Source of the DNA: an uncultured Oscillospiraceae bacterium
GTDB taxonomy: Bacteria > Bacillota > Clostridia > Oscillospirales > Oscillospiraceae
Direction: 5' to 3'
Assembly (NCBI GenBank): GCA_944385125.1
Contig: CALWVZ010000007.1
Coordinates: forward strand, 1 to 53,951
DNA length: 53,951 bases
Positions 1 to 53,951 of this stretch are shown here, one piece after another (positions within the stretch are counted from its first letter, which is position 1; every line of letters starts with the position of its first letter). The notes under the pieces are model-generated. The model searched no databases. It had not been told where the DNA came from and worked only from the letters and a program-made list of their open reading frames with translations. A program made the position numbers and the translations under genes.

Positions 1-118
1 ATCGCAGGCTTCCGGTTTCCGGGCCGCAGAGGGTCATCACCGCAGCCTTGCCGGCGGATTGAACCTTCACATGGCCCGGGAAACGGCTGGCATCAAAAAG
101 TTGCGTCATATTGGACAT
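1..118 (-). CDS. Partial unrecognised CDS, 5' end only
   Basis: A minus-strand reading frame opens with ATG at 118 and stays open to the edge of the window (39 codons). A GGAGG sequence lies just upstream of the ATG (plus-strand positions about 127-131), so the start is credible. The visible N-terminus begins MSNMTQLFDASRFPG. I do not recognise the family. It points away from the prophage late genes, which all read on the plus strand, so the join at about 120-170 is probably a rearrangement or assembly boundary. Only the N-terminal tenth or so of a normal protein is visible. Confidence 0.45.
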   Translation of the reverse strand, partial: MSNMTQLFDASRFPGHVKVQSAGKAAVMTLCGPETGSLR

Positions 119-161
119 GAACAGCGCCTCCGTTACTTGATCTGGCTTTGATTGTAGCGAA

Positions 162-497
162 ATGCAAAACAAGACTGAGAGAGATGCAGCAGCTATGGCA
201 ATTATGGGAGAATCTGCTCGAGATTTAAACCCAATAATATCTCAAGGCAGCGATATCCTTAAACGGTACGCCCAAGATGCCCAGGACACCAGCTATGTCC
301 TGAGCACCGAGCAGGTGGCAGCCCTGGCGGCAGTGGACGAGAAGTACCAGGAGCTGCAGCTGCGCCAGGAGGCTGTGAGAAAGCAGCTGGCATCGGAATT
401 TGCTCCCACCGCCGAGAAGGTATATGACAAATTTGGAGAGTTGGTTACTGAGGCAGGAGAAGCGCTTAAAGTCGGAGCTGCAATTTACTCAGAGCAA
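162..497 (+). pseudogene. Phage tail tape measure protein, internal fragment
   Basis: The frame encodes an alpha-helical segment (containing SARDLNPIISQG, VLSTEQVAAL and QLASEFAPTAEKV) typical of the interior of siphovirus tape measure proteins, which set tail length. Family members are usually many hundreds of residues; only about 110 are present. The ATG at 162 has no ribosome binding site, so it is not a real start: the 5' part is missing. The similarity ends near 497, where the sequence continues in another frame as a different tail protein; the tape-measure frame itself runs on as non-homologous sequence to a stop at 605. Both ends are therefore truncated. Confidence 0.7.
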
Positions 498-1542
498 AGA
501 CAGCTGGGGCCAGACTGTGACCGTGACCGGCAGTGGCCTCACCTACGAGGCTCAGCCAGGGAGCTTTACCTCCGGTACATGGTACTGGCGGGTGAGGACG
601 TATAATCAGGACGGTGTAGCGGGGAGCTGGAGTGAGGCTGCTGAATTTGTGGTAGTGGCTCCGCCCACCACCCCCACAGTGCTCATTCTCGACGCCTCGC
701 CTCGCCCGGAGATCCAATGGCAGACCAATGAGCAGGAGGGCTATCAGGTGCAGCTTGAGGGGATATACGACCAGATCCTCTTCGGCCCAGGAAAGACCTG
801 GAGATGTCCCCAGTACCTGGATGACGGTACATACACGGTGCGTGTGCGCTCACAAAATCGCTATGGCCTATGGAGCCCCTGGGGCACGGCTACTATTGCC
901 GTCAGCAATGAGCCCGGCTCGGAGATTGAGCTGAGTGTCCAATTTGGGCACATAGCAAAGCTGAGCTGGACAAGCCAGGGATATGATTTTTATCTGGTGT
1001 ACAGAGACGGGAAGCCTATAGCTCGCTTGACCGGAGAAGAGTATATAGATGAATACTCCGGAGGCCAGACCGAGTATTTCATCCGGGGCTGCTATGCGGA
1101 TAGCAGCAATTTCGGCAAATCCAATGACGTGAGCGGCACTGTATCTGCAGCTGTACCCATGATCAAGGTGGTACCTGATGGCGAATGGATAGAGCTGCCC
1201 TACAGCACGTCCATGTACTCAAGCATATCTACCACCAGACGGCGTGACGCCAGCAGAATGAGTCTCCAGGGCAGAGCATACCCGGTCACGGAACTGGGAG
1301 AATCCCTTGAGCGCAGCGTCAGCTTCAGCGCCGCATTTTTCCTTCAGGACGATCCTGGGCTGCAGGAGCTGCTGGGGCGCACGGTGTGCGTCAAAGCACC
1401 AGACCAGGATGTGCTTATGGCGACATTGGATGAGCTAAGATCTAATCGCAGCACTTTTTACATCAGCTACGACTTTGCTTTGAGTCAGCAGTATTTTGAG
1501 GAGGAGATTGACATTGACACGGGCAGTATCTTATCGCCTTGA
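490..1542 (+). pseudogene. Phage tail protein with fibronectin-III-like repeats, 5' truncated
   Basis: From about 490 the frame encodes two fibronectin-III-like segments: one with the pattern GTWYWRVRTYNQDG followed by a P-T-T-P linker, and a second with DGTYTVRVRSQNRYGLWS. A C-terminal tail/baseplate-like region follows. Such proteins sit at the phage tail tip. In the same frame upstream (from an ATG at 400) the sequence is an out-of-frame shadow of the tape measure fragment, so there is no true start; the gene has lost its beginning through the join near 490-500. It ends at 1542 and overlaps the next gene by about 29 bp, a normal phage arrangement. Confidence 0.65.
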
Positions 1543-2557
1543 CGTCATAAGGAATGGGGCCTGCCTTACTCAGCTTTACTGGGATGCAAGCTCCGGAGCG
1601 CCTACCATAGACTGCCGTAAAGACTCAGCTATCAAGCGGAGTATGTCGGGGACTTTCATTTGCAATGATGCCGTGAATCTCTTCTCGGACGAGCTGCGAC
1701 CTATGATGATTATAGACGGCATTGAGGAGGCCCTGGGCATTTACCGGCCCACTACGGTCCTTGACACCTATACGCCCTACGGCAAAGCGTGGCAGGTCGA
1801 GGCCTACGACCGCAGCTGGATACTCAGCGCAGTAAAGACTGAGAGCTTACTGCATCTGACAGCCGGGACAAATTATATAGAGGCTATCGAGCAGCTGCTT
1901 GCCTTTTGTGGGATTGCAAATGCAATTATAGTTGCCAGCGACTCGGAGCTTACATCCGACCGAGAGGACTGGCCAATAGGTACGTCCTATCTGGATATAG
2001 TCAATGCTCTGCTTCAGGAGATAAATTATAAAGACATTTGGTTTGACAGCCGAGGCTATGCCCATCTGGAGCCCTATGCGGCTCCCAGCGCAGCCAGCAT
2101 CCTGAGGCAGTACAGCACAAGGGATATGAGACGCCCCAGCATGGGACCTGAGCTCAGCGGCATGACAGATCTCTACAGCGCCCCCAATGTTTTTGTGGTC
2201 ACCTGCTCCAATCCGGACAATCCTGCAGGACTCCGGGCGGTGGCAGTCAATGACTCTCCTGTATCCAGCAAGTCCACACTGCGACGGGGCATGAGAATCA
2301 CACAGGTTAGCTCCGTCAATCAGACCAGCAGTCAGGAGGCCCTCCAGGGCTATGCCAATCGCCTCAGGGATGAGTCGCTGCTCAGCGACTATACTCTGGA
2401 TTTTGATATCCTGGCCGAGCCTGGGCACGGAGTGGGAGATATAATCGGCATAGACCACCCGGAGCTGGGCGGTATCTATGAGGAGCAGAGCTGGAGCCTT
2501 AGTCTGGCCGCAGGCGAGATGATGCACATCAGTGCATCCAGGACTGTGGTAATTTGA
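1514..2557 (+). CDS. Phage baseplate hub / tail-associated protein
   Basis: The product of about 347 residues resembles hub proteins that follow the distal tail genes of siphophages of Firmicutes: an N-terminal beta-rich part (YRPTTVLDTYTPYG), a middle part (LTAGTNYIEAIEQLLAFCGI), and a C-terminal part that lists bases of the tail spike. The likely start is the TTG at 1514, because AGGAGG at 1499-1504 is then nine bases upstream; the earlier TTG at 1496 would overlap that site and the one at 1508 is too close. It overlaps the end of the preceding tail gene. Function is inferred from order and general similarity, not from a catalytic motif. Confidence 0.6.
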   Translation: MTRAVSYRLDVIRNGACLTQLYWDASSGAPTIDCRKDSAIKRSMSGTFICNDAVNLFSDELRPMMIIDGIEEALGIYRPTTVLDTYTPYGKAWQVEAYDRSWILSAVKTESLLHLTAGTNYIEAIEQLLAFCGIANAIIVASDSELTSDREDWPIGTSYLDIVNALLQEINYKDIWFDSRGYAHLEPYAAPSAASILRQYSTRDMRRPSMGPELSGMTDLYSAPNVFVVTCSNPDNPAGLRAVAVNDSPVSSKSTLRRGMRITQVSSVNQTSSQEALQGYANRLRDESLLSDYTLDFDILAEPGHGVGDIIGIDHPELGGIYEEQSWSLSLAAGEMMHISASRTVVI

Positions 2558-2566
2558 GGAGGCGCT

Positions 2567-2926
2567 ATGAATCAATTCATATTACATCAGGAGCAGACTA
2601 AAGAGTCCCCATTGCTGCTTGGTACGGTAGTGGCCTATGACACGACCAAGGGTGTGCGTATACAGCTGGACGGCGAGGAGACTGCTGGCGTCAAATACTA
2701 CAAATCCCGCAAAGGATTGATCACTGCTGTCGGAGATCGTGTCGTCCTGGCCCCCATCAGCGGCTCTTATGTGGTGCTTGGCACTGTAGGACTCCCCGCC
2801 AGGAAGTACAATATGAATCAATGCCCGACCGGGAGTAATGCCACGGCGGCAAATTGTGCCGCCTGGATAAACACCTTGATAGAGGCGCTTACGGCACAGG
2901 GGCTTATGTCTAAAAACGGGTGGTGA
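2567..2926 (+). CDS. Small phage baseplate protein (OB-fold-like)
   Basis: A 119-residue protein preceded by GAGGAGG at 2556-2562. The N-terminal 75 residues have an alternating beta pattern with LLGTVVAYDTTKGVRIQLDG and VGDRVVLAPISGSYVVLG, the look of the OB-fold found in baseplate and spike-base proteins of tailed phages. The C-terminal part is helical and includes a Cys-containing stretch. It lies nine bases after the hub gene, in the position where small baseplate proteins occur. No enzymatic motif is visible, and the exact family is uncertain. Confidence 0.5.
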   Translation: MNQFILHQEQTKESPLLLGTVVAYDTTKGVRIQLDGEETAGVKYYKSRKGLITAVGDRVVLAPISGSYVVLGTVGLPARKYNMNQCPTGSNATAANCAAWINTLIEALTAQGLMSKNGW

Positions 2927-2930
2927 TTAC

Positions 2931-3878
2931 ATGATAATTAAATTTGCACTTGACCATCAAAAAATAGAGCGGCTGGACACTGAATTTGTGGTAGCGGACT
3001 CCCAGAATTATTTATATGCCGAATTCCAGCTGCTTTCAGACGATTGGCAGCCACCAATTACCGCCCTCTTTGATAGCTATGCGGTGATTCTGGACAGCAG
3101 CAACAGCTGCTTAGTGCCCTGGGAAGTGCTGAAAAAGACCACATTTAAGGTAAGCGCATTCTGCGGAGACTTACACACGGCTGCCGCCGCTGTGATCTTT
3201 GTCAATCCCAGCGGCTACGTCTCCGGGGAGACTCCAGAGCCACCAAGTCCGGATGTGTACACACAAATTCTTGACATTGCTTCATCGGCAAAAAACATCG
3301 CCGAAAGTGTGCGGGCCGATGCGGATGCCGGGGCATTCGATGGAGAGCCTGGCCCCAAGGGCGATATGGGTGACACCGGTCCCCAGGGACTCAAGGGCGA
3401 CACCGGGGAATCCGGAGCCACATATACTCCGAGTGTAGATGAGGACGGATTACTAAGCTGGGCAAATGACAAGGGCCTGGAGAATCCAGAGCCGGTCAAC
3501 ATCCGTGGTCCCCAGGGCCCCAAGGGCGATGCTGGCGACACGGGTCCTCAAGGCCCTAAGGGCGATACTGGCGATACAGGCCCCCAAGGCCCGGCCGGAG
3601 AAATAGCGGTACTGAGCTTTGCTGATGTCATAGTGCCTGCCACATCATGGGAGAACGATGACACCTATAGCGAATACCCTTATCGTGCCTCGATCCTGCT
3701 GGACAATGTTACAGCAGAGCATTTTGCAACTGTTGTTTTTTCAGTAGCCGATGCCATTGCTGGGCAATATGCTCCAGTGGCAGAGACATACGATGGAGGG
3801 ATATACATCTACTCCAATGAGCCAATTGAAGCTAGTGTGACAATCCCGACAATTGTGGCGATCCCCTGTGGATCATAG
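2931..3878 (+). CDS. Phage tail protein with collagen-like repeats
   Basis: A 315-residue protein with three parts. Residues 1-100 form a globular N-terminal domain common to phage baseplate proteins (LYAEFQLLSDDWQPPITALF). Residues about 137-163 and 190-225 are Gly-X-Y repeats such as GPKGDMGDTGPQG, expected to trimerise as a collagen-like rod, separated by a short globular insert (ATYTPSVDEDG). Residues about 226-315 are a C-terminal beta-rich domain, probably the receptor-facing tip. Start ATG 2931 follows the preceding gene by four bases. The likely role is a side fibre or baseplate attachment protein that binds the host surface. The repeat DNA is a probable recombination site. Confidence 0.7.
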   Translation: MIIKFALDHQKIERLDTEFVVADSQNYLYAEFQLLSDDWQPPITALFDSYAVILDSSNSCLVPWEVLKKTTFKVSAFCGDLHTAAAAVIFVNPSGYVSGETPEPPSPDVYTQILDIASSAKNIAESVRADADAGAFDGEPGPKGDMGDTGPQGLKGDTGESGATYTPSVDEDGLLSWANDKGLENPEPVNIRGPQGPKGDAGDTGPQGPKGDTGDTGPQGPAGEIAVLSFADVIVPATSWENDDTYSEYPYRASILLDNVTAEHFATVVFSVADAIAGQYAPVAETYDGGIYIYSNEPIEASVTIPTIVAIPCGS

Positions 3879-3886
3879 GAGGGTAT

Positions 3887-4168
3887 ATGGAGGGTCGGAC
3901 AAACGCAAAAAAAGGTCTCCACACAATAAATATTGTCCTGCAACCAAACTGGACCGGGGGCTCTGACCAATATAGACAGGATATTTATATCCCAGGCATA
4001 CGAGTGGATGCTGCCGCAATTATAGATTTTGATGTATCGGCTCCAGAGGTGAAATCTGCGATAGCAAATATTGAGCGCATAGTGTGCCAGCCGGGAATTA
4101 TTACTGCTTACTCGACCACACAGATTGATGTACCTATACCGATAACCATAAGGGGGGATTGGCAATGA
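3887..4168 (+). CDS. Small phage tail-associated protein, unknown
   Basis: A 93-residue protein, with GGAGGG around the start region and an upstream gene eight bases away. The sequence is beta-rich (INIVLQPNWTGGSDQYRQDI; VCQPGIITAYSTTQIDVPIP) with no signal peptide or membrane segment. Proteins of this size and position, between a collagen-like tail protein and the lysis genes, are common in Clostridia phages, but I cannot assign a function. Its TGA at 4166-4168 overlaps the ATG of the next gene (ATGA), implying translational coupling. Confidence 0.55.
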   Translation: MEGRTNAKKGLHTINIVLQPNWTGGSDQYRQDIYIPGIRVDAAAIIDFDVSAPEVKSAIANIERIVCQPGIITAYSTTQIDVPIPITIRGDWQ

Positions 4169-5139
4169 TGCATAAGCAGGGTGAATCTTGGGCTTCGGTG
4201 AATGTCATCTGCCCTTTCTACCGTGGAGACAGTGACAAAGACAAGACCATATGCTGCGAAGGCATTTTTGATGGGACCGACACCATTGCTCGATTTGCCA
4301 AAATAAGCAGCAGGAATGAGCATATGCATAAATACTGCATGTCCTATGCCTTTAAGGACTGTAAAGTTCACAAATCCATATATCTGGCCAGGTATGCTAA
4401 TAATGCGGAGGAAAAAATGAGTAAGATAGAGACAGCAATATCCCAGATGGAGGCCTGGGCAGCAGATGACAGCCACGGCTACGACCAGCAGTACCGCTGG
4501 GGAGAATATGGGGACTTCGATTGCTCATCGGCAGTGATCCAGGCCTGGGAGCTTGCCGGGGTGCCGGTAAAATTTTCCGGCGCAACCTATACCGGCAACA
4601 TGCGGGGAGTATTCCTCCGCTGTGGTTTTGAGGATGTGACAAGCCGGATTGACCTGGCCAGCGGCTCCGGGCTGCAGCGGGGCGACGTGATGCTGAACCA
4701 TCAGCATCATACCGCCATGTACTGCGGAAACGGCCAGGAAGTAGAGGCCAGCATAAACGAAAACGGCGGCACCACCGGCGGGCAGCCGGGAGATCAGACT
4801 GGCAGGGAGTTCTTGATACGCCCATACCGAAACTATCCCTGGGACTGTGTGCTGAGATATACCGGCGCAAACTCTGGCAGCACGGAGGACAAGCCCACAA
4901 GACCGGGACCTACATACGAGTATTCCGTCCGCCTGGGCTTGCTCAAAGAGGGCATGGAGGACGCCCAGGTGAAGACTGTGCAGGTGCTTCTTGCGGCCAA
5001 GGGTTACGAGCCCGGCCAGGCCGACGGCATTATGGGCGAGGCCACTGTGGGCGCTGTGCGGGCCTTCCAAGAGAATTCAGGGCTGCTGGCCGACGGCGAA
5101 GTTGGTGGAGACACCTGGGCCGCTCTTCTGAAAAAATAA
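4165..5139 (+). CDS. Endolysin (NlpC/P60-like plus peptidoglycan-binding domain) with Cys-rich N-terminal extension
   Basis: Residues 1-84 are a Cys-rich module (CPFYRG, ICCEG, then three more Cys), which resembles a small zinc-ribbon-like phage protein usually encoded separately. Residues 85-235 are a cysteine peptidase/amidase of NlpC/P60-like type, with DFDCSSAV holding the catalytic Cys and QHHTAMYCG a candidate His. Residues 255-324 form a PG_binding_1 domain (DAQVKTVQVLLAAKGY, ADGIMGEATVGAVRAFQ). ATG 4165 follows a G-rich site at 4151-4156 and overlaps the upstream stop. A second GGAGG at about 4407-4411 precedes an in-frame ATG at 4417, exactly where the lysin domain begins, so a 240-residue free endolysin is probably also made. 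The holin gene follows 15 bases later. Confidence 0.85.
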   Translation: MMHKQGESWASVNVICPFYRGDSDKDKTICCEGIFDGTDTIARFAKISSRNEHMHKYCMSYAFKDCKVHKSIYLARYANNAEEKMSKIETAISQMEAWAADDSHGYDQQYRWGEYGDFDCSSAVIQAWELAGVPVKFSGATYTGNMRGVFLRCGFEDVTSRIDLASGSGLQRGDVMLNHQHHTAMYCGNGQEVEASINENGGTTGGQPGDQTGREFLIRPYRNYPWDCVLRYTGANSGSTEDKPTRPGPTYEYSVRLGLLKEGMEDAQVKTVQVLLAAKGYEPGQADGIMGEATVGAVRAFQENSGLLADGEVGGDTWAALLKK

Positions 5140-5154
5140 AAAAGGAGCATACAA

Positions 5155-5586
5155 ATGAAAGAGATGATACTCACCATTATCGGATGCGTCGGCTCCGCTA
5201 TAGCCGGCTTTTTCGGCGGCTGGAGCTCTGGACTCACGACGCTGCTCATATTTATGGCTCTGGACTATATCACCGGCCTGGTGGTAGCCGGGGTCTTCCA
5301 TGCGTCCCCCAAGTCTGAAACCGGCACACTAGAGAGCCGCGCTGGCTGGAAAGGCTTGGTACGTAAAGGCATGACTCTGCTGATCGTCTTGATTGGCTGT
5401 CGACTGGATATGCTGCTAGGTCTTAATTATATAAGGGATGCATTGGTCATTGCATTCATTTTGAACGAGGTCATTAGCATAACTGAAAACGCCGGCCTTA
5501 TGGGTGTGCCTATGGTCAAACCACTGAAGGATGCTATTGAATTGCTTAAAGATAAAACAGACGACACGACAGCAGACGGCAAATAA
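5155..5586 (+). CDS. Phage holin (Holin_4_1 / toxin-secretion lysis holin type)
   Basis: A 143-residue membrane protein with AAAAAGGAGC just upstream of ATG 5155. It has an N-terminal glycine-rich helix (IIGCVGSAIAGFFGG), a second helix around LLIFMALDYITGLVVAGV with the DYITG motif characteristic of this holin family, a loop with GWKGLVRKG, and a third/fourth hydrophobic stretch (LLIVLIGCRLDMLLGL, ALVIAFILNEVISITENAG). The polar C-terminus is typical. It would form the membrane lesion that releases or activates the endolysin encoded directly upstream. A terminator follows at 5608-5649, closing the phage late operon. Confidence 0.92.
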   Translation: MKEMILTIIGCVGSAIAGFFGGWSSGLTTLLIFMALDYITGLVVAGVFHASPKSETGTLESRAGWKGLVRKGMTLLIVLIGCRLDMLLGLNYIRDALVIAFILNEVISITENAGLMGVPMVKPLKDAIELLKDKTDDTTADGK

Positions 5587-5607
5587 ATAATAAATATAGT
5601 AATAATA

Positions 5608-5649
5608 AACAGCTCCTCTTTCCTCATACAGGGATTGAGAGGGGCTGTT
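5608..5649 (+). terminator. Terminator of the phage late operon
   Basis: AACAGCTCCTCT pairs with AGAGGGGCTGTT (one G-T pair) around a 17-base loop and is followed by TTTTCT. It lies 22 bases after the holin stop codon. Confidence 0.8.
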
Positions 5650-5680
5650 TTCTCATATTACATTATAAAACAAAGGCCAC

Positions 5681-5709
5681 TTGAAATTGATATTCTCATT
5701 GTGTAGTAT
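5681..5709 (+). promoter_or_regulatory. Sigma-A-like promoter of the prophage cargo gene
   Basis: TTGAAA at 5681-5686, a 17-base spacer, then TAGTAT at 5704-5709. It sits between the late-operon terminator and the AT-rich gene at 5756, which would let that gene be expressed in the lysogen. Confidence 0.6.
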
Positions 5710-5755
5710 TATTTTATATTTATGAATCTTAAAATACCAAAGAGAGGTAGATAAT

Positions 5756-6586
5756 ATGGCGAAGAATAAAATAGCTGTCAATGAAACAAATAATACAAGA
5801 GGTACATGTACAACGACAGAAAATCAGGTTGTAAAAAATAAGGTACACTTTGATATTTCTCCCATCATTGCGATATTGAGTTTTATTTTAGCTGTATGTT
5901 CTTTCTTGATTGCAACATTCCCGCAGATAAATCCATTTAACAACAATATTGTTGCAAAGGCCGAAGCCGGAGATCTGAAATCTCAAATAATGCTGGCGGA
6001 ACATTACTATGAAATAGTAGATATTTCAGAGAGTATTTATTGGTATAAAATAGCTTCTGCCCAGGAGAGTTATTATCAGGCAGCGGCTCTTAATAATCTT
6101 GCTGTTATCTATGCAAACTCGGACCCAATTATTGAATGGGACAGCTATGTATATATTAAGGCCTATAAAATTTTCCTTAAGGCGGGAGATCTTGGGGAAA
6201 CTGCTGCGTTAAGAAATGCATATATTTTGCTGCACGCAGTACCCGAAGATGTATTTTGTTCAAATGGAATAAATCCAAGCATGGAAAAGAGCCGGCTGCG
6301 CACTTTGCTAACTACATACAATGAATGGTCAGAAGAATTAGAAGGAATTGATTATAACTTGAAATATGTTGCAAATGTCCAGAGCCTCACAGAGTTCTCA
6401 AATACGTATGACAAGAATTTTTATAAAGCAAGTCCAGCATATACTCAGAAAGTTGTAATTAAAAAGAATGATGATGGAATGGATATTCCAGTAATTGAGA
6501 CATACACAACATATAATGTTTTTGAAATACTAGGTGAAAGCGAGTTGCCGGAGTACAAATATATACATATTTCAGAAAGTTATTAA
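5756..6586 (+). CDS. AT-rich membrane-anchored Sel1/TPR-like protein, prophage cargo (moron) candidate
   Basis: A 276-residue protein of no family I can name. Residues 1-33 are polar and cytosolic, residues 34-57 are one membrane helix (ISPIIAILSFILAVCSFLIA). Residues 65-165 contain helical repeats resembling Sel1/TPR units (AEAGDLKSQIMLAEHYY; SIYWYKIASA; AALNNLAVIYANSD; LKAGDLGETAALRNAYILL), and the C-terminal 100 residues are soluble. ATG 5756 follows AGAGGTAG. It is much richer in A+T than any neighbour, is flanked by its own promoter and by terminators, and lies between the holin and the attachment end of the prophage, the normal place for lysogenic-conversion genes. Superinfection exclusion or another membrane-level effect is possible but is only an inference from position. 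Confidence 0.75.
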   Translation: MAKNKIAVNETNNTRGTCTTTENQVVKNKVHFDISPIIAILSFILAVCSFLIATFPQINPFNNNIVAKAEAGDLKSQIMLAEHYYEIVDISESIYWYKIASAQESYYQAAALNNLAVIYANSDPIIEWDSYVYIKAYKIFLKAGDLGETAALRNAYILLHAVPEDVFCSNGINPSMEKSRLRTLLTTYNEWSEELEGIDYNLKYVANVQSLTEFSNTYDKNFYKASPAYTQKVVIKKNDDGMDIPVIETYTTYNVFEILGESELPEYKYIHISESY

Positions 6587-6646
6587 CACACATACAAATG
6601 TGCTTATATACATAGCAGTACAACTATATATTTGCCGTTAGCTTAG

Positions 6647-6698
6647 TACCCCCAAAAATACCCCCAGAGGGTCAGAAATACCCCCAATTTTACCCCCA
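6647..6698 (+). repeat. Four direct TACCCCCA repeats next to the prophage end
   Basis: Identical 8-bp units start at 6647, 6659, 6679 and 6691, giving spacings of 12, 20 and 12 bp. They lie about 85-135 bp from the tRNA-Lys 3' end. Paired short direct repeats beside an attachment core are what arm-type integrase sites look like. The complementary strand also reads as an open frame with Gly-Gly/Gly-Val repeats ending at a stop, which could be an integrase gene's C-terminal tail, so the repeats may be coding in origin. Confidence 0.6.
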
Positions 6699-6743
6699 AA
6701 ATCTGAAATTTGCTGGGCAAATATGGAGGCATCTGAATAAACG

Positions 6744-6778
6744 AAAAAGCCTGTAATCACTGAGATTACAGGCTTTTT
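6744..6778. terminator. Bidirectional terminator between prophage and tRNA operon
   Basis: AAAAAGCCTGTAATC pairs perfectly with GATTACAGGCTTTTT around a 5-base loop; the A and T tracts allow termination in both directions. On the minus strand it closes the five-tRNA operon, on the plus strand it closes the cargo gene. Confidence 0.9.
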
Positions 6779-6782
6779 TTGC

Positions 6783-6858
6783 TGGTGCTCCAGCGGGGAT
6801 TCGAACCCCGGACACCCTGCTTAAAAGGCAGGTGCTCTGCCTACTGAGCTACTGGGGC
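6783..6858 (-). tRNA. tRNA-Lys (anticodon UUU), probable prophage attachment site
   Basis: The minus strand folds as a cloverleaf with anticodon loop CTTTTAA (anticodon UUU), T-loop TTCGAAT and an encoded CCA end at 6785-6783. The acceptor stem is GCCCCAG against CTGGAGC, which leaves a C3-A70 mismatch; every other pair is canonical. It is last in the tRNA operon, and its 3' end faces the prophage. The mismatch lies in the 3' half, the part that an integrating phage would replace. Confidence 0.95.
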
Positions 6859-6926
6859 AGATATATAAAAGCTTCCGCCGCCTCTGCTGCACAGGAAGGA
6901 GAGGGAGCCGGGAGAGCCTTTTTATA

Positions 6927-7000
6927 TGGCTGGGATGGCGGGACTCGAACCCACTATATCGGAGTCAAAGTCCGGTGTGTTACCATTACACTACATCCCA
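6927..7000 (-). tRNA. tRNA-Gln (anticodon UUG)
   Basis: Cloverleaf on the minus strand with acceptor TGGGATG/CATCCCA, anticodon loop CTTTGAC giving UUG, discriminator G and encoded CCA (6929-6927). All acceptor pairs match. Fourth in the operon. Confidence 0.96.
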
Positions 7001-7048
7001 GTATTATAAACCGAGACCGGCACAGCCGGCCTCTGATTATATTTTATA

Positions 7049-7125
7049 TGGGGTGGGATATGGGGCTCGAACCCACGACACCCGGAACCACAATCCGGTG
7101 CTCTACCAACTGAGCTAATCCCACC
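7049..7125 (-). tRNA. tRNA-His (anticodon GUG)
   Basis: Minus-strand cloverleaf with acceptor GTGGGAT/ATCCCAC and anticodon loop TTGTGGT (GUG). The genomic base before the acceptor is G (position 7125) and the discriminator is C, the G-1:C73 pair diagnostic of tRNA-His. CCA is encoded. Confidence 0.97.
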
Positions 7126-7138
7126 ATATTTTGAAATT

Positions 7139-7215
7139 TGGCACGCCAAGAGGGATTCGAACCCCCGACCTACTGCTTAGAAGGCAGTTGCTCTATCCTG
7201 CTGAGCTATTGGCGC
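7139..7215 (-). tRNA. tRNA-Arg (anticodon UCU)
   Basis: Minus-strand cloverleaf with acceptor GCGCCAA/TTGGCGT (G1-U72 wobble), anticodon loop CTTCTAA giving UCU, discriminator G and encoded CCA. It reads AGA/AGG codons, which are used often in neighbouring genes. Confidence 0.96.
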
Positions 7216-7249
7216 ATATCTGCTGTAGGCGCACCCGCAGCTTCACAGG

Positions 7250-7323
7250 TGGAGCGGGTGATGGGAATCGAACCCACGTATCCAGCTTGGAAGGCTGGTG
7301 TTCTACCATTGAACTACACCCGC
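7250..7323 (-). tRNA. tRNA-Gly (anticodon UCC)
   Basis: Minus-strand cloverleaf with acceptor GCGGGTG/CACCCGC, anticodon loop CTTCCAA giving UCC, discriminator U and encoded CCA. First gene of the five-tRNA operon. Confidence 0.96.
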
Positions 7324-7349
7324 AAGGCTGTTCCCTATTCAGCTAGGAG

Positions 7350-7379
7350 ATAATACCATAATTAGGGGGCCTGTGTCAA
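7350..7379 (-). promoter_or_regulatory. Promoter of the tRNA operon
   Basis: On the minus strand TTGACA (7379-7374), an 18-base spacer and TATTAT (7355-7350) lie 27 bases upstream of tRNA-Gly. Confidence 0.75.
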
Positions 7380-7407
7380 CAACTTTTAGAAATTTTCCGG
7401 GAAAAAT

Positions 7408-8277
7408 TCATATGAATAAATTTATCACTCCCAAGGCCAGCAAATGCAGGGGATATATGGCGTAAAAGGCCAGCTTCATTGCCGGGCCCTTTTTGCCGTT
7501 ATAGAGCAGCACCGGCAGCAGGGATATGAGGGAGAGCCAGAAGATGAGCTGGGGACCGCTGCCCCAATACTCAAAGAAACACCAAAGGCCAATGAATGCC
7601 AGCTGAGCCGGACGCCAGCGGCGAAAGGCGTACAGGCCAAGCATCAGCACAAGCCCCATATATCCGTAATCCGAATTGGGGACCAGCAGCACCGCCGCCA
7701 CGGCCAGAAGGACGCCCAGAACCAGCGTCTTTGTCAGGGACTTGTCCCGGTCGCCCAGGTCCTCCAGCACCGCCATGGCCGCCAGGGAAAAACTTAGAGT
7801 GTAAAAAATATTCAGGGAGCCGTTCATAAACCAATAGCCAAAGAGCTGGAGCCGCACGCCACCCACCAGCAGGAACAGAGCCAGATACAGCGCAGAGATA
7901 TCCGCCTTGACCAGCAGTATGTATCCGGCCAGGGCCAAAACGAGGAATATAAGATAGGGGAGCGGCTCAAACCCAAAGGAGAGGCTAAAGGCGGAGGGAA
8001 GGATACTGTAGTAGTTCTCCGAAGAGAAAACGAGAGTAAAGGGGATCTGGGACAGCACGGCAAAGAGGATGAGCCGGGAAAGATAACGCTGCCGGTTGGA
8101 GGTCTTCTGAAAGCCGTTTACCAGCAAGAAAGCATATATGGGGAAAGCGATGCGGCCTATGGCCCGGAGAAAAATATATACATCATTGCCTACAAAGGAA
8201 CGGCTGCCCAGAAAATAGCCGGTATGGTCTATGACCATGGCCGCCAGGGCTATTATCTTCAATACAAATACGCTCAT
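7408..8277 (-). CDS. TraX-like multi-pass membrane protein
   Basis: A 289-residue very hydrophobic protein with eight or nine membrane segments. The opening VLKIIALAAMVIDHTGYF, then IGRIAFPIYAFLLVNGF with a following short charged loop, is the conserved beginning of the TraX family, named after the F-plasmid pilin N-acetyltransferase TraX and related to membrane acyltransferases. In chromosomes of Clostridia these proteins occur without conjugation genes, and the substrate is unknown; a role in acylating a surface polymer or protein is only a possibility. The gene ends 85 bases from the tRNA operon and is downstream of the flavodoxin gene in the same direction, 75 bases away. Confidence 0.85.
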   Translation of the reverse strand: MSVFVLKIIALAAMVIDHTGYFLGSRSFVGNDVYIFLRAIGRIAFPIYAFLLVNGFQKTSNRQRYLSRLILFAVLSQIPFTLVFSSENYYSILPSAFSLSFGFEPLPYLIFLVLALAGYILLVKADISALYLALFLLVGGVRLQLFGYWFMNGSLNIFYTLSFSLAAMAVLEDLGDRDKSLTKTLVLGVLLAVAAVLLVPNSDYGYMGLVLMLGLYAFRRWRPAQLAFIGLWCFFEYWGSGPQLIFWLSLISLLPVLLYNGKKGPAMKLAFYAIYPLHLLALGVINLFI

Positions 8278-8352
8278 GTCTCGTCCTCGATTCTGCCGGT
8301 TTTAGATCTTATAAAAATACAGACGCTCTGGAGGCGGACAAGTTCCAAGGCC

Positions 8353-9690
8353 TCACTTTGCAGGCCGCACCTGCTCCAGGACCTTCCTGTAAGGGGCCAT
8401 CATGCCCTTGTTGAAGCGCATCTGCATTTTTCCACTGTCCCGGGACCTGCGCATCAGGGCGCCCACCAGACACATGGCCAGCATCCTGCCCCGGCGTTTC
8501 TGGGGAAAGTCGTAGAGCCCCCGGGACTTATAGAACTGATGGTCTGCCTTCATGAGGCCCCGCATCATCCAGATAAGGTCCCGGAATATCTTCATGCCGC
8601 CCACGCCGTAAAAGTTCCTGGGCTGGACGTATTTGTGTTCCAGGGCATAGCTGAGACGTTTTGCAGTCATCTCCATACTGGGCAGGTCGTAGCCCGCTCC
8701 GGCAAAGAAATTGTGTCCCACCTGGGAGCGGGCCTCCAGGAGAGTCTTCAGGTTCTCCTCATGCTCATAGTCCCCGTTTATGATGTAGGCAACACTTTTG
8801 CCCTCGGTGAGGGTACGGTGGCCGTTGCAGAACTGCCTGTCGTCAAACATCTTGAAGCGGCTGCCCATGCTGTGGTCCCTCAGGGTAAAGGCATAGACGG
8901 TGGCGTCGGCATTTTGGATGCTGTTTCTCAGCATGGAGTCAAAACCGTCCTTATACACGCATTTGCCGGAAGCCGTGCAGCCGAAGCAGCCCAGGCAGCC
9001 CCCCTTGAACTCAAAATCTCCGATATTAACAAAGCGGGTCTTGTATGGGTAGAGGGCGGTAAAGTCCTTTATCATGGCCCGGAGGCTCTCGTCCCCTTCC
9101 CTCAGGTCCCCCACGATGACGGTATCATAGCCCTCCTCCTTCACCCCAGGTTCCAGGCTCTGGACATAATTTTGCGGGGCTGACGGCAGGGCAGAGGGAG
9201 CGGGCTCGTATATGCCGTTTTCCACACAGTGGATCACATAGCGAAAATAGTCCTCGGCTTCTTTCCGGCCCTGGGGGCTCAGCAGGTCCTCCATACCGGC
9301 GGACAGGCCGTGTATCACGTGCATGCCCATATCGTGGCAGTTGTCCTCTATGAAGCGGTGGGCGGTGAAGTCATAAAAGTGCATGGAGGTGCTCAGCTGA
9401 CTGACGTAGATATCCCGGAAGTCCGCCCCGCTGCGCTTCATGAGCTCAATGAAGCGGTGGAGCTGGGAGGGCGCCAGAAAGGTGTACACCGGGTAGGAAA
9501 AGAGCAGCAGCCGGGCGGAGCGTATGGCCTCCACCGCCCCGCTCATATCCCGCTCAAAGCTCTGTATGCCAGAGCCCACATTGAGAAAATCAAACTCATG
9601 GGCAGGAAAGCGCTTCTCCAGATACAGCATGGTCTGTAAAGTTACGCTGTTCTTGCCCCGGGGGGAGCCGTTTATGACACATATCTTCAT
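8353..9690 (-). CDS. Tandem flavodoxin-like NAD(P)H-dependent oxidoreductase / iron-sulfur flavoprotein-like
   Basis: A 445-residue protein with two flavodoxin-like halves. The first starts MKICVINGSPRGKNSVT, the FMN phosphate-binding loop of NADPH-dependent FMN reductases, with a second FMN contact near LLFSYPVYTF. The second half (from about residue 185) begins with TVIVGDLREG and contains GGCLGCFGCTASGKCVYKD, whose close Cys residues match the CxxCxxC-like cluster loop of iron-sulfur flavoproteins, then DATVYAFTL and a C-terminal helical part. It is about twice the normal length for either family. ATG 9690 follows AGGAGAAG. A -10 box TATAAT lies at 9773-9768. Likely electron transfer or detoxification in the cytosol; the substrate is unknown. 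Confidence 0.8.
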   Translation of the reverse strand: MKICVINGSPRGKNSVTLQTMLYLEKRFPAHEFDFLNVGSGIQSFERDMSGAVEAIRSARLLLFSYPVYTFLAPSQLHRFIELMKRSGADFRDIYVSQLSTSMHFYDFTAHRFIEDNCHDMGMHVIHGLSAGMEDLLSPQGRKEAEDYFRYVIHCVENGIYEPAPSALPSAPQNYVQSLEPGVKEEGYDTVIVGDLREGDESLRAMIKDFTALYPYKTRFVNIGDFEFKGGCLGCFGCTASGKCVYKDGFDSMLRNSIQNADATVYAFTLRDHSMGSRFKMFDDRQFCNGHRTLTEGKSVAYIINGDYEHEENLKTLLEARSQVGHNFFAGAGYDLPSMEMTAKRLSYALEHKYVQPRNFYGVGGMKIFRDLIWMMRGLMKADHQFYKSRGLYDFPQKRRGRMLAMCLVGALMRRSRDSGKMQMRFNKGMMAPYRKVLEQVRPAK

Positions 9691-9804
9691 TCCGCTTCTC
9701 CTGTCTCACCACCGCCCCGGCCGGGCTGCGGTGGGTAATAATTCTATTTACATAACATCATTCTGCAATTATAAACCAAAATCGGAAAAAAATCTACATA
9801 AGAA

Positions 9805-9908
9805 AAAATAAAAAAGGGGCGGACTGAAAATTCAGTCCGCCAAACAGGGTTGTGGGATAAAGATATGAGCCGGGTCTTTCGCTATGAAAGACCAATTGGA
9901 TAAGCTGT
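9805..9908 (-). ncRNA. Candidate small RNA with own promoter and terminator
   Basis: Between the flavodoxin gene and the DUF378 gene the minus strand has a promoter at 9943-9915, a short segment with no ATG, a perfect hairpin GGTCTTTC-ATAGC-GAAAGACC (9893-9873), and a strong terminator hairpin GGCGGACTGAA-TT-TTCAGTCCGCC (9841-9818) followed by a long T-rich run. The predicted transcript is about 100 nt. It does not match an RNA family that I recognise. An alternative is an attenuated leader of the downstream flavodoxin gene, but that gene has its own -10 box beyond the terminator. The 351-bp gap from 9691 to 10041 otherwise holds only these elements. Confidence 0.5.
9818..9841 (-). terminator. 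Terminator hairpin of the candidate small RNA
   Basis: An 11-bp perfect stem (GGCGGACTGAA/TTCAGTCCGCC) with a 2-base loop; on the minus strand it is followed by a long T-rich stretch (9817-9801). Confidence 0.85.
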
Positions 9909-9914
9909 GAGTAT

Positions 9915-9943
9915 AAGATAGTACATTTTTGAGAACTTGTAAA
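9915..9943 (-). promoter_or_regulatory. Promoter of the candidate small RNA
   Basis: On the minus strand TTTACA (9943-9938), a 17-base spacer, and TATCTT (9920-9915). No open reading frame follows before the terminator. Confidence 0.5.
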
Positions 9944-10041
9944 GAGCGAAAAAAGTCGAAAAAACACTAGTTTTGTCCTGCGCATAATTTTTTTATTTTC
10001 GGATACAATACAAGGGAAACCATTTGAGAGGAGTAAGGCTC

Positions 10042-10254
10042 ATGATCATGGATCGTATAGCTCTGGTGCTGGCCATCATCGGCGGCATTAACTGGGGCAG
10101 CGTGGGGCTGTTTCGCTTCGACCTGGTGGCGTGGCTCTTCGGCGGCCAGACCGCAACGGTCAGCCGTGTGATCTATACTCTGGTGGGGCTGGCATCCCTG
10201 TGGTGCATTTCCCTGCTCTTCAGGAGCGACGCCATCACCGACGATAACGTATAA
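10042..10254 (+). CDS. DUF378 small membrane protein
   Basis: A 70-residue protein with two membrane helices: ALVLAIIGGINWGSVGLF, whose INWG motif marks the DUF378 family, and VIYTLVGLASLWCISLLF. The motif FDLVAWLFGG in the loop is also conserved in that family. The ATG at 10042 is chosen because AGAGGAG (10027-10033) lies eight bases upstream; a second in-frame ATG is at 10048. Family function is unknown. It is monocistronic, on the opposite strand to its neighbours, and closed by the terminator at 10262-10294. Confidence 0.88.
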   Translation: MIMDRIALVLAIIGGINWGSVGLFRFDLVAWLFGGQTATVSRVIYTLVGLASLWCISLLFRSDAITDDNV

Positions 10255-10261
10255 GAAAGCT

Positions 10262-10294
10262 GAAAACGGGCGGCCCGCCGGGCCGCCCGTTTTC
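10262..10294. terminator. Bidirectional terminator between DUF378 and the GH3 operon
   Basis: GAAAACGGGCGGCCC and GGGCCGCCCGTTTTC form a perfect 15-bp stem around a 3-base loop, with terminal A4 and T4 tracts. It serves the convergent DUF378 gene and the operon ending at 10310. Confidence 0.93.
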
Positions 10295-10309
10295 ACAAGC
10301 ATATTATTT

Positions 10310-12697
10310 TTACTTATTCTTTCTCAGTGCTTTTATGGCTTTTATGCCGCCTTTTATCCCGTGGCCGTTGAGCATGTCCAGATAGCCCTCCAGGGCCTCC
10401 TGAGAAACAAGGCCCCCGCTCATGCGCTGCAATTTGTTATAGGGCATGTCCATGATGAAGCGGATATTGTTGGCAGCGGTACCCTTGCCACCAAGCTTCA
10501 GGGCTTTGGAGGCCAGGTCCAGAGAGGAGTAAACGAACTTGCCCAGGCCAGGCTTTGTACGGTCACGGCTCACGGTATCCTCCAAGCCGGCGGGGGCGCT
10601 CCTGTCCCAGCGTTCCGGGGGAAGGGGACGGCCCAGCAGCTTTTCAAATTCTTCGGCGGGGACGGACTGAACATTGCCCTGCCAGTAGTGGGGCAGGCTG
10701 CCCTCGCCCTGCCTGGGCTCCTTGCAGCCCTCTATTACATAGGATTTCCTGAGACGGATATCCCGGGAGGAGGCTCCCACCTGTATCTTGTACAGGCCGG
10801 GAAATTCCACCCAGGCGCCCTTCTCCACGCTGTAGTGGGCGAAGGCGTGCTCGTCCAGCTTCAGGCGGAGGAAGCGCTCCTCTCCCGGCTCCAGCTCCAG
10901 CTTGGCAAAGGCCTTCAGCTCCTTCTCCGGGTGGAACAGGGGGCAGTCCGGGGAGGATACATAGACCTGCACCGTCTCGGCGGCCTTTACCGGGCCGGTA
11001 TTTTTAAGCCGCAGGCACAGCTCCCGGCCGTCCACCTCCAGGTCTGAATACTCAAAGCGGGAGTATGTGAGGCCGTGGCCGAAGGGATAGGCTGTGGGGC
11101 GGCCTGCCGTATCGTAATAGCGGTAGCCCACATAGATGCTCTCCCGGTGCTCTGCGCTCAGCTCCCTGCCGGGGTAGTAGTTGGCGGTGGGGCAGTCGGA
11201 ATAGCACAGGGGGAAGGTCTCCGCCAGCCTGCCGCCGGGGGAGACTTTGCCGGAGACCAGATCGGCTAAGGCGCCGCCTCCTGCCTGGCCCCCCAGGTAG
11301 GCCATGAGTATGGCCTTGGGCATATCCGCCCAGCCCAGCTCCACGGGAGCCCCGGCGGAGAGCACCACCGCTATCCTGTGGCCGGCGGTGTAAAGGGCTT
11401 CCAGCAGCTCCAGCTGGTTGTCCGCCAGACGCATATGGCTGCGGTCCGCCCCCTCGGTCTCCCGGCTCTCGTCCAGACCCAGAAACAGCAGACAGACCTC
11501 CGCCTGCTCTGCCAGGTCCAGAGCCTGTATCTTCAGCTTTTCGCTTTTGCCCCCGGAACGCAGGAAGCCCGGGGCATAGCCCACTATGTCCAGGCCGCTC
11601 TCTTTCAGGGCGTCCAGGGCACAGTCCACCCGGGTGGGATTTATCAGGGAGCTGCCCGCCCCCTGGTACCGGGGCAGGGCGGCAAAGTCCCCGATGACGG
11701 CCACGGACTGGCCCTTTTTCAAGGGCAGGATATGCCCTTCGTTTTTCAGCAGCACGGCGCAGCGGGCGGCGGCCTCCCGGGCAGTCTGGTGGTGCAGAGA
11801 ATAGTTGAAGCGTTTGCCCTTGCCCAGGGCGGGGCGGGTGGCAAAGAGCAGCTCCAGATACCTGTCCACCGCCTCGTCCAGAAGGCTTTCATCCAGCTCG
11901 CCGCTCCTTACCGCCTGCACTATCTCAGCATCGGTGAGGCCGCCGGAGGCGGGCATCTCCAGGCTGCATCCGGCCTTTATTGCGGCCACCCGGTCATTGT
12001 TGCCGCCCCAGTCGCTGACCACCATGCCCTCGTAGCCCCACTCATTGCGGAGGATGTCCCGGAGCAGGTGCATGTTCTCGTTGGCAAAGCTGCCGTTGAC
12101 CTTGTTGTAGGAGGTCATAAGGCAGCCGGGCCTGCCCTCAGTGACGGCGTAGCGGAAGCCCTCCAGGTAGATCTCCCTCAGAGCCCGCTCGTCTACCACC
12201 TCGTCCATGCCCATGCGGCCGGTCTCCTGGCTGTTGACGGCAAAGTGCTTGACGCAGGCGGAGACGCCCTGGGACTGTATGCCCCGGACCATGGCCGCCG
12301 CCAGCTTCCCCGCCAGGTAGGGGTCCTCGGAGAAGTATTCAAAGTTCCGGCCGCAGAGGGGGTCCCGCTTTATATTCAGTCCCGGGCCCAGCACCACGCT
12401 CACGTCCTCCCCGGCGGCCTCCTTGCCTATGCACTGCCCCACCTTGTCCAGCAGCTCCTCATCCCAGCTGCAGGCCAGGGCCGAGGCAGTGGGAAAGCAG
12501 GTGGCGGGGAGACTGCCGTTAAGGCCTAAGTGGTCGGCCTTGTCCGCCTGCTTCCTCAGGCCGTGGGGGCCGTCGGTGAGCAGCATGCCGGGGATGCCCA
12601 GACGCTCTATGGCCTTGGTGTGCCAGAAGTCGGCCCCGGAGCAGAGGGAGGCCTTTTCCTCCAAAGTCATTTGCTCTATCAGCTGTTTGTACTTCAT
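10310..12697 (-). CDS. GH3 family beta-glucosidase
   Basis: A 795-residue cytosolic glycosidase (no signal peptide). Residues 1-300 form the GH3 TIM barrel, with KHFAVNSQE (150-158) and the nucleophile Asp229 in VVSDWGG. Residues 310-520 are the GH3 C-terminal alpha/beta sandwich (VAVIGDFA; GLDESRETEGADR), and residues 570-680 form the fibronectin-III-like domain (GHGLTYSRFEYSDL, KNTGPVKAAETVQVYV). A 120-residue extension ending in basic repeats is typical of the Clostridia members. It would release glucose or other beta-linked sugars from imported oligosaccharides. It is the last gene of the operon that starts at 17136; only three bases separate it from DUF1294. Confidence 0.95.
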   Translation of the reverse strand: MKYKQLIEQMTLEEKASLCSGADFWHTKAIERLGIPGMLLTDGPHGLRKQADKADHLGLNGSLPATCFPTASALACSWDEELLDKVGQCIGKEAAGEDVSVVLGPGLNIKRDPLCGRNFEYFSEDPYLAGKLAAAMVRGIQSQGVSACVKHFAVNSQETGRMGMDEVVDERALREIYLEGFRYAVTEGRPGCLMTSYNKVNGSFANENMHLLRDILRNEWGYEGMVVSDWGGNNDRVAAIKAGCSLEMPASGGLTDAEIVQAVRSGELDESLLDEAVDRYLELLFATRPALGKGKRFNYSLHHQTAREAAARCAVLLKNEGHILPLKKGQSVAVIGDFAALPRYQGAGSSLINPTRVDCALDALKESGLDIVGYAPGFLRSGGKSEKLKIQALDLAEQAEVCLLFLGLDESRETEGADRSHMRLADNQLELLEALYTAGHRIAVVLSAGAPVELGWADMPKAILMAYLGGQAGGGALADLVSGKVSPGGRLAETFPLCYSDCPTANYYPGRELSAEHRESIYVGYRYYDTAGRPTAYPFGHGLTYSRFEYSDLEVDGRELCLRLKNTGPVKAAETVQVYVSSPDCPLFHPEKELKAFAKLELEPGEERFLRLKLDEHAFAHYSVEKGAWVEFPGLYKIQVGASSRDIRLRKSYVIEGCKEPRQGEGSLPHYWQGNVQSVPAEEFEKLLGRPLPPERWDRSAPAGLEDTVSRDRTKPGLGKFVYSSLDLASKALKLGGKGTAANNIRFIMDMPYNKLQRMSGGLVSQEALEGYLDMLNGHGIKGGIKAIKALRKNK

Positions 12698-12700
12698 TTT

Positions 12701-12979
12701 TCAGCCTCCTGTCCTCAGCAGGTACAGGGCAGCCAGCACCTGCACCGCGGCAATTATGGGAAAGCCTATGACGAACTTCATATGCTTTGTCTTGTGGCGA
12801 AAGGCGTACATCCCCAGCCAGCCGCCGGGACCGCCGCCCAGCAGGGCCAGAAGAAAGAGCCGGTACTCCGGGATGCGCCGGCCGCCCTGCCTGGCTTTCA
12901 GCTTGTCCAGGCCCATGGCCAGCATACATATAAGGCTCATGAAACAGAGCCACATGAGATATAAGGCGGCGTATTTCAT
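12701..12979 (-). CDS. DUF1294 small membrane protein
   Basis: A 92-residue protein with membrane helices at residues 5-25 (LYLMWLCFMSLICMLAMGLD), about 40-58 (LFLLALLGGGPGGWLGMYAF) and 70-88. The motif sequence GLDKLKARQGGRRIPE followed by GGGPGGWLGMYAFRHKTKH is the DUF1294 signature. The ATG at 12979 overlaps the stop of the YgiQ gene by four bases (ATGA), so translation is coupled. Function unknown for the family. Confidence 0.9.
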   Translation of the reverse strand: MKYAALYLMWLCFMSLICMLAMGLDKLKARQGGRRIPEYRLFLLALLGGGPGGWLGMYAFRHKTKHMKFVIGFPIIAAVQVLAALYLLRTGG

Positions 12980-14931
12980 TTGTGTTTCTTACCTCCCGGT
13001 CTGGCGTTTTTCTTGGGCTTGGCCTTGGCCCAGCCCTTTTTGCTCAGCGGCTTTTTAACTTCCGCCGGGGCGGCCTTCATAGCGGGCTTTGCCGCCGGTC
13101 TGCCGGGGGCCCTGTCCGGCCGCACCAGGCACTCGGGGCCGTAGCCTATAAGGTCCTCCCGGCCGGCCTCCTTCAGGGCCTCTATGACAAGCTTGCGCTT
13201 GTCCGGCCGCTTCCATTGCAGCAGGGCCCGCTGCATGGCCTTCTCATGGGGAGTTTCGGCCACATAGACCCGCCTCATGGTCATGGGGTCTATGCCGGTA
13301 TAGTACATGCAGGTGGAGATGGTGCCGGGGGTGGGGTAGAAGTCCTGCACCTGCTCCGGCTGGCGGCCCCGGCGGTTGAGATACTCCGCCAGGGCCACCG
13401 CATCCTGGAGGGTGCTGCCCGGGTGGGAACTCATGAGATAGGGCACCACGTACTGCTCCTTGCTGTAGCGGTCATTGAGGCGGCGGTACTGCTCCATGAA
13501 CTTCTCGTAGACCCCTATGTGGGGCTTGCCCATGTAGTCCAGCACCGAGTCGATGCAGTGCTCCGGGGCCACCTTCAGCTGGCCGGAGATGTGATACTTC
13601 ACCAGCTCCGGGAAGAACTCCTGGTTCTTGTCCTCCAGCATGTAGTCGTAGCGGATGCCGCTGCGGACAAAGACCTTCTTTATCCCCGGGATGGCCCGGA
13701 GCTTTCTGAGAAGGCTGAGATAGTCGCTGTGGTCGGCGTCCAGATTCTTGCAGGCTGTGGGGGCCAGACAACGCTTGTCCGGGCACATGCCGTATTTCAG
13801 CTGCTTTTTGCAGGAGGTGTGGCGGAAGTTGGCCGAAGGCCCGCCCACGTCGTTTATATAGCCCTTGAAATCCGGCAGCTTTGTCAGGGCGGTCACTTCC
13901 CTTATGACGCTCTCGTGGCTGCGGGATGTGACCATGCGGCCCTGATGGAAGGCCAGGGCGCAGAAGTTGCAGCCGCCGAAGCAGCCCCGGTTGTGGATGA
14001 CGGAGAACTTCACTTCCTCAATGGCGGGCACGCCCCCCAGAGCCTCGTACATGGGGTGATACTGCCGGGTGTAGGGCAGCTCCGCCACCCGGTCCAGCTC
14101 CTGAGCGGACAGTGGCATGGCCGGGGGATTGACTATGAGATAGCGCCGGTCATGCTGCTGGATGATGGCCCTGCCCCGCACCGGGTCGTGCTCCTGGTAC
14201 TCCACCCGGGTGGCCTTGGCATAGTCCTCCATGTTTGCGCTCACCGCCTCAAAGGAGGGGACGGTGACACTGTCGAACTTGCATTCCGAGGGCTGGGAGG
14301 CCATGAAGGCGGTGCCCCGGATGTCAGTCATGGAGGAGACAGGCTGCTTCTTTTTCAGCCGCCTTGCTATCTCTGCGCTGGCGTATTCCCCCATGCCGTA
14401 GACTAGCAGGTCCGCCCCGGCGTCCACCAGGGCGCTGCGGCGCACCTTGTCCTCCCAGTAGTCATAGTGGGCAAAGCGGCGGAGGGAGGCCTCCAGGCCG
14501 CCGATGATTATGGGCAGGTCGGGGAAGGCCTCCCGGGCCCGGTTGGCGTAGACTATCACCGCCCGGTCCGGGCGCAGCCCCGCCTTTTTGCCGGGGGAGT
14601 AGAAGTCCTCGCTGCGCCGCTTCTTTGCGGCGGTGTAGTGGGCCACCATGGAGTCCAGGTTCCCGGAGCCTATCATCACCCCCAGGCGGGGGCGGCCCAT
14701 GGCCTTGAAGGCTTCGGCGCTGTGCCAGTCCGGCTGAGCCAGGATAGCCACCCGAAAGCCCTCCGCCTCCAGCACCCGGGCTATCACCGTGGGGCCGAAG
14801 CTGGGGTGGTCCACATAGGCGTCCCCGGTGACTATAAGGAAATCGTACCACCACCAGCCCCGGCTCTCCATGTCCTCCCTGGATACGGGGAGAAAGGCCA
14901 GGGTATCAAAACCGTCGTATTCTTTCATCAT
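12976..14931 (-). CDS. YgiQ family radical SAM protein
   Basis: A 651-residue protein with the three YgiQ parts: an N-terminal domain (residues 1-280, opening FLPVSREDMESRGWWWYDF, a family hallmark), a radical SAM core with CFGGCNFC (the CxxxCxxC that holds the 4Fe-4S cluster) near residue 316, and a C-terminal region with HPGSTLQDAVALAEYL and QVQDFYPTPGTIST. The tail (residues 600-651) is rich in Lys, Ala and Pro and probably unstructured. YgiQ proteins are widespread, but their reaction is not established. The gene overlaps the metallophosphoesterase by 4 bp and DUF1294 by 4 bp. Confidence 0.95.
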   Translation of the reverse strand: MMKEYDGFDTLAFLPVSREDMESRGWWWYDFLIVTGDAYVDHPSFGPTVIARVLEAEGFRVAILAQPDWHSAEAFKAMGRPRLGVMIGSGNLDSMVAHYTAAKKRRSEDFYSPGKKAGLRPDRAVIVYANRAREAFPDLPIIIGGLEASLRRFAHYDYWEDKVRRSALVDAGADLLVYGMGEYASAEIARRLKKKQPVSSMTDIRGTAFMASQPSECKFDSVTVPSFEAVSANMEDYAKATRVEYQEHDPVRGRAIIQQHDRRYLIVNPPAMPLSAQELDRVAELPYTRQYHPMYEALGGVPAIEEVKFSVIHNRGCFGGCNFCALAFHQGRMVTSRSHESVIREVTALTKLPDFKGYINDVGGPSANFRHTSCKKQLKYGMCPDKRCLAPTACKNLDADHSDYLSLLRKLRAIPGIKKVFVRSGIRYDYMLEDKNQEFFPELVKYHISGQLKVAPEHCIDSVLDYMGKPHIGVYEKFMEQYRRLNDRYSKEQYVVPYLMSSHPGSTLQDAVALAEYLNRRGRQPEQVQDFYPTPGTISTCMYYTGIDPMTMRRVYVAETPHEKAMQRALLQWKRPDKRKLVIEALKEAGREDLIGYGPECLVRPDRAPGRPAAKPAMKAAPAEVKKPLSKKGWAKAKPKKNARPGGKKHK

Positions 14932-16025
14932 TCCAATTCTCCAAAGTACCAGCCGGAGACGCCCTTGTGCTTTACAAAGTAGCCCCGGGAGCAGGTCTCC
15001 ACCACCCGGACAGTGTCCCCCGCTTTAAGGGGCAGCACATAGTCGGTGCAGTCGTTGCAGCCGGTGATGTCTTCCTGGGTAAAAAGATATTTTGTCAGTA
15101 TATCCATCTCATAGCCGGTGCGCACATGGCGGCAGCGGGAGAACTCCTCGCCCCTTTCCAGCACCTGCACCTGACTGTCTCCCCAGCGGATATAGTAGGA
15201 GCGGGAACCGCCCGCCTGGTCTTCCAGCACCCGGCGCTCCGGGAAGGGGTCGTAGGCGGCAAAGGAGAAATCCTCGCTGTCCTTGTGGGGGATTATCAGG
15301 GCGTTGAGCTGCCCGTCGTCCTTCAAAACGCAGCCGCCGTCAATGGAGATTATCTTCCGCTCCCGGTTTATGACGGGGTTGGCGCAGACCTTGTCCTCCC
15401 CGTAGAGCACCACCGGGTAATGGCCAACCACAGTCCACTTGTCAAAGCTGTCTCCCCGGGCCATGAAGCGGTCTATGCGGTTGAGCTCCCCGGCCGTGTG
15501 CCTGTCCAGAGCTTTGTCCGGAGACCTGCCGGCGTGGACAAAGGTGAAGCTTTCGCTGTCTATGCCGTCGGGCAGGGAGCGGATGAAGTCAAATTCCCTG
15601 TCGTAGGCGTGTAGCAGGGGGATATAGGGGCTGAGACTGGGGACGGTCTGGATGTCCACCCCCAGCAGCCGGAACAGCTCGCAGAGAAAGCCCTTATCCC
15701 TCCAGCGGAGATAGCGCAGCAGATGCCCGTCCCCCTCCCGGCTGTGTTCAAAGACCGAGTGCCAGCCGTCGCAGTTGCCCCTGAGGGCATGGACGTTCCC
15801 GGCTTTGGACAGCTCCATGATGTATCTGAGAGTTTCCAGGCAGCTGTTCCCCTTTTCCAGGAAGTCCCCGTCGATAATGAGATAGTCCCGGGGGGAGAAC
15901 TCCGCCAGCTCCAGCACGCCTTTGAAATACTCCAGGTTGCCGTGGATATCGGAGATGACCAGTATCCTGCGGCCGGGCTCAAAGTCCAGCCATTGTATAC
16001 ACGCCGAAGACTCACGCATGCTCAT
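14928..16025 (-). CDS. Metallophosphoesterase with C-terminal SH3-like domain
   Basis: A 365-residue calcineurin-like phosphoesterase. Metal-binding motifs run in order: ISDIHGN (D-x-H), IDGDFLEKG (GD), LRGNCDGW (GNxD, with Cys replacing the common His), FVHAG and VVGHYPV (GH). This resembles bis-5'-nucleosyl tetraphosphatase and protein phosphatase relatives. Residues 300-365 form an added beta-rich tail (LPLKAGDTVRVVETCSRGYFVKHKGVSGWYFGELE pattern, split here as DTVRVVE and GWYFGEL), which looks like an SH3 domain. The start is ATG 16025 (or 16019); it overlaps the end of the upstream gene by 14 bp. The substrate is unknown. Confidence 0.85.
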   Translation of the reverse strand: MSMRESSACIQWLDFEPGRRILVISDIHGNLEYFKGVLELAEFSPRDYLIIDGDFLEKGNSCLETLRYIMELSKAGNVHALRGNCDGWHSVFEHSREGDGHLLRYLRWRDKGFLCELFRLLGVDIQTVPSLSPYIPLLHAYDREFDFIRSLPDGIDSESFTFVHAGRSPDKALDRHTAGELNRIDRFMARGDSFDKWTVVGHYPVVLYGEDKVCANPVINRERKIISIDGGCVLKDDGQLNALIIPHKDSEDFSFAAYDPFPERRVLEDQAGGSRSYYIRWGDSQVQVLERGEEFSRCRHVRTGYEMDILTKYLFTQEDITGCNDCTDYVLPLKAGDTVRVVETCSRGYFVKHKGVSGWYFGELE

Positions 16026-17136
16026 GGCTCACCAGCTTCTTCTCCATCAGCAGCAGGCAGCCGCTGCTCCCCGGCTCCCGACCCAGGACTTCAAAGCCCC
16101 AGCGCTTATAGAAATTTATGGCGTCGCCGTTCTCCTCCGCCACATGCAGCCGCAGGGACTTTCTGCCCAGGCGGGAGTATTTCAGCATGGCCCGGGACAA
16201 AAGCTGGATGCCGCAGCCGGTGTGGCGAAACTCCGGCTCAAGGTAGATGAGGCTTATCCAGCCGTAGCCGGCATGGGCGCCCCGCCGGGTGTCCAGGTCC
16301 AGGAGGCCGGCGCTCTCATCCTCATAGTAGAGATGGGACACCGCCTCCGAATCCGCCAGGTGGTGTTCCAGGGCACAGCTCAGATAAGTGTCTGCATTGA
16401 AGTTTTTAAGGTCCCCGTGGGAGGCCAGCCAGGCCTGCTCATAGCAGCGTTTGTAATAGCCGCTTTCCGCTGCCGGGTCAATGTACTCGTGGCGCAGGTC
16501 CGGGCCCTTCATGCCGTGCTGGAGCTCCGGGGAGAGGTGGCTGTAGTCGTTGAGGTATTCTATGGTGAATTTCCCGCCTTCATACAAAAGCTTGGCAACG
16601 CCTGTATTCATAAACAGGGGCAGGCTCTTGGTGTCGGCAATGTCAAAGCCGCCCACACGGCTAAGCATGCAGCGGATGGTGATGCCGTGGGCGGTGATGA
16701 CCAGGGTCTGGCCCGGGTGCTTCTCCACCACCTGGCACAGAGCGGGATAGGCTCTGTCCGCCACCTGCTCATAGGTCTCGGCCCCGGCAAGATGGAACTT
16801 ATGCTGGTCGAAGAGGAAGTCATTGAAATCTGTCTCTGCCTCACGGCGGAGATTGCCAAAGTACATGGTCTCCCAGGGGCCCAGGTTAATCTCCCGGAAG
16901 CGCCGGTCGGGGATTATGGGCAGAGGGTGATACTTGGTGACGGCGGAGGCGGTGAAGCGGGCCCGGTACAGGTCGCTGGAATATATGGCGTCCACATGGA
17001 TGTCTTTAAATCGCTCCGCCAAAGCGTCCCGCTGCTGCACACCTACGGGGGTGACATCCCCGTCCCAATGGCCCTGGCACATGCGGTAGAGGTTGCCCTC
17101 CGCCTGGACATGGCGAATTACATAAATTTCTGTCAT
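16012..17136 (-). CDS. Histidine phosphatase fused to GNAT acetyltransferase
   Basis: A 374-residue two-domain protein. Residues 1-200 are a phosphoglycerate-mutase-like histidine phosphatase with the catalytic His9 in IYVIRHVQAEGN (usual RHG is RHV here), a second His in LVITAHGITIRCML and Glu/Asp contacts around FREINLGPWE. Residues 225-374 form a GNAT domain, with ISLIYLEPEFRHTGCGIQLL (acetyl-CoA binding region) and RLHVAEENGDAINFYKRWGFEVLG. The ATG at 17136 is chosen because GGAGGC lies just upstream; a longer frame reaching 17187 lacks a good site. It begins the five-gene operon. A -10-like TATACT is visible in the leader, but its -35 is weak. Confidence 0.85.
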   Translation of the reverse strand: MTEIYVIRHVQAEGNLYRMCQGHWDGDVTPVGVQQRDALAERFKDIHVDAIYSSDLYRARFTASAVTKYHPLPIIPDRRFREINLGPWETMYFGNLRREAETDFNDFLFDQHKFHLAGAETYEQVADRAYPALCQVVEKHPGQTLVITAHGITIRCMLSRVGGFDIADTKSLPLFMNTGVAKLLYEGGKFTIEYLNDYSHLSPELQHGMKGPDLRHEYIDPAAESGYYKRCYEQAWLASHGDLKNFNADTYLSCALEHHLADSEAVSHLYYEDESAGLLDLDTRRGAHAGYGWISLIYLEPEFRHTGCGIQLLSRAMLKYSRLGRKSLRLHVAEENGDAINFYKRWGFEVLGREPGSSGCLLLMEKKLVSHEHA

Positions 17137-17291
17137 AACTATGCCTCCTGCTTCTTGACCATTTGCACCGAATACAGTATAATACACTGGATAATATGTT
17201 AACCAGTTGTAAAATCAGACTGGATTCAAGGCTGTTTTTAATGCAGCTATTATAACTTGATTTTTTCTATTAGACAAGAGTGGAGAGAGAT

Positions 17292-17906
17292 ATGGTCAGA
17301 GCGGCGGCATTGGTGTCCGGGGAGGGAGCGGAGCTCCAGGCTATCCTGGACTCCATGTATTTTCAGGAGATACCTGATTTTGAACTTGTTGCGGTGATAT
17401 CCTCGCGGAGGGACGCCTACGCCATGAAGCGTTCCCTCAGCGCCGGCGTGCCCGCCTATGTGGTGGACCCGGAGCTGTTCCCCAATATCACCAGCCACAG
17501 TATGGCCGTGGCCAACAAGCTGAAAGACATGGACATTGAACTGGTCATTCTGGCGGGCTACGAGCTGCCGCTGGGGGTCATACCCTACCAGTTTAAAAAC
17601 CGCATCATCGGCACCTATCCCGCCATGTACCCCGCCTTTGAGGATGTGGAGGGGGATATCCAGCTGGCGGCTCTGGAGCGGGGAGTGAAAATGACCGGGG
17701 CCACCGCCTACTTCGCCGATTCCGACGGCCGGGTGGGGGGCGTGATAATGCAGAAGGCCATTGAGGTCAAGCCCAACGACGACCCGGAGACCCTCCGCCG
17801 CCGGGTGCTGGAAGAAGGGGAGTGGAAGATACTGCCCCAGTCCGTGGCCCTCTACTGCCAGGGCAAGCTCTCAGTACGGGGCAACCGGGTGGTCATTGAG
17901 GAATAG
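17292..17906 (+). CDS. PurN-like formyltransferase fold protein lacking catalytic residues
   Basis: A 204-residue protein with the fold and order of phosphoribosylglycinamide formyltransferase (PurN): AAALVSGEGAELQAIL at the N-terminus, ELVAVISSRRDAYA, LVILAGYELPLG, then the region normally reading NIHPSLLPAF. Here that region is GTYPAMYPAF, so the catalytic Asn and His are Gly107 and Tyr109, and the place of the catalytic Asp is Arg147 in YFADSDGRVGG. The later pattern KAIEVKPNDDPETL and EWKILPQSV is retained. The ATG at 17292 is preferred (GGAGAG at 17282-17287) over a GTG at 17280. No other purine gene is near. It is probably a non-catalytic relative or a binding protein. Confidence 0.8.
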   Translation: MVRAAALVSGEGAELQAILDSMYFQEIPDFELVAVISSRRDAYAMKRSLSAGVPAYVVDPELFPNITSHSMAVANKLKDMDIELVILAGYELPLGVIPYQFKNRIIGTYPAMYPAFEDVEGDIQLAALERGVKMTGATAYFADSDGRVGGVIMQKAIEVKPNDDPETLRRRVLEEGEWKILPQSVALYCQGKLSVRGNRVVIEE

Positions 17907-17928
17907 AGAATTTGATATACCAATAAGA

Positions 17929-17966
17929 CAAAAGGGCCCCGGCTTGCAAAAAGCCGAGGCCTTTTC
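17929..17966. terminator. Terminator after the PurN-like gene
   Basis: AAAGGGCCCCGGCTT pairs with AAGCCGAGGCCTTTT with one bulge, then TTTTC. It lies between two convergent genes. Confidence 0.8.
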
Positions 17967-18010
17967 GTTATAGGGATACAGCTGCCTGGGAGCCTTCATG
18001 GCGGGAGGCT

Positions 18011-20779
18011 TTACTGCTGCCCGTTCCGTACCAGTTTCTGATACAGCTTCATCAGCTCCGAAACGCAGGAGCTCTCCGTGGTGGTCTTGATATCGAAGCC
18101 ATAGGCCTGCATGACCGCCTTGTCGTTTTGCTGGTGGGCCTTGCGCAGCTCCGGGGGCATGGTGGTCTCGTCATAGAGGTCGGCCAGGCTGGAGTCGGGG
18201 AAGAGGGTGCGGGCGTCCAGAATGGCCTGGGCGGTCTTTTCTATCCTCGCTCTCTGCTCCTCGGTGGGACTTGGCCAGGGGAAGTTGTTGTAGACTGCTG
18301 GTGAATAGCTGTAATCACTTTTGAGACGACCTGCCGTAACCCTCATCCATGCCATGTGGACATTGGATATCATAACGCCGAACATGTAAAGGTCTGCATT
18401 TGGTATCAGGTAAAGTTTATTGCTCGCAATAATATCTGGAGTTAAAAAACCAATGGGAATATATTTCCGGCTTTGCGATGAAACTTCTGGAACAGCTAAG
18501 TAATTTGTATTAGGCTGTCTGATTTGGGTGAACAACATTGGAGTCTCTGCATCGCGGCGCACCGATGCTGTAGGGCTCTTTGCCCTGCTGGATGCAACAA
18601 GCTTTAAGCGTTCTACAATTGGAGAAATTGAACGATAGCAAGCAGGAGATATTCCGCATAACCACAGACAATAACGTACTTCATTATTAATTAAATCTCT
18701 TGAGCCAACAAACCTCTTTATAAATGGATTTGCATTTGGATAAGTGGAAATTATTTCTGTGCGCTCTTCTTCCGATAATATGAGATGGCCCCCATCGGTT
18801 GGCTGACTACCTTTACTCATATCTGGAAAACCTGATGTCAAAGGTTTTCCACGGGACATGATGAAAATATCTGGTGCATCTACAAGATAACCATTAATGT
18901 GAGACACTTCTTTTTTTATTCCAGATTCAAATAAATATCTTTTCCCAATATTTGAACCACAAGTAAACCCAACAATCACACAGTGTACAGCAGCTTTGTC
19001 TTTTGCTTCACTGGTCCAGACAAAAGTACGGTAGGCGAACTCTATTGTAACATGCTTTTTCTTAAACAATGGAGCCCATAAAATACCAACAGATTCCCCC
19101 TGAGAAATAGAGTTTGTGGAGACAAAGGCTGCATGTATGGAGGTATTCTGCATATAATCAGCTGCTTTATTATACCAACCGCACACATAGTCCAGTTTCC
19201 CACATTTTGGGATGTCGTGACATACCGCTTCCAAATCTTCCGCCTGTTCTTTTGTGCGCCACTGATGCCCTACAAAGGGCGGGTTGCCCATTATATAATT
19301 CAGCTCATGCCTGGGCACCACGCTCTCCCAGTCCAGGCGCAGGGCGTTGCCCTCCACTATATTGGCATAGGATTTCAGGGGGAGGAAATCCAGAGACAGG
19401 TGCATGATGTCCTCGGTCTCCTTCATCATCTGGCTCTCCGCTATCCACAGGGCGGTTTTTGCCACGGTGACGGCGAAGTCGTTTATCTCAATACCGTAAA
19501 ATTGGGATATGGAGACCTGGATGGGGTTTGTGATATCACCGAAGCTTATCTGCTGGGAAAGGGAACGGAGCGCTTCATTTTCCAGCTTTCGCAGGGAGAT
19601 GTAGGTCTCGGTTAAAAAATTGCCGGAGCCGCAGGCAGGGTCCAGAAACTTCAGCCCCGCCAGCTTGCGCTGGAATTCCCTCAACCGCCGCTTGCGGCTG
19701 GTCTCCACGGAAATGCCCTGTATCTCCGCCAGCTCCGCCCTCAACTCGTCCAAAAACAGCGGGTCGATGACCTTATGTATGTTTTCAATACTGGTATAGT
19801 GCATGCCGCCGGAGCGCCGGGTCTCCGGGTTCAGGGTGCTCTCAAACACGGCGCCGAATATGGTGGGGCTGATGGCGGACCAGTCAAAGTCCTCGCTTGC
19901 CCGGCGGAGAATCAAATCCACAATGTTGTCATCCAGACGGGGGACAACGATGTTTTCATCGGCAAACAAGCCGCCATTTACATAGGGGAAGGCGGCCAGG
20001 TCCTCATCCATATATGGGTCCCGTTCTTCCGGCTTGGTGTCCAGGACCTTGAACAAGTCAATAAGGGCTCGGCGGGCGTCGCTATGGTGCCGCTGCATAT
20101 AGTCGTGAAATTTACTGTGGCCGCCGAATATCTCCGAGTCCTCGGCGTAGAGGCAGAACACCAGCCGCACGCAAAGAGCGTTAAGGCTCTTCAAGGTCTC
20201 CGGAGACTGGGGGTCCCTGTACTTCTTCAGGAGAGCATCGTACAGCGTGCCCACTATTTCCCCGGCTTGCAGGGAGATCTCCATCTCTTTTTTTATGTTC
20301 TCGTCCCCGGTATCCACCAGGAAGTTCAAACGGTGGTATTCTTTCTCCAAGTCCGCCAAGGCTACCACCTCCGGCTCGTCATTGGGCCGGTTCATGTCGT
20401 GTATCTCAAATTGCTGAAAATTGCAGACAACTATCCAGCGGGGGTTCATATTATGAGGCAGATATCCGGCGTAACGGCGGGCTTGCTGATACGGGCTGAG
20501 AACTGAGCCGTCGGACTGCCGAAAGCCCTGACGAAGATTTACTTCGATGCTCTTTTGCTCTATGAGAGTGCGGGTCTCTTTTATGTAGCCGTCAATAAAG
20601 CTGACATGGTCCAGCTTTACAGGATACTCAAAATCGACTGCCTTTTCGGCGTCTTCCACGCCGTAGACGTTCCGAAGCAGACCGATCCAAAAGCTTTGGG
20701 TGTCCTGCTTTTCATCGCCTTTGCCCCTCCAATATTCTGCAAACTTTTTTGCTGCCGCTCTCTGCTGCATGTCTGTCAT
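18011..20779 (-). CDS. MmeI-like type IIL restriction-modification enzyme
   Basis: A 922-residue single-chain enzyme. Residues 60-80 carry the nuclease motif D63-X10-E74-Q-K76. A helical linker follows, then the N6-adenine methyltransferase core from about residue 355, with LDPACGSGNFL (motif I) and NYIMGNPPFVG (motif IV, NPPF). The C-terminal part holds the target recognition domain and an end region (YNNFPWPSPTEEQ, then DARTLFPDSSLADLYD) typical of this family. Length matches MmeI (about 919). The stretch 18290-19270, residues about 503-830, is far richer in A+T than the rest of the gene. Start ATG 20779 follows GGAGG. One polypeptide would suffice for cutting and methylation. Confidence 0.9.
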   Translation of the reverse strand: MTDMQQRAAAKKFAEYWRGKGDEKQDTQSFWIGLLRNVYGVEDAEKAVDFEYPVKLDHVSFIDGYIKETRTLIEQKSIEVNLRQGFRQSDGSVLSPYQQARRYAGYLPHNMNPRWIVVCNFQQFEIHDMNRPNDEPEVVALADLEKEYHRLNFLVDTGDENIKKEMEISLQAGEIVGTLYDALLKKYRDPQSPETLKSLNALCVRLVFCLYAEDSEIFGGHSKFHDYMQRHHSDARRALIDLFKVLDTKPEERDPYMDEDLAAFPYVNGGLFADENIVVPRLDDNIVDLILRRASEDFDWSAISPTIFGAVFESTLNPETRRSGGMHYTSIENIHKVIDPLFLDELRAELAEIQGISVETSRKRRLREFQRKLAGLKFLDPACGSGNFLTETYISLRKLENEALRSLSQQISFGDITNPIQVSISQFYGIEINDFAVTVAKTALWIAESQMMKETEDIMHLSLDFLPLKSYANIVEGNALRLDWESVVPRHELNYIMGNPPFVGHQWRTKEQAEDLEAVCHDIPKCGKLDYVCGWYNKAADYMQNTSIHAAFVSTNSISQGESVGILWAPLFKKKHVTIEFAYRTFVWTSEAKDKAAVHCVIVGFTCGSNIGKRYLFESGIKKEVSHINGYLVDAPDIFIMSRGKPLTSGFPDMSKGSQPTDGGHLILSEEERTEIISTYPNANPFIKRFVGSRDLINNEVRYCLWLCGISPACYRSISPIVERLKLVASSRAKSPTASVRRDAETPMLFTQIRQPNTNYLAVPEVSSQSRKYIPIGFLTPDIIASNKLYLIPNADLYMFGVMISNVHMAWMRVTAGRLKSDYSYSPAVYNNFPWPSPTEEQRARIEKTAQAILDARTLFPDSSLADLYDETTMPPELRKAHQQNDKAVMQAYGFDIKTTTESSCVSELMKLYQKLVRNGQQ

Positions 20780-20922
20780 GACAAAATATCCTCCGGCAAT
20801 GCTTTTTTCTTTGCACCAAGAATAACACAGGGCAGCCGCTTTTTCCAGACGTTCGACAAATTTTTAAGAGCGTACGTGCTCCCGGCCCCTCCCGTGGCAG
20901 CGAGTTGTTTGACTTTGATAAT

Positions 20923-20957
20923 AATCAAGGACGGAGACAAGTGCTCCATCCTTGATT
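20923..20957. terminator. Hairpin downstream of the aspartokinase gene
   Basis: AATCAAGGACGGAG pairs with CTCCATCCTTGATT (one mismatch) around a 7-base loop. The minus-strand side is followed by only short T stretches, so termination is weak. Confidence 0.45.
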
Positions 20958-20980
20958 TGGGGTTTCAGCAATTCATATCT

Positions 20981-21964
20981 TTACCGCTCCGGGCTGCTTT
21001 GGCCCAGGAGCATTTTGTCATGGACAAGGGCCAGGGCCTGCTGCAGCTGCGCCGGGGCAACTTTTACTGCGGCGCAGCAGTCCGCCAGCCTGCCCCCGGT
21101 GACGGGTATCCCCGCCTGGGACAGCAGGACCACCATGGCCGACAGAGCCGAGGCTTCCGCCCCCTTGCCGGCAAGGCTCAGCTCGCTTTCGGCGGCGCAG
21201 CGGGTGACCCCGGCATAGACCGGGCGCTCCGAATCCTTCATGCGGCAGACTCTTGAGCCCTCCCCGTCCTGAAAGGCCGGCAGCAGCTCTATGTCTATTC
21301 CGTTGGCCAGGGCCAGCTCCACGGACTTGGGGTGGAGCACCTGGGAGCCGCTGCGGGAGAGGGCCAGCATATCCCGGAAATCTATCCTATCCAGCTTCAC
21401 AGCACTGCCTACGAGCCGGGGGTCGGCGGTGTAGATGCCGTCCACATCGGTGTATATCCGGCAGCTGTCCGCCTCCAGCGCTGCGGAGAGAGCGACGGCG
21501 GTGGTATCGGAGCCGCCCCGGCCCAGGGTGGTTATCTCCCCCTGGGAGCTGAAGCCCTGATAGCCGGTGACCACCGGCACATATCCCCGGCTCAGAGCCG
21601 CCTGTATCTTGCCGGGGGCCACCAGACGGATATCTCCGCCTCCGTGCTTATCCTCGGTAAGTATGCCCGCCTGCCAGCCGGTGAGGGACTGGGCCTTTAT
21701 CCCCAGACTCTCCAGCATTATGGCCATGAGAGCGGCGGACTGCTGCTCCCCGGTGCTCATCAGGGCGTCCAGTTCCCGCCGGGAGGGCCGGGGGCTTATC
21801 TCACGGGCCATGTCCTCAAGACTGTCCGTGGTGTCCCCCATGGCGGAGACCACTACTACAACATCATGCTCCCGGCACCGGGCCTGGCGGCATATCTCCG
21901 CCGCCCGGCGCAGCCTTTCTATATCGGCGAGGGAGCTGCCGCCGAACTTTTCCACTATAAGCAT
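20981..21964 (-). CDS. Aspartate kinase, short form
   Basis: A 327-residue aspartokinase (ATP + L-aspartate to aspartyl phosphate, first step of lysine/threonine/methionine synthesis). The kinase opens with VEKFGGSSLAD, followed by VVVSAMGDTTD and LGRGGSDTTAVALS, and the substrate/regulatory region includes YTDVDGIYTADPR. The kinase domain is complete (residues 1-255). Only about 70 residues follow, enough for a single ACT domain (ELSLAGKGAEASALSA ... AAVKVAPAQLQQALAL), while typical LysC proteins have two and are about 400 residues. ATG 21964 follows GGAGGAATG. It diverges from ytvI across a 108-bp gap. Loss of one ACT domain suggests altered feedback control. Confidence 0.9.
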   Translation of the reverse strand: MLIVEKFGGSSLADIERLRRAAEICRQARCREHDVVVVVSAMGDTTDSLEDMAREISPRPSRRELDALMSTGEQQSAALMAIMLESLGIKAQSLTGWQAGILTEDKHGGGDIRLVAPGKIQAALSRGYVPVVTGYQGFSSQGEITTLGRGGSDTTAVALSAALEADSCRIYTDVDGIYTADPRLVGSAVKLDRIDFRDMLALSRSGSQVLHPKSVELALANGIDIELLPAFQDGEGSRVCRMKDSERPVYAGVTRCAAESELSLAGKGAEASALSAMVVLLSQAGIPVTGGRLADCCAAVKVAPAQLQQALALVHDKMLLGQSSPER

Positions 21965-22072
21965 GGTAACATTCCTCCAGAGCCGCTATAGCGGCAAGGG
22001 ACAAAGCCTGAACGCTTTGCCTACATCATTATATACGCAGCGCCGCCCCGGGGTGCGGAGGAATAAATTCCC

Positions 22073-23194
22073 ATGAAAATGGCTAGAACTGTATCTAAGA
22101 ACCATGTAGGAGCAGGTAAAGGGATGCAGCAAAAACTTATCAAATATATAGGCGTTCTGGCCTATGCCGCCGGGACTGTGGGAGCCGTCTGGCTGGGGGT
22201 GAGATACCTGCTGCCCTGGGCCGCCCCCTTTATCCTGGCCTATGCGGTGGCGGCTCTGCTGGAGATACCCATGGGCTTTATGCTGCGCCACGGATGGCGC
22301 CGCTCTCCGGCGGCGGCTTTGATGACCTTGGCGGTGCTGGGACTTCTCAGCTGGGGCGTGGCGCGGCTGAGCATCTGGGCAATAAACTCCGTGACGGATT
22401 TTGCCCGACATACCCCTGAGCTGATGCTGAAGGTGGGGGACAGCCTGAGCAGCCTGCAGGATAAAATTTTCGGTTATGTCCAGGCGGCGCCGGAGGGGGT
22501 GGCAGAATATCTGGAGACTGCCACGGATGCGCTGTGGGAGGGACTGTACGGCCTGCCGGCGCTTCTGTCCCAATGGGCTCTGGACGCCCTGGGGGCTATG
22601 GCCCAGGCCAGCCCGGACATACTTTTGTTCATAGTCACTGCCGGCATTGGTACCTACTTCATTTCTGCTACCTATCCCCGCACCACCGCCTTTATCCTTG
22701 CCCAACTTCCGGAAGGCTTCAAAAACCGGTTGGAGGAGTTGCGAGAGGACATGAAAGGCAGCGTAATCGGCTTCCTCAGGGCCCAGCTGCTGCTGATGCT
22801 GCTGACCTTCTTCCAGCTGCTGCTGGGCTTTCTGCTGCTGGGAGTGAAGAGCCCGGTGGCCCTGGCGGCCATCACGGCGCTTATTGACGCTCTGCCGGTC
22901 TTCGGCACGGGCATTGTCCTGGTGCCCTGGGCGGTATACTCCCTGCTTCTGGGCAGCACCAGACTGGGCATAGGCCTGCTGGTGTGCTGGATGGTGATAA
23001 ATCTGGTACGCAGCTGCCTCCAGGCCAAGCTCATGGGGGACCAGATAGGCCTGGACGCCCTGGCCTCCCTGCTGGCGGTATATGTGGGCTGGCGGGTCTG
23101 GGGCGTGTGGGGCATGCTCAGCTTTCCCATAATCCTGGTGACTTTGCAGCAGCTCAACGACAGGGGAGTGATACACCTGTGGAAAAGACTTTAG
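22073..23194 (+). CDS. ytvI: YtvI-like sporulation integral membrane protein (AI-2E family)
   Basis: A 373-residue protein with about eight membrane helices of the AI-2E/PerM family. Distinctive stretches are WLGVRYLLPWAAPFILAYAVAALLEIP at the start and a C-terminal set including PDILLFIVTAGIGTYFISATYPRT and ALIDALPVFGTGIVLVPWAVYSLL. These match the sporulation protein YtvI better than other AI-2E members. The start ATG at 22073 has GGAGGAA nine bases upstream; an in-frame ATG at 22124 is possible. It is monocistronic and ends at the terminator 23200-23234. Its presence supports a spore-forming Clostridia host. Confidence 0.85.
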   Translation: MKMARTVSKNHVGAGKGMQQKLIKYIGVLAYAAGTVGAVWLGVRYLLPWAAPFILAYAVAALLEIPMGFMLRHGWRRSPAAALMTLAVLGLLSWGVARLSIWAINSVTDFARHTPELMLKVGDSLSSLQDKIFGYVQAAPEGVAEYLETATDALWEGLYGLPALLSQWALDALGAMAQASPDILLFIVTAGIGTYFISATYPRTTAFILAQLPEGFKNRLEELREDMKGSVIGFLRAQLLLMLLTFFQLLLGFLLLGVKSPVALAAITALIDALPVFGTGIVLVPWAVYSLLLGSTRLGIGLLVCWMVINLVRSCLQAKLMGDQIGLDALASLLAVYVGWRVWGVWGMLSFPIILVTLQQLNDRGVIHLWKRL

Positions 23195-23199
23195 GACAT

Positions 23200-23234
23200 A
23201 AAAAGTGCAGCCCAAAAAACGGGCTGCACTTTTT
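23200..23234. terminator. Bidirectional terminator between ytvI and the lgt operon
   Basis: AAAAAGTGCAGCCC and GGGCTGCACTTTTT form a perfect 14-bp stem around a 7-base loop, with A and T tracts at each end. Confidence 0.95.
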
Positions 23235-23250
23235 GAATACTTAAAAGAAT

Positions 23251-23817
23251 TTACTTCTCTTCGCTGTCGGTATTGCCGATCTCGGCGTCCACCACGGCCT
23301 GGAAGTCCTGGGCGGCGGCCTTGAACTCGGCGGCCTTTTCCGCAGCCTCGTCCACAGGCTCTGCCACCACTTCCACCACTATGTCATCCTCGCCGCTTTC
23401 GCCGGAGACCTGGGCTTTCACAGCCTCTATCTCCGCCTCCATGCTCTCAATACGGGAGTTTATCTCCTCCACCTGGGAGAAGAGAGGGGCGAAGAACTCT
23501 TCGGGGGCGTCCTTGTGCTGGGCATAGCAGAGCTTACCTATCTCGGTATACACCCGGCGAAGCTCTTCATACTCCCCGTTGACCTGGAGGGAGAGCTTTG
23601 CCATGCGCCCATAGGACTTGACCCGGGAAGCGCCCTGCTCGTAGACATCCTTTACGGTGCTGCCCTCGGCGGCCTCCTTCACTCTGTTGACAGTGTCCCC
23701 GGCGGCCTCCTTCACTTTATCCACGGCCTGCTGCACATTGGGGCTCTCCGCCACTTCCTTCACTTTGCCAACGATATTGGAAATGGTGCCGCTGATGATA
23801 TCCTTGTAATCTGCCAT
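23251..23817 (-). CDS. Acidic coiled-coil protein, unknown
   Basis: A 188-residue protein with no signal peptide and no clear membrane helix. Residues 10-60 are amphipathic repeats (KVKEVAESPNVQQAVDKV, AAGDTVNRVKEAAEGS), residues 85-150 are predicted coiled coil (EEINSRIESMEAEIEAVKA), and the C-terminus is acidic (DDIVVEVVAEPVDEAAEKAAEF). ATG 23817 follows GGAGG and begins MADYKDIISG, starting 16 bases after lgt; an upstream ATG at 23832 is less likely. I do not recognise the family. Its operon position after M16 peptidases and lgt suggests a cell-envelope association, but nothing in the sequence shows it. Confidence 0.65.
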   Translation of the reverse strand: MADYKDIISGTISNIVGKVKEVAESPNVQQAVDKVKEAAGDTVNRVKEAAEGSTVKDVYEQGASRVKSYGRMAKLSLQVNGEYEELRRVYTEIGKLCYAQHKDAPEEFFAPLFSQVEEINSRIESMEAEIEAVKAQVSGESGEDDIVVEVVAEPVDEAAEKAAEFKAAAQDFQAVVDAEIGNTDSEEK

Positions 23818-23832
23818 TGTTTTTACCTCCAC

Positions 23833-24756
23833 TTACTGTTGATTTTCTTTTACTTCATGGGATGCCGCCGGCTCCGACTCTGCCGCCTCCCTGGAACGGA
23901 CCCGATTTACAAACAGCTTCTCCGGGGGATGGGGGTGGCGGCTCTGGACGATGAGGATGACCAGGGAGAATAGGACCAGGACCAGGGACAGGGCCTGGGA
24001 CACCCTTATGCCGGTGCTGCCTATATACAGACTGTCGGTGCGCAGGCCCTCTATCCAGCCCCGGCCCAGACCGTAGAGCAGGAAGTACAGCAACAGGCAC
24101 TGACCGTCATAGCGGCGTTTGCCCTTCTTGGTAAATACTATAAGGAAAATAAGTACACCCAGGTTCCACAGACTCTCATAGAGGAAGGTGGGGTGGACGT
24201 ATATGGTGCTGCCGTCCGGGGCGATGAGACCCATGCGGCAGAAAACGTCCGTCTCGGCGCCGAAGGCCTCCCGGTTCATGAAGTTGCCCCAGCGGCCCAC
24301 TATCTGGCCGATAAGCAGGCCGAAGACCACCAGGTCCAGAAAGGCCAGCACCGGCACCTTCTTCTTCCGGCACACGAAGTACACCACCAGGGCTCCGGCT
24401 ATGATGCCGCCGTAGATGGCAAGGCCGCCTTGGCGGGTGGAGAAGATGTGCTCCGGGTGCTGGATATAATAGTCCAGCTCAAAGACCACATAGTAGAGCC
24501 GGGCTCCGATGATGGAGAAGGGGATGAGGAAGATCATCAGGTCGTACACGTCGTCCGGCTTCAGCCCAAAGTCCCGGCTGCGTCTGGCGCAGTAGAGCAT
24601 GCCCAGGATGAAGCCCAGGCCGATGATGACGCCGTAGAAATAGATGTTCTTGCCGAAGACGGTGAAATAGGCCGGGGGGTCGATGGTCAGGTCCCCCAGC
24701 ATGGGGAAGCTGATGGCGGAATCCCGCTGTATGGTCTGTATCAAAATAGGAAACAT
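23833..24756 (-). CDS. lgt: Prolipoprotein diacylglyceryl transferase
   Basis: A 307-residue integral membrane enzyme that adds diacylglycerol to the lipobox Cys of prelipoproteins. Family features are YGVIIGLGFILG in the first helix, GGLAIYGGIIAG, the signature GRWGNFMNREAFG with its essential Arg, and HPTFLYESLWNLGVL, followed by a conserved DGQCLLLYFLLYGLGR. It has about seven membrane helices and a polar C-terminal tail. The ATG at 24756 lies one base from the stop of the peptidase gene. The lipoprotein at 50504 is one of its likely substrates. Confidence 0.96.
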   Translation of the reverse strand: MFPILIQTIQRDSAISFPMLGDLTIDPPAYFTVFGKNIYFYGVIIGLGFILGMLYCARRSRDFGLKPDDVYDLMIFLIPFSIIGARLYYVVFELDYYIQHPEHIFSTRQGGLAIYGGIIAGALVVYFVCRKKKVPVLAFLDLVVFGLLIGQIVGRWGNFMNREAFGAETDVFCRMGLIAPDGSTIYVHPTFLYESLWNLGVLIFLIVFTKKGKRRYDGQCLLLYFLLYGLGRGWIEGLRTDSLYIGSTGIRVSQALSLVLVLFSLVILIVQSRHPHPPEKLFVNRVRSREAAESEPAASHEVKENQQ

Positions 24757-24757
24757 G

Positions 24758-26035
24758 TCACACCGCCTTGGATTCTATTATGGACAGGGCCAGCCGTTCG
24801 GGGGCCAGGCTCTCTGCAATGAAGTCCCGGCACTCTCCGGCGCTGATGCTCTCCAGCACCGGCATGCTGTCAAAGGCACAATAGCCGTCGAAAACCCCGG
24901 TAGCCAGAGAGACGCAGACGTTTTCAAAGTCCTCCAGGGCCCGGAGGGTAGAGCCCAGGGTGGCCCGCTTTGCCCGGAGGAAGGCGTCCTCATCCAGGCC
25001 GCGGCGGCTCACCTCCGCCACTTCCTTCTCCAGCTCTTCCAGGACCAGCTCCGGCCGGGGACTCTCCCCGCCGATGATAAGGGTGCCGGTGCCGGCGGAA
25101 AAGTCGATATCATAGTCAAAGTTCCGGTTCAGTGTGCCCTGGGCATAGAGCCGGGAATAGAAGGGGGAGGAGGCGCCGCAGAGTATGCGCAGGGCCAGAC
25201 GGGACACCAGGCGCTGGCGCATGGCGGCCTGCCCCTCCTTTTCCGCCCGGAGCTTGCTGCCTATGAGAAACAGGGGGGCGGAGACCTCCATTCTCTCCCG
25301 CCGCAGCTTTGCTGCGGGGAGGAGGGATTCCTCCGGTCCGAAGTCCGCCACGGGCACCGGGGCGCAGTCCCTTCCCAGGACCTCCAGGGCAATGGTTTCT
25401 ATGGTCCCGGGGTCCACATCTCCCTCAACGCAGAGGGCCATGTTGGAGGGGGCGTAGAAAGCCCGGTGGCAGTTATACAAAGTCTCGTGGCTTATCTGGG
25501 CTATGCTCTCCAGGGTGCCGGCCACCCGGTCACGGATGGGGTGGTGGCTGTAGAGCTGCTCCATCAGGTTATAGTATACGGCACTGTCGGGACTGTCCTC
25601 CCCCATGCGTATCTCCTGGCCGATGATGCCCTGCTCCTTGCTAACGGTCTCGGCGGTGAAATAGGGGGTGGAGACAAAGTGCAGCAGCATGCGCAGGTTC
25701 TCCTCAAAGCCCTCCGTGCAGCTGAAATAGTAGCAGGTGACGCCGCTGGAGGTAAAGGCGTTGGGGTCGGCTCCGTTGGCGGAGAGAATGTTCAGGGCAT
25801 TGTCCCCATTGGGCAGGTCGAACATCTTGTGCTCCAGAAAGTGGGCCACTCCGGCGGGGGTGTCTATGGTCTTGCCGTCCAGGGTGAAGCGGCGGTGGGC
25901 TCCGCCGTAATCTGCGGCGAAAACGGCATAGCGGGTGGAAAAGCCCTTCTTTGGCACCACGTTCAGCCTCAGGCCGTTGGGCAGCACGCTGCTGTACAGC
26001 GTCTCGCCTATGTTGGGGTATTCACGCCTGTCCAT
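24758..26035 (-). CDS. M16 zinc peptidase, YmfH-like (catalytic subunit)
   Basis: A 425-residue insulinase-family peptidase with the inverted zinc motif HFLEH (residues near 65-70, in TPAGVAHFLEHKMF) and the downstream glutamate in EQGIIGQEIRMGEDSPDS. A second, degenerate M16 half follows (ELVLEELEKEVAEVSRRG). The start ATG 26035 (MDRREYP) follows GGAGGATAGGG and overlaps the end of the partner gene by 14 bp; a longer frame begins at 26077 without support. With the next gene it forms a pair of the YmfF/YmfH type, which sits beside lgt here. The physiological substrate is not known. Confidence 0.9.
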   Translation of the reverse strand: MDRREYPNIGETLYSSVLPNGLRLNVVPKKGFSTRYAVFAADYGGAHRRFTLDGKTIDTPAGVAHFLEHKMFDLPNGDNALNILSANGADPNAFTSSGVTCYYFSCTEGFEENLRMLLHFVSTPYFTAETVSKEQGIIGQEIRMGEDSPDSAVYYNLMEQLYSHHPIRDRVAGTLESIAQISHETLYNCHRAFYAPSNMALCVEGDVDPGTIETIALEVLGRDCAPVPVADFGPEESLLPAAKLRRERMEVSAPLFLIGSKLRAEKEGQAAMRQRLVSRLALRILCGASSPFYSRLYAQGTLNRNFDYDIDFSAGTGTLIIGGESPRPELVLEELEKEVAEVSRRGLDEDAFLRAKRATLGSTLRALEDFENVCVSLATGVFDGYCAFDSMPVLESISAGECRDFIAESLAPERLALSIIESKAV

Positions 26036-27341
26036 CTTCCCTATCCTCCTCAGAAGCTTCCTCCTCGTCCAGACCACGGAGGAAGTATATCATGTCGCAC
26101 TCCACGCTGTTGGCAATGGAGACAATATCCTCTTTGGTGATATCCTCCACCAGCTCCGCCAGCTCCATGGGGCCGTAATCCAGCCCGTTCAGAGTCTGGG
26201 AGAGGTAGAAGCCCTCCAGCTCCCCCTGACTGTCGGTGAGAGAGCGGAGGTCCGAGGCCACGCAGCGCTTGGCGGAGTGGAGCTCCTCCTCGCTTATCCT
26301 GCCCTTTTTCACCTCCTCCAGCTGGGACAGAATCTCGTCCCGGGCGGCTTCAAACTTGTCAAAGTCTATGCCGGAGGCCACCAGCAGCAATCCCTTGTGG
26401 ATATAGGCGATGGAGCTGGCGTAGTAGCAGAGGCTCAGCTTTTCCCGCACGTTCATAAAGAGCTTGGAGGTGCTGCCGCTGCCGTAGACGGCGTTGAAGA
26501 CATGGATGGCGGCAATGTCCGGCTCCTCCATGCACTCCCCCAGGCGGAAGCCCATCACCAGCTTGCCCTGGCCCACATCCAGCTTTTCCTCCAGGTAACG
26601 GGGCTTGTCTTCCAGGGCGTTCATGCGGATGTCGGTGCCCAGCTCGTAATCTATCTCCCCCCTGGGCATGGCGGACAGGGCGTCCTTAAAGGCGGCGCAG
26701 ACCTTTTTGAAAGGGGTCCTGCCGCAGTAGAACAGCTCCACCGGGCAGCTTTGCAGCAGACTGCGGTAGTGGCGGCTGAGCTTTTTGTAATTGATGTTCT
26801 CCGCCTCGTCCTCACTGCCCAGGCGGCTGACAGCAAAGTCCTCAAAGCAGCACATCTCCTCGATGCAGCGGCTGAGGGAATAGCCCCGCTTGTCGTTTAT
26901 GCGGCTGCGGATGCGCTCAAGGAGCTTTTCCTTCTCACTGTCCACATAGGCAGGCAGCAGCAGGCCGCCCCGGGTGTTGGGGGCCAGGAGCATCTCCGCC
27001 ATAAGGGAGATGGCCTGGGGCAGCAGCTTTTCCCCGGAGGGCAGATAGCCCTCCTCCGGGACGCTGCCGTAAAAGCCGATACACTGTATCTCACCGATGC
27101 GGCGCACCACCGGCTCTATGGCCGTGCCGTAGAGCTGGTCCATGCGGCGGCTGAGAGCTTCCATATCCCCGTAGCGGGTGGTGCCCCGGCGCAGGACATA
27201 GGGGATGAGGGCGTTCATGGAGGCGCTCTCCCGGTTCAGCTGGGTGAGCAGGTTCAGGCTGATGCAGGCGGTCTTGAATTTGTCGCTGCGCAGATGAGTG
27301 AGGAATATGCCGGGCAGCAGCTCGGCCCTTGAATACTCCAT
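26022..27341 (-). CDS. M16 peptidase family protein, YmfF-like (non-catalytic partner)
   Basis: A 439-residue insulinase-fold protein without an HxxEH motif, so it is the non-catalytic subunit of the pair. It has the family pattern VLRRGTTRYGDMEALSRRMDQLYGT near the N-terminus and, in the second half, the sequence GSGSTSKLFMNVREKLSLCYYASS and LTDSQGELEGFYLSQTLNG. Its promoter is probably at 27430 (minus strand TATAAT with extended TGG), with a strong hairpin at the 5' end of the leader. It leads an operon with the YmfH-like subunit, lgt and the coiled-coil gene. Confidence 0.88.
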   Translation of the reverse strand: MEYSRAELLPGIFLTHLRSDKFKTACISLNLLTQLNRESASMNALIPYVLRRGTTRYGDMEALSRRMDQLYGTAIEPVVRRIGEIQCIGFYGSVPEEGYLPSGEKLLPQAISLMAEMLLAPNTRGGLLLPAYVDSEKEKLLERIRSRINDKRGYSLSRCIEEMCCFEDFAVSRLGSEDEAENINYKKLSRHYRSLLQSCPVELFYCGRTPFKKVCAAFKDALSAMPRGEIDYELGTDIRMNALEDKPRYLEEKLDVGQGKLVMGFRLGECMEEPDIAAIHVFNAVYGSGSTSKLFMNVREKLSLCYYASSIAYIHKGLLLVASGIDFDKFEAARDEILSQLEEVKKGRISEEELHSAKRCVASDLRSLTDSQGELEGFYLSQTLNGLDYGPMELAELVEDITKEDIVSIANSVECDMIYFLRGLDEEEASEEDREDGQA

Positions 27342-27366
27342 GGGGGCACCTCCTGTTTTTATGTAG

Positions 27367-27414
27367 AGAGCGGCCGGAGGCTCCTGCCGGAGCCGGAGGG
27401 ACCGCTCTTTTTTT
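27367..27414. other. GC-rich hairpin in the leader of the M16 operon
   Basis: AGAGCGG at 27367-27373 pairs with CCGCTCT at 27402-27408, enclosing GGAGGCTCC/GGAGCC-type inner pairs, and T7 follows on the plus strand. There is no plus-strand gene nearby to terminate. On the minus strand it lies a few bases after the predicted start site, so it would cap the 5' end of the ymfF-lgt mRNA. Confidence 0.55.
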
Positions 27415-27424
27415 GGTTTTATTG

Positions 27425-27430
27425 ATTATA
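27425..27430 (-). promoter_or_regulatory. Extended -10 promoter of the M16/lgt operon
   Basis: Minus-strand TATAAT preceded by TGG; no good -35 is seen, as is common with extended -10 promoters. Confidence 0.5.
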
Positions 27431-27483
27431 CCACCGGGAGGGACAAAATGGTAGCTTTTTTGTAAACCCCGGGGAAGGAGGCC

Positions 27484-30400
27484 TCAGCCTATGCCCCGGC
27501 CCAGATAGGGGTCGCCGTCCACATAGATGCAGCCCCGGTCGCAGTCGATGCGGTGGAGGTGGGACTGGCGGTCTATCCAGGTGACGGAGTAAGAGGGCAG
27601 GGCGGAGGGCAGCTTGGGCTCTATATAGAGCTTGCCCTCCTTGAGCTTCAGACCCAGCAGCTCCTCCGTCACTACCCGGAAGTACCAACCGGCGGAGCCG
27701 GTATACCAGCTCCAGCCCGCTTCTCCCTCGTGGCCGGGGGCGGTATACACGTCGGCGGGGAGGACGAAGGGCTCGGCGCCGTAGCGCTTTATATCATGGT
27801 TTTCCGGCAATAGATACTGGAGTATCTGGTAGCCCTGGTCCGTACGGCCACGGCGCAGGGCGGCCAGGGCCAGCCATATGGCTCCGTGGGTGTACTGGCC
27901 GCCGTTTTCACGGAAGCCCTCTCCGTAGCCGGAGATATAACCGGGCCTCCGCTCCCGGGAAGAATAGGGGGGATCAAAGAGCTTCACCAGCTTGTTGGGC
28001 ATGTCCACCAGCCGGCCCAGAGCCGCATCCAGAGCCTTTTCCACGTGGAGAGGGGAGGAGTAGGGGCTGAGAGCCGCCCAGCTCTGGGCCAGGGAATCTA
28101 TACGCTCCTCGCCCCCCAGGGCCTCCCCGTCGGGGTAATAGGCCCGGTCGTACCAGCGTCCGTTCCAGGCTCCCTCGGCGGCCAGCCCTATCTGGCGGGC
28201 CCCTGCCCTGTAACGCTGGGCTCCCTCCAGCCCCAGCTTTTCCAGCAGGGAGGCGAAGGCCAAGGCGCAATGGGAGAAAAACCAGCCCAGCCACACGCTT
28301 TCGCCTTCCACTGCGTCCAGAGCGTCGTTCCAGTCGCCGCCCAGCATACGGGGCAGACCATGGGGGCCGAAGCCCCGGCGTATGCAACACTCCAGGGCGG
28401 CTCTGGCGTGGAGCAGCATGGAGGCGGAAGAGGCGGTCTCGGGAGTCTCGTAGCGGTCCTTTTCGTGAGAGGCCAGGGGCGGAGATGCCAGATAAGGCAC
28501 TTGCACATCACACAGCTCGTAGTCCCCGGTGGCTTTCGTATATTCGCACAGGGCCCACACAAGCCACAGCAGGTCGTCGGAGCAGCGGGTGCGCACACCC
28601 TTGTCGCCCTGGGGGTGAGGATGCCACCAGTGCATCACGTCCCCCTCCAGGTACTGGTGGCGGCAGCAGAGGAGTATCTGCTCCCGGGCAAAGGAGGGGT
28701 CTATGAGCATCAGGTTCACGCTGTCTTGCAGCTGGTCCCTGAAGCCCAGGGCCCCGCCGCTCTGGTACAGGCTGCTGCGCCCCTCCAGACGGCAGGCCAC
28801 GCACTGGTAGACGGCCCAGCGGCTCATGTACCTGTCCAGAGGAGAGGAAGGAGAACGGAGAGAAAAGCGTCCCAGCAAGTCCTCCCAGCGGGCGCAGACC
28901 GGGGCCAGCAGGGCGGCGGCCATTCCGGGAGCCAGCAGTTCCCGCAGCTGCGTCTCGCTGCAAAAGCCGCAGACCAGCAGGCTTTTGTCCCGGCATGTGC
29001 AGCTGAGACTGAGGGCCGCCGGACAATGCTCCGCAGAGACCTCGGCTCTTTCGGAGCAGGCGGCCAGAAATTCCCGCTCCGGGAAATAGGCCTCCGAGTT
29101 CTCGAAGTGGGCGACGCCGTCTTTTACACTGCCCCTGACGCCGGAGGGGTCCCCGGAACCCAGACAGAGCTCCATGCCCCAGCTCAGGCGAAGCCCCTCC
29201 GCACCTTCTATAAGAATGATGCGGACGTCGCTGCCCAGAGGTATGAAGACCGTGGTTCTGATCCTGCGCTCGCCCAGGCGTTTTTCCCAGACAGCGTAGC
29301 CCGGGGCATAAAACACCTTGCAGGGGAAGCCGTCGTTTGCGGCAAAGAGGCTGAGGCTGCGGCCCTTATATTCAAGGCAGATGAACTCGGGACCCCTTAG
29401 CCCGGCGGCGTCTGCGGCGGGCCGGTTTACCCGCATCTCTCTGGCATTTTCCAGCCACATGCAGCCCAAACCACAGTCGGCGGCGATATAGCCGAAGGAG
29501 CCGTTGGTGAGGATGTGCTGCCAGGCCACCGGGGGCAGGCTGCCGTCCACCTGGAACTCAAAGCCCTGCTCCGTCCAGGAATGGACCGGCAGGCCGGACA
29601 CGGCTCTGGAAGAGCCGGAAGGCGGGAAGGAGAGAGGCGGGGGCAGCTGCCGCTTCTCCCCAAATATCACGGCGCAGCGGCTTTCAACGGCGGGGCGGGC
29701 GGAGGAAGGCAGCACGTGCACGCCGCCGGGAGAGCCTATAAGGGCCTCCAGCCCCACAGGGGAGAGTACCGAGAGTATGCGCCCCAGCAGGGGCTGCTGA
29801 TATTCTCCCTGCTGGTCCGAGAAATACACCAGGTCGGCGTTGAGTCCGCAGCTTTTCAGCAGACAGAAGCGGCGCAGCAGTTTATCACTGTCGGGGCTGT
29901 CTCCAATGCAGCAGATGACAGGCAGGTCCCCGGAGAGGCCGTAGCGCCACAGCTCCCTGCGTGGAGCAGCTCGGTAGAGCCTGTTCTGCCACAGGGGCAG
30001 CACCATGTCCATGGCCGCCCCCAGCTCCTCCGGGCTCATGCCCAGGTGTACCCCGGCGGCTCCGGCCATGGAGCCCTGAGAGGGCTTTTCCGAGTACAGG
30101 ATGCGTTGGGCGGCTGCCAGAGCCTCCTGGCTGCTGCCGCCTATACTCAGAGCAAAGCGCAGCCGGCAGTTCCTCCCGCCCTCCAGGGAAAGGCGGATAC
30201 GGACCTTCACATAGGGCCTGGAGAGGGAGCCCAGACCGCCGCCGGCATCGGCATGGTACTCCGCCGTCTCACTGCACATAAGGCACAGCCAGAGCTCCCG
30301 GCCGCTGCCCTTTGGCAGGCGGCGCAGCAGCAGGGCCTGGCCCTCCTGCCGGGCCGTAAGGCCCAGGCGCCAATAAGCCGGATGGTCCTCCCAATGCCTC

Positions 30401-33400
30401 AGCTCTGCCAGCACCGGCTCGAAGCCCAGCTCCAGGCAGCTGCGGCACTGCCTGGAGCTTTGCAGCTCTATGCTGCGCAGTTCCCCTATATCTGCGGCGG
30501 CGGCGGAAGTGCTCATGACGGCGTTGAGACCGTCTGCGTTGCAGCTGCAGCGGCACTGATCCTCGCTCAGCTCCCACATGCTGGGCTTCTCTGCCGGGAA
30601 GAGTGGGCGCCCGTCGATGCTGACGCTCACGCCGCCGCCGAGAGAATCGGAATGATAGATGCAGTGCTCCCCAAGGGTGGCAGAGCTATGGCCGTGGTTG
30701 GTGACCATGATGTTATATGCGCCGTTGGAGAGGAGGCAGGCCCGAAGCCGGGAGTCCTCCGCAGCTCCCCGCAGCTGCCAGCGCTGACTTATATTGCGGC
30801 GGGGCTTTTCCGGCACCTCCGCCATTGAGCGGCGTATCACCACCGCTTCTGCCGGCAGACGCTCCTGGAGCAAAAGGGCATAGGCGGCCATGGAGCTCTC
30901 GCCCATGAAAAGCTTCTGGGCATAGCCCGAGCACACTGCGTTGGCGGCGGCAATGATGCTCATGCTCACGTGGTGGGCCATATAGCAGCTCACCTTTTCT
31001 GCCCTGCCCCGGCAGCGGGAGGGGGTGAAGTCCAGGGCCTCTATAAAGCCGTAGCGTCCCCGGGCATCCCAGCTCTCCAGACGGCGGAGGTTTTTTACCG
31101 CCGCCTCCGGCTCCACGGCCAGGGCCAGGAAGCTGCTGTAGGGGGAGACGACCAGGTCCGCTTCCTGGCCCCGCTTCAGGGCCAGAGCGGGACAGCCGTG
31201 GGCCTTATAGCGATAGCTGAGACTGGAGTCCAGAGAGTAGAAGGCACTCTCGGATATGCCCCAGGGCCGTCCGGGCAGGCAGCGGCGACGCTGGGCGTAC
31301 AGGCAGAAGCGGCTGCTCTCATACAGCAGGCTGCTGCGGTATACCGGCAGAAACAGCTCCGGCATGAGGTATTCGAACATGGTGCCCGTCCAGCTGGCAA
31401 GGCCACGATAGCCGTCCTTTTGCAGCTGGGCCCGGCTGAGCCTCCGCCAGTGCTTTACCGGCACGTCGCCCTTGGCTATGGCCAGGTAGCTGGTGAGCAT
31501 GGCCTCGCTGGCCATCAGGTCATACCAGCCGCCGGCGCCCCGGCGGTTCTCCGTGTCATAGCAGATATAGAACAATCCCCGGCCGCTGTCGTAGAGAGGG
31601 GAAAAGTCCATGGGGGCCATGATGGCGTCGATACGCTCCTTCAGCTCCCAGCGCCCCTGGCTCTCCAGCGCCTGGGACACGCAGAGCAGCCCTGCATAGA
31701 GATTGCCCGAGTCCACGGTGGAGATATACATGGGATTCAAAGGCTTCAGAGTACGGGTGTCGTACCAGTTATAGAAATGGCCCATGCACCGGGGCATGCG
31801 CTCCATAGCGTCGGCTATGCGGGAGACATATTCCGCCGCCTGCTCGGTGTCTATCAGACCCATACGGGCTCCGCACTCCACCGCCGCCAGGGCAAGCCCG
31901 ATATTGGTGGGAGAGCTGCGGTGGGCAAGACCCACCGGGGGCTGCTCCTGGAAATTGTCCGGTGGCAGAAAATTATCCTCCTCCCGGGAGAAGTCCAGAA
32001 GATAACGCAGATTTTCCCCGGCGGCCCTGGTGAGATAGTCTCTGTCTGCGGCCCGGAGACTGTGCTCTTTATAGGCGGGCAGAGCCAAGGCTGCCGCTGC
32101 CGCCGGACTTAAAAGCCACATGAAGCCGGAGGCCTTGCCGATAATGGCCGGGGAAAAGGCCATGAGCAGAATGCCCAGGACCAGAGGGAACCACATTTTC
32201 CTGATATGCTGGGCAAAGTCATGGCTGCCGCCCTCGCTCTGGGCCGCCGTCTGCCACTGCAAAAGCCGCTTCCGGCTTATGAGCATGCGCCACAGAGCGG
32301 TGGCTATGGCGGTAAAACAGACCCAGGCCTCATAGGGCAAAAGCCAGAGCCTTATAAAGGTCTGGACTATAGAGCCGCCTATGCCGGTGAGCAGCCGGGT
32401 ATGACGCTTTAGACGCACCCTCTCCCTCCGGGCAAGGCCGCCCTGGGCAAAGGAGAGGAGGAGATTGCTCAAAAGCGCCAGCAGAGCCGCCGATGCGGAC
32501 AGGGCCAGAGCCCTGTCCGGCAGCATGAAGCCGGAGAGTATGGCCAGAAAGGTCATAGGGGCGAAGAGACTGCGGCGCAGCGAATCAAAAAGCCGGAAGC
32601 GGTCCATTGCCCGAAGCTCCCTTTTGAATATCCAGGGGGCGTTCTGCCAGTCTCCCCGTATCCAGCGGTGCAAACGCTTGTAATAAGCCAGGGGTTTTGT
32701 GGGAAAATTGTCGGAAAACTCCACGTCCCCCATATAGGCGCCGTGGAGATAAGCCCCCTCCAGAGCGTCGTGGGAGAGGATGCGCCCTGAGGGGAAGCGG
32801 CTGCCGGTACACTCCAGCAGAGCGGCGGCGTCTATAAGGCCCTTGCCGGCAAAGCCGCCGTTGTCAAAGGCGTCCATATACAGCTCCCCGCACAGGGCCC
32901 CGTAAGGGTCGCTGCCCCCGGCCCCGGCAAATATCAGGGCAAAGTCCGTGGCATTGGCACTCTCAAGGCCGGTGGCCATGCGGGGGTGGATAAGCCCGTA
33001 GCCCTCCTTCACCACGTGACGCCTGGGGTCTATTACGGCCCGGTTCAGAGGATGAAGGGCGGCGCCGATGAGCTGCCCTACGGAGCCGGGATACACTTGG
33101 GTGTCGCTGTCCAGGGTGACTATATATCTGGTGCCGGAGAGGGCCGCCTCATTCCCGGTGAGTTCCAGGGCGGAGGGCTGGCCGTTCAGGAGCTTTGCCA
33201 GCTCCAGCAGGGCTCCCCGCTTTCTCTCCCGGCCGCTGTATTGCTCCCCGTCAAAGCTGCGCTGCCGGGTAAAGAGATAGAAGCCGCCGCCGTATTGCCG
33301 GTTCAGTTGGCGTACGGCCCGCCGGGTCTGGCGCAGCAGCTGCTCATCCTCTTTTGTGCTGGGGCTTTTGGAGGCGGGCAGGTCCGCCAGCAGGCCGAAC

Positions 33401-34521
33401 TGGAGCCTCTCCCCTTCGCTGCGGCAGGCCAGACGCAGCTGCTCCAGCCGATGGACCTGGCCCGGCGCCAGAATCGTGGATACCACGCAGAGGCTCTTAC
33501 CCTCCGGGGGCAGGCCATGGCTGGTATCCATCCTGGGCATGGGCCTGGGAGAAACCAGGTGCAGCAGTAAAAAGTCCATAAAGCTCTTTATCAGTTCCCA
33601 CAGAGGCACCAACAGCAGCGCAGCGGCAACAGGGCTGTCCAGATAAAAGCCGGTCACAAGGCTCAGGGACAGAGGCAGAAGAAGGTTGAGGGCGATATAC
33701 AGCCCCGACCACAGGGGAGAGGGCTTTTTAAACAGATAGAAACCTATATGCCGGTTCTCCTGCCGGGCCTGCTTTATGAGACTGCGGGCCAGCACCTGCT
33801 CCTCCAGTCCGGCCCGTCTTGCCAGCTTCTCCAGCCGCAGCAGATATTCCCGGCGGGTGGAGGAGTCCATGCGCTCATAGTCGCCGCTGGGGTCGGCGGA
33901 AAGTATGCCGCCGCTCACGTCCGCCTGGGCCAGCAGTTTTTCCAGGTCCAGCACCGAGAACAGGCGCAGGGATGTGAATAGGGCGGAGAGGGCCTGGGCG
34001 TGGGCCGTGGTGTCCGCAGCATACTGCATCTTGCGGCAGACCTGGGCAATGGAATGGATGAGAGCGCAGCGCAGGGCCGCCGGAAAAAGCTCCAGCTCCC
34101 GGCGCTGCAGCACCGTCACCGACTGAAAGCCGGAGAGAAAGACGCCGCAGCGCTCCTCCGTCACCTTGCCCAGACCAGAGCAGACCAGCTCCCGGCACAG
34201 CTCCGTTATCACTATGCCCTGAGAACAGCAGCGCAGCCGCCGGGCTTTTTTCAGCTCCTGAACGGCGGCGGCATACTCCCGCTGGACCATGTACCAGTTG
34301 TCCAGCAGCCACTGGCAGGCAGAGGGGGGAGCAGCCAGAGAGCCGTAGCGGCGCTCCACCGCCTGATGGCAGCGGCGTATCTCCCCAAAGCTGCGGCGCA
34401 GCAGCGCAGCCGCCTCCGCCCCGGCGCAGTTGTCCTGGGGCAGCAGCAGCTTTGCGGCGGAGGCTGCATAGCCGTACAGCCGCCCCTCTTCAATATAAAG
34501 ACAGGAATCTATGTTATCCAT
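27484..34521 (-). CDS. Giant cyclic beta-1,2-glucan synthase-like enzyme (GT84/GH94 type)
   Basis: A 2345-residue NdvB/Cgs-like enzyme. Residues 1-300 are helical. Residues about 330-800 are the GT84 glycosyltransferase with DSDTQVYPGSVG (nucleotide-sugar Asp), NGGFAGKGLIDAAAL, SHDALEGAYLHGAYMGDV and HRWIRGDWQ. Membrane helices occur before and after this part (YIALNLLLPLSLSLVTGFYL; FLAILSGFMLPDR; WFPLVLGILLMAFSPA). Residues 860-1250 are an (alpha/alpha)6-type region, and residues about 1300-2345 are beta-sandwich plus GH94-like phosphorylase fold with RMLGGDWNDALDAVE (GDWND, the catalytic Asp region of GH94). Family members cyclise or size beta-1,2-glucans and are large. ATG 34521 follows AGGAGA. 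No export or modification genes are adjacent. Confidence 0.88.
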   Translation of the reverse strand: MDNIDSCLYIEEGRLYGYAASAAKLLLPQDNCAGAEAAALLRRSFGEIRRCHQAVERRYGSLAAPPSACQWLLDNWYMVQREYAAAVQELKKARRLRCCSQGIVITELCRELVCSGLGKVTEERCGVFLSGFQSVTVLQRRELELFPAALRCALIHSIAQVCRKMQYAADTTAHAQALSALFTSLRLFSVLDLEKLLAQADVSGGILSADPSGDYERMDSSTRREYLLRLEKLARRAGLEEQVLARSLIKQARQENRHIGFYLFKKPSPLWSGLYIALNLLLPLSLSLVTGFYLDSPVAAALLLVPLWELIKSFMDFLLLHLVSPRPMPRMDTSHGLPPEGKSLCVVSTILAPGQVHRLEQLRLACRSEGERLQFGLLADLPASKSPSTKEDEQLLRQTRRAVRQLNRQYGGGFYLFTRQRSFDGEQYSGRERKRGALLELAKLLNGQPSALELTGNEAALSGTRYIVTLDSDTQVYPGSVGQLIGAALHPLNRAVIDPRRHVVKEGYGLIHPRMATGLESANATDFALIFAGAGGSDPYGALCGELYMDAFDNGGFAGKGLIDAAALLECTGSRFPSGRILSHDALEGAYLHGAYMGDVEFSDNFPTKPLAYYKRLHRWIRGDWQNAPWIFKRELRAMDRFRLFDSLRRSLFAPMTFLAILSGFMLPDRALALSASAALLALLSNLLLSFAQGGLARRERVRLKRHTRLLTGIGGSIVQTFIRLWLLPYEAWVCFTAIATALWRMLISRKRLLQWQTAAQSEGGSHDFAQHIRKMWFPLVLGILLMAFSPAIIGKASGFMWLLSPAAAAALALPAYKEHSLRAADRDYLTRAAGENLRYLLDFSREEDNFLPPDNFQEQPPVGLAHRSSPTNIGLALAAVECGARMGLIDTEQAAEYVSRIADAMERMPRCMGHFYNWYDTRTLKPLNPMYISTVDSGNLYAGLLCVSQALESQGRWELKERIDAIMAPMDFSPLYDSGRGLFYICYDTENRRGAGGWYDLMASEAMLTSYLAIAKGDVPVKHWRRLSRAQLQKDGYRGLASWTGTMFEYLMPELFLPVYRSSLLYESSRFCLYAQRRRCLPGRPWGISESAFYSLDSSLSYRYKAHGCPALALKRGQEADLVVSPYSSFLALAVEPEAAVKNLRRLESWDARGRYGFIEALDFTPSRCRGRAEKVSCYMAHHVSMSIIAAANAVCSGYAQKLFMGESSMAAYALLLQERLPAEAVVIRRSMAEVPEKPRRNISQRWQLRGAAEDSRLRACLLSNGAYNIMVTNHGHSSATLGEHCIYHSDSLGGGVSVSIDGRPLFPAEKPSMWELSEDQCRCSCNADGLNAVMSTSAAAADIGELRSIELQSSRQCRSCLELGFEPVLAELRHWEDHPAYWRLGLTARQEGQALLLRRLPKGSGRELWLCLMCSETAEYHADAGGGLGSLSRPYVKVRIRLSLEGGRNCRLRFALSIGGSSQEALAAAQRILYSEKPSQGSMAGAAGVHLGMSPEELGAAMDMVLPLWQNRLYRAAPRRELWRYGLSGDLPVICCIGDSPDSDKLLRRFCLLKSCGLNADLVYFSDQQGEYQQPLLGRILSVLSPVGLEALIGSPGGVHVLPSSARPAVESRCAVIFGEKRQLPPPLSFPPSGSSRAVSGLPVHSWTEQGFEFQVDGSLPPVAWQHILTNGSFGYIAADCGLGCMWLENAREMRVNRPAADAAGLRGPEFICLEYKGRSLSLFAANDGFPCKVFYAPGYAVWEKRLGERRIRTTVFIPLGSDVRIILIEGAEGLRLSWGMELCLGSGDPSGVRGSVKDGVAHFENSEAYFPEREFLAACSERAEVSAEHCPAALSLSCTCRDKSLLVCGFCSETQLRELLAPGMAAALLAPVCARWEDLLGRFSLRSPSSPLDRYMSRWAVYQCVACRLEGRSSLYQSGGALGFRDQLQDSVNLMLIDPSFAREQILLCCRHQYLEGDVMHWWHPHPQGDKGVRTRCSDDLLWLVWALCEYTKATGDYELCDVQVPYLASPPLASHEKDRYETPETASSASMLLHARAALECCIRRGFGPHGLPRMLGGDWNDALDAVEGESVWLGWFFSHCALAFASLLEKLGLEGAQRYRAGARQIGLAAEGAWNGRWYDRAYYPDGEALGGEERIDSLAQSWAALSPYSSPLHVEKALDAALGRLVDMPNKLVKLFDPPYSSRERRPGYISGYGEGFRENGGQYTHGAIWLALAALRRGRTDQGYQILQYLLPENHDIKRYGAEPFVLPADVYTAPGHEGEAGWSWYTGSAGWYFRVVTEELLGLKLKEGKLYIEPKLPSALPSYSVTWIDRQSHLHRIDCDRGCIYVDGDPYLGRGIG

Positions 34522-34654
34522 GGCTGTCTCCTATCCGGGAAATTTTTCTTGTTCCTCACCTTGGCAGTTTCCCCAGAAAATGCCTGATTATTCTTTTTGG
34601 AAGCTTATGGGAACCGGGCGGGAAAAAGAAATCGGGACTGTAAAGAAAAAAGCC

Positions 34655-34683
34655 TTGACAGGGAGACTGAGACGTAGTATACT
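34655..34683 (+). promoter_or_regulatory. Promoter of ylxM-ffh
   Basis: Consensus TTGACA at 34655-34660, a 17-base spacer, and TATACT at 34678-34683, 29 bases upstream of the ylxM start codon. Confidence 0.88.
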
Positions 34684-34712
34684 CTGTCAACGGTAAATAC
34701 TTGACAGGGGGC

Positions 34713-35075
34713 ATGGCCGTGAGCGACGGCAGACTGAGACAGACCATGCTGCTGGATTTTTACGGCGAGCTTTTGACTGAAAGGCAGCGGCTGTGCATGG
34801 ATCTCCATTATAATGAAGACCTGTCCCTGGCCGAGATCGCCGAACAGTGCGGCATATCCCGTCAGGGGGTATGGGACAATATCCGCCGGGGCGAGAGCGC
34901 TCTGGAGGATATAGAGGAAAAGACCGGCCTGCTGCGGCGCTTTGAGGAAAACCGCAGTGCCCTGGAAAATGTCCGGGAGCAGATAAAGGAACTGGCAGCC
35001 ATGACCCAGGGCGAAGCCAGGGAAAAGGCCGTAAAAGCGGCGGAGGAGATAGCCGCCGTCATCGCCAGAGGTTAG
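34713..35075 (+). CDS. ylxM: YlxM family SRP-associated HTH protein
   Basis: A 120-residue helix-turn-helix protein of the UPF0122/YlxM family. Residues 12-55 include FYGELLTERQRLCMDLHYNEDLSLAEIAEQCGISRQGVWD, the typical sigma-70-region-4-like HTH (shown here by motifs LTERQR, LAEIAE and GISRQG); the C-terminus is a helical coil. YlxM binds the SRP protein Ffh and its RNA and is co-transcribed with ffh in Firmicutes. ATG 34713 is chosen because AGGGGG is just upstream; an upstream TTG at 34701 would overlap that site. ffh starts four bases after the stop codon. Confidence 0.93.
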   Translation: MAVSDGRLRQTMLLDFYGELLTERQRLCMDLHYNEDLSLAEIAEQCGISRQGVWDNIRRGESALEDIEEKTGLLRRFEENRSALENVREQIKELAAMTQGEAREKAVKAAEEIAAVIARG

Positions 35076-35078
35076 AAT

Positions 35079-36446
35079 ATGGCATTTGAGAGCTTATCCG
35101 AAAAACTGAATGCCGCCTTTAAAAAGCTAAGAGGCAAGGGCCGGCTCTCCGCCGCCGATGTGAAGGAGGCTATGCGGGAAGTGCGCATGGCTCTGCTGGA
35201 GGCGGACGTGAGCTACAAGGTGGTAAAGAGCTTTACCAAGGCCGTCACCGAAAGAGCCTGCGGCGCCGATGTGCTGGAGGCCCTGTCCCCAGCCCAGATG
35301 GTCATCAAGATAGTCAACGAGGAGCTCTGCGCCCTTATGGGCGGGGAAAACCAGAAGCTCATCATCGGTTCCAAGTCCCCCAGCGTGGTGATGCTGGTGG
35401 GCCTTCAGGGCGCCGGCAAGACCACCAACGGGGCAAAGCTGGCAGGCTATATGCGCAGGCAGGGCAAGCGCCCCCTGCTGGCAGCCTGCGATATCTACCG
35501 CCCCGCCGCCATAAAGCAGCTGGAGACTGTGGGTGCCCAGCTGGGCATCCCGGTGTTCCAGATGGGCCAGACCGACCCGGTGGACATTGCCAAGGCCGCC
35601 ATAGAGCACGCAAAAAAGCACGGCAACGACCTGGTGTTCCTGGACACCGCCGGACGGCTGCATATAGATGAACAGCTCATGGACGAGCTTAAAAACATCA
35701 AGGCCGCCGTGGAGCCCTCGGAGATAATGCTGGTGGTGGACGCCATGACCGGCCAGGATGCGGTGAACGCCGCAGCCACCTTCGACGAGGCCCTGGGCAT
35801 AACCGGCGTGCTGCTGTCCAAGCTGGACGGCGATGCCAGAGGCGGCGCCGCCCTATCCATACGCCAGACCACCGGCAAGCCCATCAAGTTCATAGGCACC
35901 GGCGAAAAGCTGGATATGATAGAGCCCTTCCACCCGGACCGCATGGCCTCCCGCATCCTGGGGATGGGAGACGTGCTCACCCTCATTGAAAAGGCCGAAA
36001 AGAGCTTTGATGAAAAGAAGGCTCTGGAGGCGGCGGAGAAACTGCGCAGCAACCGCTTCAGCCTGGCCGATTATCTGGACCAGATGGCCCAGCTGAGGAA
36101 CATGGGCGACCTGAAGGACGTGCTGGGCATGCTCCCGGGCATGGATGCCAAGGCCCTTCAGGGGGCCAAGCTGGACGAAAAACTCCTGAGCCGTCAGGAG
36201 GCCATCATCCTGTCCATGACCCAGGCGGAGAGAGACAACCCCTCCCTCCTCAACAGCAGCCGGAAAAAGCGTATTGCCGCCGGCAGCGGCACCTCCGTGG
36301 TGGATGTGAACCGCCTGCTCAAGCAGTACGAGGCCATGAAGCAGATGACAAAGCAGCTCACCGGCAAGAACGCCAGGAAGCTGCAAAAGAAAATGGGCCG
36401 CATGGGGGGCGGCTTCCCCGGTATGGGGGGCGGCTTCCCCTTCTGA
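35079..36446 (+). CDS. ffh: Signal recognition particle protein Ffh
   Basis: A 455-residue SRP54 GTPase that targets membrane and secreted proteins to the translocon. The N domain (residues 1-100) precedes the G domain with GLQGAGKTTNGAKLA (P-loop), DTAGRLH, and TKLDGDA-like SKLDGDARGG. The methionine-rich M domain (MAQLRNMGDLKDVLGMLPGMD) follows, and the C-terminus has Gly-Gly-Met-Phe repeats. The length is normal. Start ATG 35079 follows four bases after ylxM. The SRP RNA gene is not in the window. Confidence 0.98.
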   Translation: MAFESLSEKLNAAFKKLRGKGRLSAADVKEAMREVRMALLEADVSYKVVKSFTKAVTERACGADVLEALSPAQMVIKIVNEELCALMGGENQKLIIGSKSPSVVMLVGLQGAGKTTNGAKLAGYMRRQGKRPLLAACDIYRPAAIKQLETVGAQLGIPVFQMGQTDPVDIAKAAIEHAKKHGNDLVFLDTAGRLHIDEQLMDELKNIKAAVEPSEIMLVVDAMTGQDAVNAAATFDEALGITGVLLSKLDGDARGGAALSIRQTTGKPIKFIGTGEKLDMIEPFHPDRMASRILGMGDVLTLIEKAEKSFDEKKALEAAEKLRSNRFSLADYLDQMAQLRNMGDLKDVLGMLPGMDAKALQGAKLDEKLLSRQEAIILSMTQAERDNPSLLNSSRKKRIAAGSGTSVVDVNRLLKQYEAMKQMTKQLTGKNARKLQKKMGRMGGGFPGMGGGFPF

Positions 36447-36510
36447 TCAGCTTACAGACATGAAAATGTTTGTAAATATATGAATGAATATACATGGAGG
36501 TGAATATACG

Positions 36511-36747
36511 ATGGTCAAAATCAGACTTCGCAGAATGGGCGCCAAGAAGGCACCTTACTACCGCATAGTGGTTGCTGATTCCCGCAGTCCCCGGGACGGC
36601 CGCTTCATCGAGGAGCTGGGCACTTACGATCCCATGGCCGAGGGCGAGAAGATCAAGGTCAACATGGAGCGCGCAAAGTACTGGATCGCCAACGGCGCAC
36701 AGCCCACCGACACAGTCCGCGGCCTGCTTAAAAAGGTCGAGGCCTAA
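36511..36747 (+). CDS. rpsP: 30S ribosomal protein S16
   Basis: A 78-residue protein with the S16 signature [37 protein letters not shown] (cited in parts: [24 protein letters not shown]). ATG 36511 follows GGAGGTGA at 36497-36504; an upstream in-frame ATG at 36484 would include the ribosome binding site. It lies 64 bases after ffh and 18 before khpA, the normal Firmicutes order. Confidence 0.98.
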
Positions 36748-36765
36748 TAAGGAGTTTCTACCGGC

Positions 36766-36996
36766 ATGAAAGAACTATTGACCTATATTGTGCAGAGCCT
36801 TGTGGACAATCCCGCAGAGGTCTCTGTGACCGAGCGCAAAGCCGACGGCGAGATCGTTTTTGAGGTCCGGGTAGCTGACGGCGATATGGGCAAGGTCATT
36901 GGCCGGCAGGGCAGGATCGTCAAGCAGATCCGTATACTTATGCGGGCCGTTGCCCAGAGAAAGGGCAAAAAAGTATCAGTGGAGATCATGGACTGA
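36766..36996 (+). CDS. khpA: KH-domain RNA-binding protein KhpA
   Basis: A 76-residue protein with a single KH domain: VADGDMGKVIGRQGRIVKQIRILMRAVA, including the GxxG loop GRQG (shown as IGRQGR). KhpA/YlqC is an RNA chaperone that acts with KhpB in many Firmicutes. Start ATG 36766 follows AAGGAG. A terminator at 37003-37034 separates it from rimM, which has its own promoter. Confidence 0.95.
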   Translation: MKELLTYIVQSLVDNPAEVSVTERKADGEIVFEVRVADGDMGKVIGRQGRIVKQIRILMRAVAQRKGKKVSVEIMD

Positions 36997-37002
36997 TGCA
37001 AG

Positions 37003-37034
37003 AAAAATCCGGAGCTTAGGCTTCGGATTTTTGT
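37003..37034 (+). terminator. Terminator after khpA
   Basis: AAAAATCCGGAGC pairs with GCTTCGGATTTTT (one G-T pair) around a short loop, then TGTTTT. It ends the ylxM-khpA unit. Confidence 0.85.
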
Positions 37035-37040
37035 TTTATC

Positions 37041-37069
37041 TTGGCAAATTATCCTTATCATGTTAAAAT
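37041..37069 (+). promoter_or_regulatory. Promoter of rimM-trmD
   Basis: TTGGCA (37041-37046), 17-base spacer, TAAAAT (37064-37069), 32 bases before the rimM start. Confidence 0.7.
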
Positions 37070-37101
37070 AAACTGTTTTGAAAATCATGGCGGAGGTAGG
37101 T

Positions 37102-37590
37102 ATGGAAAAGCAGGAATACATCGAGGCCGGGCGCATATGCAATACCCACGGCGTGGCCGGGGAAGTGAAGATAGAGGTCTGGCTGGACTCCCCGGACTTT
37201 CTCAAAAAATGCGGCAGATTTTTTCTGGGGGGACAGGAATATAAAATCGCCTCCGCCAAGGTACACAAGGGCTTCCTTATAGCAAAGCTGAAGGGGATAG
37301 AGGATGTGAACGCAGCCATGAGCCTTAAAGGCAAGACCGCCTGTATCCTCCGCTCCGACGCAAAGCTGCCCCGGGGCAGCTACTTCATACAGGATATCAT
37401 CGGGGCAAAAGTCCAGGACCAGCAGGGCCGGGAGATAGGCCGGCTCACGGAAGTGCTGGAGCGCCCCGCCTCCAATATATACGTGGTGCAGGGGGAGGAA
37501 GAACACCTTATACCCGCCGTACCCGAATTTGTTATGTCAACTGACCCGGAGGCGGGAGTGATCACCGTCCGGCTCATCGAGGGAATGTGA
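37102..37590 (+). CDS. rimM: 16S rRNA processing protein RimM
   Basis: A 162-residue ribosome maturation factor for 30S assembly. The N-terminal half has YIEAGRICNTHGVAGEVKIEVW (shown as GRICNTHGVAGEVKI), and the C-terminal PRC-barrel half has GREIGRLTEVLERPASNIYVV and ends HLIPAVPEFV. The ATG at 37102 has GGAGG five bases upstream; an earlier ATG at 37087 lacks one. trmD begins two bases after the stop. Confidence 0.95.
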   Translation: MEKQEYIEAGRICNTHGVAGEVKIEVWLDSPDFLKKCGRFFLGGQEYKIASAKVHKGFLIAKLKGIEDVNAAMSLKGKTACILRSDAKLPRGSYFIQDIIGAKVQDQQGREIGRLTEVLERPASNIYVVQGEEEHLIPAVPEFVMSTDPEAGVITVRLIEGM

Positions 37591-37591
37591 A

Positions 37592-38875
37592 ATGAGAATA
37601 GATATAATGACCCTTTTTCCTGATACGGTGGGGGCTGTGCTCCACGAGAGTATAATCGGCAGAGCCGCAAAAAGGGGCATAGTTGAAATAAACTGCCACC
37701 AGATACGGGACTACACTTTGAACAAGCAGAAGCAGGTGGACGACTACCCCTATGGCGGGGGCTACGGCTGCGTGATGATGGCCCAGCCTCTCAAGTCCTG
37801 CCTGGAACATATTATGTCAACTGCGCAGGGCCTGCGCAGCCGGGTCATATACCTATCCCCTCAGGGTCAGCCCTACACCCAGGAGACGGCGAAGAGACTG
37901 AAGCGGGACTACGAGCACCTGGTGCTGGTCTGCGGACATTATGAGGGCGTGGACGAGCGCTTCATAGAGGCCTGCGTGGACGAGGAGATATCCCTGGGGG
38001 ACTTCGTGCTCACAGGGGGAGAGATAGCCGCCATGGCGGTGGCGGACTCGGTGTGCCGCCTGGTGCCGGGAGTGCTGGCAGACGAGGAGTGCTACACCGG
38101 GGAGAGCCATTGGGACGGGCTGCTGGAGTACCCCCAGTACACCCGCCCGGAGCTCTGGGAGGGCCGCCAGGTGCCGGAGGTGCTGATAAAGGGGGACCAC
38201 AGCAAGGTGGAGCGCTGGCGCAGAAAGATGCAGCTCAAGCGCACCAGGGAAAAGAGGCCGGACATGTTTGCCCGGCTGGAGCTTAAAGGCAAAGAGGACA
38301 GGCAACTGATGGAAGAGATAGAGAAAGAGGCCTCCCGGCGGCAGCTGACGGAGCCGCTGAGCTGTGAAAAGGCCGGCCTTGAGGACATACCCAGGATAAT
38401 GGAGATAGTGGACTATGCCAGGTACACGCTGAAAAAGCACGGAGTGGACCAGTGGCAGGGGGACTATCCCAGCGAAGAGCAGCTGCGGCGGGATGCAGAA
38501 AGCGGAGAGCTGTACGTGCTGCGGCACGGAGAGGAAATAGCCGCCTTCTTCTTCCTCACAGACAGGCCGGAGCCCTCTTATGAGGATATCACCGACGGCA
38601 AGTGGACGCCGGACATCCCCTACTGCGTGCTCCACCGGGCGGCGGTGGCAAAAGAATACCGGGGCAGCGAAATGGCGGAATACATGCTCCGCTGCGTGGA
38701 GGAGCTGACCCGGCAGCTGGGGGGCCGGGCCGTGAGGGTAGACACCCACAAAAAGAACAAGTCCATGCAGAACCTACTTAGAAGCAACGGCTTTCGCTAC
38801 CGGGGGAACGTGCTGGCCAATGAATACGGCCACGACCCGGCCCGGCAGGCCTTTGAAAAAATACTGAAAAAGTGA
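37592..38875 (+). CDS. trmD: tRNA (guanine-N1)-methyltransferase TrmD fused to a GNAT domain
   Basis: A 427-residue protein with two domains. Residues 1-245 are TrmD, which methylates G37 of tRNAs using SAM: MRIDIMTLFPDTV at the N-terminus, the SAM-binding trefoil-knot loops VLVCGHYEGVDERF and LTGGEIAAMAVADSVCRLVPGVL, and the C-terminal RKMQLKRTREKRPD. Residues about 253-427 are a GNAT N-acetyltransferase, with CVLHRAAVAKEYRG, a middle acetyl-CoA-binding turn, and RVDTHKKNKSMQNLLRSNGFRYRG. Normal TrmD is about 245 residues and ends where the linker begins. Fusion appears real because the reading frame is continuous without a second ribosome binding site. Confidence 0.93.
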   Translation: MRIDIMTLFPDTVGAVLHESIIGRAAKRGIVEINCHQIRDYTLNKQKQVDDYPYGGGYGCVMMAQPLKSCLEHIMSTAQGLRSRVIYLSPQGQPYTQETAKRLKRDYEHLVLVCGHYEGVDERFIEACVDEEISLGDFVLTGGEIAAMAVADSVCRLVPGVLADEECYTGESHWDGLLEYPQYTRPELWEGRQVPEVLIKGDHSKVERWRRKMQLKRTREKRPDMFARLELKGKEDRQLMEEIEKEASRRQLTEPLSCEKAGLEDIPRIMEIVDYARYTLKKHGVDQWQGDYPSEEQLRRDAESGELYVLRHGEEIAAFFFLTDRPEPSYEDITDGKWTPDIPYCVLHRAAVAKEYRGSEMAEYMLRCVEELTRQLGGRAVRVDTHKKNKSMQNLLRSNGFRYRGNVLANEYGHDPARQAFEKILKK

Positions 38876-38886
38876 GGGCAGCAAAA

Positions 38887-39063
38887 ATGGGTAACAGGAA
38901 ATATCTCATCTCCGCCATCATATGGACGGTGATAGCTCTGGCGGTACTGTATATACTGCTGTTCATGACCAGCGGCGGCACCGCCTTCAGCAGGCTCTGC
39001 GGCGTGGCGCTCATCTTCATGTGCATTGCGGGCCAGTGGCTGCGCTGGTGGAAGTTCAGGTGA
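38887..39063 (+). CDS. Small two-helix membrane protein
   Basis: A 58-residue protein with hydrophobic stretches at residues 8-29 (ISAIIWTVIALAVLYILLF) and 37-50 (LCGVALIFMCIAGQW), charged ends and no recognised family. The ATG at 38887 follows GAGGGCAG; the upstream ATG at 38872 lies inside the end of trmD. It sits between trmD and rsmA, so it belongs to the translation operon by position only. The rsmA start is four bases after its stop. Confidence 0.65.
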   Translation: MGNRKYLISAIIWTVIALAVLYILLFMTSGGTAFSRLCGVALIFMCIAGQWLRWWKFR

Positions 39064-39065
39064 AC

Positions 39066-39935
39066 ATGGAACTGACTAACAGCGAATACATCCGGGAGCT
39101 GCTGGGCCGCCACGGCTTCCGCTTTTCCAAATCCCTGGGCCAGAACTTCCTCACCGCCGCCTGGGTGCCGGAAGATATCGCCGCCGCCGGAGTGCCGGAG
39201 GAAGGCATGGGAGTGCTGGAGGTGGGACCGGGCATAGGCTGCCTCACCAGGGAGCTGTCCAAACGGGGGGAGAAGGTAGTGAGCATAGAGCTGGACAAGG
39301 CCCTTAAGCCCATCCTGGCGGAGACCCTGGGGGACCTGGAGAACGTGGAGATAGTCTACGGCGACGCCATGAAGCTGGACCTGGCCGCTCTGGCGGAGGA
39401 AAAGCTGGGGGGCCTTAAAAAGGCGGTGTGCGCCAATCTCCCCTATAATGTGACCAGCCCCCTGCTGACAGCCTTTATCCGGGCAAATTGCTTTGACAGC
39501 ATAACGGTCATGATACAAAGAGAGGTGGCCCGGCGCATCTGCGCCGCTCCCGGCTGCCCGGACTACGGGGCCTTCGGCATCTTTGTCCAGTGGTACATGG
39601 AGACGGAGCTGCTCTTCGACGTGCCCCCCTCCTGCTTTATGCCCCAGCCCAAGGTCACTTCCAGCGTCACCAGGCTGAAAAGGCGCAGCGAGCGCCCGGC
39701 TCAGGTGGAGGACGAGGGGCTGATGTTCCGCATTATCCGCTCCGCCTTCAACCAGAGGAGGAAGACTTTGGTCAACGCCCTCAGCTCCCAGCTGGGCGGC
39801 ATTACCAAGGAGCAGGCGGAGCAAGCCCTTATAAACTGCGGTTTTGATACCAGAATCCGGGGAGAAGTTTTGGAAATTGGTGGATTTGCAAAAATTAGCG
39901 ACGAAATAAGCAGGATTGCACAAGCTGATTTGTGA
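39066..39935 (+). CDS. rsmA: 16S rRNA dimethyladenosine transferase RsmA (KsgA)
   Basis: A 289-residue methyltransferase that dimethylates A1518/A1519 in 16S rRNA. Motifs are SKSLGQNFLTAAWVPEDIA, LEVGPGIGCLTRELS (SAM-binding), IVYGDAMKLDL, and ANLPYNVTSPLL (catalytic NLPY). The C-terminal half has VPPSCFMPQPKVTSSV, also conserved. The ATG at 39066 follows AGGTGA. It is followed by 91 bases before ppdK. Confidence 0.96.
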   Translation: MELTNSEYIRELLGRHGFRFSKSLGQNFLTAAWVPEDIAAAGVPEEGMGVLEVGPGIGCLTRELSKRGEKVVSIELDKALKPILAETLGDLENVEIVYGDAMKLDLAALAEEKLGGLKKAVCANLPYNVTSPLLTAFIRANCFDSITVMIQREVARRICAAPGCPDYGAFGIFVQWYMETELLFDVPPSCFMPQPKVTSSVTRLKRRSERPAQVEDEGLMFRIIRSAFNQRRKTLVNALSSQLGGITKEQAEQALINCGFDTRIRGEVLEIGGFAKISDEISRIAQADL

Positions 39936-40026
39936 GTAAAATGCATTGATAAAAATGTCGGTTTTGTGGTAACCTAACAAGTGGCAAAATGTCAATTCTT
40001 TTTTTACTATAGAAAGGACGAAAACA

Positions 40027-42669
40027 ATGAGCAAAAAGTACGTTTACATGTTTTCCGAAGGCAACGCCAATATGCGCGAGCTGCTGGGCGGCAAGGGCGC
40101 CAACCTGGCTGAGATGACCGCTATCGGCCTGCCTGTTCCTCAGGGCTTTACCATCACCACCGAGGCCTGCACTCAGTACTATGAGGACGGCCGTCAGATC
40201 AACGACGAGATCATGGCCGAGATCATGAAGAATGTTGAGACCATGGAGCAGATCAACGGCAAGAAGTTCGGCGATCTCAACAACCCCATGCTGGTCTCCG
40301 TCCGCTCCGGCGCCCGGGCCTCCATGCCCGGCATGATGGACACCATCCTGAACCTGGGTCTCAATGACGACGTGGTGGCCGCAATGATCAAGGGCAACCC
40401 CGACCCCAAGTTCGAGCGTTTTGTTTATGACTCCTACCGCCGCTTCATCCAGATGTTCTCCGACGTGGTCATGGAAGTTGGCAAGAAGTACTTTGAGCAG
40501 CTCATCGACGAGATGAAAGAGGCCAAGGGCGCCAAGTCCGACCTGGACCTCACCGCCGCCGACCTGAAGGAGCTGGCCAACCAGTTCAAGGCCGAGTACA
40601 AAAAGCAGATCGGTGAGGACTTCCCCTCCGATCCCAAGGTCCAGCTCTACGAGGCAATCCGTGCCGTGTTCCGCTCCTGGGACAACCCCAGAGCCAACGT
40701 CTACCGCCGTGACAACGACATCCCCTACTCCTGGGGCACTGCCGTCAACGTCATGCCCATGGTCTTCGGCAACCTGAACGACAACTCCGGCACCGGCGTT
40801 GCCTTTACCCGTAACCCCGCCACCGGCGAGAAGAAGCTCTTTGGTGAGTTCCTGGTCAACGCCCAGGGCGAGGACGTGGTGGCCGGTATCCGTACCCCCA
40901 TGCACATCAGCCAGATGGCCGAGCAGTTCCCCGAGGCCTTTGCCCAGTTCGAGCAGGTCTGCAAGACCCTGGAGAACCACTACAGAGACATGCAGGACAT
41001 GGAGTTCACCGTGGAGAACGGCAAGCTCTACATGCTCCAGACCCGTAACGGCAAGCGCACCGCTCAGGCCGCTCTGAAGATCGCCTGCGACCTGGTGGAC
41101 GAGGGCATGATCGACGAGAAGCAGGCTGTTGCCATGATCGAGCCCCGTACCCTGGACACTCTGCTCCACCCCCAGTTCGACGCCGACAAGCTCAAGTCCG
41201 CTACTCCCGTCGGCAAGGGCCTGGGCGCTTCCCCCGGCGCCGCCTGCGGCAAGGTCGTCTTCAGCGCTGAGGACGCCAAGGCCTGGGCCGAGCGCAAGGA
41301 GAAGGTGGTCCTGGTCCGCCTGGAGACCAGCCCCGAGGATATCGAGGGCATGAAGGCCGCCCAGGGCATACTCACCGTCCGCGGCGGTATGACCAGCCAC
41401 GCCGCCGTTGTTGCCAGAGGCATGGGCAAGTGCTGCGTCTCCGGCTGCGGCGCCATCAAGATGGACGAGGATAACAAGAAGTTTGAACTGGCCGGCAAGA
41501 CCTACCACGAGGGCGATTATATCTCCATCGACGGCTCCACCGGCAACATCTACGACGGCATCATCCCCACCGTTGACGCCACCATCGCCGGCGAGTTCGG
41601 CCGTATCATGGCCTGGGCCGACAAGTACCGCCGTCTCAAGGTACGCACCAATGCCGACACTCCCCACGACGCCGCCAAGGCCCGTGAGCTGGGCGCCCAG
41701 GGCATCGGCCTGACCCGTACCGAGCACATGTTCTTCGAGGGCGACCGTATCGCTGCCTTCCGTGAGATGATCTGCGCCGACACTCTGGAAGAGCGTGTTG
41801 CCGCTCTGGCAAAGCTGGAGCCCATGCAGCAGAGCGACTTCGAGGGCATTTACGAGGCTATGGAAGGCTGCCCCGTCACCATCCGTCTCCTGGATCCCCC
41901 TCTCCACGAGTTCGTTCCCACCGAGGAGGCAGACATCAAGGCCCTGGCCGAGACCCAGGGCAAGAGCGTTGAGCAGATCAAGGCTCTCATCGCCTCCCTC
42001 CACGAGTTCAACCCCATGATGGGCCACCGCGGCTGCCGTCTGGCCGTCACCTACCCGGAGATCGCCGAGATGCAGACCCGCGCCATCATCAAGGCCGCCC
42101 TGGCCGTCCAGGCCCGTCACCCCGAGTGGACTATGGTCCCCGAGATCATGGTCCCCCTGGTGGGCGAAGTCAAGGAGCTCAAGTACGTTAAGGACGTTAT
42201 CGTCAAGGCTGCCGACGAGCTCATCAAGGCTGCCGGCTCCAACATGAAGTACCTGGTTGGCACCATGATCGAGATCCCCAGAGCCGCCCTCACCGCCGAC
42301 GAGATAGCCAAGGAGGCCGAGTTCTTCTCCTTCGGTACCAACGACCTGACCCAGATGACCTTCGGCTTCAGCCGTGACGACGCCGGCAAGTTCCTGGGCG
42401 CCTACTACGACAAGAAGATCTACGAGAGCGATCCCTTTGCCCGTCTGGACCAGGTGGGCGTGGGCAAGCTGGTGGCCATGGCTGCAAAGCTGGGCCGTGA
42501 GACCCGTCCCGAGCTGCACCTGGGCATCTGCGGCGAGCACGGCGGCGACCCCAGCTCCGTGGAGTTCTGCCACAGAGTGGGCCTGGACTACGTGTCCTGC
42601 TCCCCCTTCCGTGTTCCCATCGCCCGCCTCTCCGCCGCTCAGGCCGCTATCAAGGACATGGCAAAGTAA
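40027..42669 (+). CDS. ppdK: Pyruvate, phosphate dikinase
   Basis: An 880-residue PPDK (pyruvate + ATP + Pi to phosphoenolpyruvate + AMP + PPi). The N-terminal nucleotide domain contains LGGKGANLAEMTAIGLPVPQGF and SGARASMPGMMDTILNLGLN; the central phosphohistidine domain has GGMTSHAAVVARGMGKCCVSG with the catalytic His; the C-terminal PEP barrel has LTRTEHMFF, FGTNDLTQMT and GICGEHGGD (catalytic Cys). It is full length. Codon use is strongly biased (ATC for Ile, CTG for Leu), unlike the surrounding genes, which use ATA heavily; this indicates high expression. AAAGGACG precedes the start, and the terminator follows. Confidence 0.98.
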   Translation: MSKKYVYMFSEGNANMRELLGGKGANLAEMTAIGLPVPQGFTITTEACTQYYEDGRQINDEIMAEIMKNVETMEQINGKKFGDLNNPMLVSVRSGARASMPGMMDTILNLGLNDDVVAAMIKGNPDPKFERFVYDSYRRFIQMFSDVVMEVGKKYFEQLIDEMKEAKGAKSDLDLTAADLKELANQFKAEYKKQIGEDFPSDPKVQLYEAIRAVFRSWDNPRANVYRRDNDIPYSWGTAVNVMPMVFGNLNDNSGTGVAFTRNPATGEKKLFGEFLVNAQGEDVVAGIRTPMHISQMAEQFPEAFAQFEQVCKTLENHYRDMQDMEFTVENGKLYMLQTRNGKRTAQAALKIACDLVDEGMIDEKQAVAMIEPRTLDTLLHPQFDADKLKSATPVGKGLGASPGAACGKVVFSAEDAKAWAERKEKVVLVRLETSPEDIEGMKAAQGILTVRGGMTSHAAVVARGMGKCCVSGCGAIKMDEDNKKFELAGKTYHEGDYISIDGSTGNIYDGIIPTVDATIAGEFGRIMAWADKYRRLKVRTNADTPHDAAKARELGAQGIGLTRTEHMFFEGDRIAAFREMICADTLEERVAALAKLEPMQQSDFEGIYEAMEGCPVTIRLLDPPLHEFVPTEEADIKALAETQGKSVEQIKALIASLHEFNPMMGHRGCRLAVTYPEIAEMQTRAIIKAALAVQARHPEWTMVPEIMVPLVGEVKELKYVKDVIVKAADELIKAAGSNMKYLVGTMIEIPRAALTADEIAKEAEFFSFGTNDLTQMTFGFSRDDAGKFLGAYYDKKIYESDPFARLDQVGVGKLVAMAAKLGRETRPELHLGICGEHGGDPSSVEFCHRVGLDYVSCSPFRVPIARLSAAQAAIKDMAK

Positions 42670-42713
42670 GGCCCTGCCTTTGACCGACTGACAGCGAGGC
42701 CAAATATCCAATA

Positions 42714-42760
42714 AAACCGACCCCCACAGCTTGCCTCAGGGCAAAGCTGCGGGGGTTTTT
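42714..42760 (+). terminator. Terminator of ppdK
   Basis: ACCCCCACAGCTTGCC pairs with GGCAAAGCTGCGGGGGT with small bulges, followed by TTTTT. Confidence 0.85.
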
Positions 42761-42881
42761 CCGTGCGGGTTGACAATATGCGTTGAGGGGCCCGGCTCCC
42801 TCAGACAACCGTCGCTGCCGTGCCCTTTCCATATGCTGCCCTGTGCCGCCCAAAAGAAAATTATATCAAATTTTTGAAATA

Positions 42882-42914
42882 AATGTTGACAAGTCAACAT
42901 TGAAGGTATATACT
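42882..42914 (+). promoter_or_regulatory. Promoter and palindromic operator of marR-degV
   Basis: AATGTTGAC and GTCAACATT (42882-42890 and 42893-42901) form a perfect inverted repeat around AA. The -35 box TTGACA (42886-42891) lies in it; a 17-base spacer leads to TATACT (42909-42914). A MarR dimer bound here would block the -35 box, so the operon is probably self-repressed. Confidence 0.82.
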
Positions 42915-42940
42915 TAGCCGGCGGAAAGGGGGGAGCGGAC

Positions 42941-43405
42941 ATGAAACAGGAGCGTTTCGAGGACTTTGCCACGCTCATAGGCGGCATATACGGGGACATA
43001 AGACGTATAAAGTCGGCCTACACCCGACAGCTGGGACTGAAAGAGGTACACATCTTTTGGCTCTATCTGCTGCGGGAGCACCCGGAGGGACTGTCCGCCT
43101 CGGAACTGGCGGCGGCAGGGAAGTCCGACCGCAGCCTGGTGTCCAGGGAGCTGGACAGTCTTATGGAGCAGGAGATAATCTGCACCCGGGAGGGCTCCGG
43201 GAGACGCCGCTACGGCTGGAAGCTGGAGCTTACGGAAAAAGGCAAAGCTCTTGCGGAGAGGATATCCCAGGTGGCCATGGAGGTCCAGGACACTGTGAGC
43301 CGGGATATAGACCGACAGGAGTTGGAGAGCTTCTACAAGACGCTGAACACCCTTTCCCAAAATTTTGAGAGGCTGGCCAAGGAGCCAGCCGCAGGAGAAA
43401 AGTGA
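42941..43405 (+). CDS. MarR family transcriptional regulator
   Basis: A 154-residue winged-helix regulator. The HTH lies at LKEVHIFWLYLLREHPEGLSASELAAAGKSDRSLVSRELDSLMEQEIIC (seen in parts: LSASELAAAG and DRSLVSRELDSLM), the wing at GSGRRRYGWKLELTEKGK, and the dimerisation helices in the N- and C-terminal parts. It is preceded by the palindromic operator at 42882-42901 and is one base from degV, whose gene it probably controls. The ligand is unknown; fatty acids are plausible because DegV proteins bind them. Confidence 0.9.
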   Translation: MKQERFEDFATLIGGIYGDIRRIKSAYTRQLGLKEVHIFWLYLLREHPEGLSASELAAAGKSDRSLVSRELDSLMEQEIICTREGSGRRRYGWKLELTEKGKALAERISQVAMEVQDTVSRDIDRQELESFYKTLNTLSQNFERLAKEPAAGEK

Positions 43406-43406
43406 T

Positions 43407-44255
43407 ATGGTAAGAATAGTAAGCGATTCCGCATGCGACATGAGCCGGGCAGAAGCCGAAGAAAAGGGAGTACGTCTGGTACCCCTGAAGACCCTGATAG
43501 ACGGAGTGGAATATCTGGATGGCGTTACCATCAACTCCGAGGAATTTTACGAAAAGCTGTATAACTGCGAGCAGCTGCCCAGCACCAGCCAGATAGCCCC
43601 GGCGGAGTTTGGGGAGGTCTTTGAGGAGCTCACCGCCCAGGGAGACCAGGTGGTGGTCATCTGCCTGTCCGGTAAGCTCTCCGGCACGGCCCAGAGCGCC
43701 CTTATTGCAGCCGAGGATTATCCCGGCAAGGTCTGGGTGGTGGACAGCCGGAACGTGACCATAGCCCAGCGTATCCTGGTGGAGTATGCCCTGCGGCTGA
43801 GAGACGGCGGGATGGACGCCGCTGCAATTGCGGCGGAGCTGGAAAGAATGAGAGACAAGGTCTGCCTGGTGGCCCGGGTGGATACCCTGGAGTATCTGAT
43901 GCGGGGCGGCAGGCTCTCCCGCACTGCGGCGGTGGCCGGTACTGTGCTGAACATCAAGCCCGTGGTGGGTATTGAAGAGGGAGAGCTGAAGGTGCTGGGC
44001 AAAGCCAGGGGCTCAAAGCAGAGCAGCAACATGCTCACCGAGCTTATTGACAAGAAGGGCGGCATAGACTTCTCCATGCCCTACATGCTGGCCTACAGCG
44101 GCCTGGACGACGCTCTGCTGAAGGGCTACATAGAAAACAGCCGCTCCATATGGGAGGGGCACACCCAGGACCTGCCGATTTCCACCATAGGCAGCACCAT
44201 AGGCACCCATGCCGGCCCCGGGGCCATAGCCGTGGCCTTCTTTGCCAAGGGCTGA
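43407..44255 (+). CDS. DegV/FakB family fatty-acid-binding protein
   Basis: A 282-residue DegV-family protein that binds long-chain fatty acids and presents them to fatty acid kinase. It starts MVRIVSDSACDMSRA, with SGKLSGTAQSALIAAE (ligand-contact motif SGKLSGT), VDTLEYLMRGGRLSRTAAVAG (hallmark GGRIS-like motif) and ISTIGSTIGTHAGPGAIAVAF at the C-terminus. The ATG at 43407 follows AGGAGA and is one base from the marR stop (TGA at 43403-43405). The kinase subunit FakA is not in the window. Confidence 0.94.
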   Translation: MVRIVSDSACDMSRAEAEEKGVRLVPLKTLIDGVEYLDGVTINSEEFYEKLYNCEQLPSTSQIAPAEFGEVFEELTAQGDQVVVICLSGKLSGTAQSALIAAEDYPGKVWVVDSRNVTIAQRILVEYALRLRDGGMDAAAIAAELERMRDKVCLVARVDTLEYLMRGGRLSRTAAVAGTVLNIKPVVGIEEGELKVLGKARGSKQSSNMLTELIDKKGGIDFSMPYMLAYSGLDDALLKGYIENSRSIWEGHTQDLPISTIGSTIGTHAGPGAIAVAFFAKG

Positions 44256-44317
44256 GTATGACAGACAGCGCTTTACAGGCCGTATCCTCAGCGACCTGAA
44301 AAGCATATATAGGAGTA

Positions 44318-44364
44318 GAACAAGGGCCTCAGCGGTTTTGCCGCTGGAGCCCTTGTTCGTTTTT
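44318..44364. terminator. Terminator after degV
   Basis: GAACAAGGGCCTCAGCGG pairs with CCGCTGGAGCCCTTGTTC (one mismatch) around TTTTG, followed by GTTTTT. Confidence 0.9.
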
Positions 44365-44395
44365 CTTATAATGGCGCAGGCCGGATGGCTCCGGC

Positions 44396-46390
44396 TCAAT
44401 CCGCCAGGGTCCAGAACTCCTCCCGGCGGTTGCGGCTGTCAAGGAGATAGTTATGCTGGATACAGGCGTATTCCGTCAACGCCTCTTCATCGGTGTATTC
44501 AGAAATGTAGTGTACCTTGCCCTGGGCGTCCCAGTAGCACTGGGAGGAGATGACAGGATATTCCTCCGCCAAGTCAAGAAGGTACTTCTGGGCGCCTGTC
44601 AGCTCCAGGCCGCAGGCCTTCATCAGCTCTGCCGCCAGATAGTTGAGACTCAGGTCTTCGGGTAAATCAAAGTCCACATCGTAATTGGCCCAGAGAACAT
44701 AGGGCGTGATATAGCGGCGGTAGTGCTGGGTCGGGTCGTCGGAGACGGCGCTGCCGGTGAGCTCCATGATGGGAGCGGCTACGTCGTCGTTGGGCTGGTG
44801 ATCGCCGAAGAGAAGAATGACCGTCTTTTCATTGGTATTGGAGAAATACTCTATAAGCTCCTGGAAATCCTTGTCCGTCTCCCGCATAAGAGAGATGTAC
44901 TCGGTCACCGAGCCGTTATCCTCCAGCCCGTCCACTGTGACACAGGTGTCAAATTCATCATTCATCTCGCCATGGTAGCCGCCGTGGTTCATCATGGTGA
45001 TGCCAAAGAGGAAGAGGGGCTGCTCACTGTCCTCATAGATATCCTCCACAACCTTATACATTTCACTGTCGGTTATCCAGAGACGGAGGATCTCCGCATC
45101 CTCGGGGAAGGCCTCTTTGAAATACATGTCCTGAAAACCAAGGAGAGGATATACCTTGTCCCTGTTCCAGGAGGGCCCCCAGAAGGCATGAGCGCCCACC
45201 GTTCTGTAGCCAAGAGAGTTGAACTGGGTGGCCAGGCTGGGCACCGGGGTACTGATATACTGGGGATATGCCACGACGCCCTGGGGCAAAAAGCCCAAGG
45301 TGAGGCCGGTGAGGAACTCAAATTCGGAGTTGGGGGTATTGCCCCCCAGCACGGAGACATGGGCCCAGCCCTTTGCGGTGTTCTCTTCCAGAGAGTCGAT
45401 AAAGGGGAAGAGAGGCTCGCTGGTCTCGTAATCTCCCAGCACTCTCAAGTCCGAATAGGATTCGTTCATTATGACGATGACATTGGGCCGCTCCTCATCG
45501 GCCTGCGTGGATATCTGATCCGAGGGGTAGGCGGAAGCGAAATCGTCGATCATATCCAGGCTGTAATTTTCCGGCGCCCTGCCGTAGTTGCTGGAGACCA
45601 GGAAGGCCACCATAAAGCCGTTTCTGGTATATACCACGGACACATCGCTGCTGGTATTGTCCAGGGAAAAGGTTCTGATACAGTGGTCTGAACGCACATA
45701 GAAGCAGCTCCCCACCAACAGAGCGCAGACGGCGGCGGACAGAGACAGACGCAGGGGGAGCTTGCCCCCGAGCACACGCTCGCTGCACTTTATACCCAGG
45801 ACCACCTGAAATATGGCGATGGCAAAGACAAAAGCGCCCCGGATCGTGGGCAGGAAAGTATAGTTGGATACAACGCCCATGGCGGTAGTAAAGGAGCCGA
45901 TGTCCCAGGGCAGCAGGGGATTGCCTCTGAACTGCATTACATAATAGCTGATAAAGCCAACGCACACGGGGAATATTGTGACGATAGCCACCGCAGCGGA
46001 GGACCGGCCAAAAAGGAAAAGCAGGAACAGGCCCAGCAGATAATAGAGGACCAGGTTGAGAATGATGATGGGTATAGAGATGTCCCTGGGCGCAAAGTGG
46101 GTTATGTATTCCATTAGAAAGAAGCTCACGCCGGGGGCTGCCGCTATACTTAGATAACGCAGGAGCCGGGGCAGACGGGGCCTGTAAAGGAGAAGGAGCG
46201 TTGAGAGCAGAGCGGCGGCATGGATCAGCAGTATCAGCTTGCGCTCGCCGCCCTCTATAAGGTTCACATAGGGCAGGGTATATCTGTAGGCCAGCTCTAT
46301 GAGAGCCGCCGGAATAAAGCAGCAGACGAGCTTCAGCAGGGCGGGGAAGCTGAACTTATCCGGGAGAAACATTTTCTTTAACACGAACAC
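44396..46390 (-). CDS. LTA-synthase-like membrane sulfatase/phosphoglycerol transferase
   Basis: A 664-residue protein with five or six N-terminal membrane helices (for example LLKLVCCFIPAALIELAY, IIILNLVLYYLLGLFLLFLF, GAFVFAIAIFQVVLGI), then an extracellular sulfatase-like domain from about residue 285: PNVIVIMNESYSDL (metal Glu), VLGGNTPNSEFEFLTG with the nucleophilic Thr, FLFGITMMNHGGYHGEM, and LLFGDHQPN (metal GDH). Such enzymes polymerise lipoteichoic acid or transfer phosphoglycerol to other polymers. It lacks the C-terminal catalytic extension typical of some members. The start is ATG 46390; a promoter lies at 46494-46522. Confidence 0.9.
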   Translation of the reverse strand: MFVLKKMFLPDKFSFPALLKLVCCFIPAALIELAYRYTLPYVNLIEGGERKLILLIHAAALLSTLLLLYRPRLPRLLRYLSIAAAPGVSFFLMEYITHFAPRDISIPIIILNLVLYYLLGLFLLFLFGRSSAAVAIVTIFPVCVGFISYYVMQFRGNPLLPWDIGSFTTAMGVVSNYTFLPTIRGAFVFAIAIFQVVLGIKCSERVLGGKLPLRLSLSAAVCALLVGSCFYVRSDHCIRTFSLDNTSSDVSVVYTRNGFMVAFLVSSNYGRAPENYSLDMIDDFASAYPSDQISTQADEERPNVIVIMNESYSDLRVLGDYETSEPLFPFIDSLEENTAKGWAHVSVLGGNTPNSEFEFLTGLTLGFLPQGVVAYPQYISTPVPSLATQFNSLGYRTVGAHAFWGPSWNRDKVYPLLGFQDMYFKEAFPEDAEILRLWITDSEMYKVVEDIYEDSEQPLFLFGITMMNHGGYHGEMNDEFDTCVTVDGLEDNGSVTEYISLMRETDKDFQELIEYFSNTNEKTVILLFGDHQPNDDVAAPIMELTGSAVSDDPTQHYRRYITPYVLWANYDVDFDLPEDLSLNYLAAELMKACGLELTGAQKYLLDLAEEYPVISSQCYWDAQGKVHYISEYTDEEALTEYACIQHNYLLDSRNRREEFWTLAD

Positions 46391-46443
46391 ACATCCTCAA
46401 ATATGGTTGAGCCCAATGGAGGGCTTGCTACTGCCGGCTTTAA

Positions 46444-46473
46444 GGCGAAATTTGCACTGGCGAAATTTGCACT
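46444..46473 (-). repeat. Two tandem 15-bp repeats in the LTA-synthase leader
   Basis: GGCGAAATTTGCACT occurs twice, back to back (46444-46458 and 46459-46473), in the predicted 5' leader of the minus-strand LTA-synthase-like gene. They are not part of a coding sequence. Confidence 0.85.
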
Positions 46474-46493
46474 ATAATATCAAAAGACATTTT

Positions 46494-46522
46494 ATAATAG
46501 CATGCTCCACCAGGTTTTGCAA
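46494..46522 (-). promoter_or_regulatory. Promoter of the LTA-synthase-like gene
   Basis: Minus-strand TTGCAA (46522-46517), 17-base spacer and TATTAT (46499-46494). Confidence 0.5.
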
Positions 46523-46544
46523 GCCATAAAAGATGCAGACAAGC

Positions 46545-46575
46545 TAACATCTCCCTCTGGGGGAGGGAGATGTTA
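46545..46575. repeat. Perfect hairpin of unknown role
   Basis: TAACATCTCCCTC and GAGGGAGATGTTA form a perfect 13-bp stem around TGGGG. Neither side has the T-run of a terminator. It lies in the 287-bp gap between the LTA-synthase and BlaR1-like genes, which otherwise holds the tandem repeats and a promoter. It could be a REP-like or structured RNA element. Confidence 0.5.
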
Positions 46576-46677
46576 AAGGAGGCAATATCCTTTTGAAGGG
46601 CGGCAGACAGGAGATACGGCCCTGTGGCATCACCGGGCGCAGACCTTGTCCGCCGGGCCCATAATTTCCCCTGCGCT

Positions 46678-49600
46678 TTACAGGGCGGGAGCGGGGGAGG
46701 GAGTGGGGGTCACCACGGCATTGGCAGAGGATGCAGGGCTGAGGGAATAGGGAGAAAGCACATCGGGCAGCTGCTTTACAAAGTTAATTTTCACTTGAGC
46801 TGTCTTGCCCTCATACTCCGCCGTGACGGTGACGCTGCCGCCGGTATTGCCCAGATTTTCCACTACACAGACCCCGTGCTTCCCGGGCTCCAGGCTAAGC
46901 TTGCTCTCGTCGCTCACCGTCCAGACAGGGTCCTCCACGGTGTCCGGGCCCATGTCTCCCAGGACCTGGGCAGACAGACGGATGGGAACGGCATCGGGCA
47001 GGGTGAGCTGGGAGACGGCTCCGAAGTAATAGATGTACAGCTCATCGTCTATGAGCTGGCCCGGCGCTATACTCTCAGCTTTCAGGGCACGGGCGCTGGG
47101 GGGACTGCAGCTTAATAAAAGCTCCCCGTCCATGAAGGCGTTGCTGCACTGGTCAACTACCCGGGAGAAACCGTTATCGTGGAAGTTGCAGTCTTCGATG
47201 CTGACGGATTTGCAGCGGGTCAGATTCAAATCGCCGCTGCTGCACTCATATATCTCGGTGGTCTTCACCTGAAGACCGTTGCAGTCAATGGCAGTGATGC
47301 CCCATACGCCGCAGCCGTAGAGGGAGCAGGACTCTATGCTTATATTCCCTGTATTGTTGAAGTACAGCACGCCGCCGATACAGCTGCCGGGAGCCTGGCT
47401 ATGGCCGGCGGTAAAGCCGGAGAGGCTGATATCCTGGCAGTTGTCAAAGGCCAGGACCTCCGCATAGCGGGGCTTGGCGATAATGGAAGCCTTATCTGCG
47501 CCGCCGCCGGTGATGCTCAGCCCCCGCAGATTGCATATGACCAGCTGGGGACCGTCTACGCCGGTGTCTTTCCACAGATAATACTGACTTCCGTATCCGC
47601 CGTAGCTGGCGGCGGAGCTCAAGTCATAGTCCCCGTCCTCCAGATAGATGGCGGTGTTGGGAGCTATGGCCGCCAGGAACTCATCCACAGTGGAGACATG
47701 GACATAGCCGTCCTCAGCTGCGGCAGGCTTGGAGCTCTCCACATCCGTGGGCTGCCATCCCTCCACGGTAAAGCGCTCCATGGACTGAAGCTGGCTTTCG
47801 CTGAGGGGCTGACCCTGGGCGTCTACTGCCTGCATGGACTCCTCCTGACTGAAGAGGTAGGGCGCCGTATACCAGGGGCCGCTGTTGCCGCTGAAGGCGC
47901 AGCCTTCGACCATTACCGCTGAGCCGCCCATATAGAACATTCCGCCGGTGAGGCTGTTGTTTTCAACGCTGTTTCCGGCAAAATATGTATTGGGGCAGTA
48001 ATTGGCGTCCAGCAGGGTGCGGCCGCTGTTGCCGCTTATCTCGCAGTTTATAACGGCGCAGTTTTCACTGGTGCTGAAGGAGAAAAGGGAGTAATTGGAA
48101 ATGTTGTCGTATATCCGGCAGTTGTTGAAGACCGCATCCAGGCAGTTCCTCAGCTCTGTGGCGGAGTTGCTGCAATCATATATCTCGCTCTCCACTACCT
48201 GGATGCCGGTGGAGTCGACTCCCCGGACCCCTACCACACCGCAGCCGAAGAGCTTGCTCTGGCTGATTATTATGCTGTCCACGGCTGCCAGGTCCACCAC
48301 GCCTCCGGCGCACTCGCCGGCGGCCTCGGTATGGCCCAGGGTAAGGCCGGAGATACATATATCGGCGCAGCTGGAGAAGCTGAGCACGTCGGCATAGCGG
48401 GGAATGGCGGAGATGGTGACATCTCCTTCGGCTATGAGGCTAAGGCCGGAGAGACCGCTGATGACCAGCTCCGGGCCGTCAAAACAGTTTGCCCAGCTGT
48501 AATATCCGCCCTCATGGGCCACGCCGTAGTCTGAGGCCTGGGACAGGTCGTAGACGCCCTCAGTGAGAGTGACGGTGGTATTGGGGGCGATGGCGGAGAG
48601 CAGCTCGTCCACCGTGGAGACGGTGACGCTGCGGGGCTCCGGGGTGGGAACGGGACTGGGGGAAGGAGCCGCAGTTTCCCGGGGAGGGGCGCTCTCTGCG
48701 GGAGGGACAGTGGCCTGGGCATCCTTCTCCCCGCCGGGACCCAGGGCCCCGGCACAGCCGCACAGCAGCACAGTGGCTGCCAGCAGCAGGGCAAGCCCGG
48801 CCCGGCTCATGGGTTTATATCTCATTATCTGTTCCAACCTTTCTCTCAGATTCCGTTTCTCGGTGGCAAAGCTGGTGGCCACCAGACGCCGGGGCAGAGA
48901 ACCTGAAGCGGCCAGGGAGAGGAGAGTCTCCCCATAGCTGCGCTTGTCCCTGCTGTCCATATGGCGCAGCAGTCTCTCATCGCAGCTCATTTCGCAGGCC
49001 CGGTCCAGCTCCCGGCGGGCTATATGTACTATTGGATTGAACCAGTGGAGAGCGGAGGACAGCACCGCAAACCACTTGAATATCAGATCTCCACGGCGGA
49101 AGTGGGTCAGCTCGTGACGGAAAATATTGCTGAGCATCTGGGGAGAGTAGTCCCGCTGGGGCAGCACCAGCACTGGGCGCAGCAGGCCCAGGAGAATGGG
49201 GCTGCCCAGGGACCGGCTGCGGCAAAGTCTCAGCCGCCGGGGAGCGCCTGCCTCTCTGAACTGCCGACGCTCCTGGAGCGGGGAGGGGCAGATACTGCGG
49301 CCCAGGGCCAGCCTGAACGCCAGATAGACCCCCATATACCAAAACAGACTTAGGGCTGCCCCAGCCGCCCAAAGCCAGAACCAAAAGGCGGCGCTGCTTA
49401 TTATGGGGAGGACAAGCTCAAACAGCTCCTCCCCCAGGGCTGCCAGAGAGGGCAGCATGGGCCGGCGCTGAGGGGCGGCGGAGGTGGAGGGGACGGCGGA
49501 ATAGGGGAGCTCCGTCTCCTCAGGGGCGGAATAGTTTTGGTAGACGGTGTCCTCAGCCCCGCCGGAAACAATGGGGAGTTCGCCGGACCTGGCCGTCCTG

Positions 49601-49851
49601 AGCTCCTCCGTTTGGGAAGAGGGAGAAGCGGATACCGCAGCCTCAGGGGCAGAGGAGGCCCCGCTGCCCGGACCGGGCCCCAGCATCCCGGGCAAAGGCA
49701 GGACAAGGCGCAGCAGCACCAGCAGCCAGGCATAATAATAGAAGGAACTGGGCAGCCTGGCGCCCAGGAGCAGCCTGAGCCCCAGCACCAGCAGGGCCAG
49801 GATGCTGCCTCCCAGAGACAGGGAGAGCAGAAGCTGCAAGAAGCCGCTCAT
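46678..49851 (-). CDS. BlaR1-type M56 metallopeptidase with two beta-helix sensor domains
   Basis: A 1057-residue membrane protein. Residues 1-180 contain membrane helices 1-3 with a Pro/Ser/Ala-rich insert at 57-130. Residues 200-330 are the M56 gluzincin domain with HELTH (residues 246-250) and ELDRACEMSCDERLL, the third metal ligand. Residues 350-367 form the fourth helix (ALLLAATVLLCGCAG). After a Pro/Ser linker the exported part has a first right-handed beta-helix from about 404 (STVDELLSAIAPNTTVTLTEG) to 700, and a second from about 716 (STVDEFLAAIAPNTAIYLEDG), both with turn patterns such as ISGLTLGHT and ISLSGFTAGHS. A bacterial-Ig-like domain (SKLSLEPGKHGVCVVE) ends it. It lacks the penicillin-binding domain of BlaR1. 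It overlaps blaI by 4 bp. Confidence 0.88.
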   Translation of the reverse strand: MSGFLQLLLSLSLGGSILALLVLGLRLLLGARLPSSFYYYAWLLVLLRLVLPLPGMLGPGPGSGASSAPEAAVSASPSSQTEELRTARSGELPIVSGGAEDTVYQNYSAPEETELPYSAVPSTSAAPQRRPMLPSLAALGEELFELVLPIISSAAFWFWLWAAGAALSLFWYMGVYLAFRLALGRSICPSPLQERRQFREAGAPRRLRLCRSRSLGSPILLGLLRPVLVLPQRDYSPQMLSNIFRHELTHFRRGDLIFKWFAVLSSALHWFNPIVHIARRELDRACEMSCDERLLRHMDSRDKRSYGETLLSLAASGSLPRRLVATSFATEKRNLRERLEQIMRYKPMSRAGLALLLAATVLLCGCAGALGPGGEKDAQATVPPAESAPPRETAAPSPSPVPTPEPRSVTVSTVDELLSAIAPNTTVTLTEGVYDLSQASDYGVAHEGGYYSWANCFDGPELVISGLSGLSLIAEGDVTISAIPRYADVLSFSSCADICISGLTLGHTEAAGECAGGVVDLAAVDSIIISQSKLFGCGVVGVRGVDSTGIQVVESEIYDCSNSATELRNCLDAVFNNCRIYDNISNYSLFSFSTSENCAVINCEISGNSGRTLLDANYCPNTYFAGNSVENNSLTGGMFYMGGSAVMVEGCAFSGNSGPWYTAPYLFSQEESMQAVDAQGQPLSESQLQSMERFTVEGWQPTDVESSKPAAAEDGYVHVSTVDEFLAAIAPNTAIYLEDGDYDLSSAASYGGYGSQYYLWKDTGVDGPQLVICNLRGLSITGGGADKASIIAKPRYAEVLAFDNCQDISLSGFTAGHSQAPGSCIGGVLYFNNTGNISIESCSLYGCGVWGITAIDCNGLQVKTTEIYECSSGDLNLTRCKSVSIEDCNFHDNGFSRVVDQCSNAFMDGELLLSCSPPSARALKAESIAPGQLIDDELYIYYFGAVSQLTLPDAVPIRLSAQVLGDMGPDTVEDPVWTVSDESKLSLEPGKHGVCVVENLGNTGGSVTVTAEYEGKTAQVKINFVKQLPDVLSPYSLSPASSANAVVTPTPSPAPAL

Positions 49852-50228
49852 TTCTCATCCTCCATTCTGAAAAAATCCCGAAGCTCCTGGATATCGTCCT
49901 GGCTGAGACTGGCGGAATCCACCAAAGCTGCAACCAAGCTCCTGGCGCTGCCCCGGTACAGCTTGTCTATGAGCCGGTTGGTGGCCCAGCGCTTATACTC
50001 CTCCTGGCTGACCAGGGGGCGGTAGTAAAACACATTGCGCCGTTCCTGGGCCAGCACGGCCTTGGCCACAAGCCGGTTCACCAGCGTTTTTACCGTGGTG
50101 GGCTCCCAGCCCTTCCGCTGATGAAGAGCAATGCGAAGGTCGCTTATAGGCAGGGGCGTCCCCGCTTCCCAAAGCAAACGCATCACCTCCAGCTCGCTGT
50201 CGCTTATCCTTTCTGACAGGTTTTCCAT
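49848..50228 (-). CDS. BlaI/MecI/CopY family repressor
   Basis: A 126-residue winged-helix repressor. It has the family opening ISDSELEVMRLLWEAGTPLPISDL and the recognition helix region WEPTTVKTLVNRLVAKAVLAQER, and a C-terminal dimerisation helix (TNRLIDKLYRGSARSLVAALVD). It is cleaved or inactivated when the M56 partner senses its signal. The gene is first in the operon and overlaps the peptidase gene by four bases (ATGA). Candidate operators are the palindromes at 50338-50351 and 50288-50303. Confidence 0.95.
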   Translation of the reverse strand: MENLSERISDSELEVMRLLWEAGTPLPISDLRIALHQRKGWEPTTVKTLVNRLVAKAVLAQERRNVFYYRPLVSQEEYKRWATNRLIDKLYRGSARSLVAALVDSASLSQDDIQELRDFFRMEDEK

Positions 50229-50287
50229 TAAACTTCACCCCGGAAAAATTCCTTTGCTCAGACCATGGTGCACTTCATGGGCCGAGA

Positions 50288-50303
50288 GACTACGTACGTC
50301 ATC
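50288..50303. promoter_or_regulatory. Candidate BlaI operator, imperfect palindrome
   Basis: GA, ACGTACGT and TC positions of a 16-bp palindrome (50288-50303) with two mismatched pairs lie between the -10 box and the blaI start codon. Confidence 0.45.
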
Positions 50304-50310
50304 TGGATAT

Positions 50311-50339
50311 AAAATAACACGGCAGTCTACAAGTGTCAA
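50311..50339 (-). promoter_or_regulatory. Promoter of blaI-blaR1
   Basis: Minus-strand TTGACA (50339-50334), 17-base spacer and TATTTT (50316-50311). The -35 box touches the perfect 14-bp palindrome at 50338-50351. Confidence 0.65.
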
Positions 50340-50351
50340 CCGAATTCGGTT
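50338..50351. promoter_or_regulatory. Perfect 14-bp palindrome at the blaI promoter
   Basis: AACCGAATTCGGTT is a perfect palindrome starting two bases into the -35 box; it is the best candidate operator. Confidence 0.55.
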
Positions 50352-50411
50352 CCAAAGGCGTTTTTTTAAGAATTATTAATAAAAGCTTCTCCCCAAGGGG
50401 CGGGGGGAAAT

Positions 50412-50440
50412 TTGACAAATCAGGCCCTATAGTATATTAT
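50412..50440 (+). promoter_or_regulatory. Promoter of the lipoprotein gene
   Basis: TTGACA (50412-50417), 17-base spacer, TATTAT (50435-50440). Confidence 0.8.
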
Positions 50441-50503
50441 ATTTAGTTGTATAAGGAGATAAATGCAGTAAAATACATAAGTCTGACTTGTGAGGTGGAT
50501 ATC

Positions 50504-51172
50504 ATGAAAAAGAATTTACGCCGTCTGCTCATTATTGCCGCAGCCGTTTTGGCGGTATTGATGCTGCTGAGCATGGCAGCCTGCGGCAAGGAGGAGGCTC
50601 CTGCCGTTACGGAGGCCCCGGCGGCCGACCTTTCCCTGGACGCTGCCCAGGAGCAGGACCAGCCCAGCCCCAGCCCGGAGAACCTGCTGCCTGCGGCCAC
50701 GCCCGTGCCCACGGCCAACGCCGAGGGACAGCTCACCTTTACCAGCATGAGCAAGGGCTTCAGCTTCCAGTATGACCAGAAGTACATTGCAATGTCCAAC
50801 CCTGCGGACAACGCCATGGTATATGCCGCCGGGGATACGGAACTGCCCTTCTGCTCCGTGTCCATCATTACGGACACAAATGCGGTGGACTATCTGAAGG
50901 AACTTGCCTCCGGCCTGGAGACCGTGCTGGGCGACTCCATTGAGACTGCTCCCGGCGAGCCGGAAAACGTGCCCTATGGCGACAGGGATATCTATTACTT
51001 CTATTACACCTATAATGACGATGAGGCCGGCGGCCTGGTCATCTGCGCCTACTACGGGGAGAATTTGGCTTCCGGGGAGGTGGCGGTATTCAGCTCCACC
51101 GCCCTGTACGGCGCCAGCGAGGATGCCGACGCCATTTTGAAGCTGGCCATCGAGACCTTTAAAATGGGCTGA
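50504..51172 (+). CDS. Lipoprotein of unknown function
   Basis: A 222-residue secreted lipoprotein. The signal peptide has a KKNLRR n-region, a hydrophobic core (LLIIAAAVLAVLMLL) and the lipobox LSMAAC, so the mature protein begins at the Cys (residue about 26), a substrate of Lgt at 23833. A Pro/Ser/Ala-rich tether of 45 residues (SPSPENLLPAATPVPT) precedes a globular domain of about 145 residues (FTSMSKGFSFQYDQKY, SVSIITDTNAVDYLKELA, YYFYYTYNDDEAGG). The ATG at 50504 follows GAGGTGG; an upstream in-frame start at 50447 would disrupt the signal peptide. Family not recognised. Confidence 0.85.
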   Translation: MKKNLRRLLIIAAAVLAVLMLLSMAACGKEEAPAVTEAPAADLSLDAAQEQDQPSPSPENLLPAATPVPTANAEGQLTFTSMSKGFSFQYDQKYIAMSNPADNAMVYAAGDTELPFCSVSIITDTNAVDYLKELASGLETVLGDSIETAPGEPENVPYGDRDIYYFYYTYNDDEAGGLVICAYYGENLASGEVAVFSSTALYGASEDADAILKLAIETFKMG

Positions 51173-51194
51173 GAACTCCATAGTATAAGGATGA

Positions 51195-51228
51195 AAAATA
51201 CCGTGTCCCTTTTCGGACACGGTATTTT
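51195..51228. terminator. Bidirectional terminator between the lipoprotein and nitrilase genes
   Basis: AAAATACCGTGTCC and GGACACGGTATTTT make a perfect 14-bp stem with a 6-base loop. Confidence 0.93.
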
Positions 51229-51242
51229 CCATATATTCAGCT

Positions 51243-52160
51243 TCACTCGTGGACAATGAGCTCCAGCACGTCGGGCCGGGCATAGTGGCCGATGGCGTCG
51301 TGTTCCATCTTGCAGGCAATGGGCAGGCTCATGTCCAGCTCCGCCAGGATAAGCTCCTCCCGGTCCCAGACCGGCTCCGTCAAATAGTGGCCGAAGGGGT
51401 CTATGATGCAGCTGCCGCCCCGGCACACCAGCTCCGGCAGCTTCTCCAGGTCCTCCGCCGTTTCCAGGCCGGAAGGGTAGGAGGACTTGCGCACCAGCAT
51501 GTCGGCGTTTATAAAGTAGCACTTGCCCTCAATGGCGATGTGCTGTATGGTGGCCTGCCACTCCGGATTGTCGTTGGTGTTGGGAGAGATGTAGATGGAG
51601 ACCCCCTTCTGATACAGGGCAACCCTGGCCAGGGGCATGTAGCTCTCCCAGCAGATGAGACTGCCTATGGGGCCCCAGGGCGTGGAGGTGATGGGGAAAT
51701 AGTCCCGGTGGGCATCTCCCCACACCAGGCGTTCGGAGCCGGTGGGCTTCAGCTTCCGATGGACCTTCCATGAGCCGTCAGGGCTGAAGATGACATTGCT
51801 GTTATAGAGGGTGCCGCTGACTTCATCCTGCTGGGAGAAGCCCAGGCTCACATAGGCTTTGGCCCTTACCGCCGCCTGGGAAAGCTCCAGGAACTCGGCG
51901 TCCCCCTCAGCCATGGAGGCGTCGTAATAGCGCTTCCAGTCCGCCCGGCCCGCAGCGGTACGCTTGCCCACGCTGAAGCCGAAGTTCATACCGATGGGGT
52001 AGCCGGGGATGAAAAGCTCTGGGAAAACTATCAGCTCCGCCCCCTGGGCGGCTGAGCGGTCTATATAGTCCAGGGCCTTTTCTACGCAGGCCGCCTTGTC
52101 AAAAAGCGCCGGTTCAGCCTGGACCAAAGCTATGCGGCAGATATTTTTCTGAATATTCAC
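51243..52160 (-). CDS. Nitrilase / cyanide hydratase family hydrolase
   Basis: A 305-residue carbon-nitrogen hydrolase of the aliphatic nitrilase branch. The Glu-Lys-Cys triad is visible: Glu48 in FPELFIPGYP, Lys136 in HRKLKPTGSERLVWGD and Cys170 in LICWESYMPLARVALY. Those flanks are characteristic of nitrilases that convert nitriles to acids and ammonia (or cyanide to formamide) rather than amidases. The start is GTG 52160, because AGGAG lies eight bases upstream and the upstream frame is not conserved. It is 32 bases downstream of the ABC-F gene, on the same strand. Confidence 0.92.
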   Translation of the reverse strand: MNIQKNICRIALVQAEPALFDKAACVEKALDYIDRSAAQGAELIVFPELFIPGYPIGMNFGFSVGKRTAAGRADWKRYYDASMAEGDAEFLELSQAAVRAKAYVSLGFSQQDEVSGTLYNSNVIFSPDGSWKVHRKLKPTGSERLVWGDAHRDYFPITSTPWGPIGSLICWESYMPLARVALYQKGVSIYISPNTNDNPEWQATIQHIAIEGKCYFINADMLVRKSSYPSGLETAEDLEKLPELVCRGGSCIIDPFGHYLTEPVWDREELILAELDMSLPIACKMEHDAIGHYARPDVLELIVHE

Positions 52161-52192
52161 AGTGGCCTCTCCTTTCAAGATCACGGCAGAAC

Positions 52193-53797
52193 TCAGCCTC
52201 TGGGGCTCTCCAGCTGGCTGATGTTCATGTATTCGTCGTAGCTGCACTGGCGGTCGATGATGCCGTCCTCGGTTATCTCTATAATGCGGTTGGCCACGGT
52301 CTGGGTCAGCTGGTGATCGTGGCAGGAGAAGATGATGTTGTGTTTAAAGGCCTCCAGGCCGTTGTTGAGAGCGGCTATGCTCTCCAGGTCCAGGTGGTTG
52401 GTGGGCTGGTCCAGCACAAGGAAGTTGGCTCCCGAGAGCATCATGCGGCTGAGCATGCAGCGCACCTTCTCCCCGCCGGAGAGCACTTTCACCTGCTTGT
52501 ACACCTCGTCCCCGGAGAAGAGCATACGGCCCAGGAAGGTGCGCAGGTAACTCTCCCGCTTGTCCTGGGAGAACTGGCGCATCCACTCGATAAGGTCATA
52601 GTCGCAGTTTTCAAAGTAGCCGTTGTGGTCTTTGGGGAAGTAGGCGGTGGTGATGGAGGCGCCCCATTTGACGCTGCCGCTGTCCGGCTCCTCCTGGCCC
52701 ATGAGTATCTTGTAGAGCAGGGTGACCGCCAGCTCGTTCTTGCCCACGATGGCTATCTTGTCCTCCTTGCCCACGATGAAGCTCACGTTATTAAGCAGCT
52801 TCACCCCGTCCACGGTCTTGCTCACTTCCGTGACGAAGAGCCGGTCCTTGCCCGGCTCCCGCTCCGCCTTGAAGCCCACCCAGGGGTAGCGGCGGCCGGA
52901 GGCGGGCAGCTCCTCCACGGTGATCTTCTCCAGGAGCTTCCGCCGGGAGGTGGCCTGGCGGGACTTAGACTTGTTGGCGGAGAAGCGGGCGATAAAGCTT
53001 TGCAGCTCCTGTATCTTCTGCTCGGCCTTCTTGTTCTGGTCCTTGATGAGCTTCTGGACCAGCTGGCTGGACTCGTACCAGAAGTCGTAGTTGCCCACAT
53101 ACATCTTTATCTTGCCATAGTCGATGTCCACGATATGGGTGCATATGTTGTTGAGAAAATAGCGGTCGTGGCTCACCACCAGCACCGTGCCCTCATAGTC
53201 CATGAGAAAGTCCTCCAGCCACACCACGGAGGCCAGGTCCAGGTTGTTGGTGGGCTCGTCCAGCAGCACCACGTCCGGGTGGCCGAAGAGGGCCTGGGCC
53301 AGCAGCACCTTCACCTTCAGCCTGGGGTCCATGTCCGCCATGAGGGTCTGATGGAAGCTCACGTCCACACCCAGGCCCTGGAGGATACGCCCGGCCTCGC
53401 TCTCGGCCTCCCAGCCTCCCAGCTCCGCAAACTCCTCTTCCAGCTCGGCGGCCCGGATGCCGTCCTCATCGCTGAAGTCCGGCTTTTCGTATATGGCGTC
53501 TTTCTCTTTGCCGCAGTCGTAGAGACGCTGGTTGCCCATGATGACGGTGTCCAGCACCGGGAAAGCGTCGTACATGTTCTGGTTCTGCTTGAGCACGGAC
53601 ATGCGCTTTTTGGGGGCCAGGGTGACGCTGCCGGAAGTGGGTTCCAGTTCCCCGGAGAGTATTTTTATGAAAGTGGACTTTCCCGCACCGTTGGCGCCGA
53701 TGATGCCGTAGCAGTTGCCGGGAGTGAATTGCAGTTCCACGTGGGAAAACAGCAGCGATGGGCCGAACTGCATGGAAAGATCGTTGACAGATAACAT
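52193..53797 (-). CDS. ABC-F family ATPase (YbiT/YkpA-like)
   Basis: A 534-residue soluble ABC-F protein with two nucleotide-binding domains and no membrane segment, acting on ribosomes. NBD1 has GANGAGKSTFIKIL (Walker A) and LLDEPTNNLDL (Walker B), but its signature is DPRLKVKVLLAQALF instead of LSGGQ. A linker with a positively charged helix (LIKDQNKKAEQKIQELQSF) follows. NBD2 has IVGKNELAVTLLYKILMG in place of a normal Walker A, a good signature (LSGGEKVRC) and LDQPTNHLDLES. Degenerate sites of this kind occur in the YbiT/YkpA subfamily. The start is ATG 53797 after GGAGC; the promoter is at 53834-53862. Confidence 0.9.
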   Translation of the reverse strand: MLSVNDLSMQFGPSLLFSHVELQFTPGNCYGIIGANGAGKSTFIKILSGELEPTSGSVTLAPKKRMSVLKQNQNMYDAFPVLDTVIMGNQRLYDCGKEKDAIYEKPDFSDEDGIRAAELEEEFAELGGWEAESEAGRILQGLGVDVSFHQTLMADMDPRLKVKVLLAQALFGHPDVVLLDEPTNNLDLASVVWLEDFLMDYEGTVLVVSHDRYFLNNICTHIVDIDYGKIKMYVGNYDFWYESSQLVQKLIKDQNKKAEQKIQELQSFIARFSANKSKSRQATSRRKLLEKITVEELPASGRRYPWVGFKAEREPGKDRLFVTEVSKTVDGVKLLNNVSFIVGKEDKIAIVGKNELAVTLLYKILMGQEEPDSGSVKWGASITTAYFPKDHNGYFENCDYDLIEWMRQFSQDKRESYLRTFLGRMLFSGDEVYKQVKVLSGGEKVRCMLSRMMLSGANFLVLDQPTNHLDLESIAALNNGLEAFKHNIIFSCHDHQLTQTVANRIIEITEDGIIDRQCSYDEYMNISQLESPRG

Positions 53798-53833
53798 ATT
53801 TAGCTCCGTTTCAAAGTATATTATATCAAGGGA

Positions 53834-53862
53834 AGTATACGTGAAAGCCACTGCACTGTCAA
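53834..53862 (-). promoter_or_regulatory. Promoter of the ABC-F gene
   Basis: Minus-strand TTGACA (53862-53857), 17-base spacer, TATACT (53839-53834). Confidence 0.85.
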
Positions 53863-53891
53863 GGTCCGGGAAGGATGTAGGTTTGTCAATG

Positions 53892-53904
53892 ATGTGTTAC
53901 ACAT
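53892..53904. promoter_or_regulatory. Palindrome upstream of the ABC-F promoter
   Basis: ATGTGT-T-ACACAT, perfect 6-bp arms around one base, about 30 bases upstream of the -35 box. A possible operator; the partner regulator is not in the window. Confidence 0.35.
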
Positions 53905-53951
53905 TGGGGAAAGAAAAAAGTACCGCTTTGGGTGACATCCAGTTGAGGGGC

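Follow-up and report, generated by a model that had tools for sequence, protein, structure and literature searches.

A BlaI/M56 operon of a gut bacterium that appears to join a BlaR1-like switch to a double beta-helix ectodomain

The operon and its M56 protease core

The window, that is, the whole 53,951-nucleotide stretch of DNA analyzed, derives from a relative of Candidatus Limivicinus that lives in the gut; the genome assembly is 76% complete. Two ORFs that overlap by 4 bp (ATGA) encode a repressor and a large membrane protein (Table 1). From their sequences, they appear to constitute a BlaI/BlaR1-like two-gene switch with a double beta-helix ectodomain that also occurs in surface proteins.

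Table 1. Features of the operon and its promoter, in window coordinates
Feature	Position	Strand	Basis
Operator site 1, BlaI-type, TTGACACTTGTAGACT, over the -35 box (TTGACA)	50324..50339	-	own-genome search, consensus match, conservation
-10 box TATTTT, 17-bp spacer from -35	50311-50316	-	promoter scan
Operator site 2, BlaI-type, TGACGTACGTAGTC, beyond the -10 box and 37 bp downstream of site 1	50288..50301	-	own-genome search, conservation
blaI, BlaI/MecI/CopY-type repressor, 126 aa	49848..50228	-	PF03965, 1e-29
M56 metallopeptidase-tandem beta-helix fusion protein, 1057 aa	46678..49851	-	ORF list, Pfam, structure model
Loop TM2-TM3, residues 54-135	49447..49692	-	low complexity; variable in A1; pLDDT <50
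Peptidase_M56 domain, residues 158-342	48826..49380	-	Pfam; Foldseek
HELTH zinc motif, H246 E247 H250	49102..49116	-	invariant in A1, A3
Third zinc ligand, E287	48991-48993	-	invariant in A1, A3
S327-F328, aligned with BlaR1 autocleavage bond S283-F284	48868..48873	-	phmmer alignment with 8exp_A
TM4, residues 347-366, with lipobox L-C-G-C at its C-terminal end (Cys366, 48754-48756)	48754..48813	-	sequence, conservation, model
Beta-helix A, about residues 409-660; GHTxxxxxxCxGG motif at 506-517	47872..48627	-	Pfam, homology, model
Beta-helix B, about residues 715-907; motif like that of helix A at 816-827	47131..47709	-	homology, model
C-terminal tail, residues 915-1057, possible Ig-like repeat	46681..47109	-	pLDDT mostly <50; A1

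Inspection of the fusion protein reveals four predicted membrane helices and a Peptidase_M56 domain (PF05569), which was recognized by Pfam at E = 8.5e-47 (160.2 bits against a gathering score of 31) and matched BlaR1 (8exs) in Foldseek at E = 1.5e-7. The zinc motif residues and Glu-287 were invariant in alignments A1 (20 sequences) and A3 (32 sequences). Related loci were obtained by a profile scan of genome contigs with alignment A2; a single-protein query in the same type of scan recovered no relative. The profile scan yielded 211 loci, of which 80 were kept (L091-L170), and counts on these loci therefore refer to those 80 only. They include 55 M56-beta-helix fusions, 52 of which have blaI directly upstream, the remaining 3 beginning at a contig end. 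The gluzincin motif HExxH...E..CD was present in 54 fusions, the other being truncated, and all 55 contained [ST]F at the position equivalent to the BlaR1 autocleavage site.

The preliminary description of this DNA had placed the 1057-residue ORF exactly, in coordinates and strand, and had noted that the M56 core (HELTH) and the BlaI partner are kept, suggesting a signalling system based on the BlaR1 pathway. It had also proposed a search for the same architecture in relatives, with loss of HELTH or of the BlaI link there counting against the claim. Both proved to be conserved, and the claim was not refuted; with the gluzincin motif, the adjoining blaI (Penicillinase_R) genes and the twin operator boxes described below, assignment to the BlaR1 pathway is well supported.

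BlaI/M56 systems are known chiefly as resistance switches. The present operon shares with BlaR1/MecR1 and BlaI/MecI of Staphylococcus and Bacillus licheniformis the gluzincin signature HExxH...E, the S/T-F self-cleavage site, the four predicted membrane helices, the adjoining blaI gene and a signal-peptidase-type site outside TM4. Where BlaR1 has a penicillin-binding ectodomain, however, the window protein has a double beta-helix. The TM2-TM3 loop is by position the counterpart of EL1, which in BlaR1 fills the sensor site at rest, and as the window loop is of low complexity and variable, the BlaR1 activation mechanism is not simply transferable. Consistent with the earlier statement that the penicillin-binding part is absent, no penicillin-binding or class-D beta-lactamase domain was found in the 1057-residue ORF by Pfam or NCBIfam at E values up to 1, and the BlaR1 model, which aligned with nothing beyond the M56 part, reached 96.1 bits where its cut-off is 400. 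Despite the BlaI/M56 core, it is thus scarcely credible that the protein is a beta-lactam sensor after all.

The cleavage site of BlaI was placed by comparison with Staphylococcus aureus BlaI and presumably lies at LVAA|L, in which Leu is present in 53 of 53 sequences (the window plus 52). Phe is thereby absent from the presumed P1' position, at which it is described as near-invariant in BlaI (PMC9834060), and the presumed Ala/Ser/Thr-Leu bond differs from the Asn-Phe bond cleaved in BlaI and MecI.

Candidate operon partners were sought by synteny and rejected, as the neighbors of the window operon recur beside it only in the three nearest genomes, none of which has the full set. LtaS-like and nitrilase genes were found there in two of these (G016 and G003), a PPDK gene and one of lipoprotein-like type in the third (G029), and the ABC-F gene had a single match, in L043. 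These genes are not part of the system.

The double beta-helix ectodomain and its stand-alone relatives

The Beta_helix profile (PF13229) matched two stretches of the fusion protein at E = 8.2e-17, and both helices were modelled as right-handed beta-helices, with 10-residue block means of ∼63-98 pLDDT (mostly >85) and a pTM of 0.86 for the ectodomain. Helices A and B are 46% identical over 178 residues (E = 9e-50), a similarity that is not due to chance. These values uphold two further points of the preliminary description, namely the presence of two right-handed beta-helices and their origin by duplication. The Ig-like domain that it placed behind them was not recovered: residues ∼915-1057 gave no Pfam match at E values up to 1, and pLDDT was mostly <50. 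By eye, this tail resembles an Ig-like repeat of the bacterial BIG2 type. In the three closest A1 relatives, it is longer by ∼90 residues. Both helices are placed outside the membrane by topology prediction. Designed “Bagel” beta-propellers, which arose as solved-structure matches, were rejected because their scores summed weak repeats (i-Evalue of at least 14 per repeat in the two alignments inspected).

In Foldseek searches with the helices, PL6 alginate lyases (AlyGC 5gkd, 8bwk) were the best matches, followed by other lyases and hydrolases and by adhesins, a likeness at the level of the fold. PL6 alginate lyases have a tandem beta-helix layout, here matched by two consecutive parallel beta-helices, and use Lys/Arg with calcium in catalysis. 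Arg, His and Cys residues were invariant in both window helices (A1; 37 aligned rows), which might be taken to mean that the helices cleave polysaccharide, as a lyase or hydrolase anchored to the BlaR1-like core. In the same 37 rows, however, no Lys or Glu was invariant (three Glu positions were conserved at ≥90%), such that the catalytic Lys/Arg pair and calcium site of PL6 were not recognized, and the PL6-group matches superposed poorly (TM-scores of 0.11-0.24, ∼10% identity). An enzymatic role is consequently improbable. By analogy with these folds, the helices may bind a glycan ligand; the preliminary description had suggested wall or glycan sensing.

The ectodomain was also found as 26 stand-alone proteins from the same bacterial family, with homologous double or single helices but without M56. 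All 26 contain the GH-C-GG motif once or twice, and 14 have a lipobox (counted by eye; the starts of 2 were unreadable); the stand-alone proteins are apparently lipid-anchored or secreted. Fusion and stand-alone forms have interconverted repeatedly. The 5' region of the stand-alone gene L164 reads LTERLELIMPYRKS, similar to KERLEQIMHYKKS in the fusion, and L232, which may be from the same genome, has the same N terminus as L164. No ERLELIM-like stretch is present in L159, which is sister to L164 in the tree, and the likeness of L164 to the fusion could therefore be due to chance. In a member of the genus, L052, the BlaI, the twin boxes and the M56 core are the same but no beta-helices were detectable, which indicates that this ectodomain is dispensable for the circuit.

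The twin operator and the reach of BlaI

The blaI promoter contains two predicted operators of the ACANNTGT type, as is characteristic of the BlaI/MecI/CopY family. Site 1 has no mismatch to RNYKACANNTGTMRNY, the consensus given for CopY/CopR and BlaI-type operators (PMC7253601), and site 2 has two; despite the shared consensus, this operon contains no copper gene. The promoter scan alone was little above background (2 found against a shuffle mean of 0.8). A counterpart of site 1 lies over the -35 box, with a second box downstream, in 51 of 52 related blaI promoters, and the fit to the consensus was exact for site 1 in 50 and for site 2 in 37 of the 52. Of 54 promoters inspected, that of the window among them, 52 had the second site, at a spacing of 37-42 bp.

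Within the window's genome, site 1 (allowing up to 1 mismatch) and exact site 2 were each found only at the blaI promoter, although further BlaI targets could be missing given the 76% completeness of the assembly. Across 36 genomes, searches that used these two consensus patterns only gave 16 site-1 matches in 15 genomes, of which 13 were at blaI with a second box, whereas the other 3 had neither blaI nor a second box. On this basis, the BlaI regulon looks like the operon itself. A precedent is BlaI_1845 of Clostridium thermocellum, which is described as regulating only its own operon via two pairs of inverted repeats (PMC8457756). The two systems share GACTA-type half-sites as well, but the C. 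thermocellum operon comprises blaR1 and two hypothetical genes, and the accessible part of that source mentions no beta-helix sensor.

A conventional sensor, with BlaI controlling unrelated effector genes elsewhere, such as genes for glycan use, would resemble the action of BlaR1/BlaI on blaZ and mecA (PMC9834060), and the three site-1 matches that do not lie at blaI, including one in a member of the genus (G013, L090), could be read in this way. Given that these three lack the second box and that the window's genome yielded no second copy of either site (site 1 at up to 1 mismatch, site 2 exact), we consider distant effectors unlikely. The stand-alone helix genes were also rejected as BlaI targets: the exact consensus occurred in 0 of 26 (from -300 to +150), and 1 had a single mismatch. 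As random 450-bp windows contained an exact site in 29 of 800 cases (blaI promoters not excluded), this absence alone says little; it becomes telling by comparison with the blaI promoters, 50 of 52 of which have an exact site.

TM4 as a possible lipoprotein signal peptide and the proposed mechanism

The last membrane segment of the fusion protein ends in LCGC (residues 363-366), which conforms to a lipobox defined as [LVI]-x-[GAS]-C preceded by a hydrophobic segment that has a basic n-region. The strict motif was present at this position in 47 of 55 fusions and missing in 8, of which 3 lack Cys there. Compared like for like, it was commoner in fusions than in other M56 proteins (46 of 54 against 10 of 40). 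For this comparison, the truncated fusion was left out, and the control set was reduced from 59 loci by removing 16 with no ORF containing the full gluzincin motif, 1 without TM4 and 2 with <80 residues after TM4. LspA is encoded in the window's genome. In S. aureus, SpsB cuts BlaR1 in the stretch that links the final TM helix to the sensor (PMC9834060), near the equivalent of the window lipobox; the BlaR1 site is of the type I signal peptidase, whereas the lipobox is of type II. This motif, the apparent self-only regulon and the stand-alone surface-protein family were missed in the preliminary description.

These observations are probably best explained by a self-repressing transmembrane operon of the BlaI/M56 (BlaR1) type, the sensor of which is a tandem beta-helix that also occurs in a family of surface proteins, many of them lipoproteins. 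Two BlaI dimers would block the blaI promoter via the twin operator. Binding of a ligand, most likely a polysaccharide, to the beta-helices would shift TM4 and the M56 domain, and the activated protease would cut BlaI, probably at Ala/Ser/Thr-Leu, and derepress the operon. As the searches gave no further copy of the twin operator, the operon would chiefly yield more receptor, and the sensor domain probably serves as the effector too, as a surface binder. Signal peptidase II may, in addition, free the ectodomain as a lipid-anchored protein, in the way that signal peptidase I trims BlaR1.

It is possible, although doubtful, that the fusion chiefly makes and doses a surface lipoprotein, with M56/BlaI as a thermostat: TM4 would be the signal peptide, signal peptidase II would cut after Gly-365, Cys-366 would be the lipid anchor, and cutting or its failure would be reported to M56. 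The enrichment of the lipobox, its occurrence in stand-alone relatives, the repeated interconversion of the two forms, the L164 5' region, the self-only regulon indicated by the operator searches and the cleavage of BlaR1 by signal peptidase beyond the final TM helix (PMC9834060) are all compatible with this idea. Constitutive cutting would, however, uncouple sensor and protease; similar lipobox-like ends occur in a quarter of other M56 proteins (10 of 40), the 8 fusions noted above lack the strict motif, and the L159 sequence weakens the L164 argument. More speculatively still, the M56 protein could be a regulated proprotein, in which TM4 doubles as an internal lipoprotein signal peptide and signal peptidase II splits receptor from protease. 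The beta-helix “sensor” would then be the lipid-anchored end product; sensor, effector and regulation target would be one protein with no other output, and an internal lipobox might be found more widely in Bacillota M56 receptors.

With the self-repressing operon as the preferred reading, a BlaI/M56 core bears a surface beta-helix and apparently regulates only itself in a lineage of ruminant and poultry gut bacteria. Two propositions become testable: that M56 receptors serve transmembrane sensing more generally, and that an internal signal peptide can turn a receptor into its own lipoprotein product. In genomes of this kind, moreover, annotation as BlaR1-like does not necessarily imply beta-lactam resistance.

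An internal translation start at the conserved QIM343, which would give a free lipoprotein, was dropped as weak. Codon conservation at QIM343 fell outside the 20 highest windows, and Shine-Dalgarno-like 4-mers preceded it in 21 of 56 genes against 13.5 (S.D. 2.8) expected.

Architecture and surroundings of the M56-beta-helix fusion

Pfam analysis of the fusion protein revealed Peptidase_M56 (8.5e-47) and Beta_helix (8.2e-17), and the start of its ORF falls within the 3' end of blaI. The M56 core and BlaI partner named in the preliminary description were thereby recovered. A penicillin-binding domain, described there as replaced, was found neither with Pfam nor with NCBIfam at E values up to 1, and the NCBIfam BlaR1 model, whose cut-off is 400, scored 96 bits. 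Helix A (residues ∼409-660) and helix B (∼715-907) share 46% identity across 178 residues, consistent with the suggested origin by duplication. The AlphaFold2 model of the full-length fusion had a mean pLDDT of 76, with the protease and helices mostly above 85 and with values below 50 in the loop 54-135 and in most of 915-1057; the ectodomain (the part outside the membrane, with both helices) modelled alone reached a pLDDT of 89.5 and a pTM of 0.86. Because most of 915-1057 has a pLDDT below 50, the Ig-like C-terminal domain proposed earlier is unsupported. No second double helix was found in the window's own genome, and no description of an M56/BlaR1-beta-helix architecture appeared in the titles and abstract openings of the matches listed from the open-licence literature.

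Features of the window and its operon
Feature	Coordinates	Strand	Remarks
MmeI-type restriction-modification enzyme	18011-20779	-	all five MmeI domains
Protein of 2345 aa	27484-34521	-	glycoamylase-like and GH94 domains; presumably like cyclic beta-glucan synthases
Sulfatase-fold membrane protein	44396-46390	-	downstream of fusion operon; taken to be LtaS-like
M56-beta-helix fusion ORF	46678-49851	-	1057 aa
blaI	49848-50228		Penicillinase_R 1e-29 (Pfam)

The sulfatase-fold gene also lies downstream of the operon in two of the three nearest genomes. In the window's own genome, two other M56 genes (L001 on contig C24 and L003 on C32) also lie next to BlaI-like genes, and neither locus carries a beta-helix of the fusion's family.

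Conservation of the protease and a lipobox at the end of TM4

An ectodomain scan of named genomes yielded 211 relatives, the best 80 of which were used for locus counts and comprised 55 fusions and 26 stand-alone proteins (homologous single or double helices without M56), L105 containing both. In these best 80 loci, blaI lies directly upstream of 52 fusions, the remaining three starting at a contig end. HELTH, whose retention in relatives had been chosen beforehand as a test, is kept together with the rest of the zinc motif in 54 of the 55, the other being truncated, and neither an alignment of 20 nor one of 32 sequences, each with the window's own, shows variation at H246, E247, H250 or E287. 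The proposal of a signalling core built on the BlaR1 pathway thus held among these relatives. BlaR1 was also matched by the fusion's protease in Foldseek (1.5e-7). S327-F328 of the fusion aligned with S283-F284 of Staphylococcus aureus BlaR1, the bond of self-cleavage (PMC9834060). All 55 fusions of the best 80 loci have [ST]F at this position. The BlaI proteins carry Ala/Ser/Thr-Leu at what we presume to be their cleavage site, which we set opposite the published Asn101-Phe102 bond by comparison with an S. aureus sequence; the Leu is present in 53 of 53 (the window's and 52 others).

The last membrane segment of the fusion, TM4, closes with L-C-G-C, preceded by a basic stretch and followed by a variable linker. 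A strict lipobox is present in 47 of the 55 fusions of the best 80 loci and some Cys at that place in 52. Scored with one script, the lipobox occurred in 46 of 54 fusions versus 10 of 40 other M56 proteins (Fisher 3e-9, an optimistic value as the rows share descent). LspA is encoded in the window's own genome. Signal peptidase I cleaves BlaR1 immediately outside the last transmembrane helix (PMC9834060); the fusion has a predicted type II site at a place comparable by topology, not by residue alignment. Outside the fusion family, lipobox-like ends of the last membrane segment were seen in 4 of 11 M56 proteins of a phylum sample (L172, L174, L176 and L177, all from other Bacillota).

Counted by eye in the best 80 loci, 14 of 26 stand-alone proteins have a lipobox (two starts were unreadable), and most of those lacking it resemble ordinary secretion signals. 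The ectodomain tree (82 rows) requires eight changes between fusion and stand-alone forms, at least five on well-supported branches, with the direction not fixed. The 5' end of the stand-alone L164 reads LTERLELIMPYRKS, resembling KERLEQIM of the fusion, and the N terminus of L232 is identical to it; L159, the sister of L164, has no such stretch. This resemblance suggests that L164 may have lost its protease part and retained the membrane segment as a signal peptide.

Twin operator boxes and a predicted self-only regulon

A TTGACANNYGTA-type box lies over the -35 hexamer upstream of blaI in 51 of 52 promoters from the best 80 of 211 relatives (site 1). In 52 of 54 promoters, a set including the window and one blaI unattached to any fusion, a second box (site 2) follows 37-42 bp downstream, past the -10, at a spacing of 41 bp in 33 and 37 bp in 12. 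Compared with the 16-base published consensus RNYKACANNTGTMRNY (PMC7253601), site 1 has no mismatch in 50 of 52 promoters and site 2 none in 37 of 52 (best 80 loci), the window having 0 and 2 mismatches, respectively.

The window's own genome contains one copy of site 1 at up to one mismatch and one exact copy of site 2; at up to one mismatch, site 2 gave 10 matches, fewer than the 24 of the reversed control. Across 36 genomes, own included, the exact site 1 pattern occurred 16 times in 15 genomes. Thirteen of these matches are followed by blaI and have a second box 36-42 bp away; the other three (in G049, G045 and on contig C79 of G013) lack both BlaI and a second box nearby. Among the best 80 loci, none of the 26 stand-alone helix genes has the exact operator, one having it with one mismatch. 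These predicted operators, in a genome 76% complete, give a strong hint, not proof, that the regulon would be the operon itself. Such a self-only regulon is credible because in Clostridium thermocellum the sole operon under BlaI_1845 control is the one that encodes it, via two pairs of inverted repeats (PMC8457756). The system is a new form of BlaI/M56 signalling whose output is apparently its own operon alone and whose internal lipobox is open to testing.

Separately, 14 of 51 blaI promoters have a TTCTTAAGAA-like box ∼15-42 bp before the -35 (∼50370 in the window), and 8 of 24 stand-alone helix genes have one in the 140 bp preceding them, against 0.6-1.4% of random windows, drawn beyond intergenic DNA too. 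This box may be bound by a response regulator or act as an AT-rich UP element.

Ligand and distribution of the helices

Foldseek placed PL6 alginate lyases first for the ectodomain, followed by other lyases, hydrolases, epimerases and the adhesin PfbA, the fold matches of the helices having ∼10% identity and low TM-scores. Both helices share an invariant Arg, a GH...C motif and a Cys series at 23-residue spacing; no invariant Lys or Glu was found in either by alignment. A putative binding role is more likely for the helices than PL6-type catalysis, with the wall or glycan ligand suggested in the preliminary description as a candidate. Among the best 80 of 211 relatives, 53 of 55 fusions carry two copies of the GH-C-GG motif and the other two carry one; of the 26 stand-alone proteins, 9 have two copies and 17 have one.

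Matches to the fusion protein were obtained in 50 of 60 genomes, own included; the sample includes 36 further genomes of the same genus, and the matches listed from beyond it cover the M56 part only. Among the near ectodomain relatives are records of Candidatus Limivicinus faecipullorum and of Oscillospiraceae MAGs, a large share of them with ruminant titles. The helices were matched in 16 of 100 genomes sampled in the family and, mostly weakly, in 13 of 147 across the order, own included in both. Seven family-sample loci were opened (L231-L237): L231, in G226 from outside the genus, is an M56 fusion with BlaI, and the others encode stand-alone helix proteins, single or double. In L052, from the same genus, BlaI, twin boxes and M56 occur with no detectable helix, and the ectodomain is therefore exchangeable. 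At L165, the fusion operon is followed ∼4 kb downstream by a second BlaI-M56 pair without the twin box (12000-13614). At L048, the fusion is split across two ORFs (414-2930 and 2837-4030) with helix B in a different frame, reflecting either decay or an assembly error.
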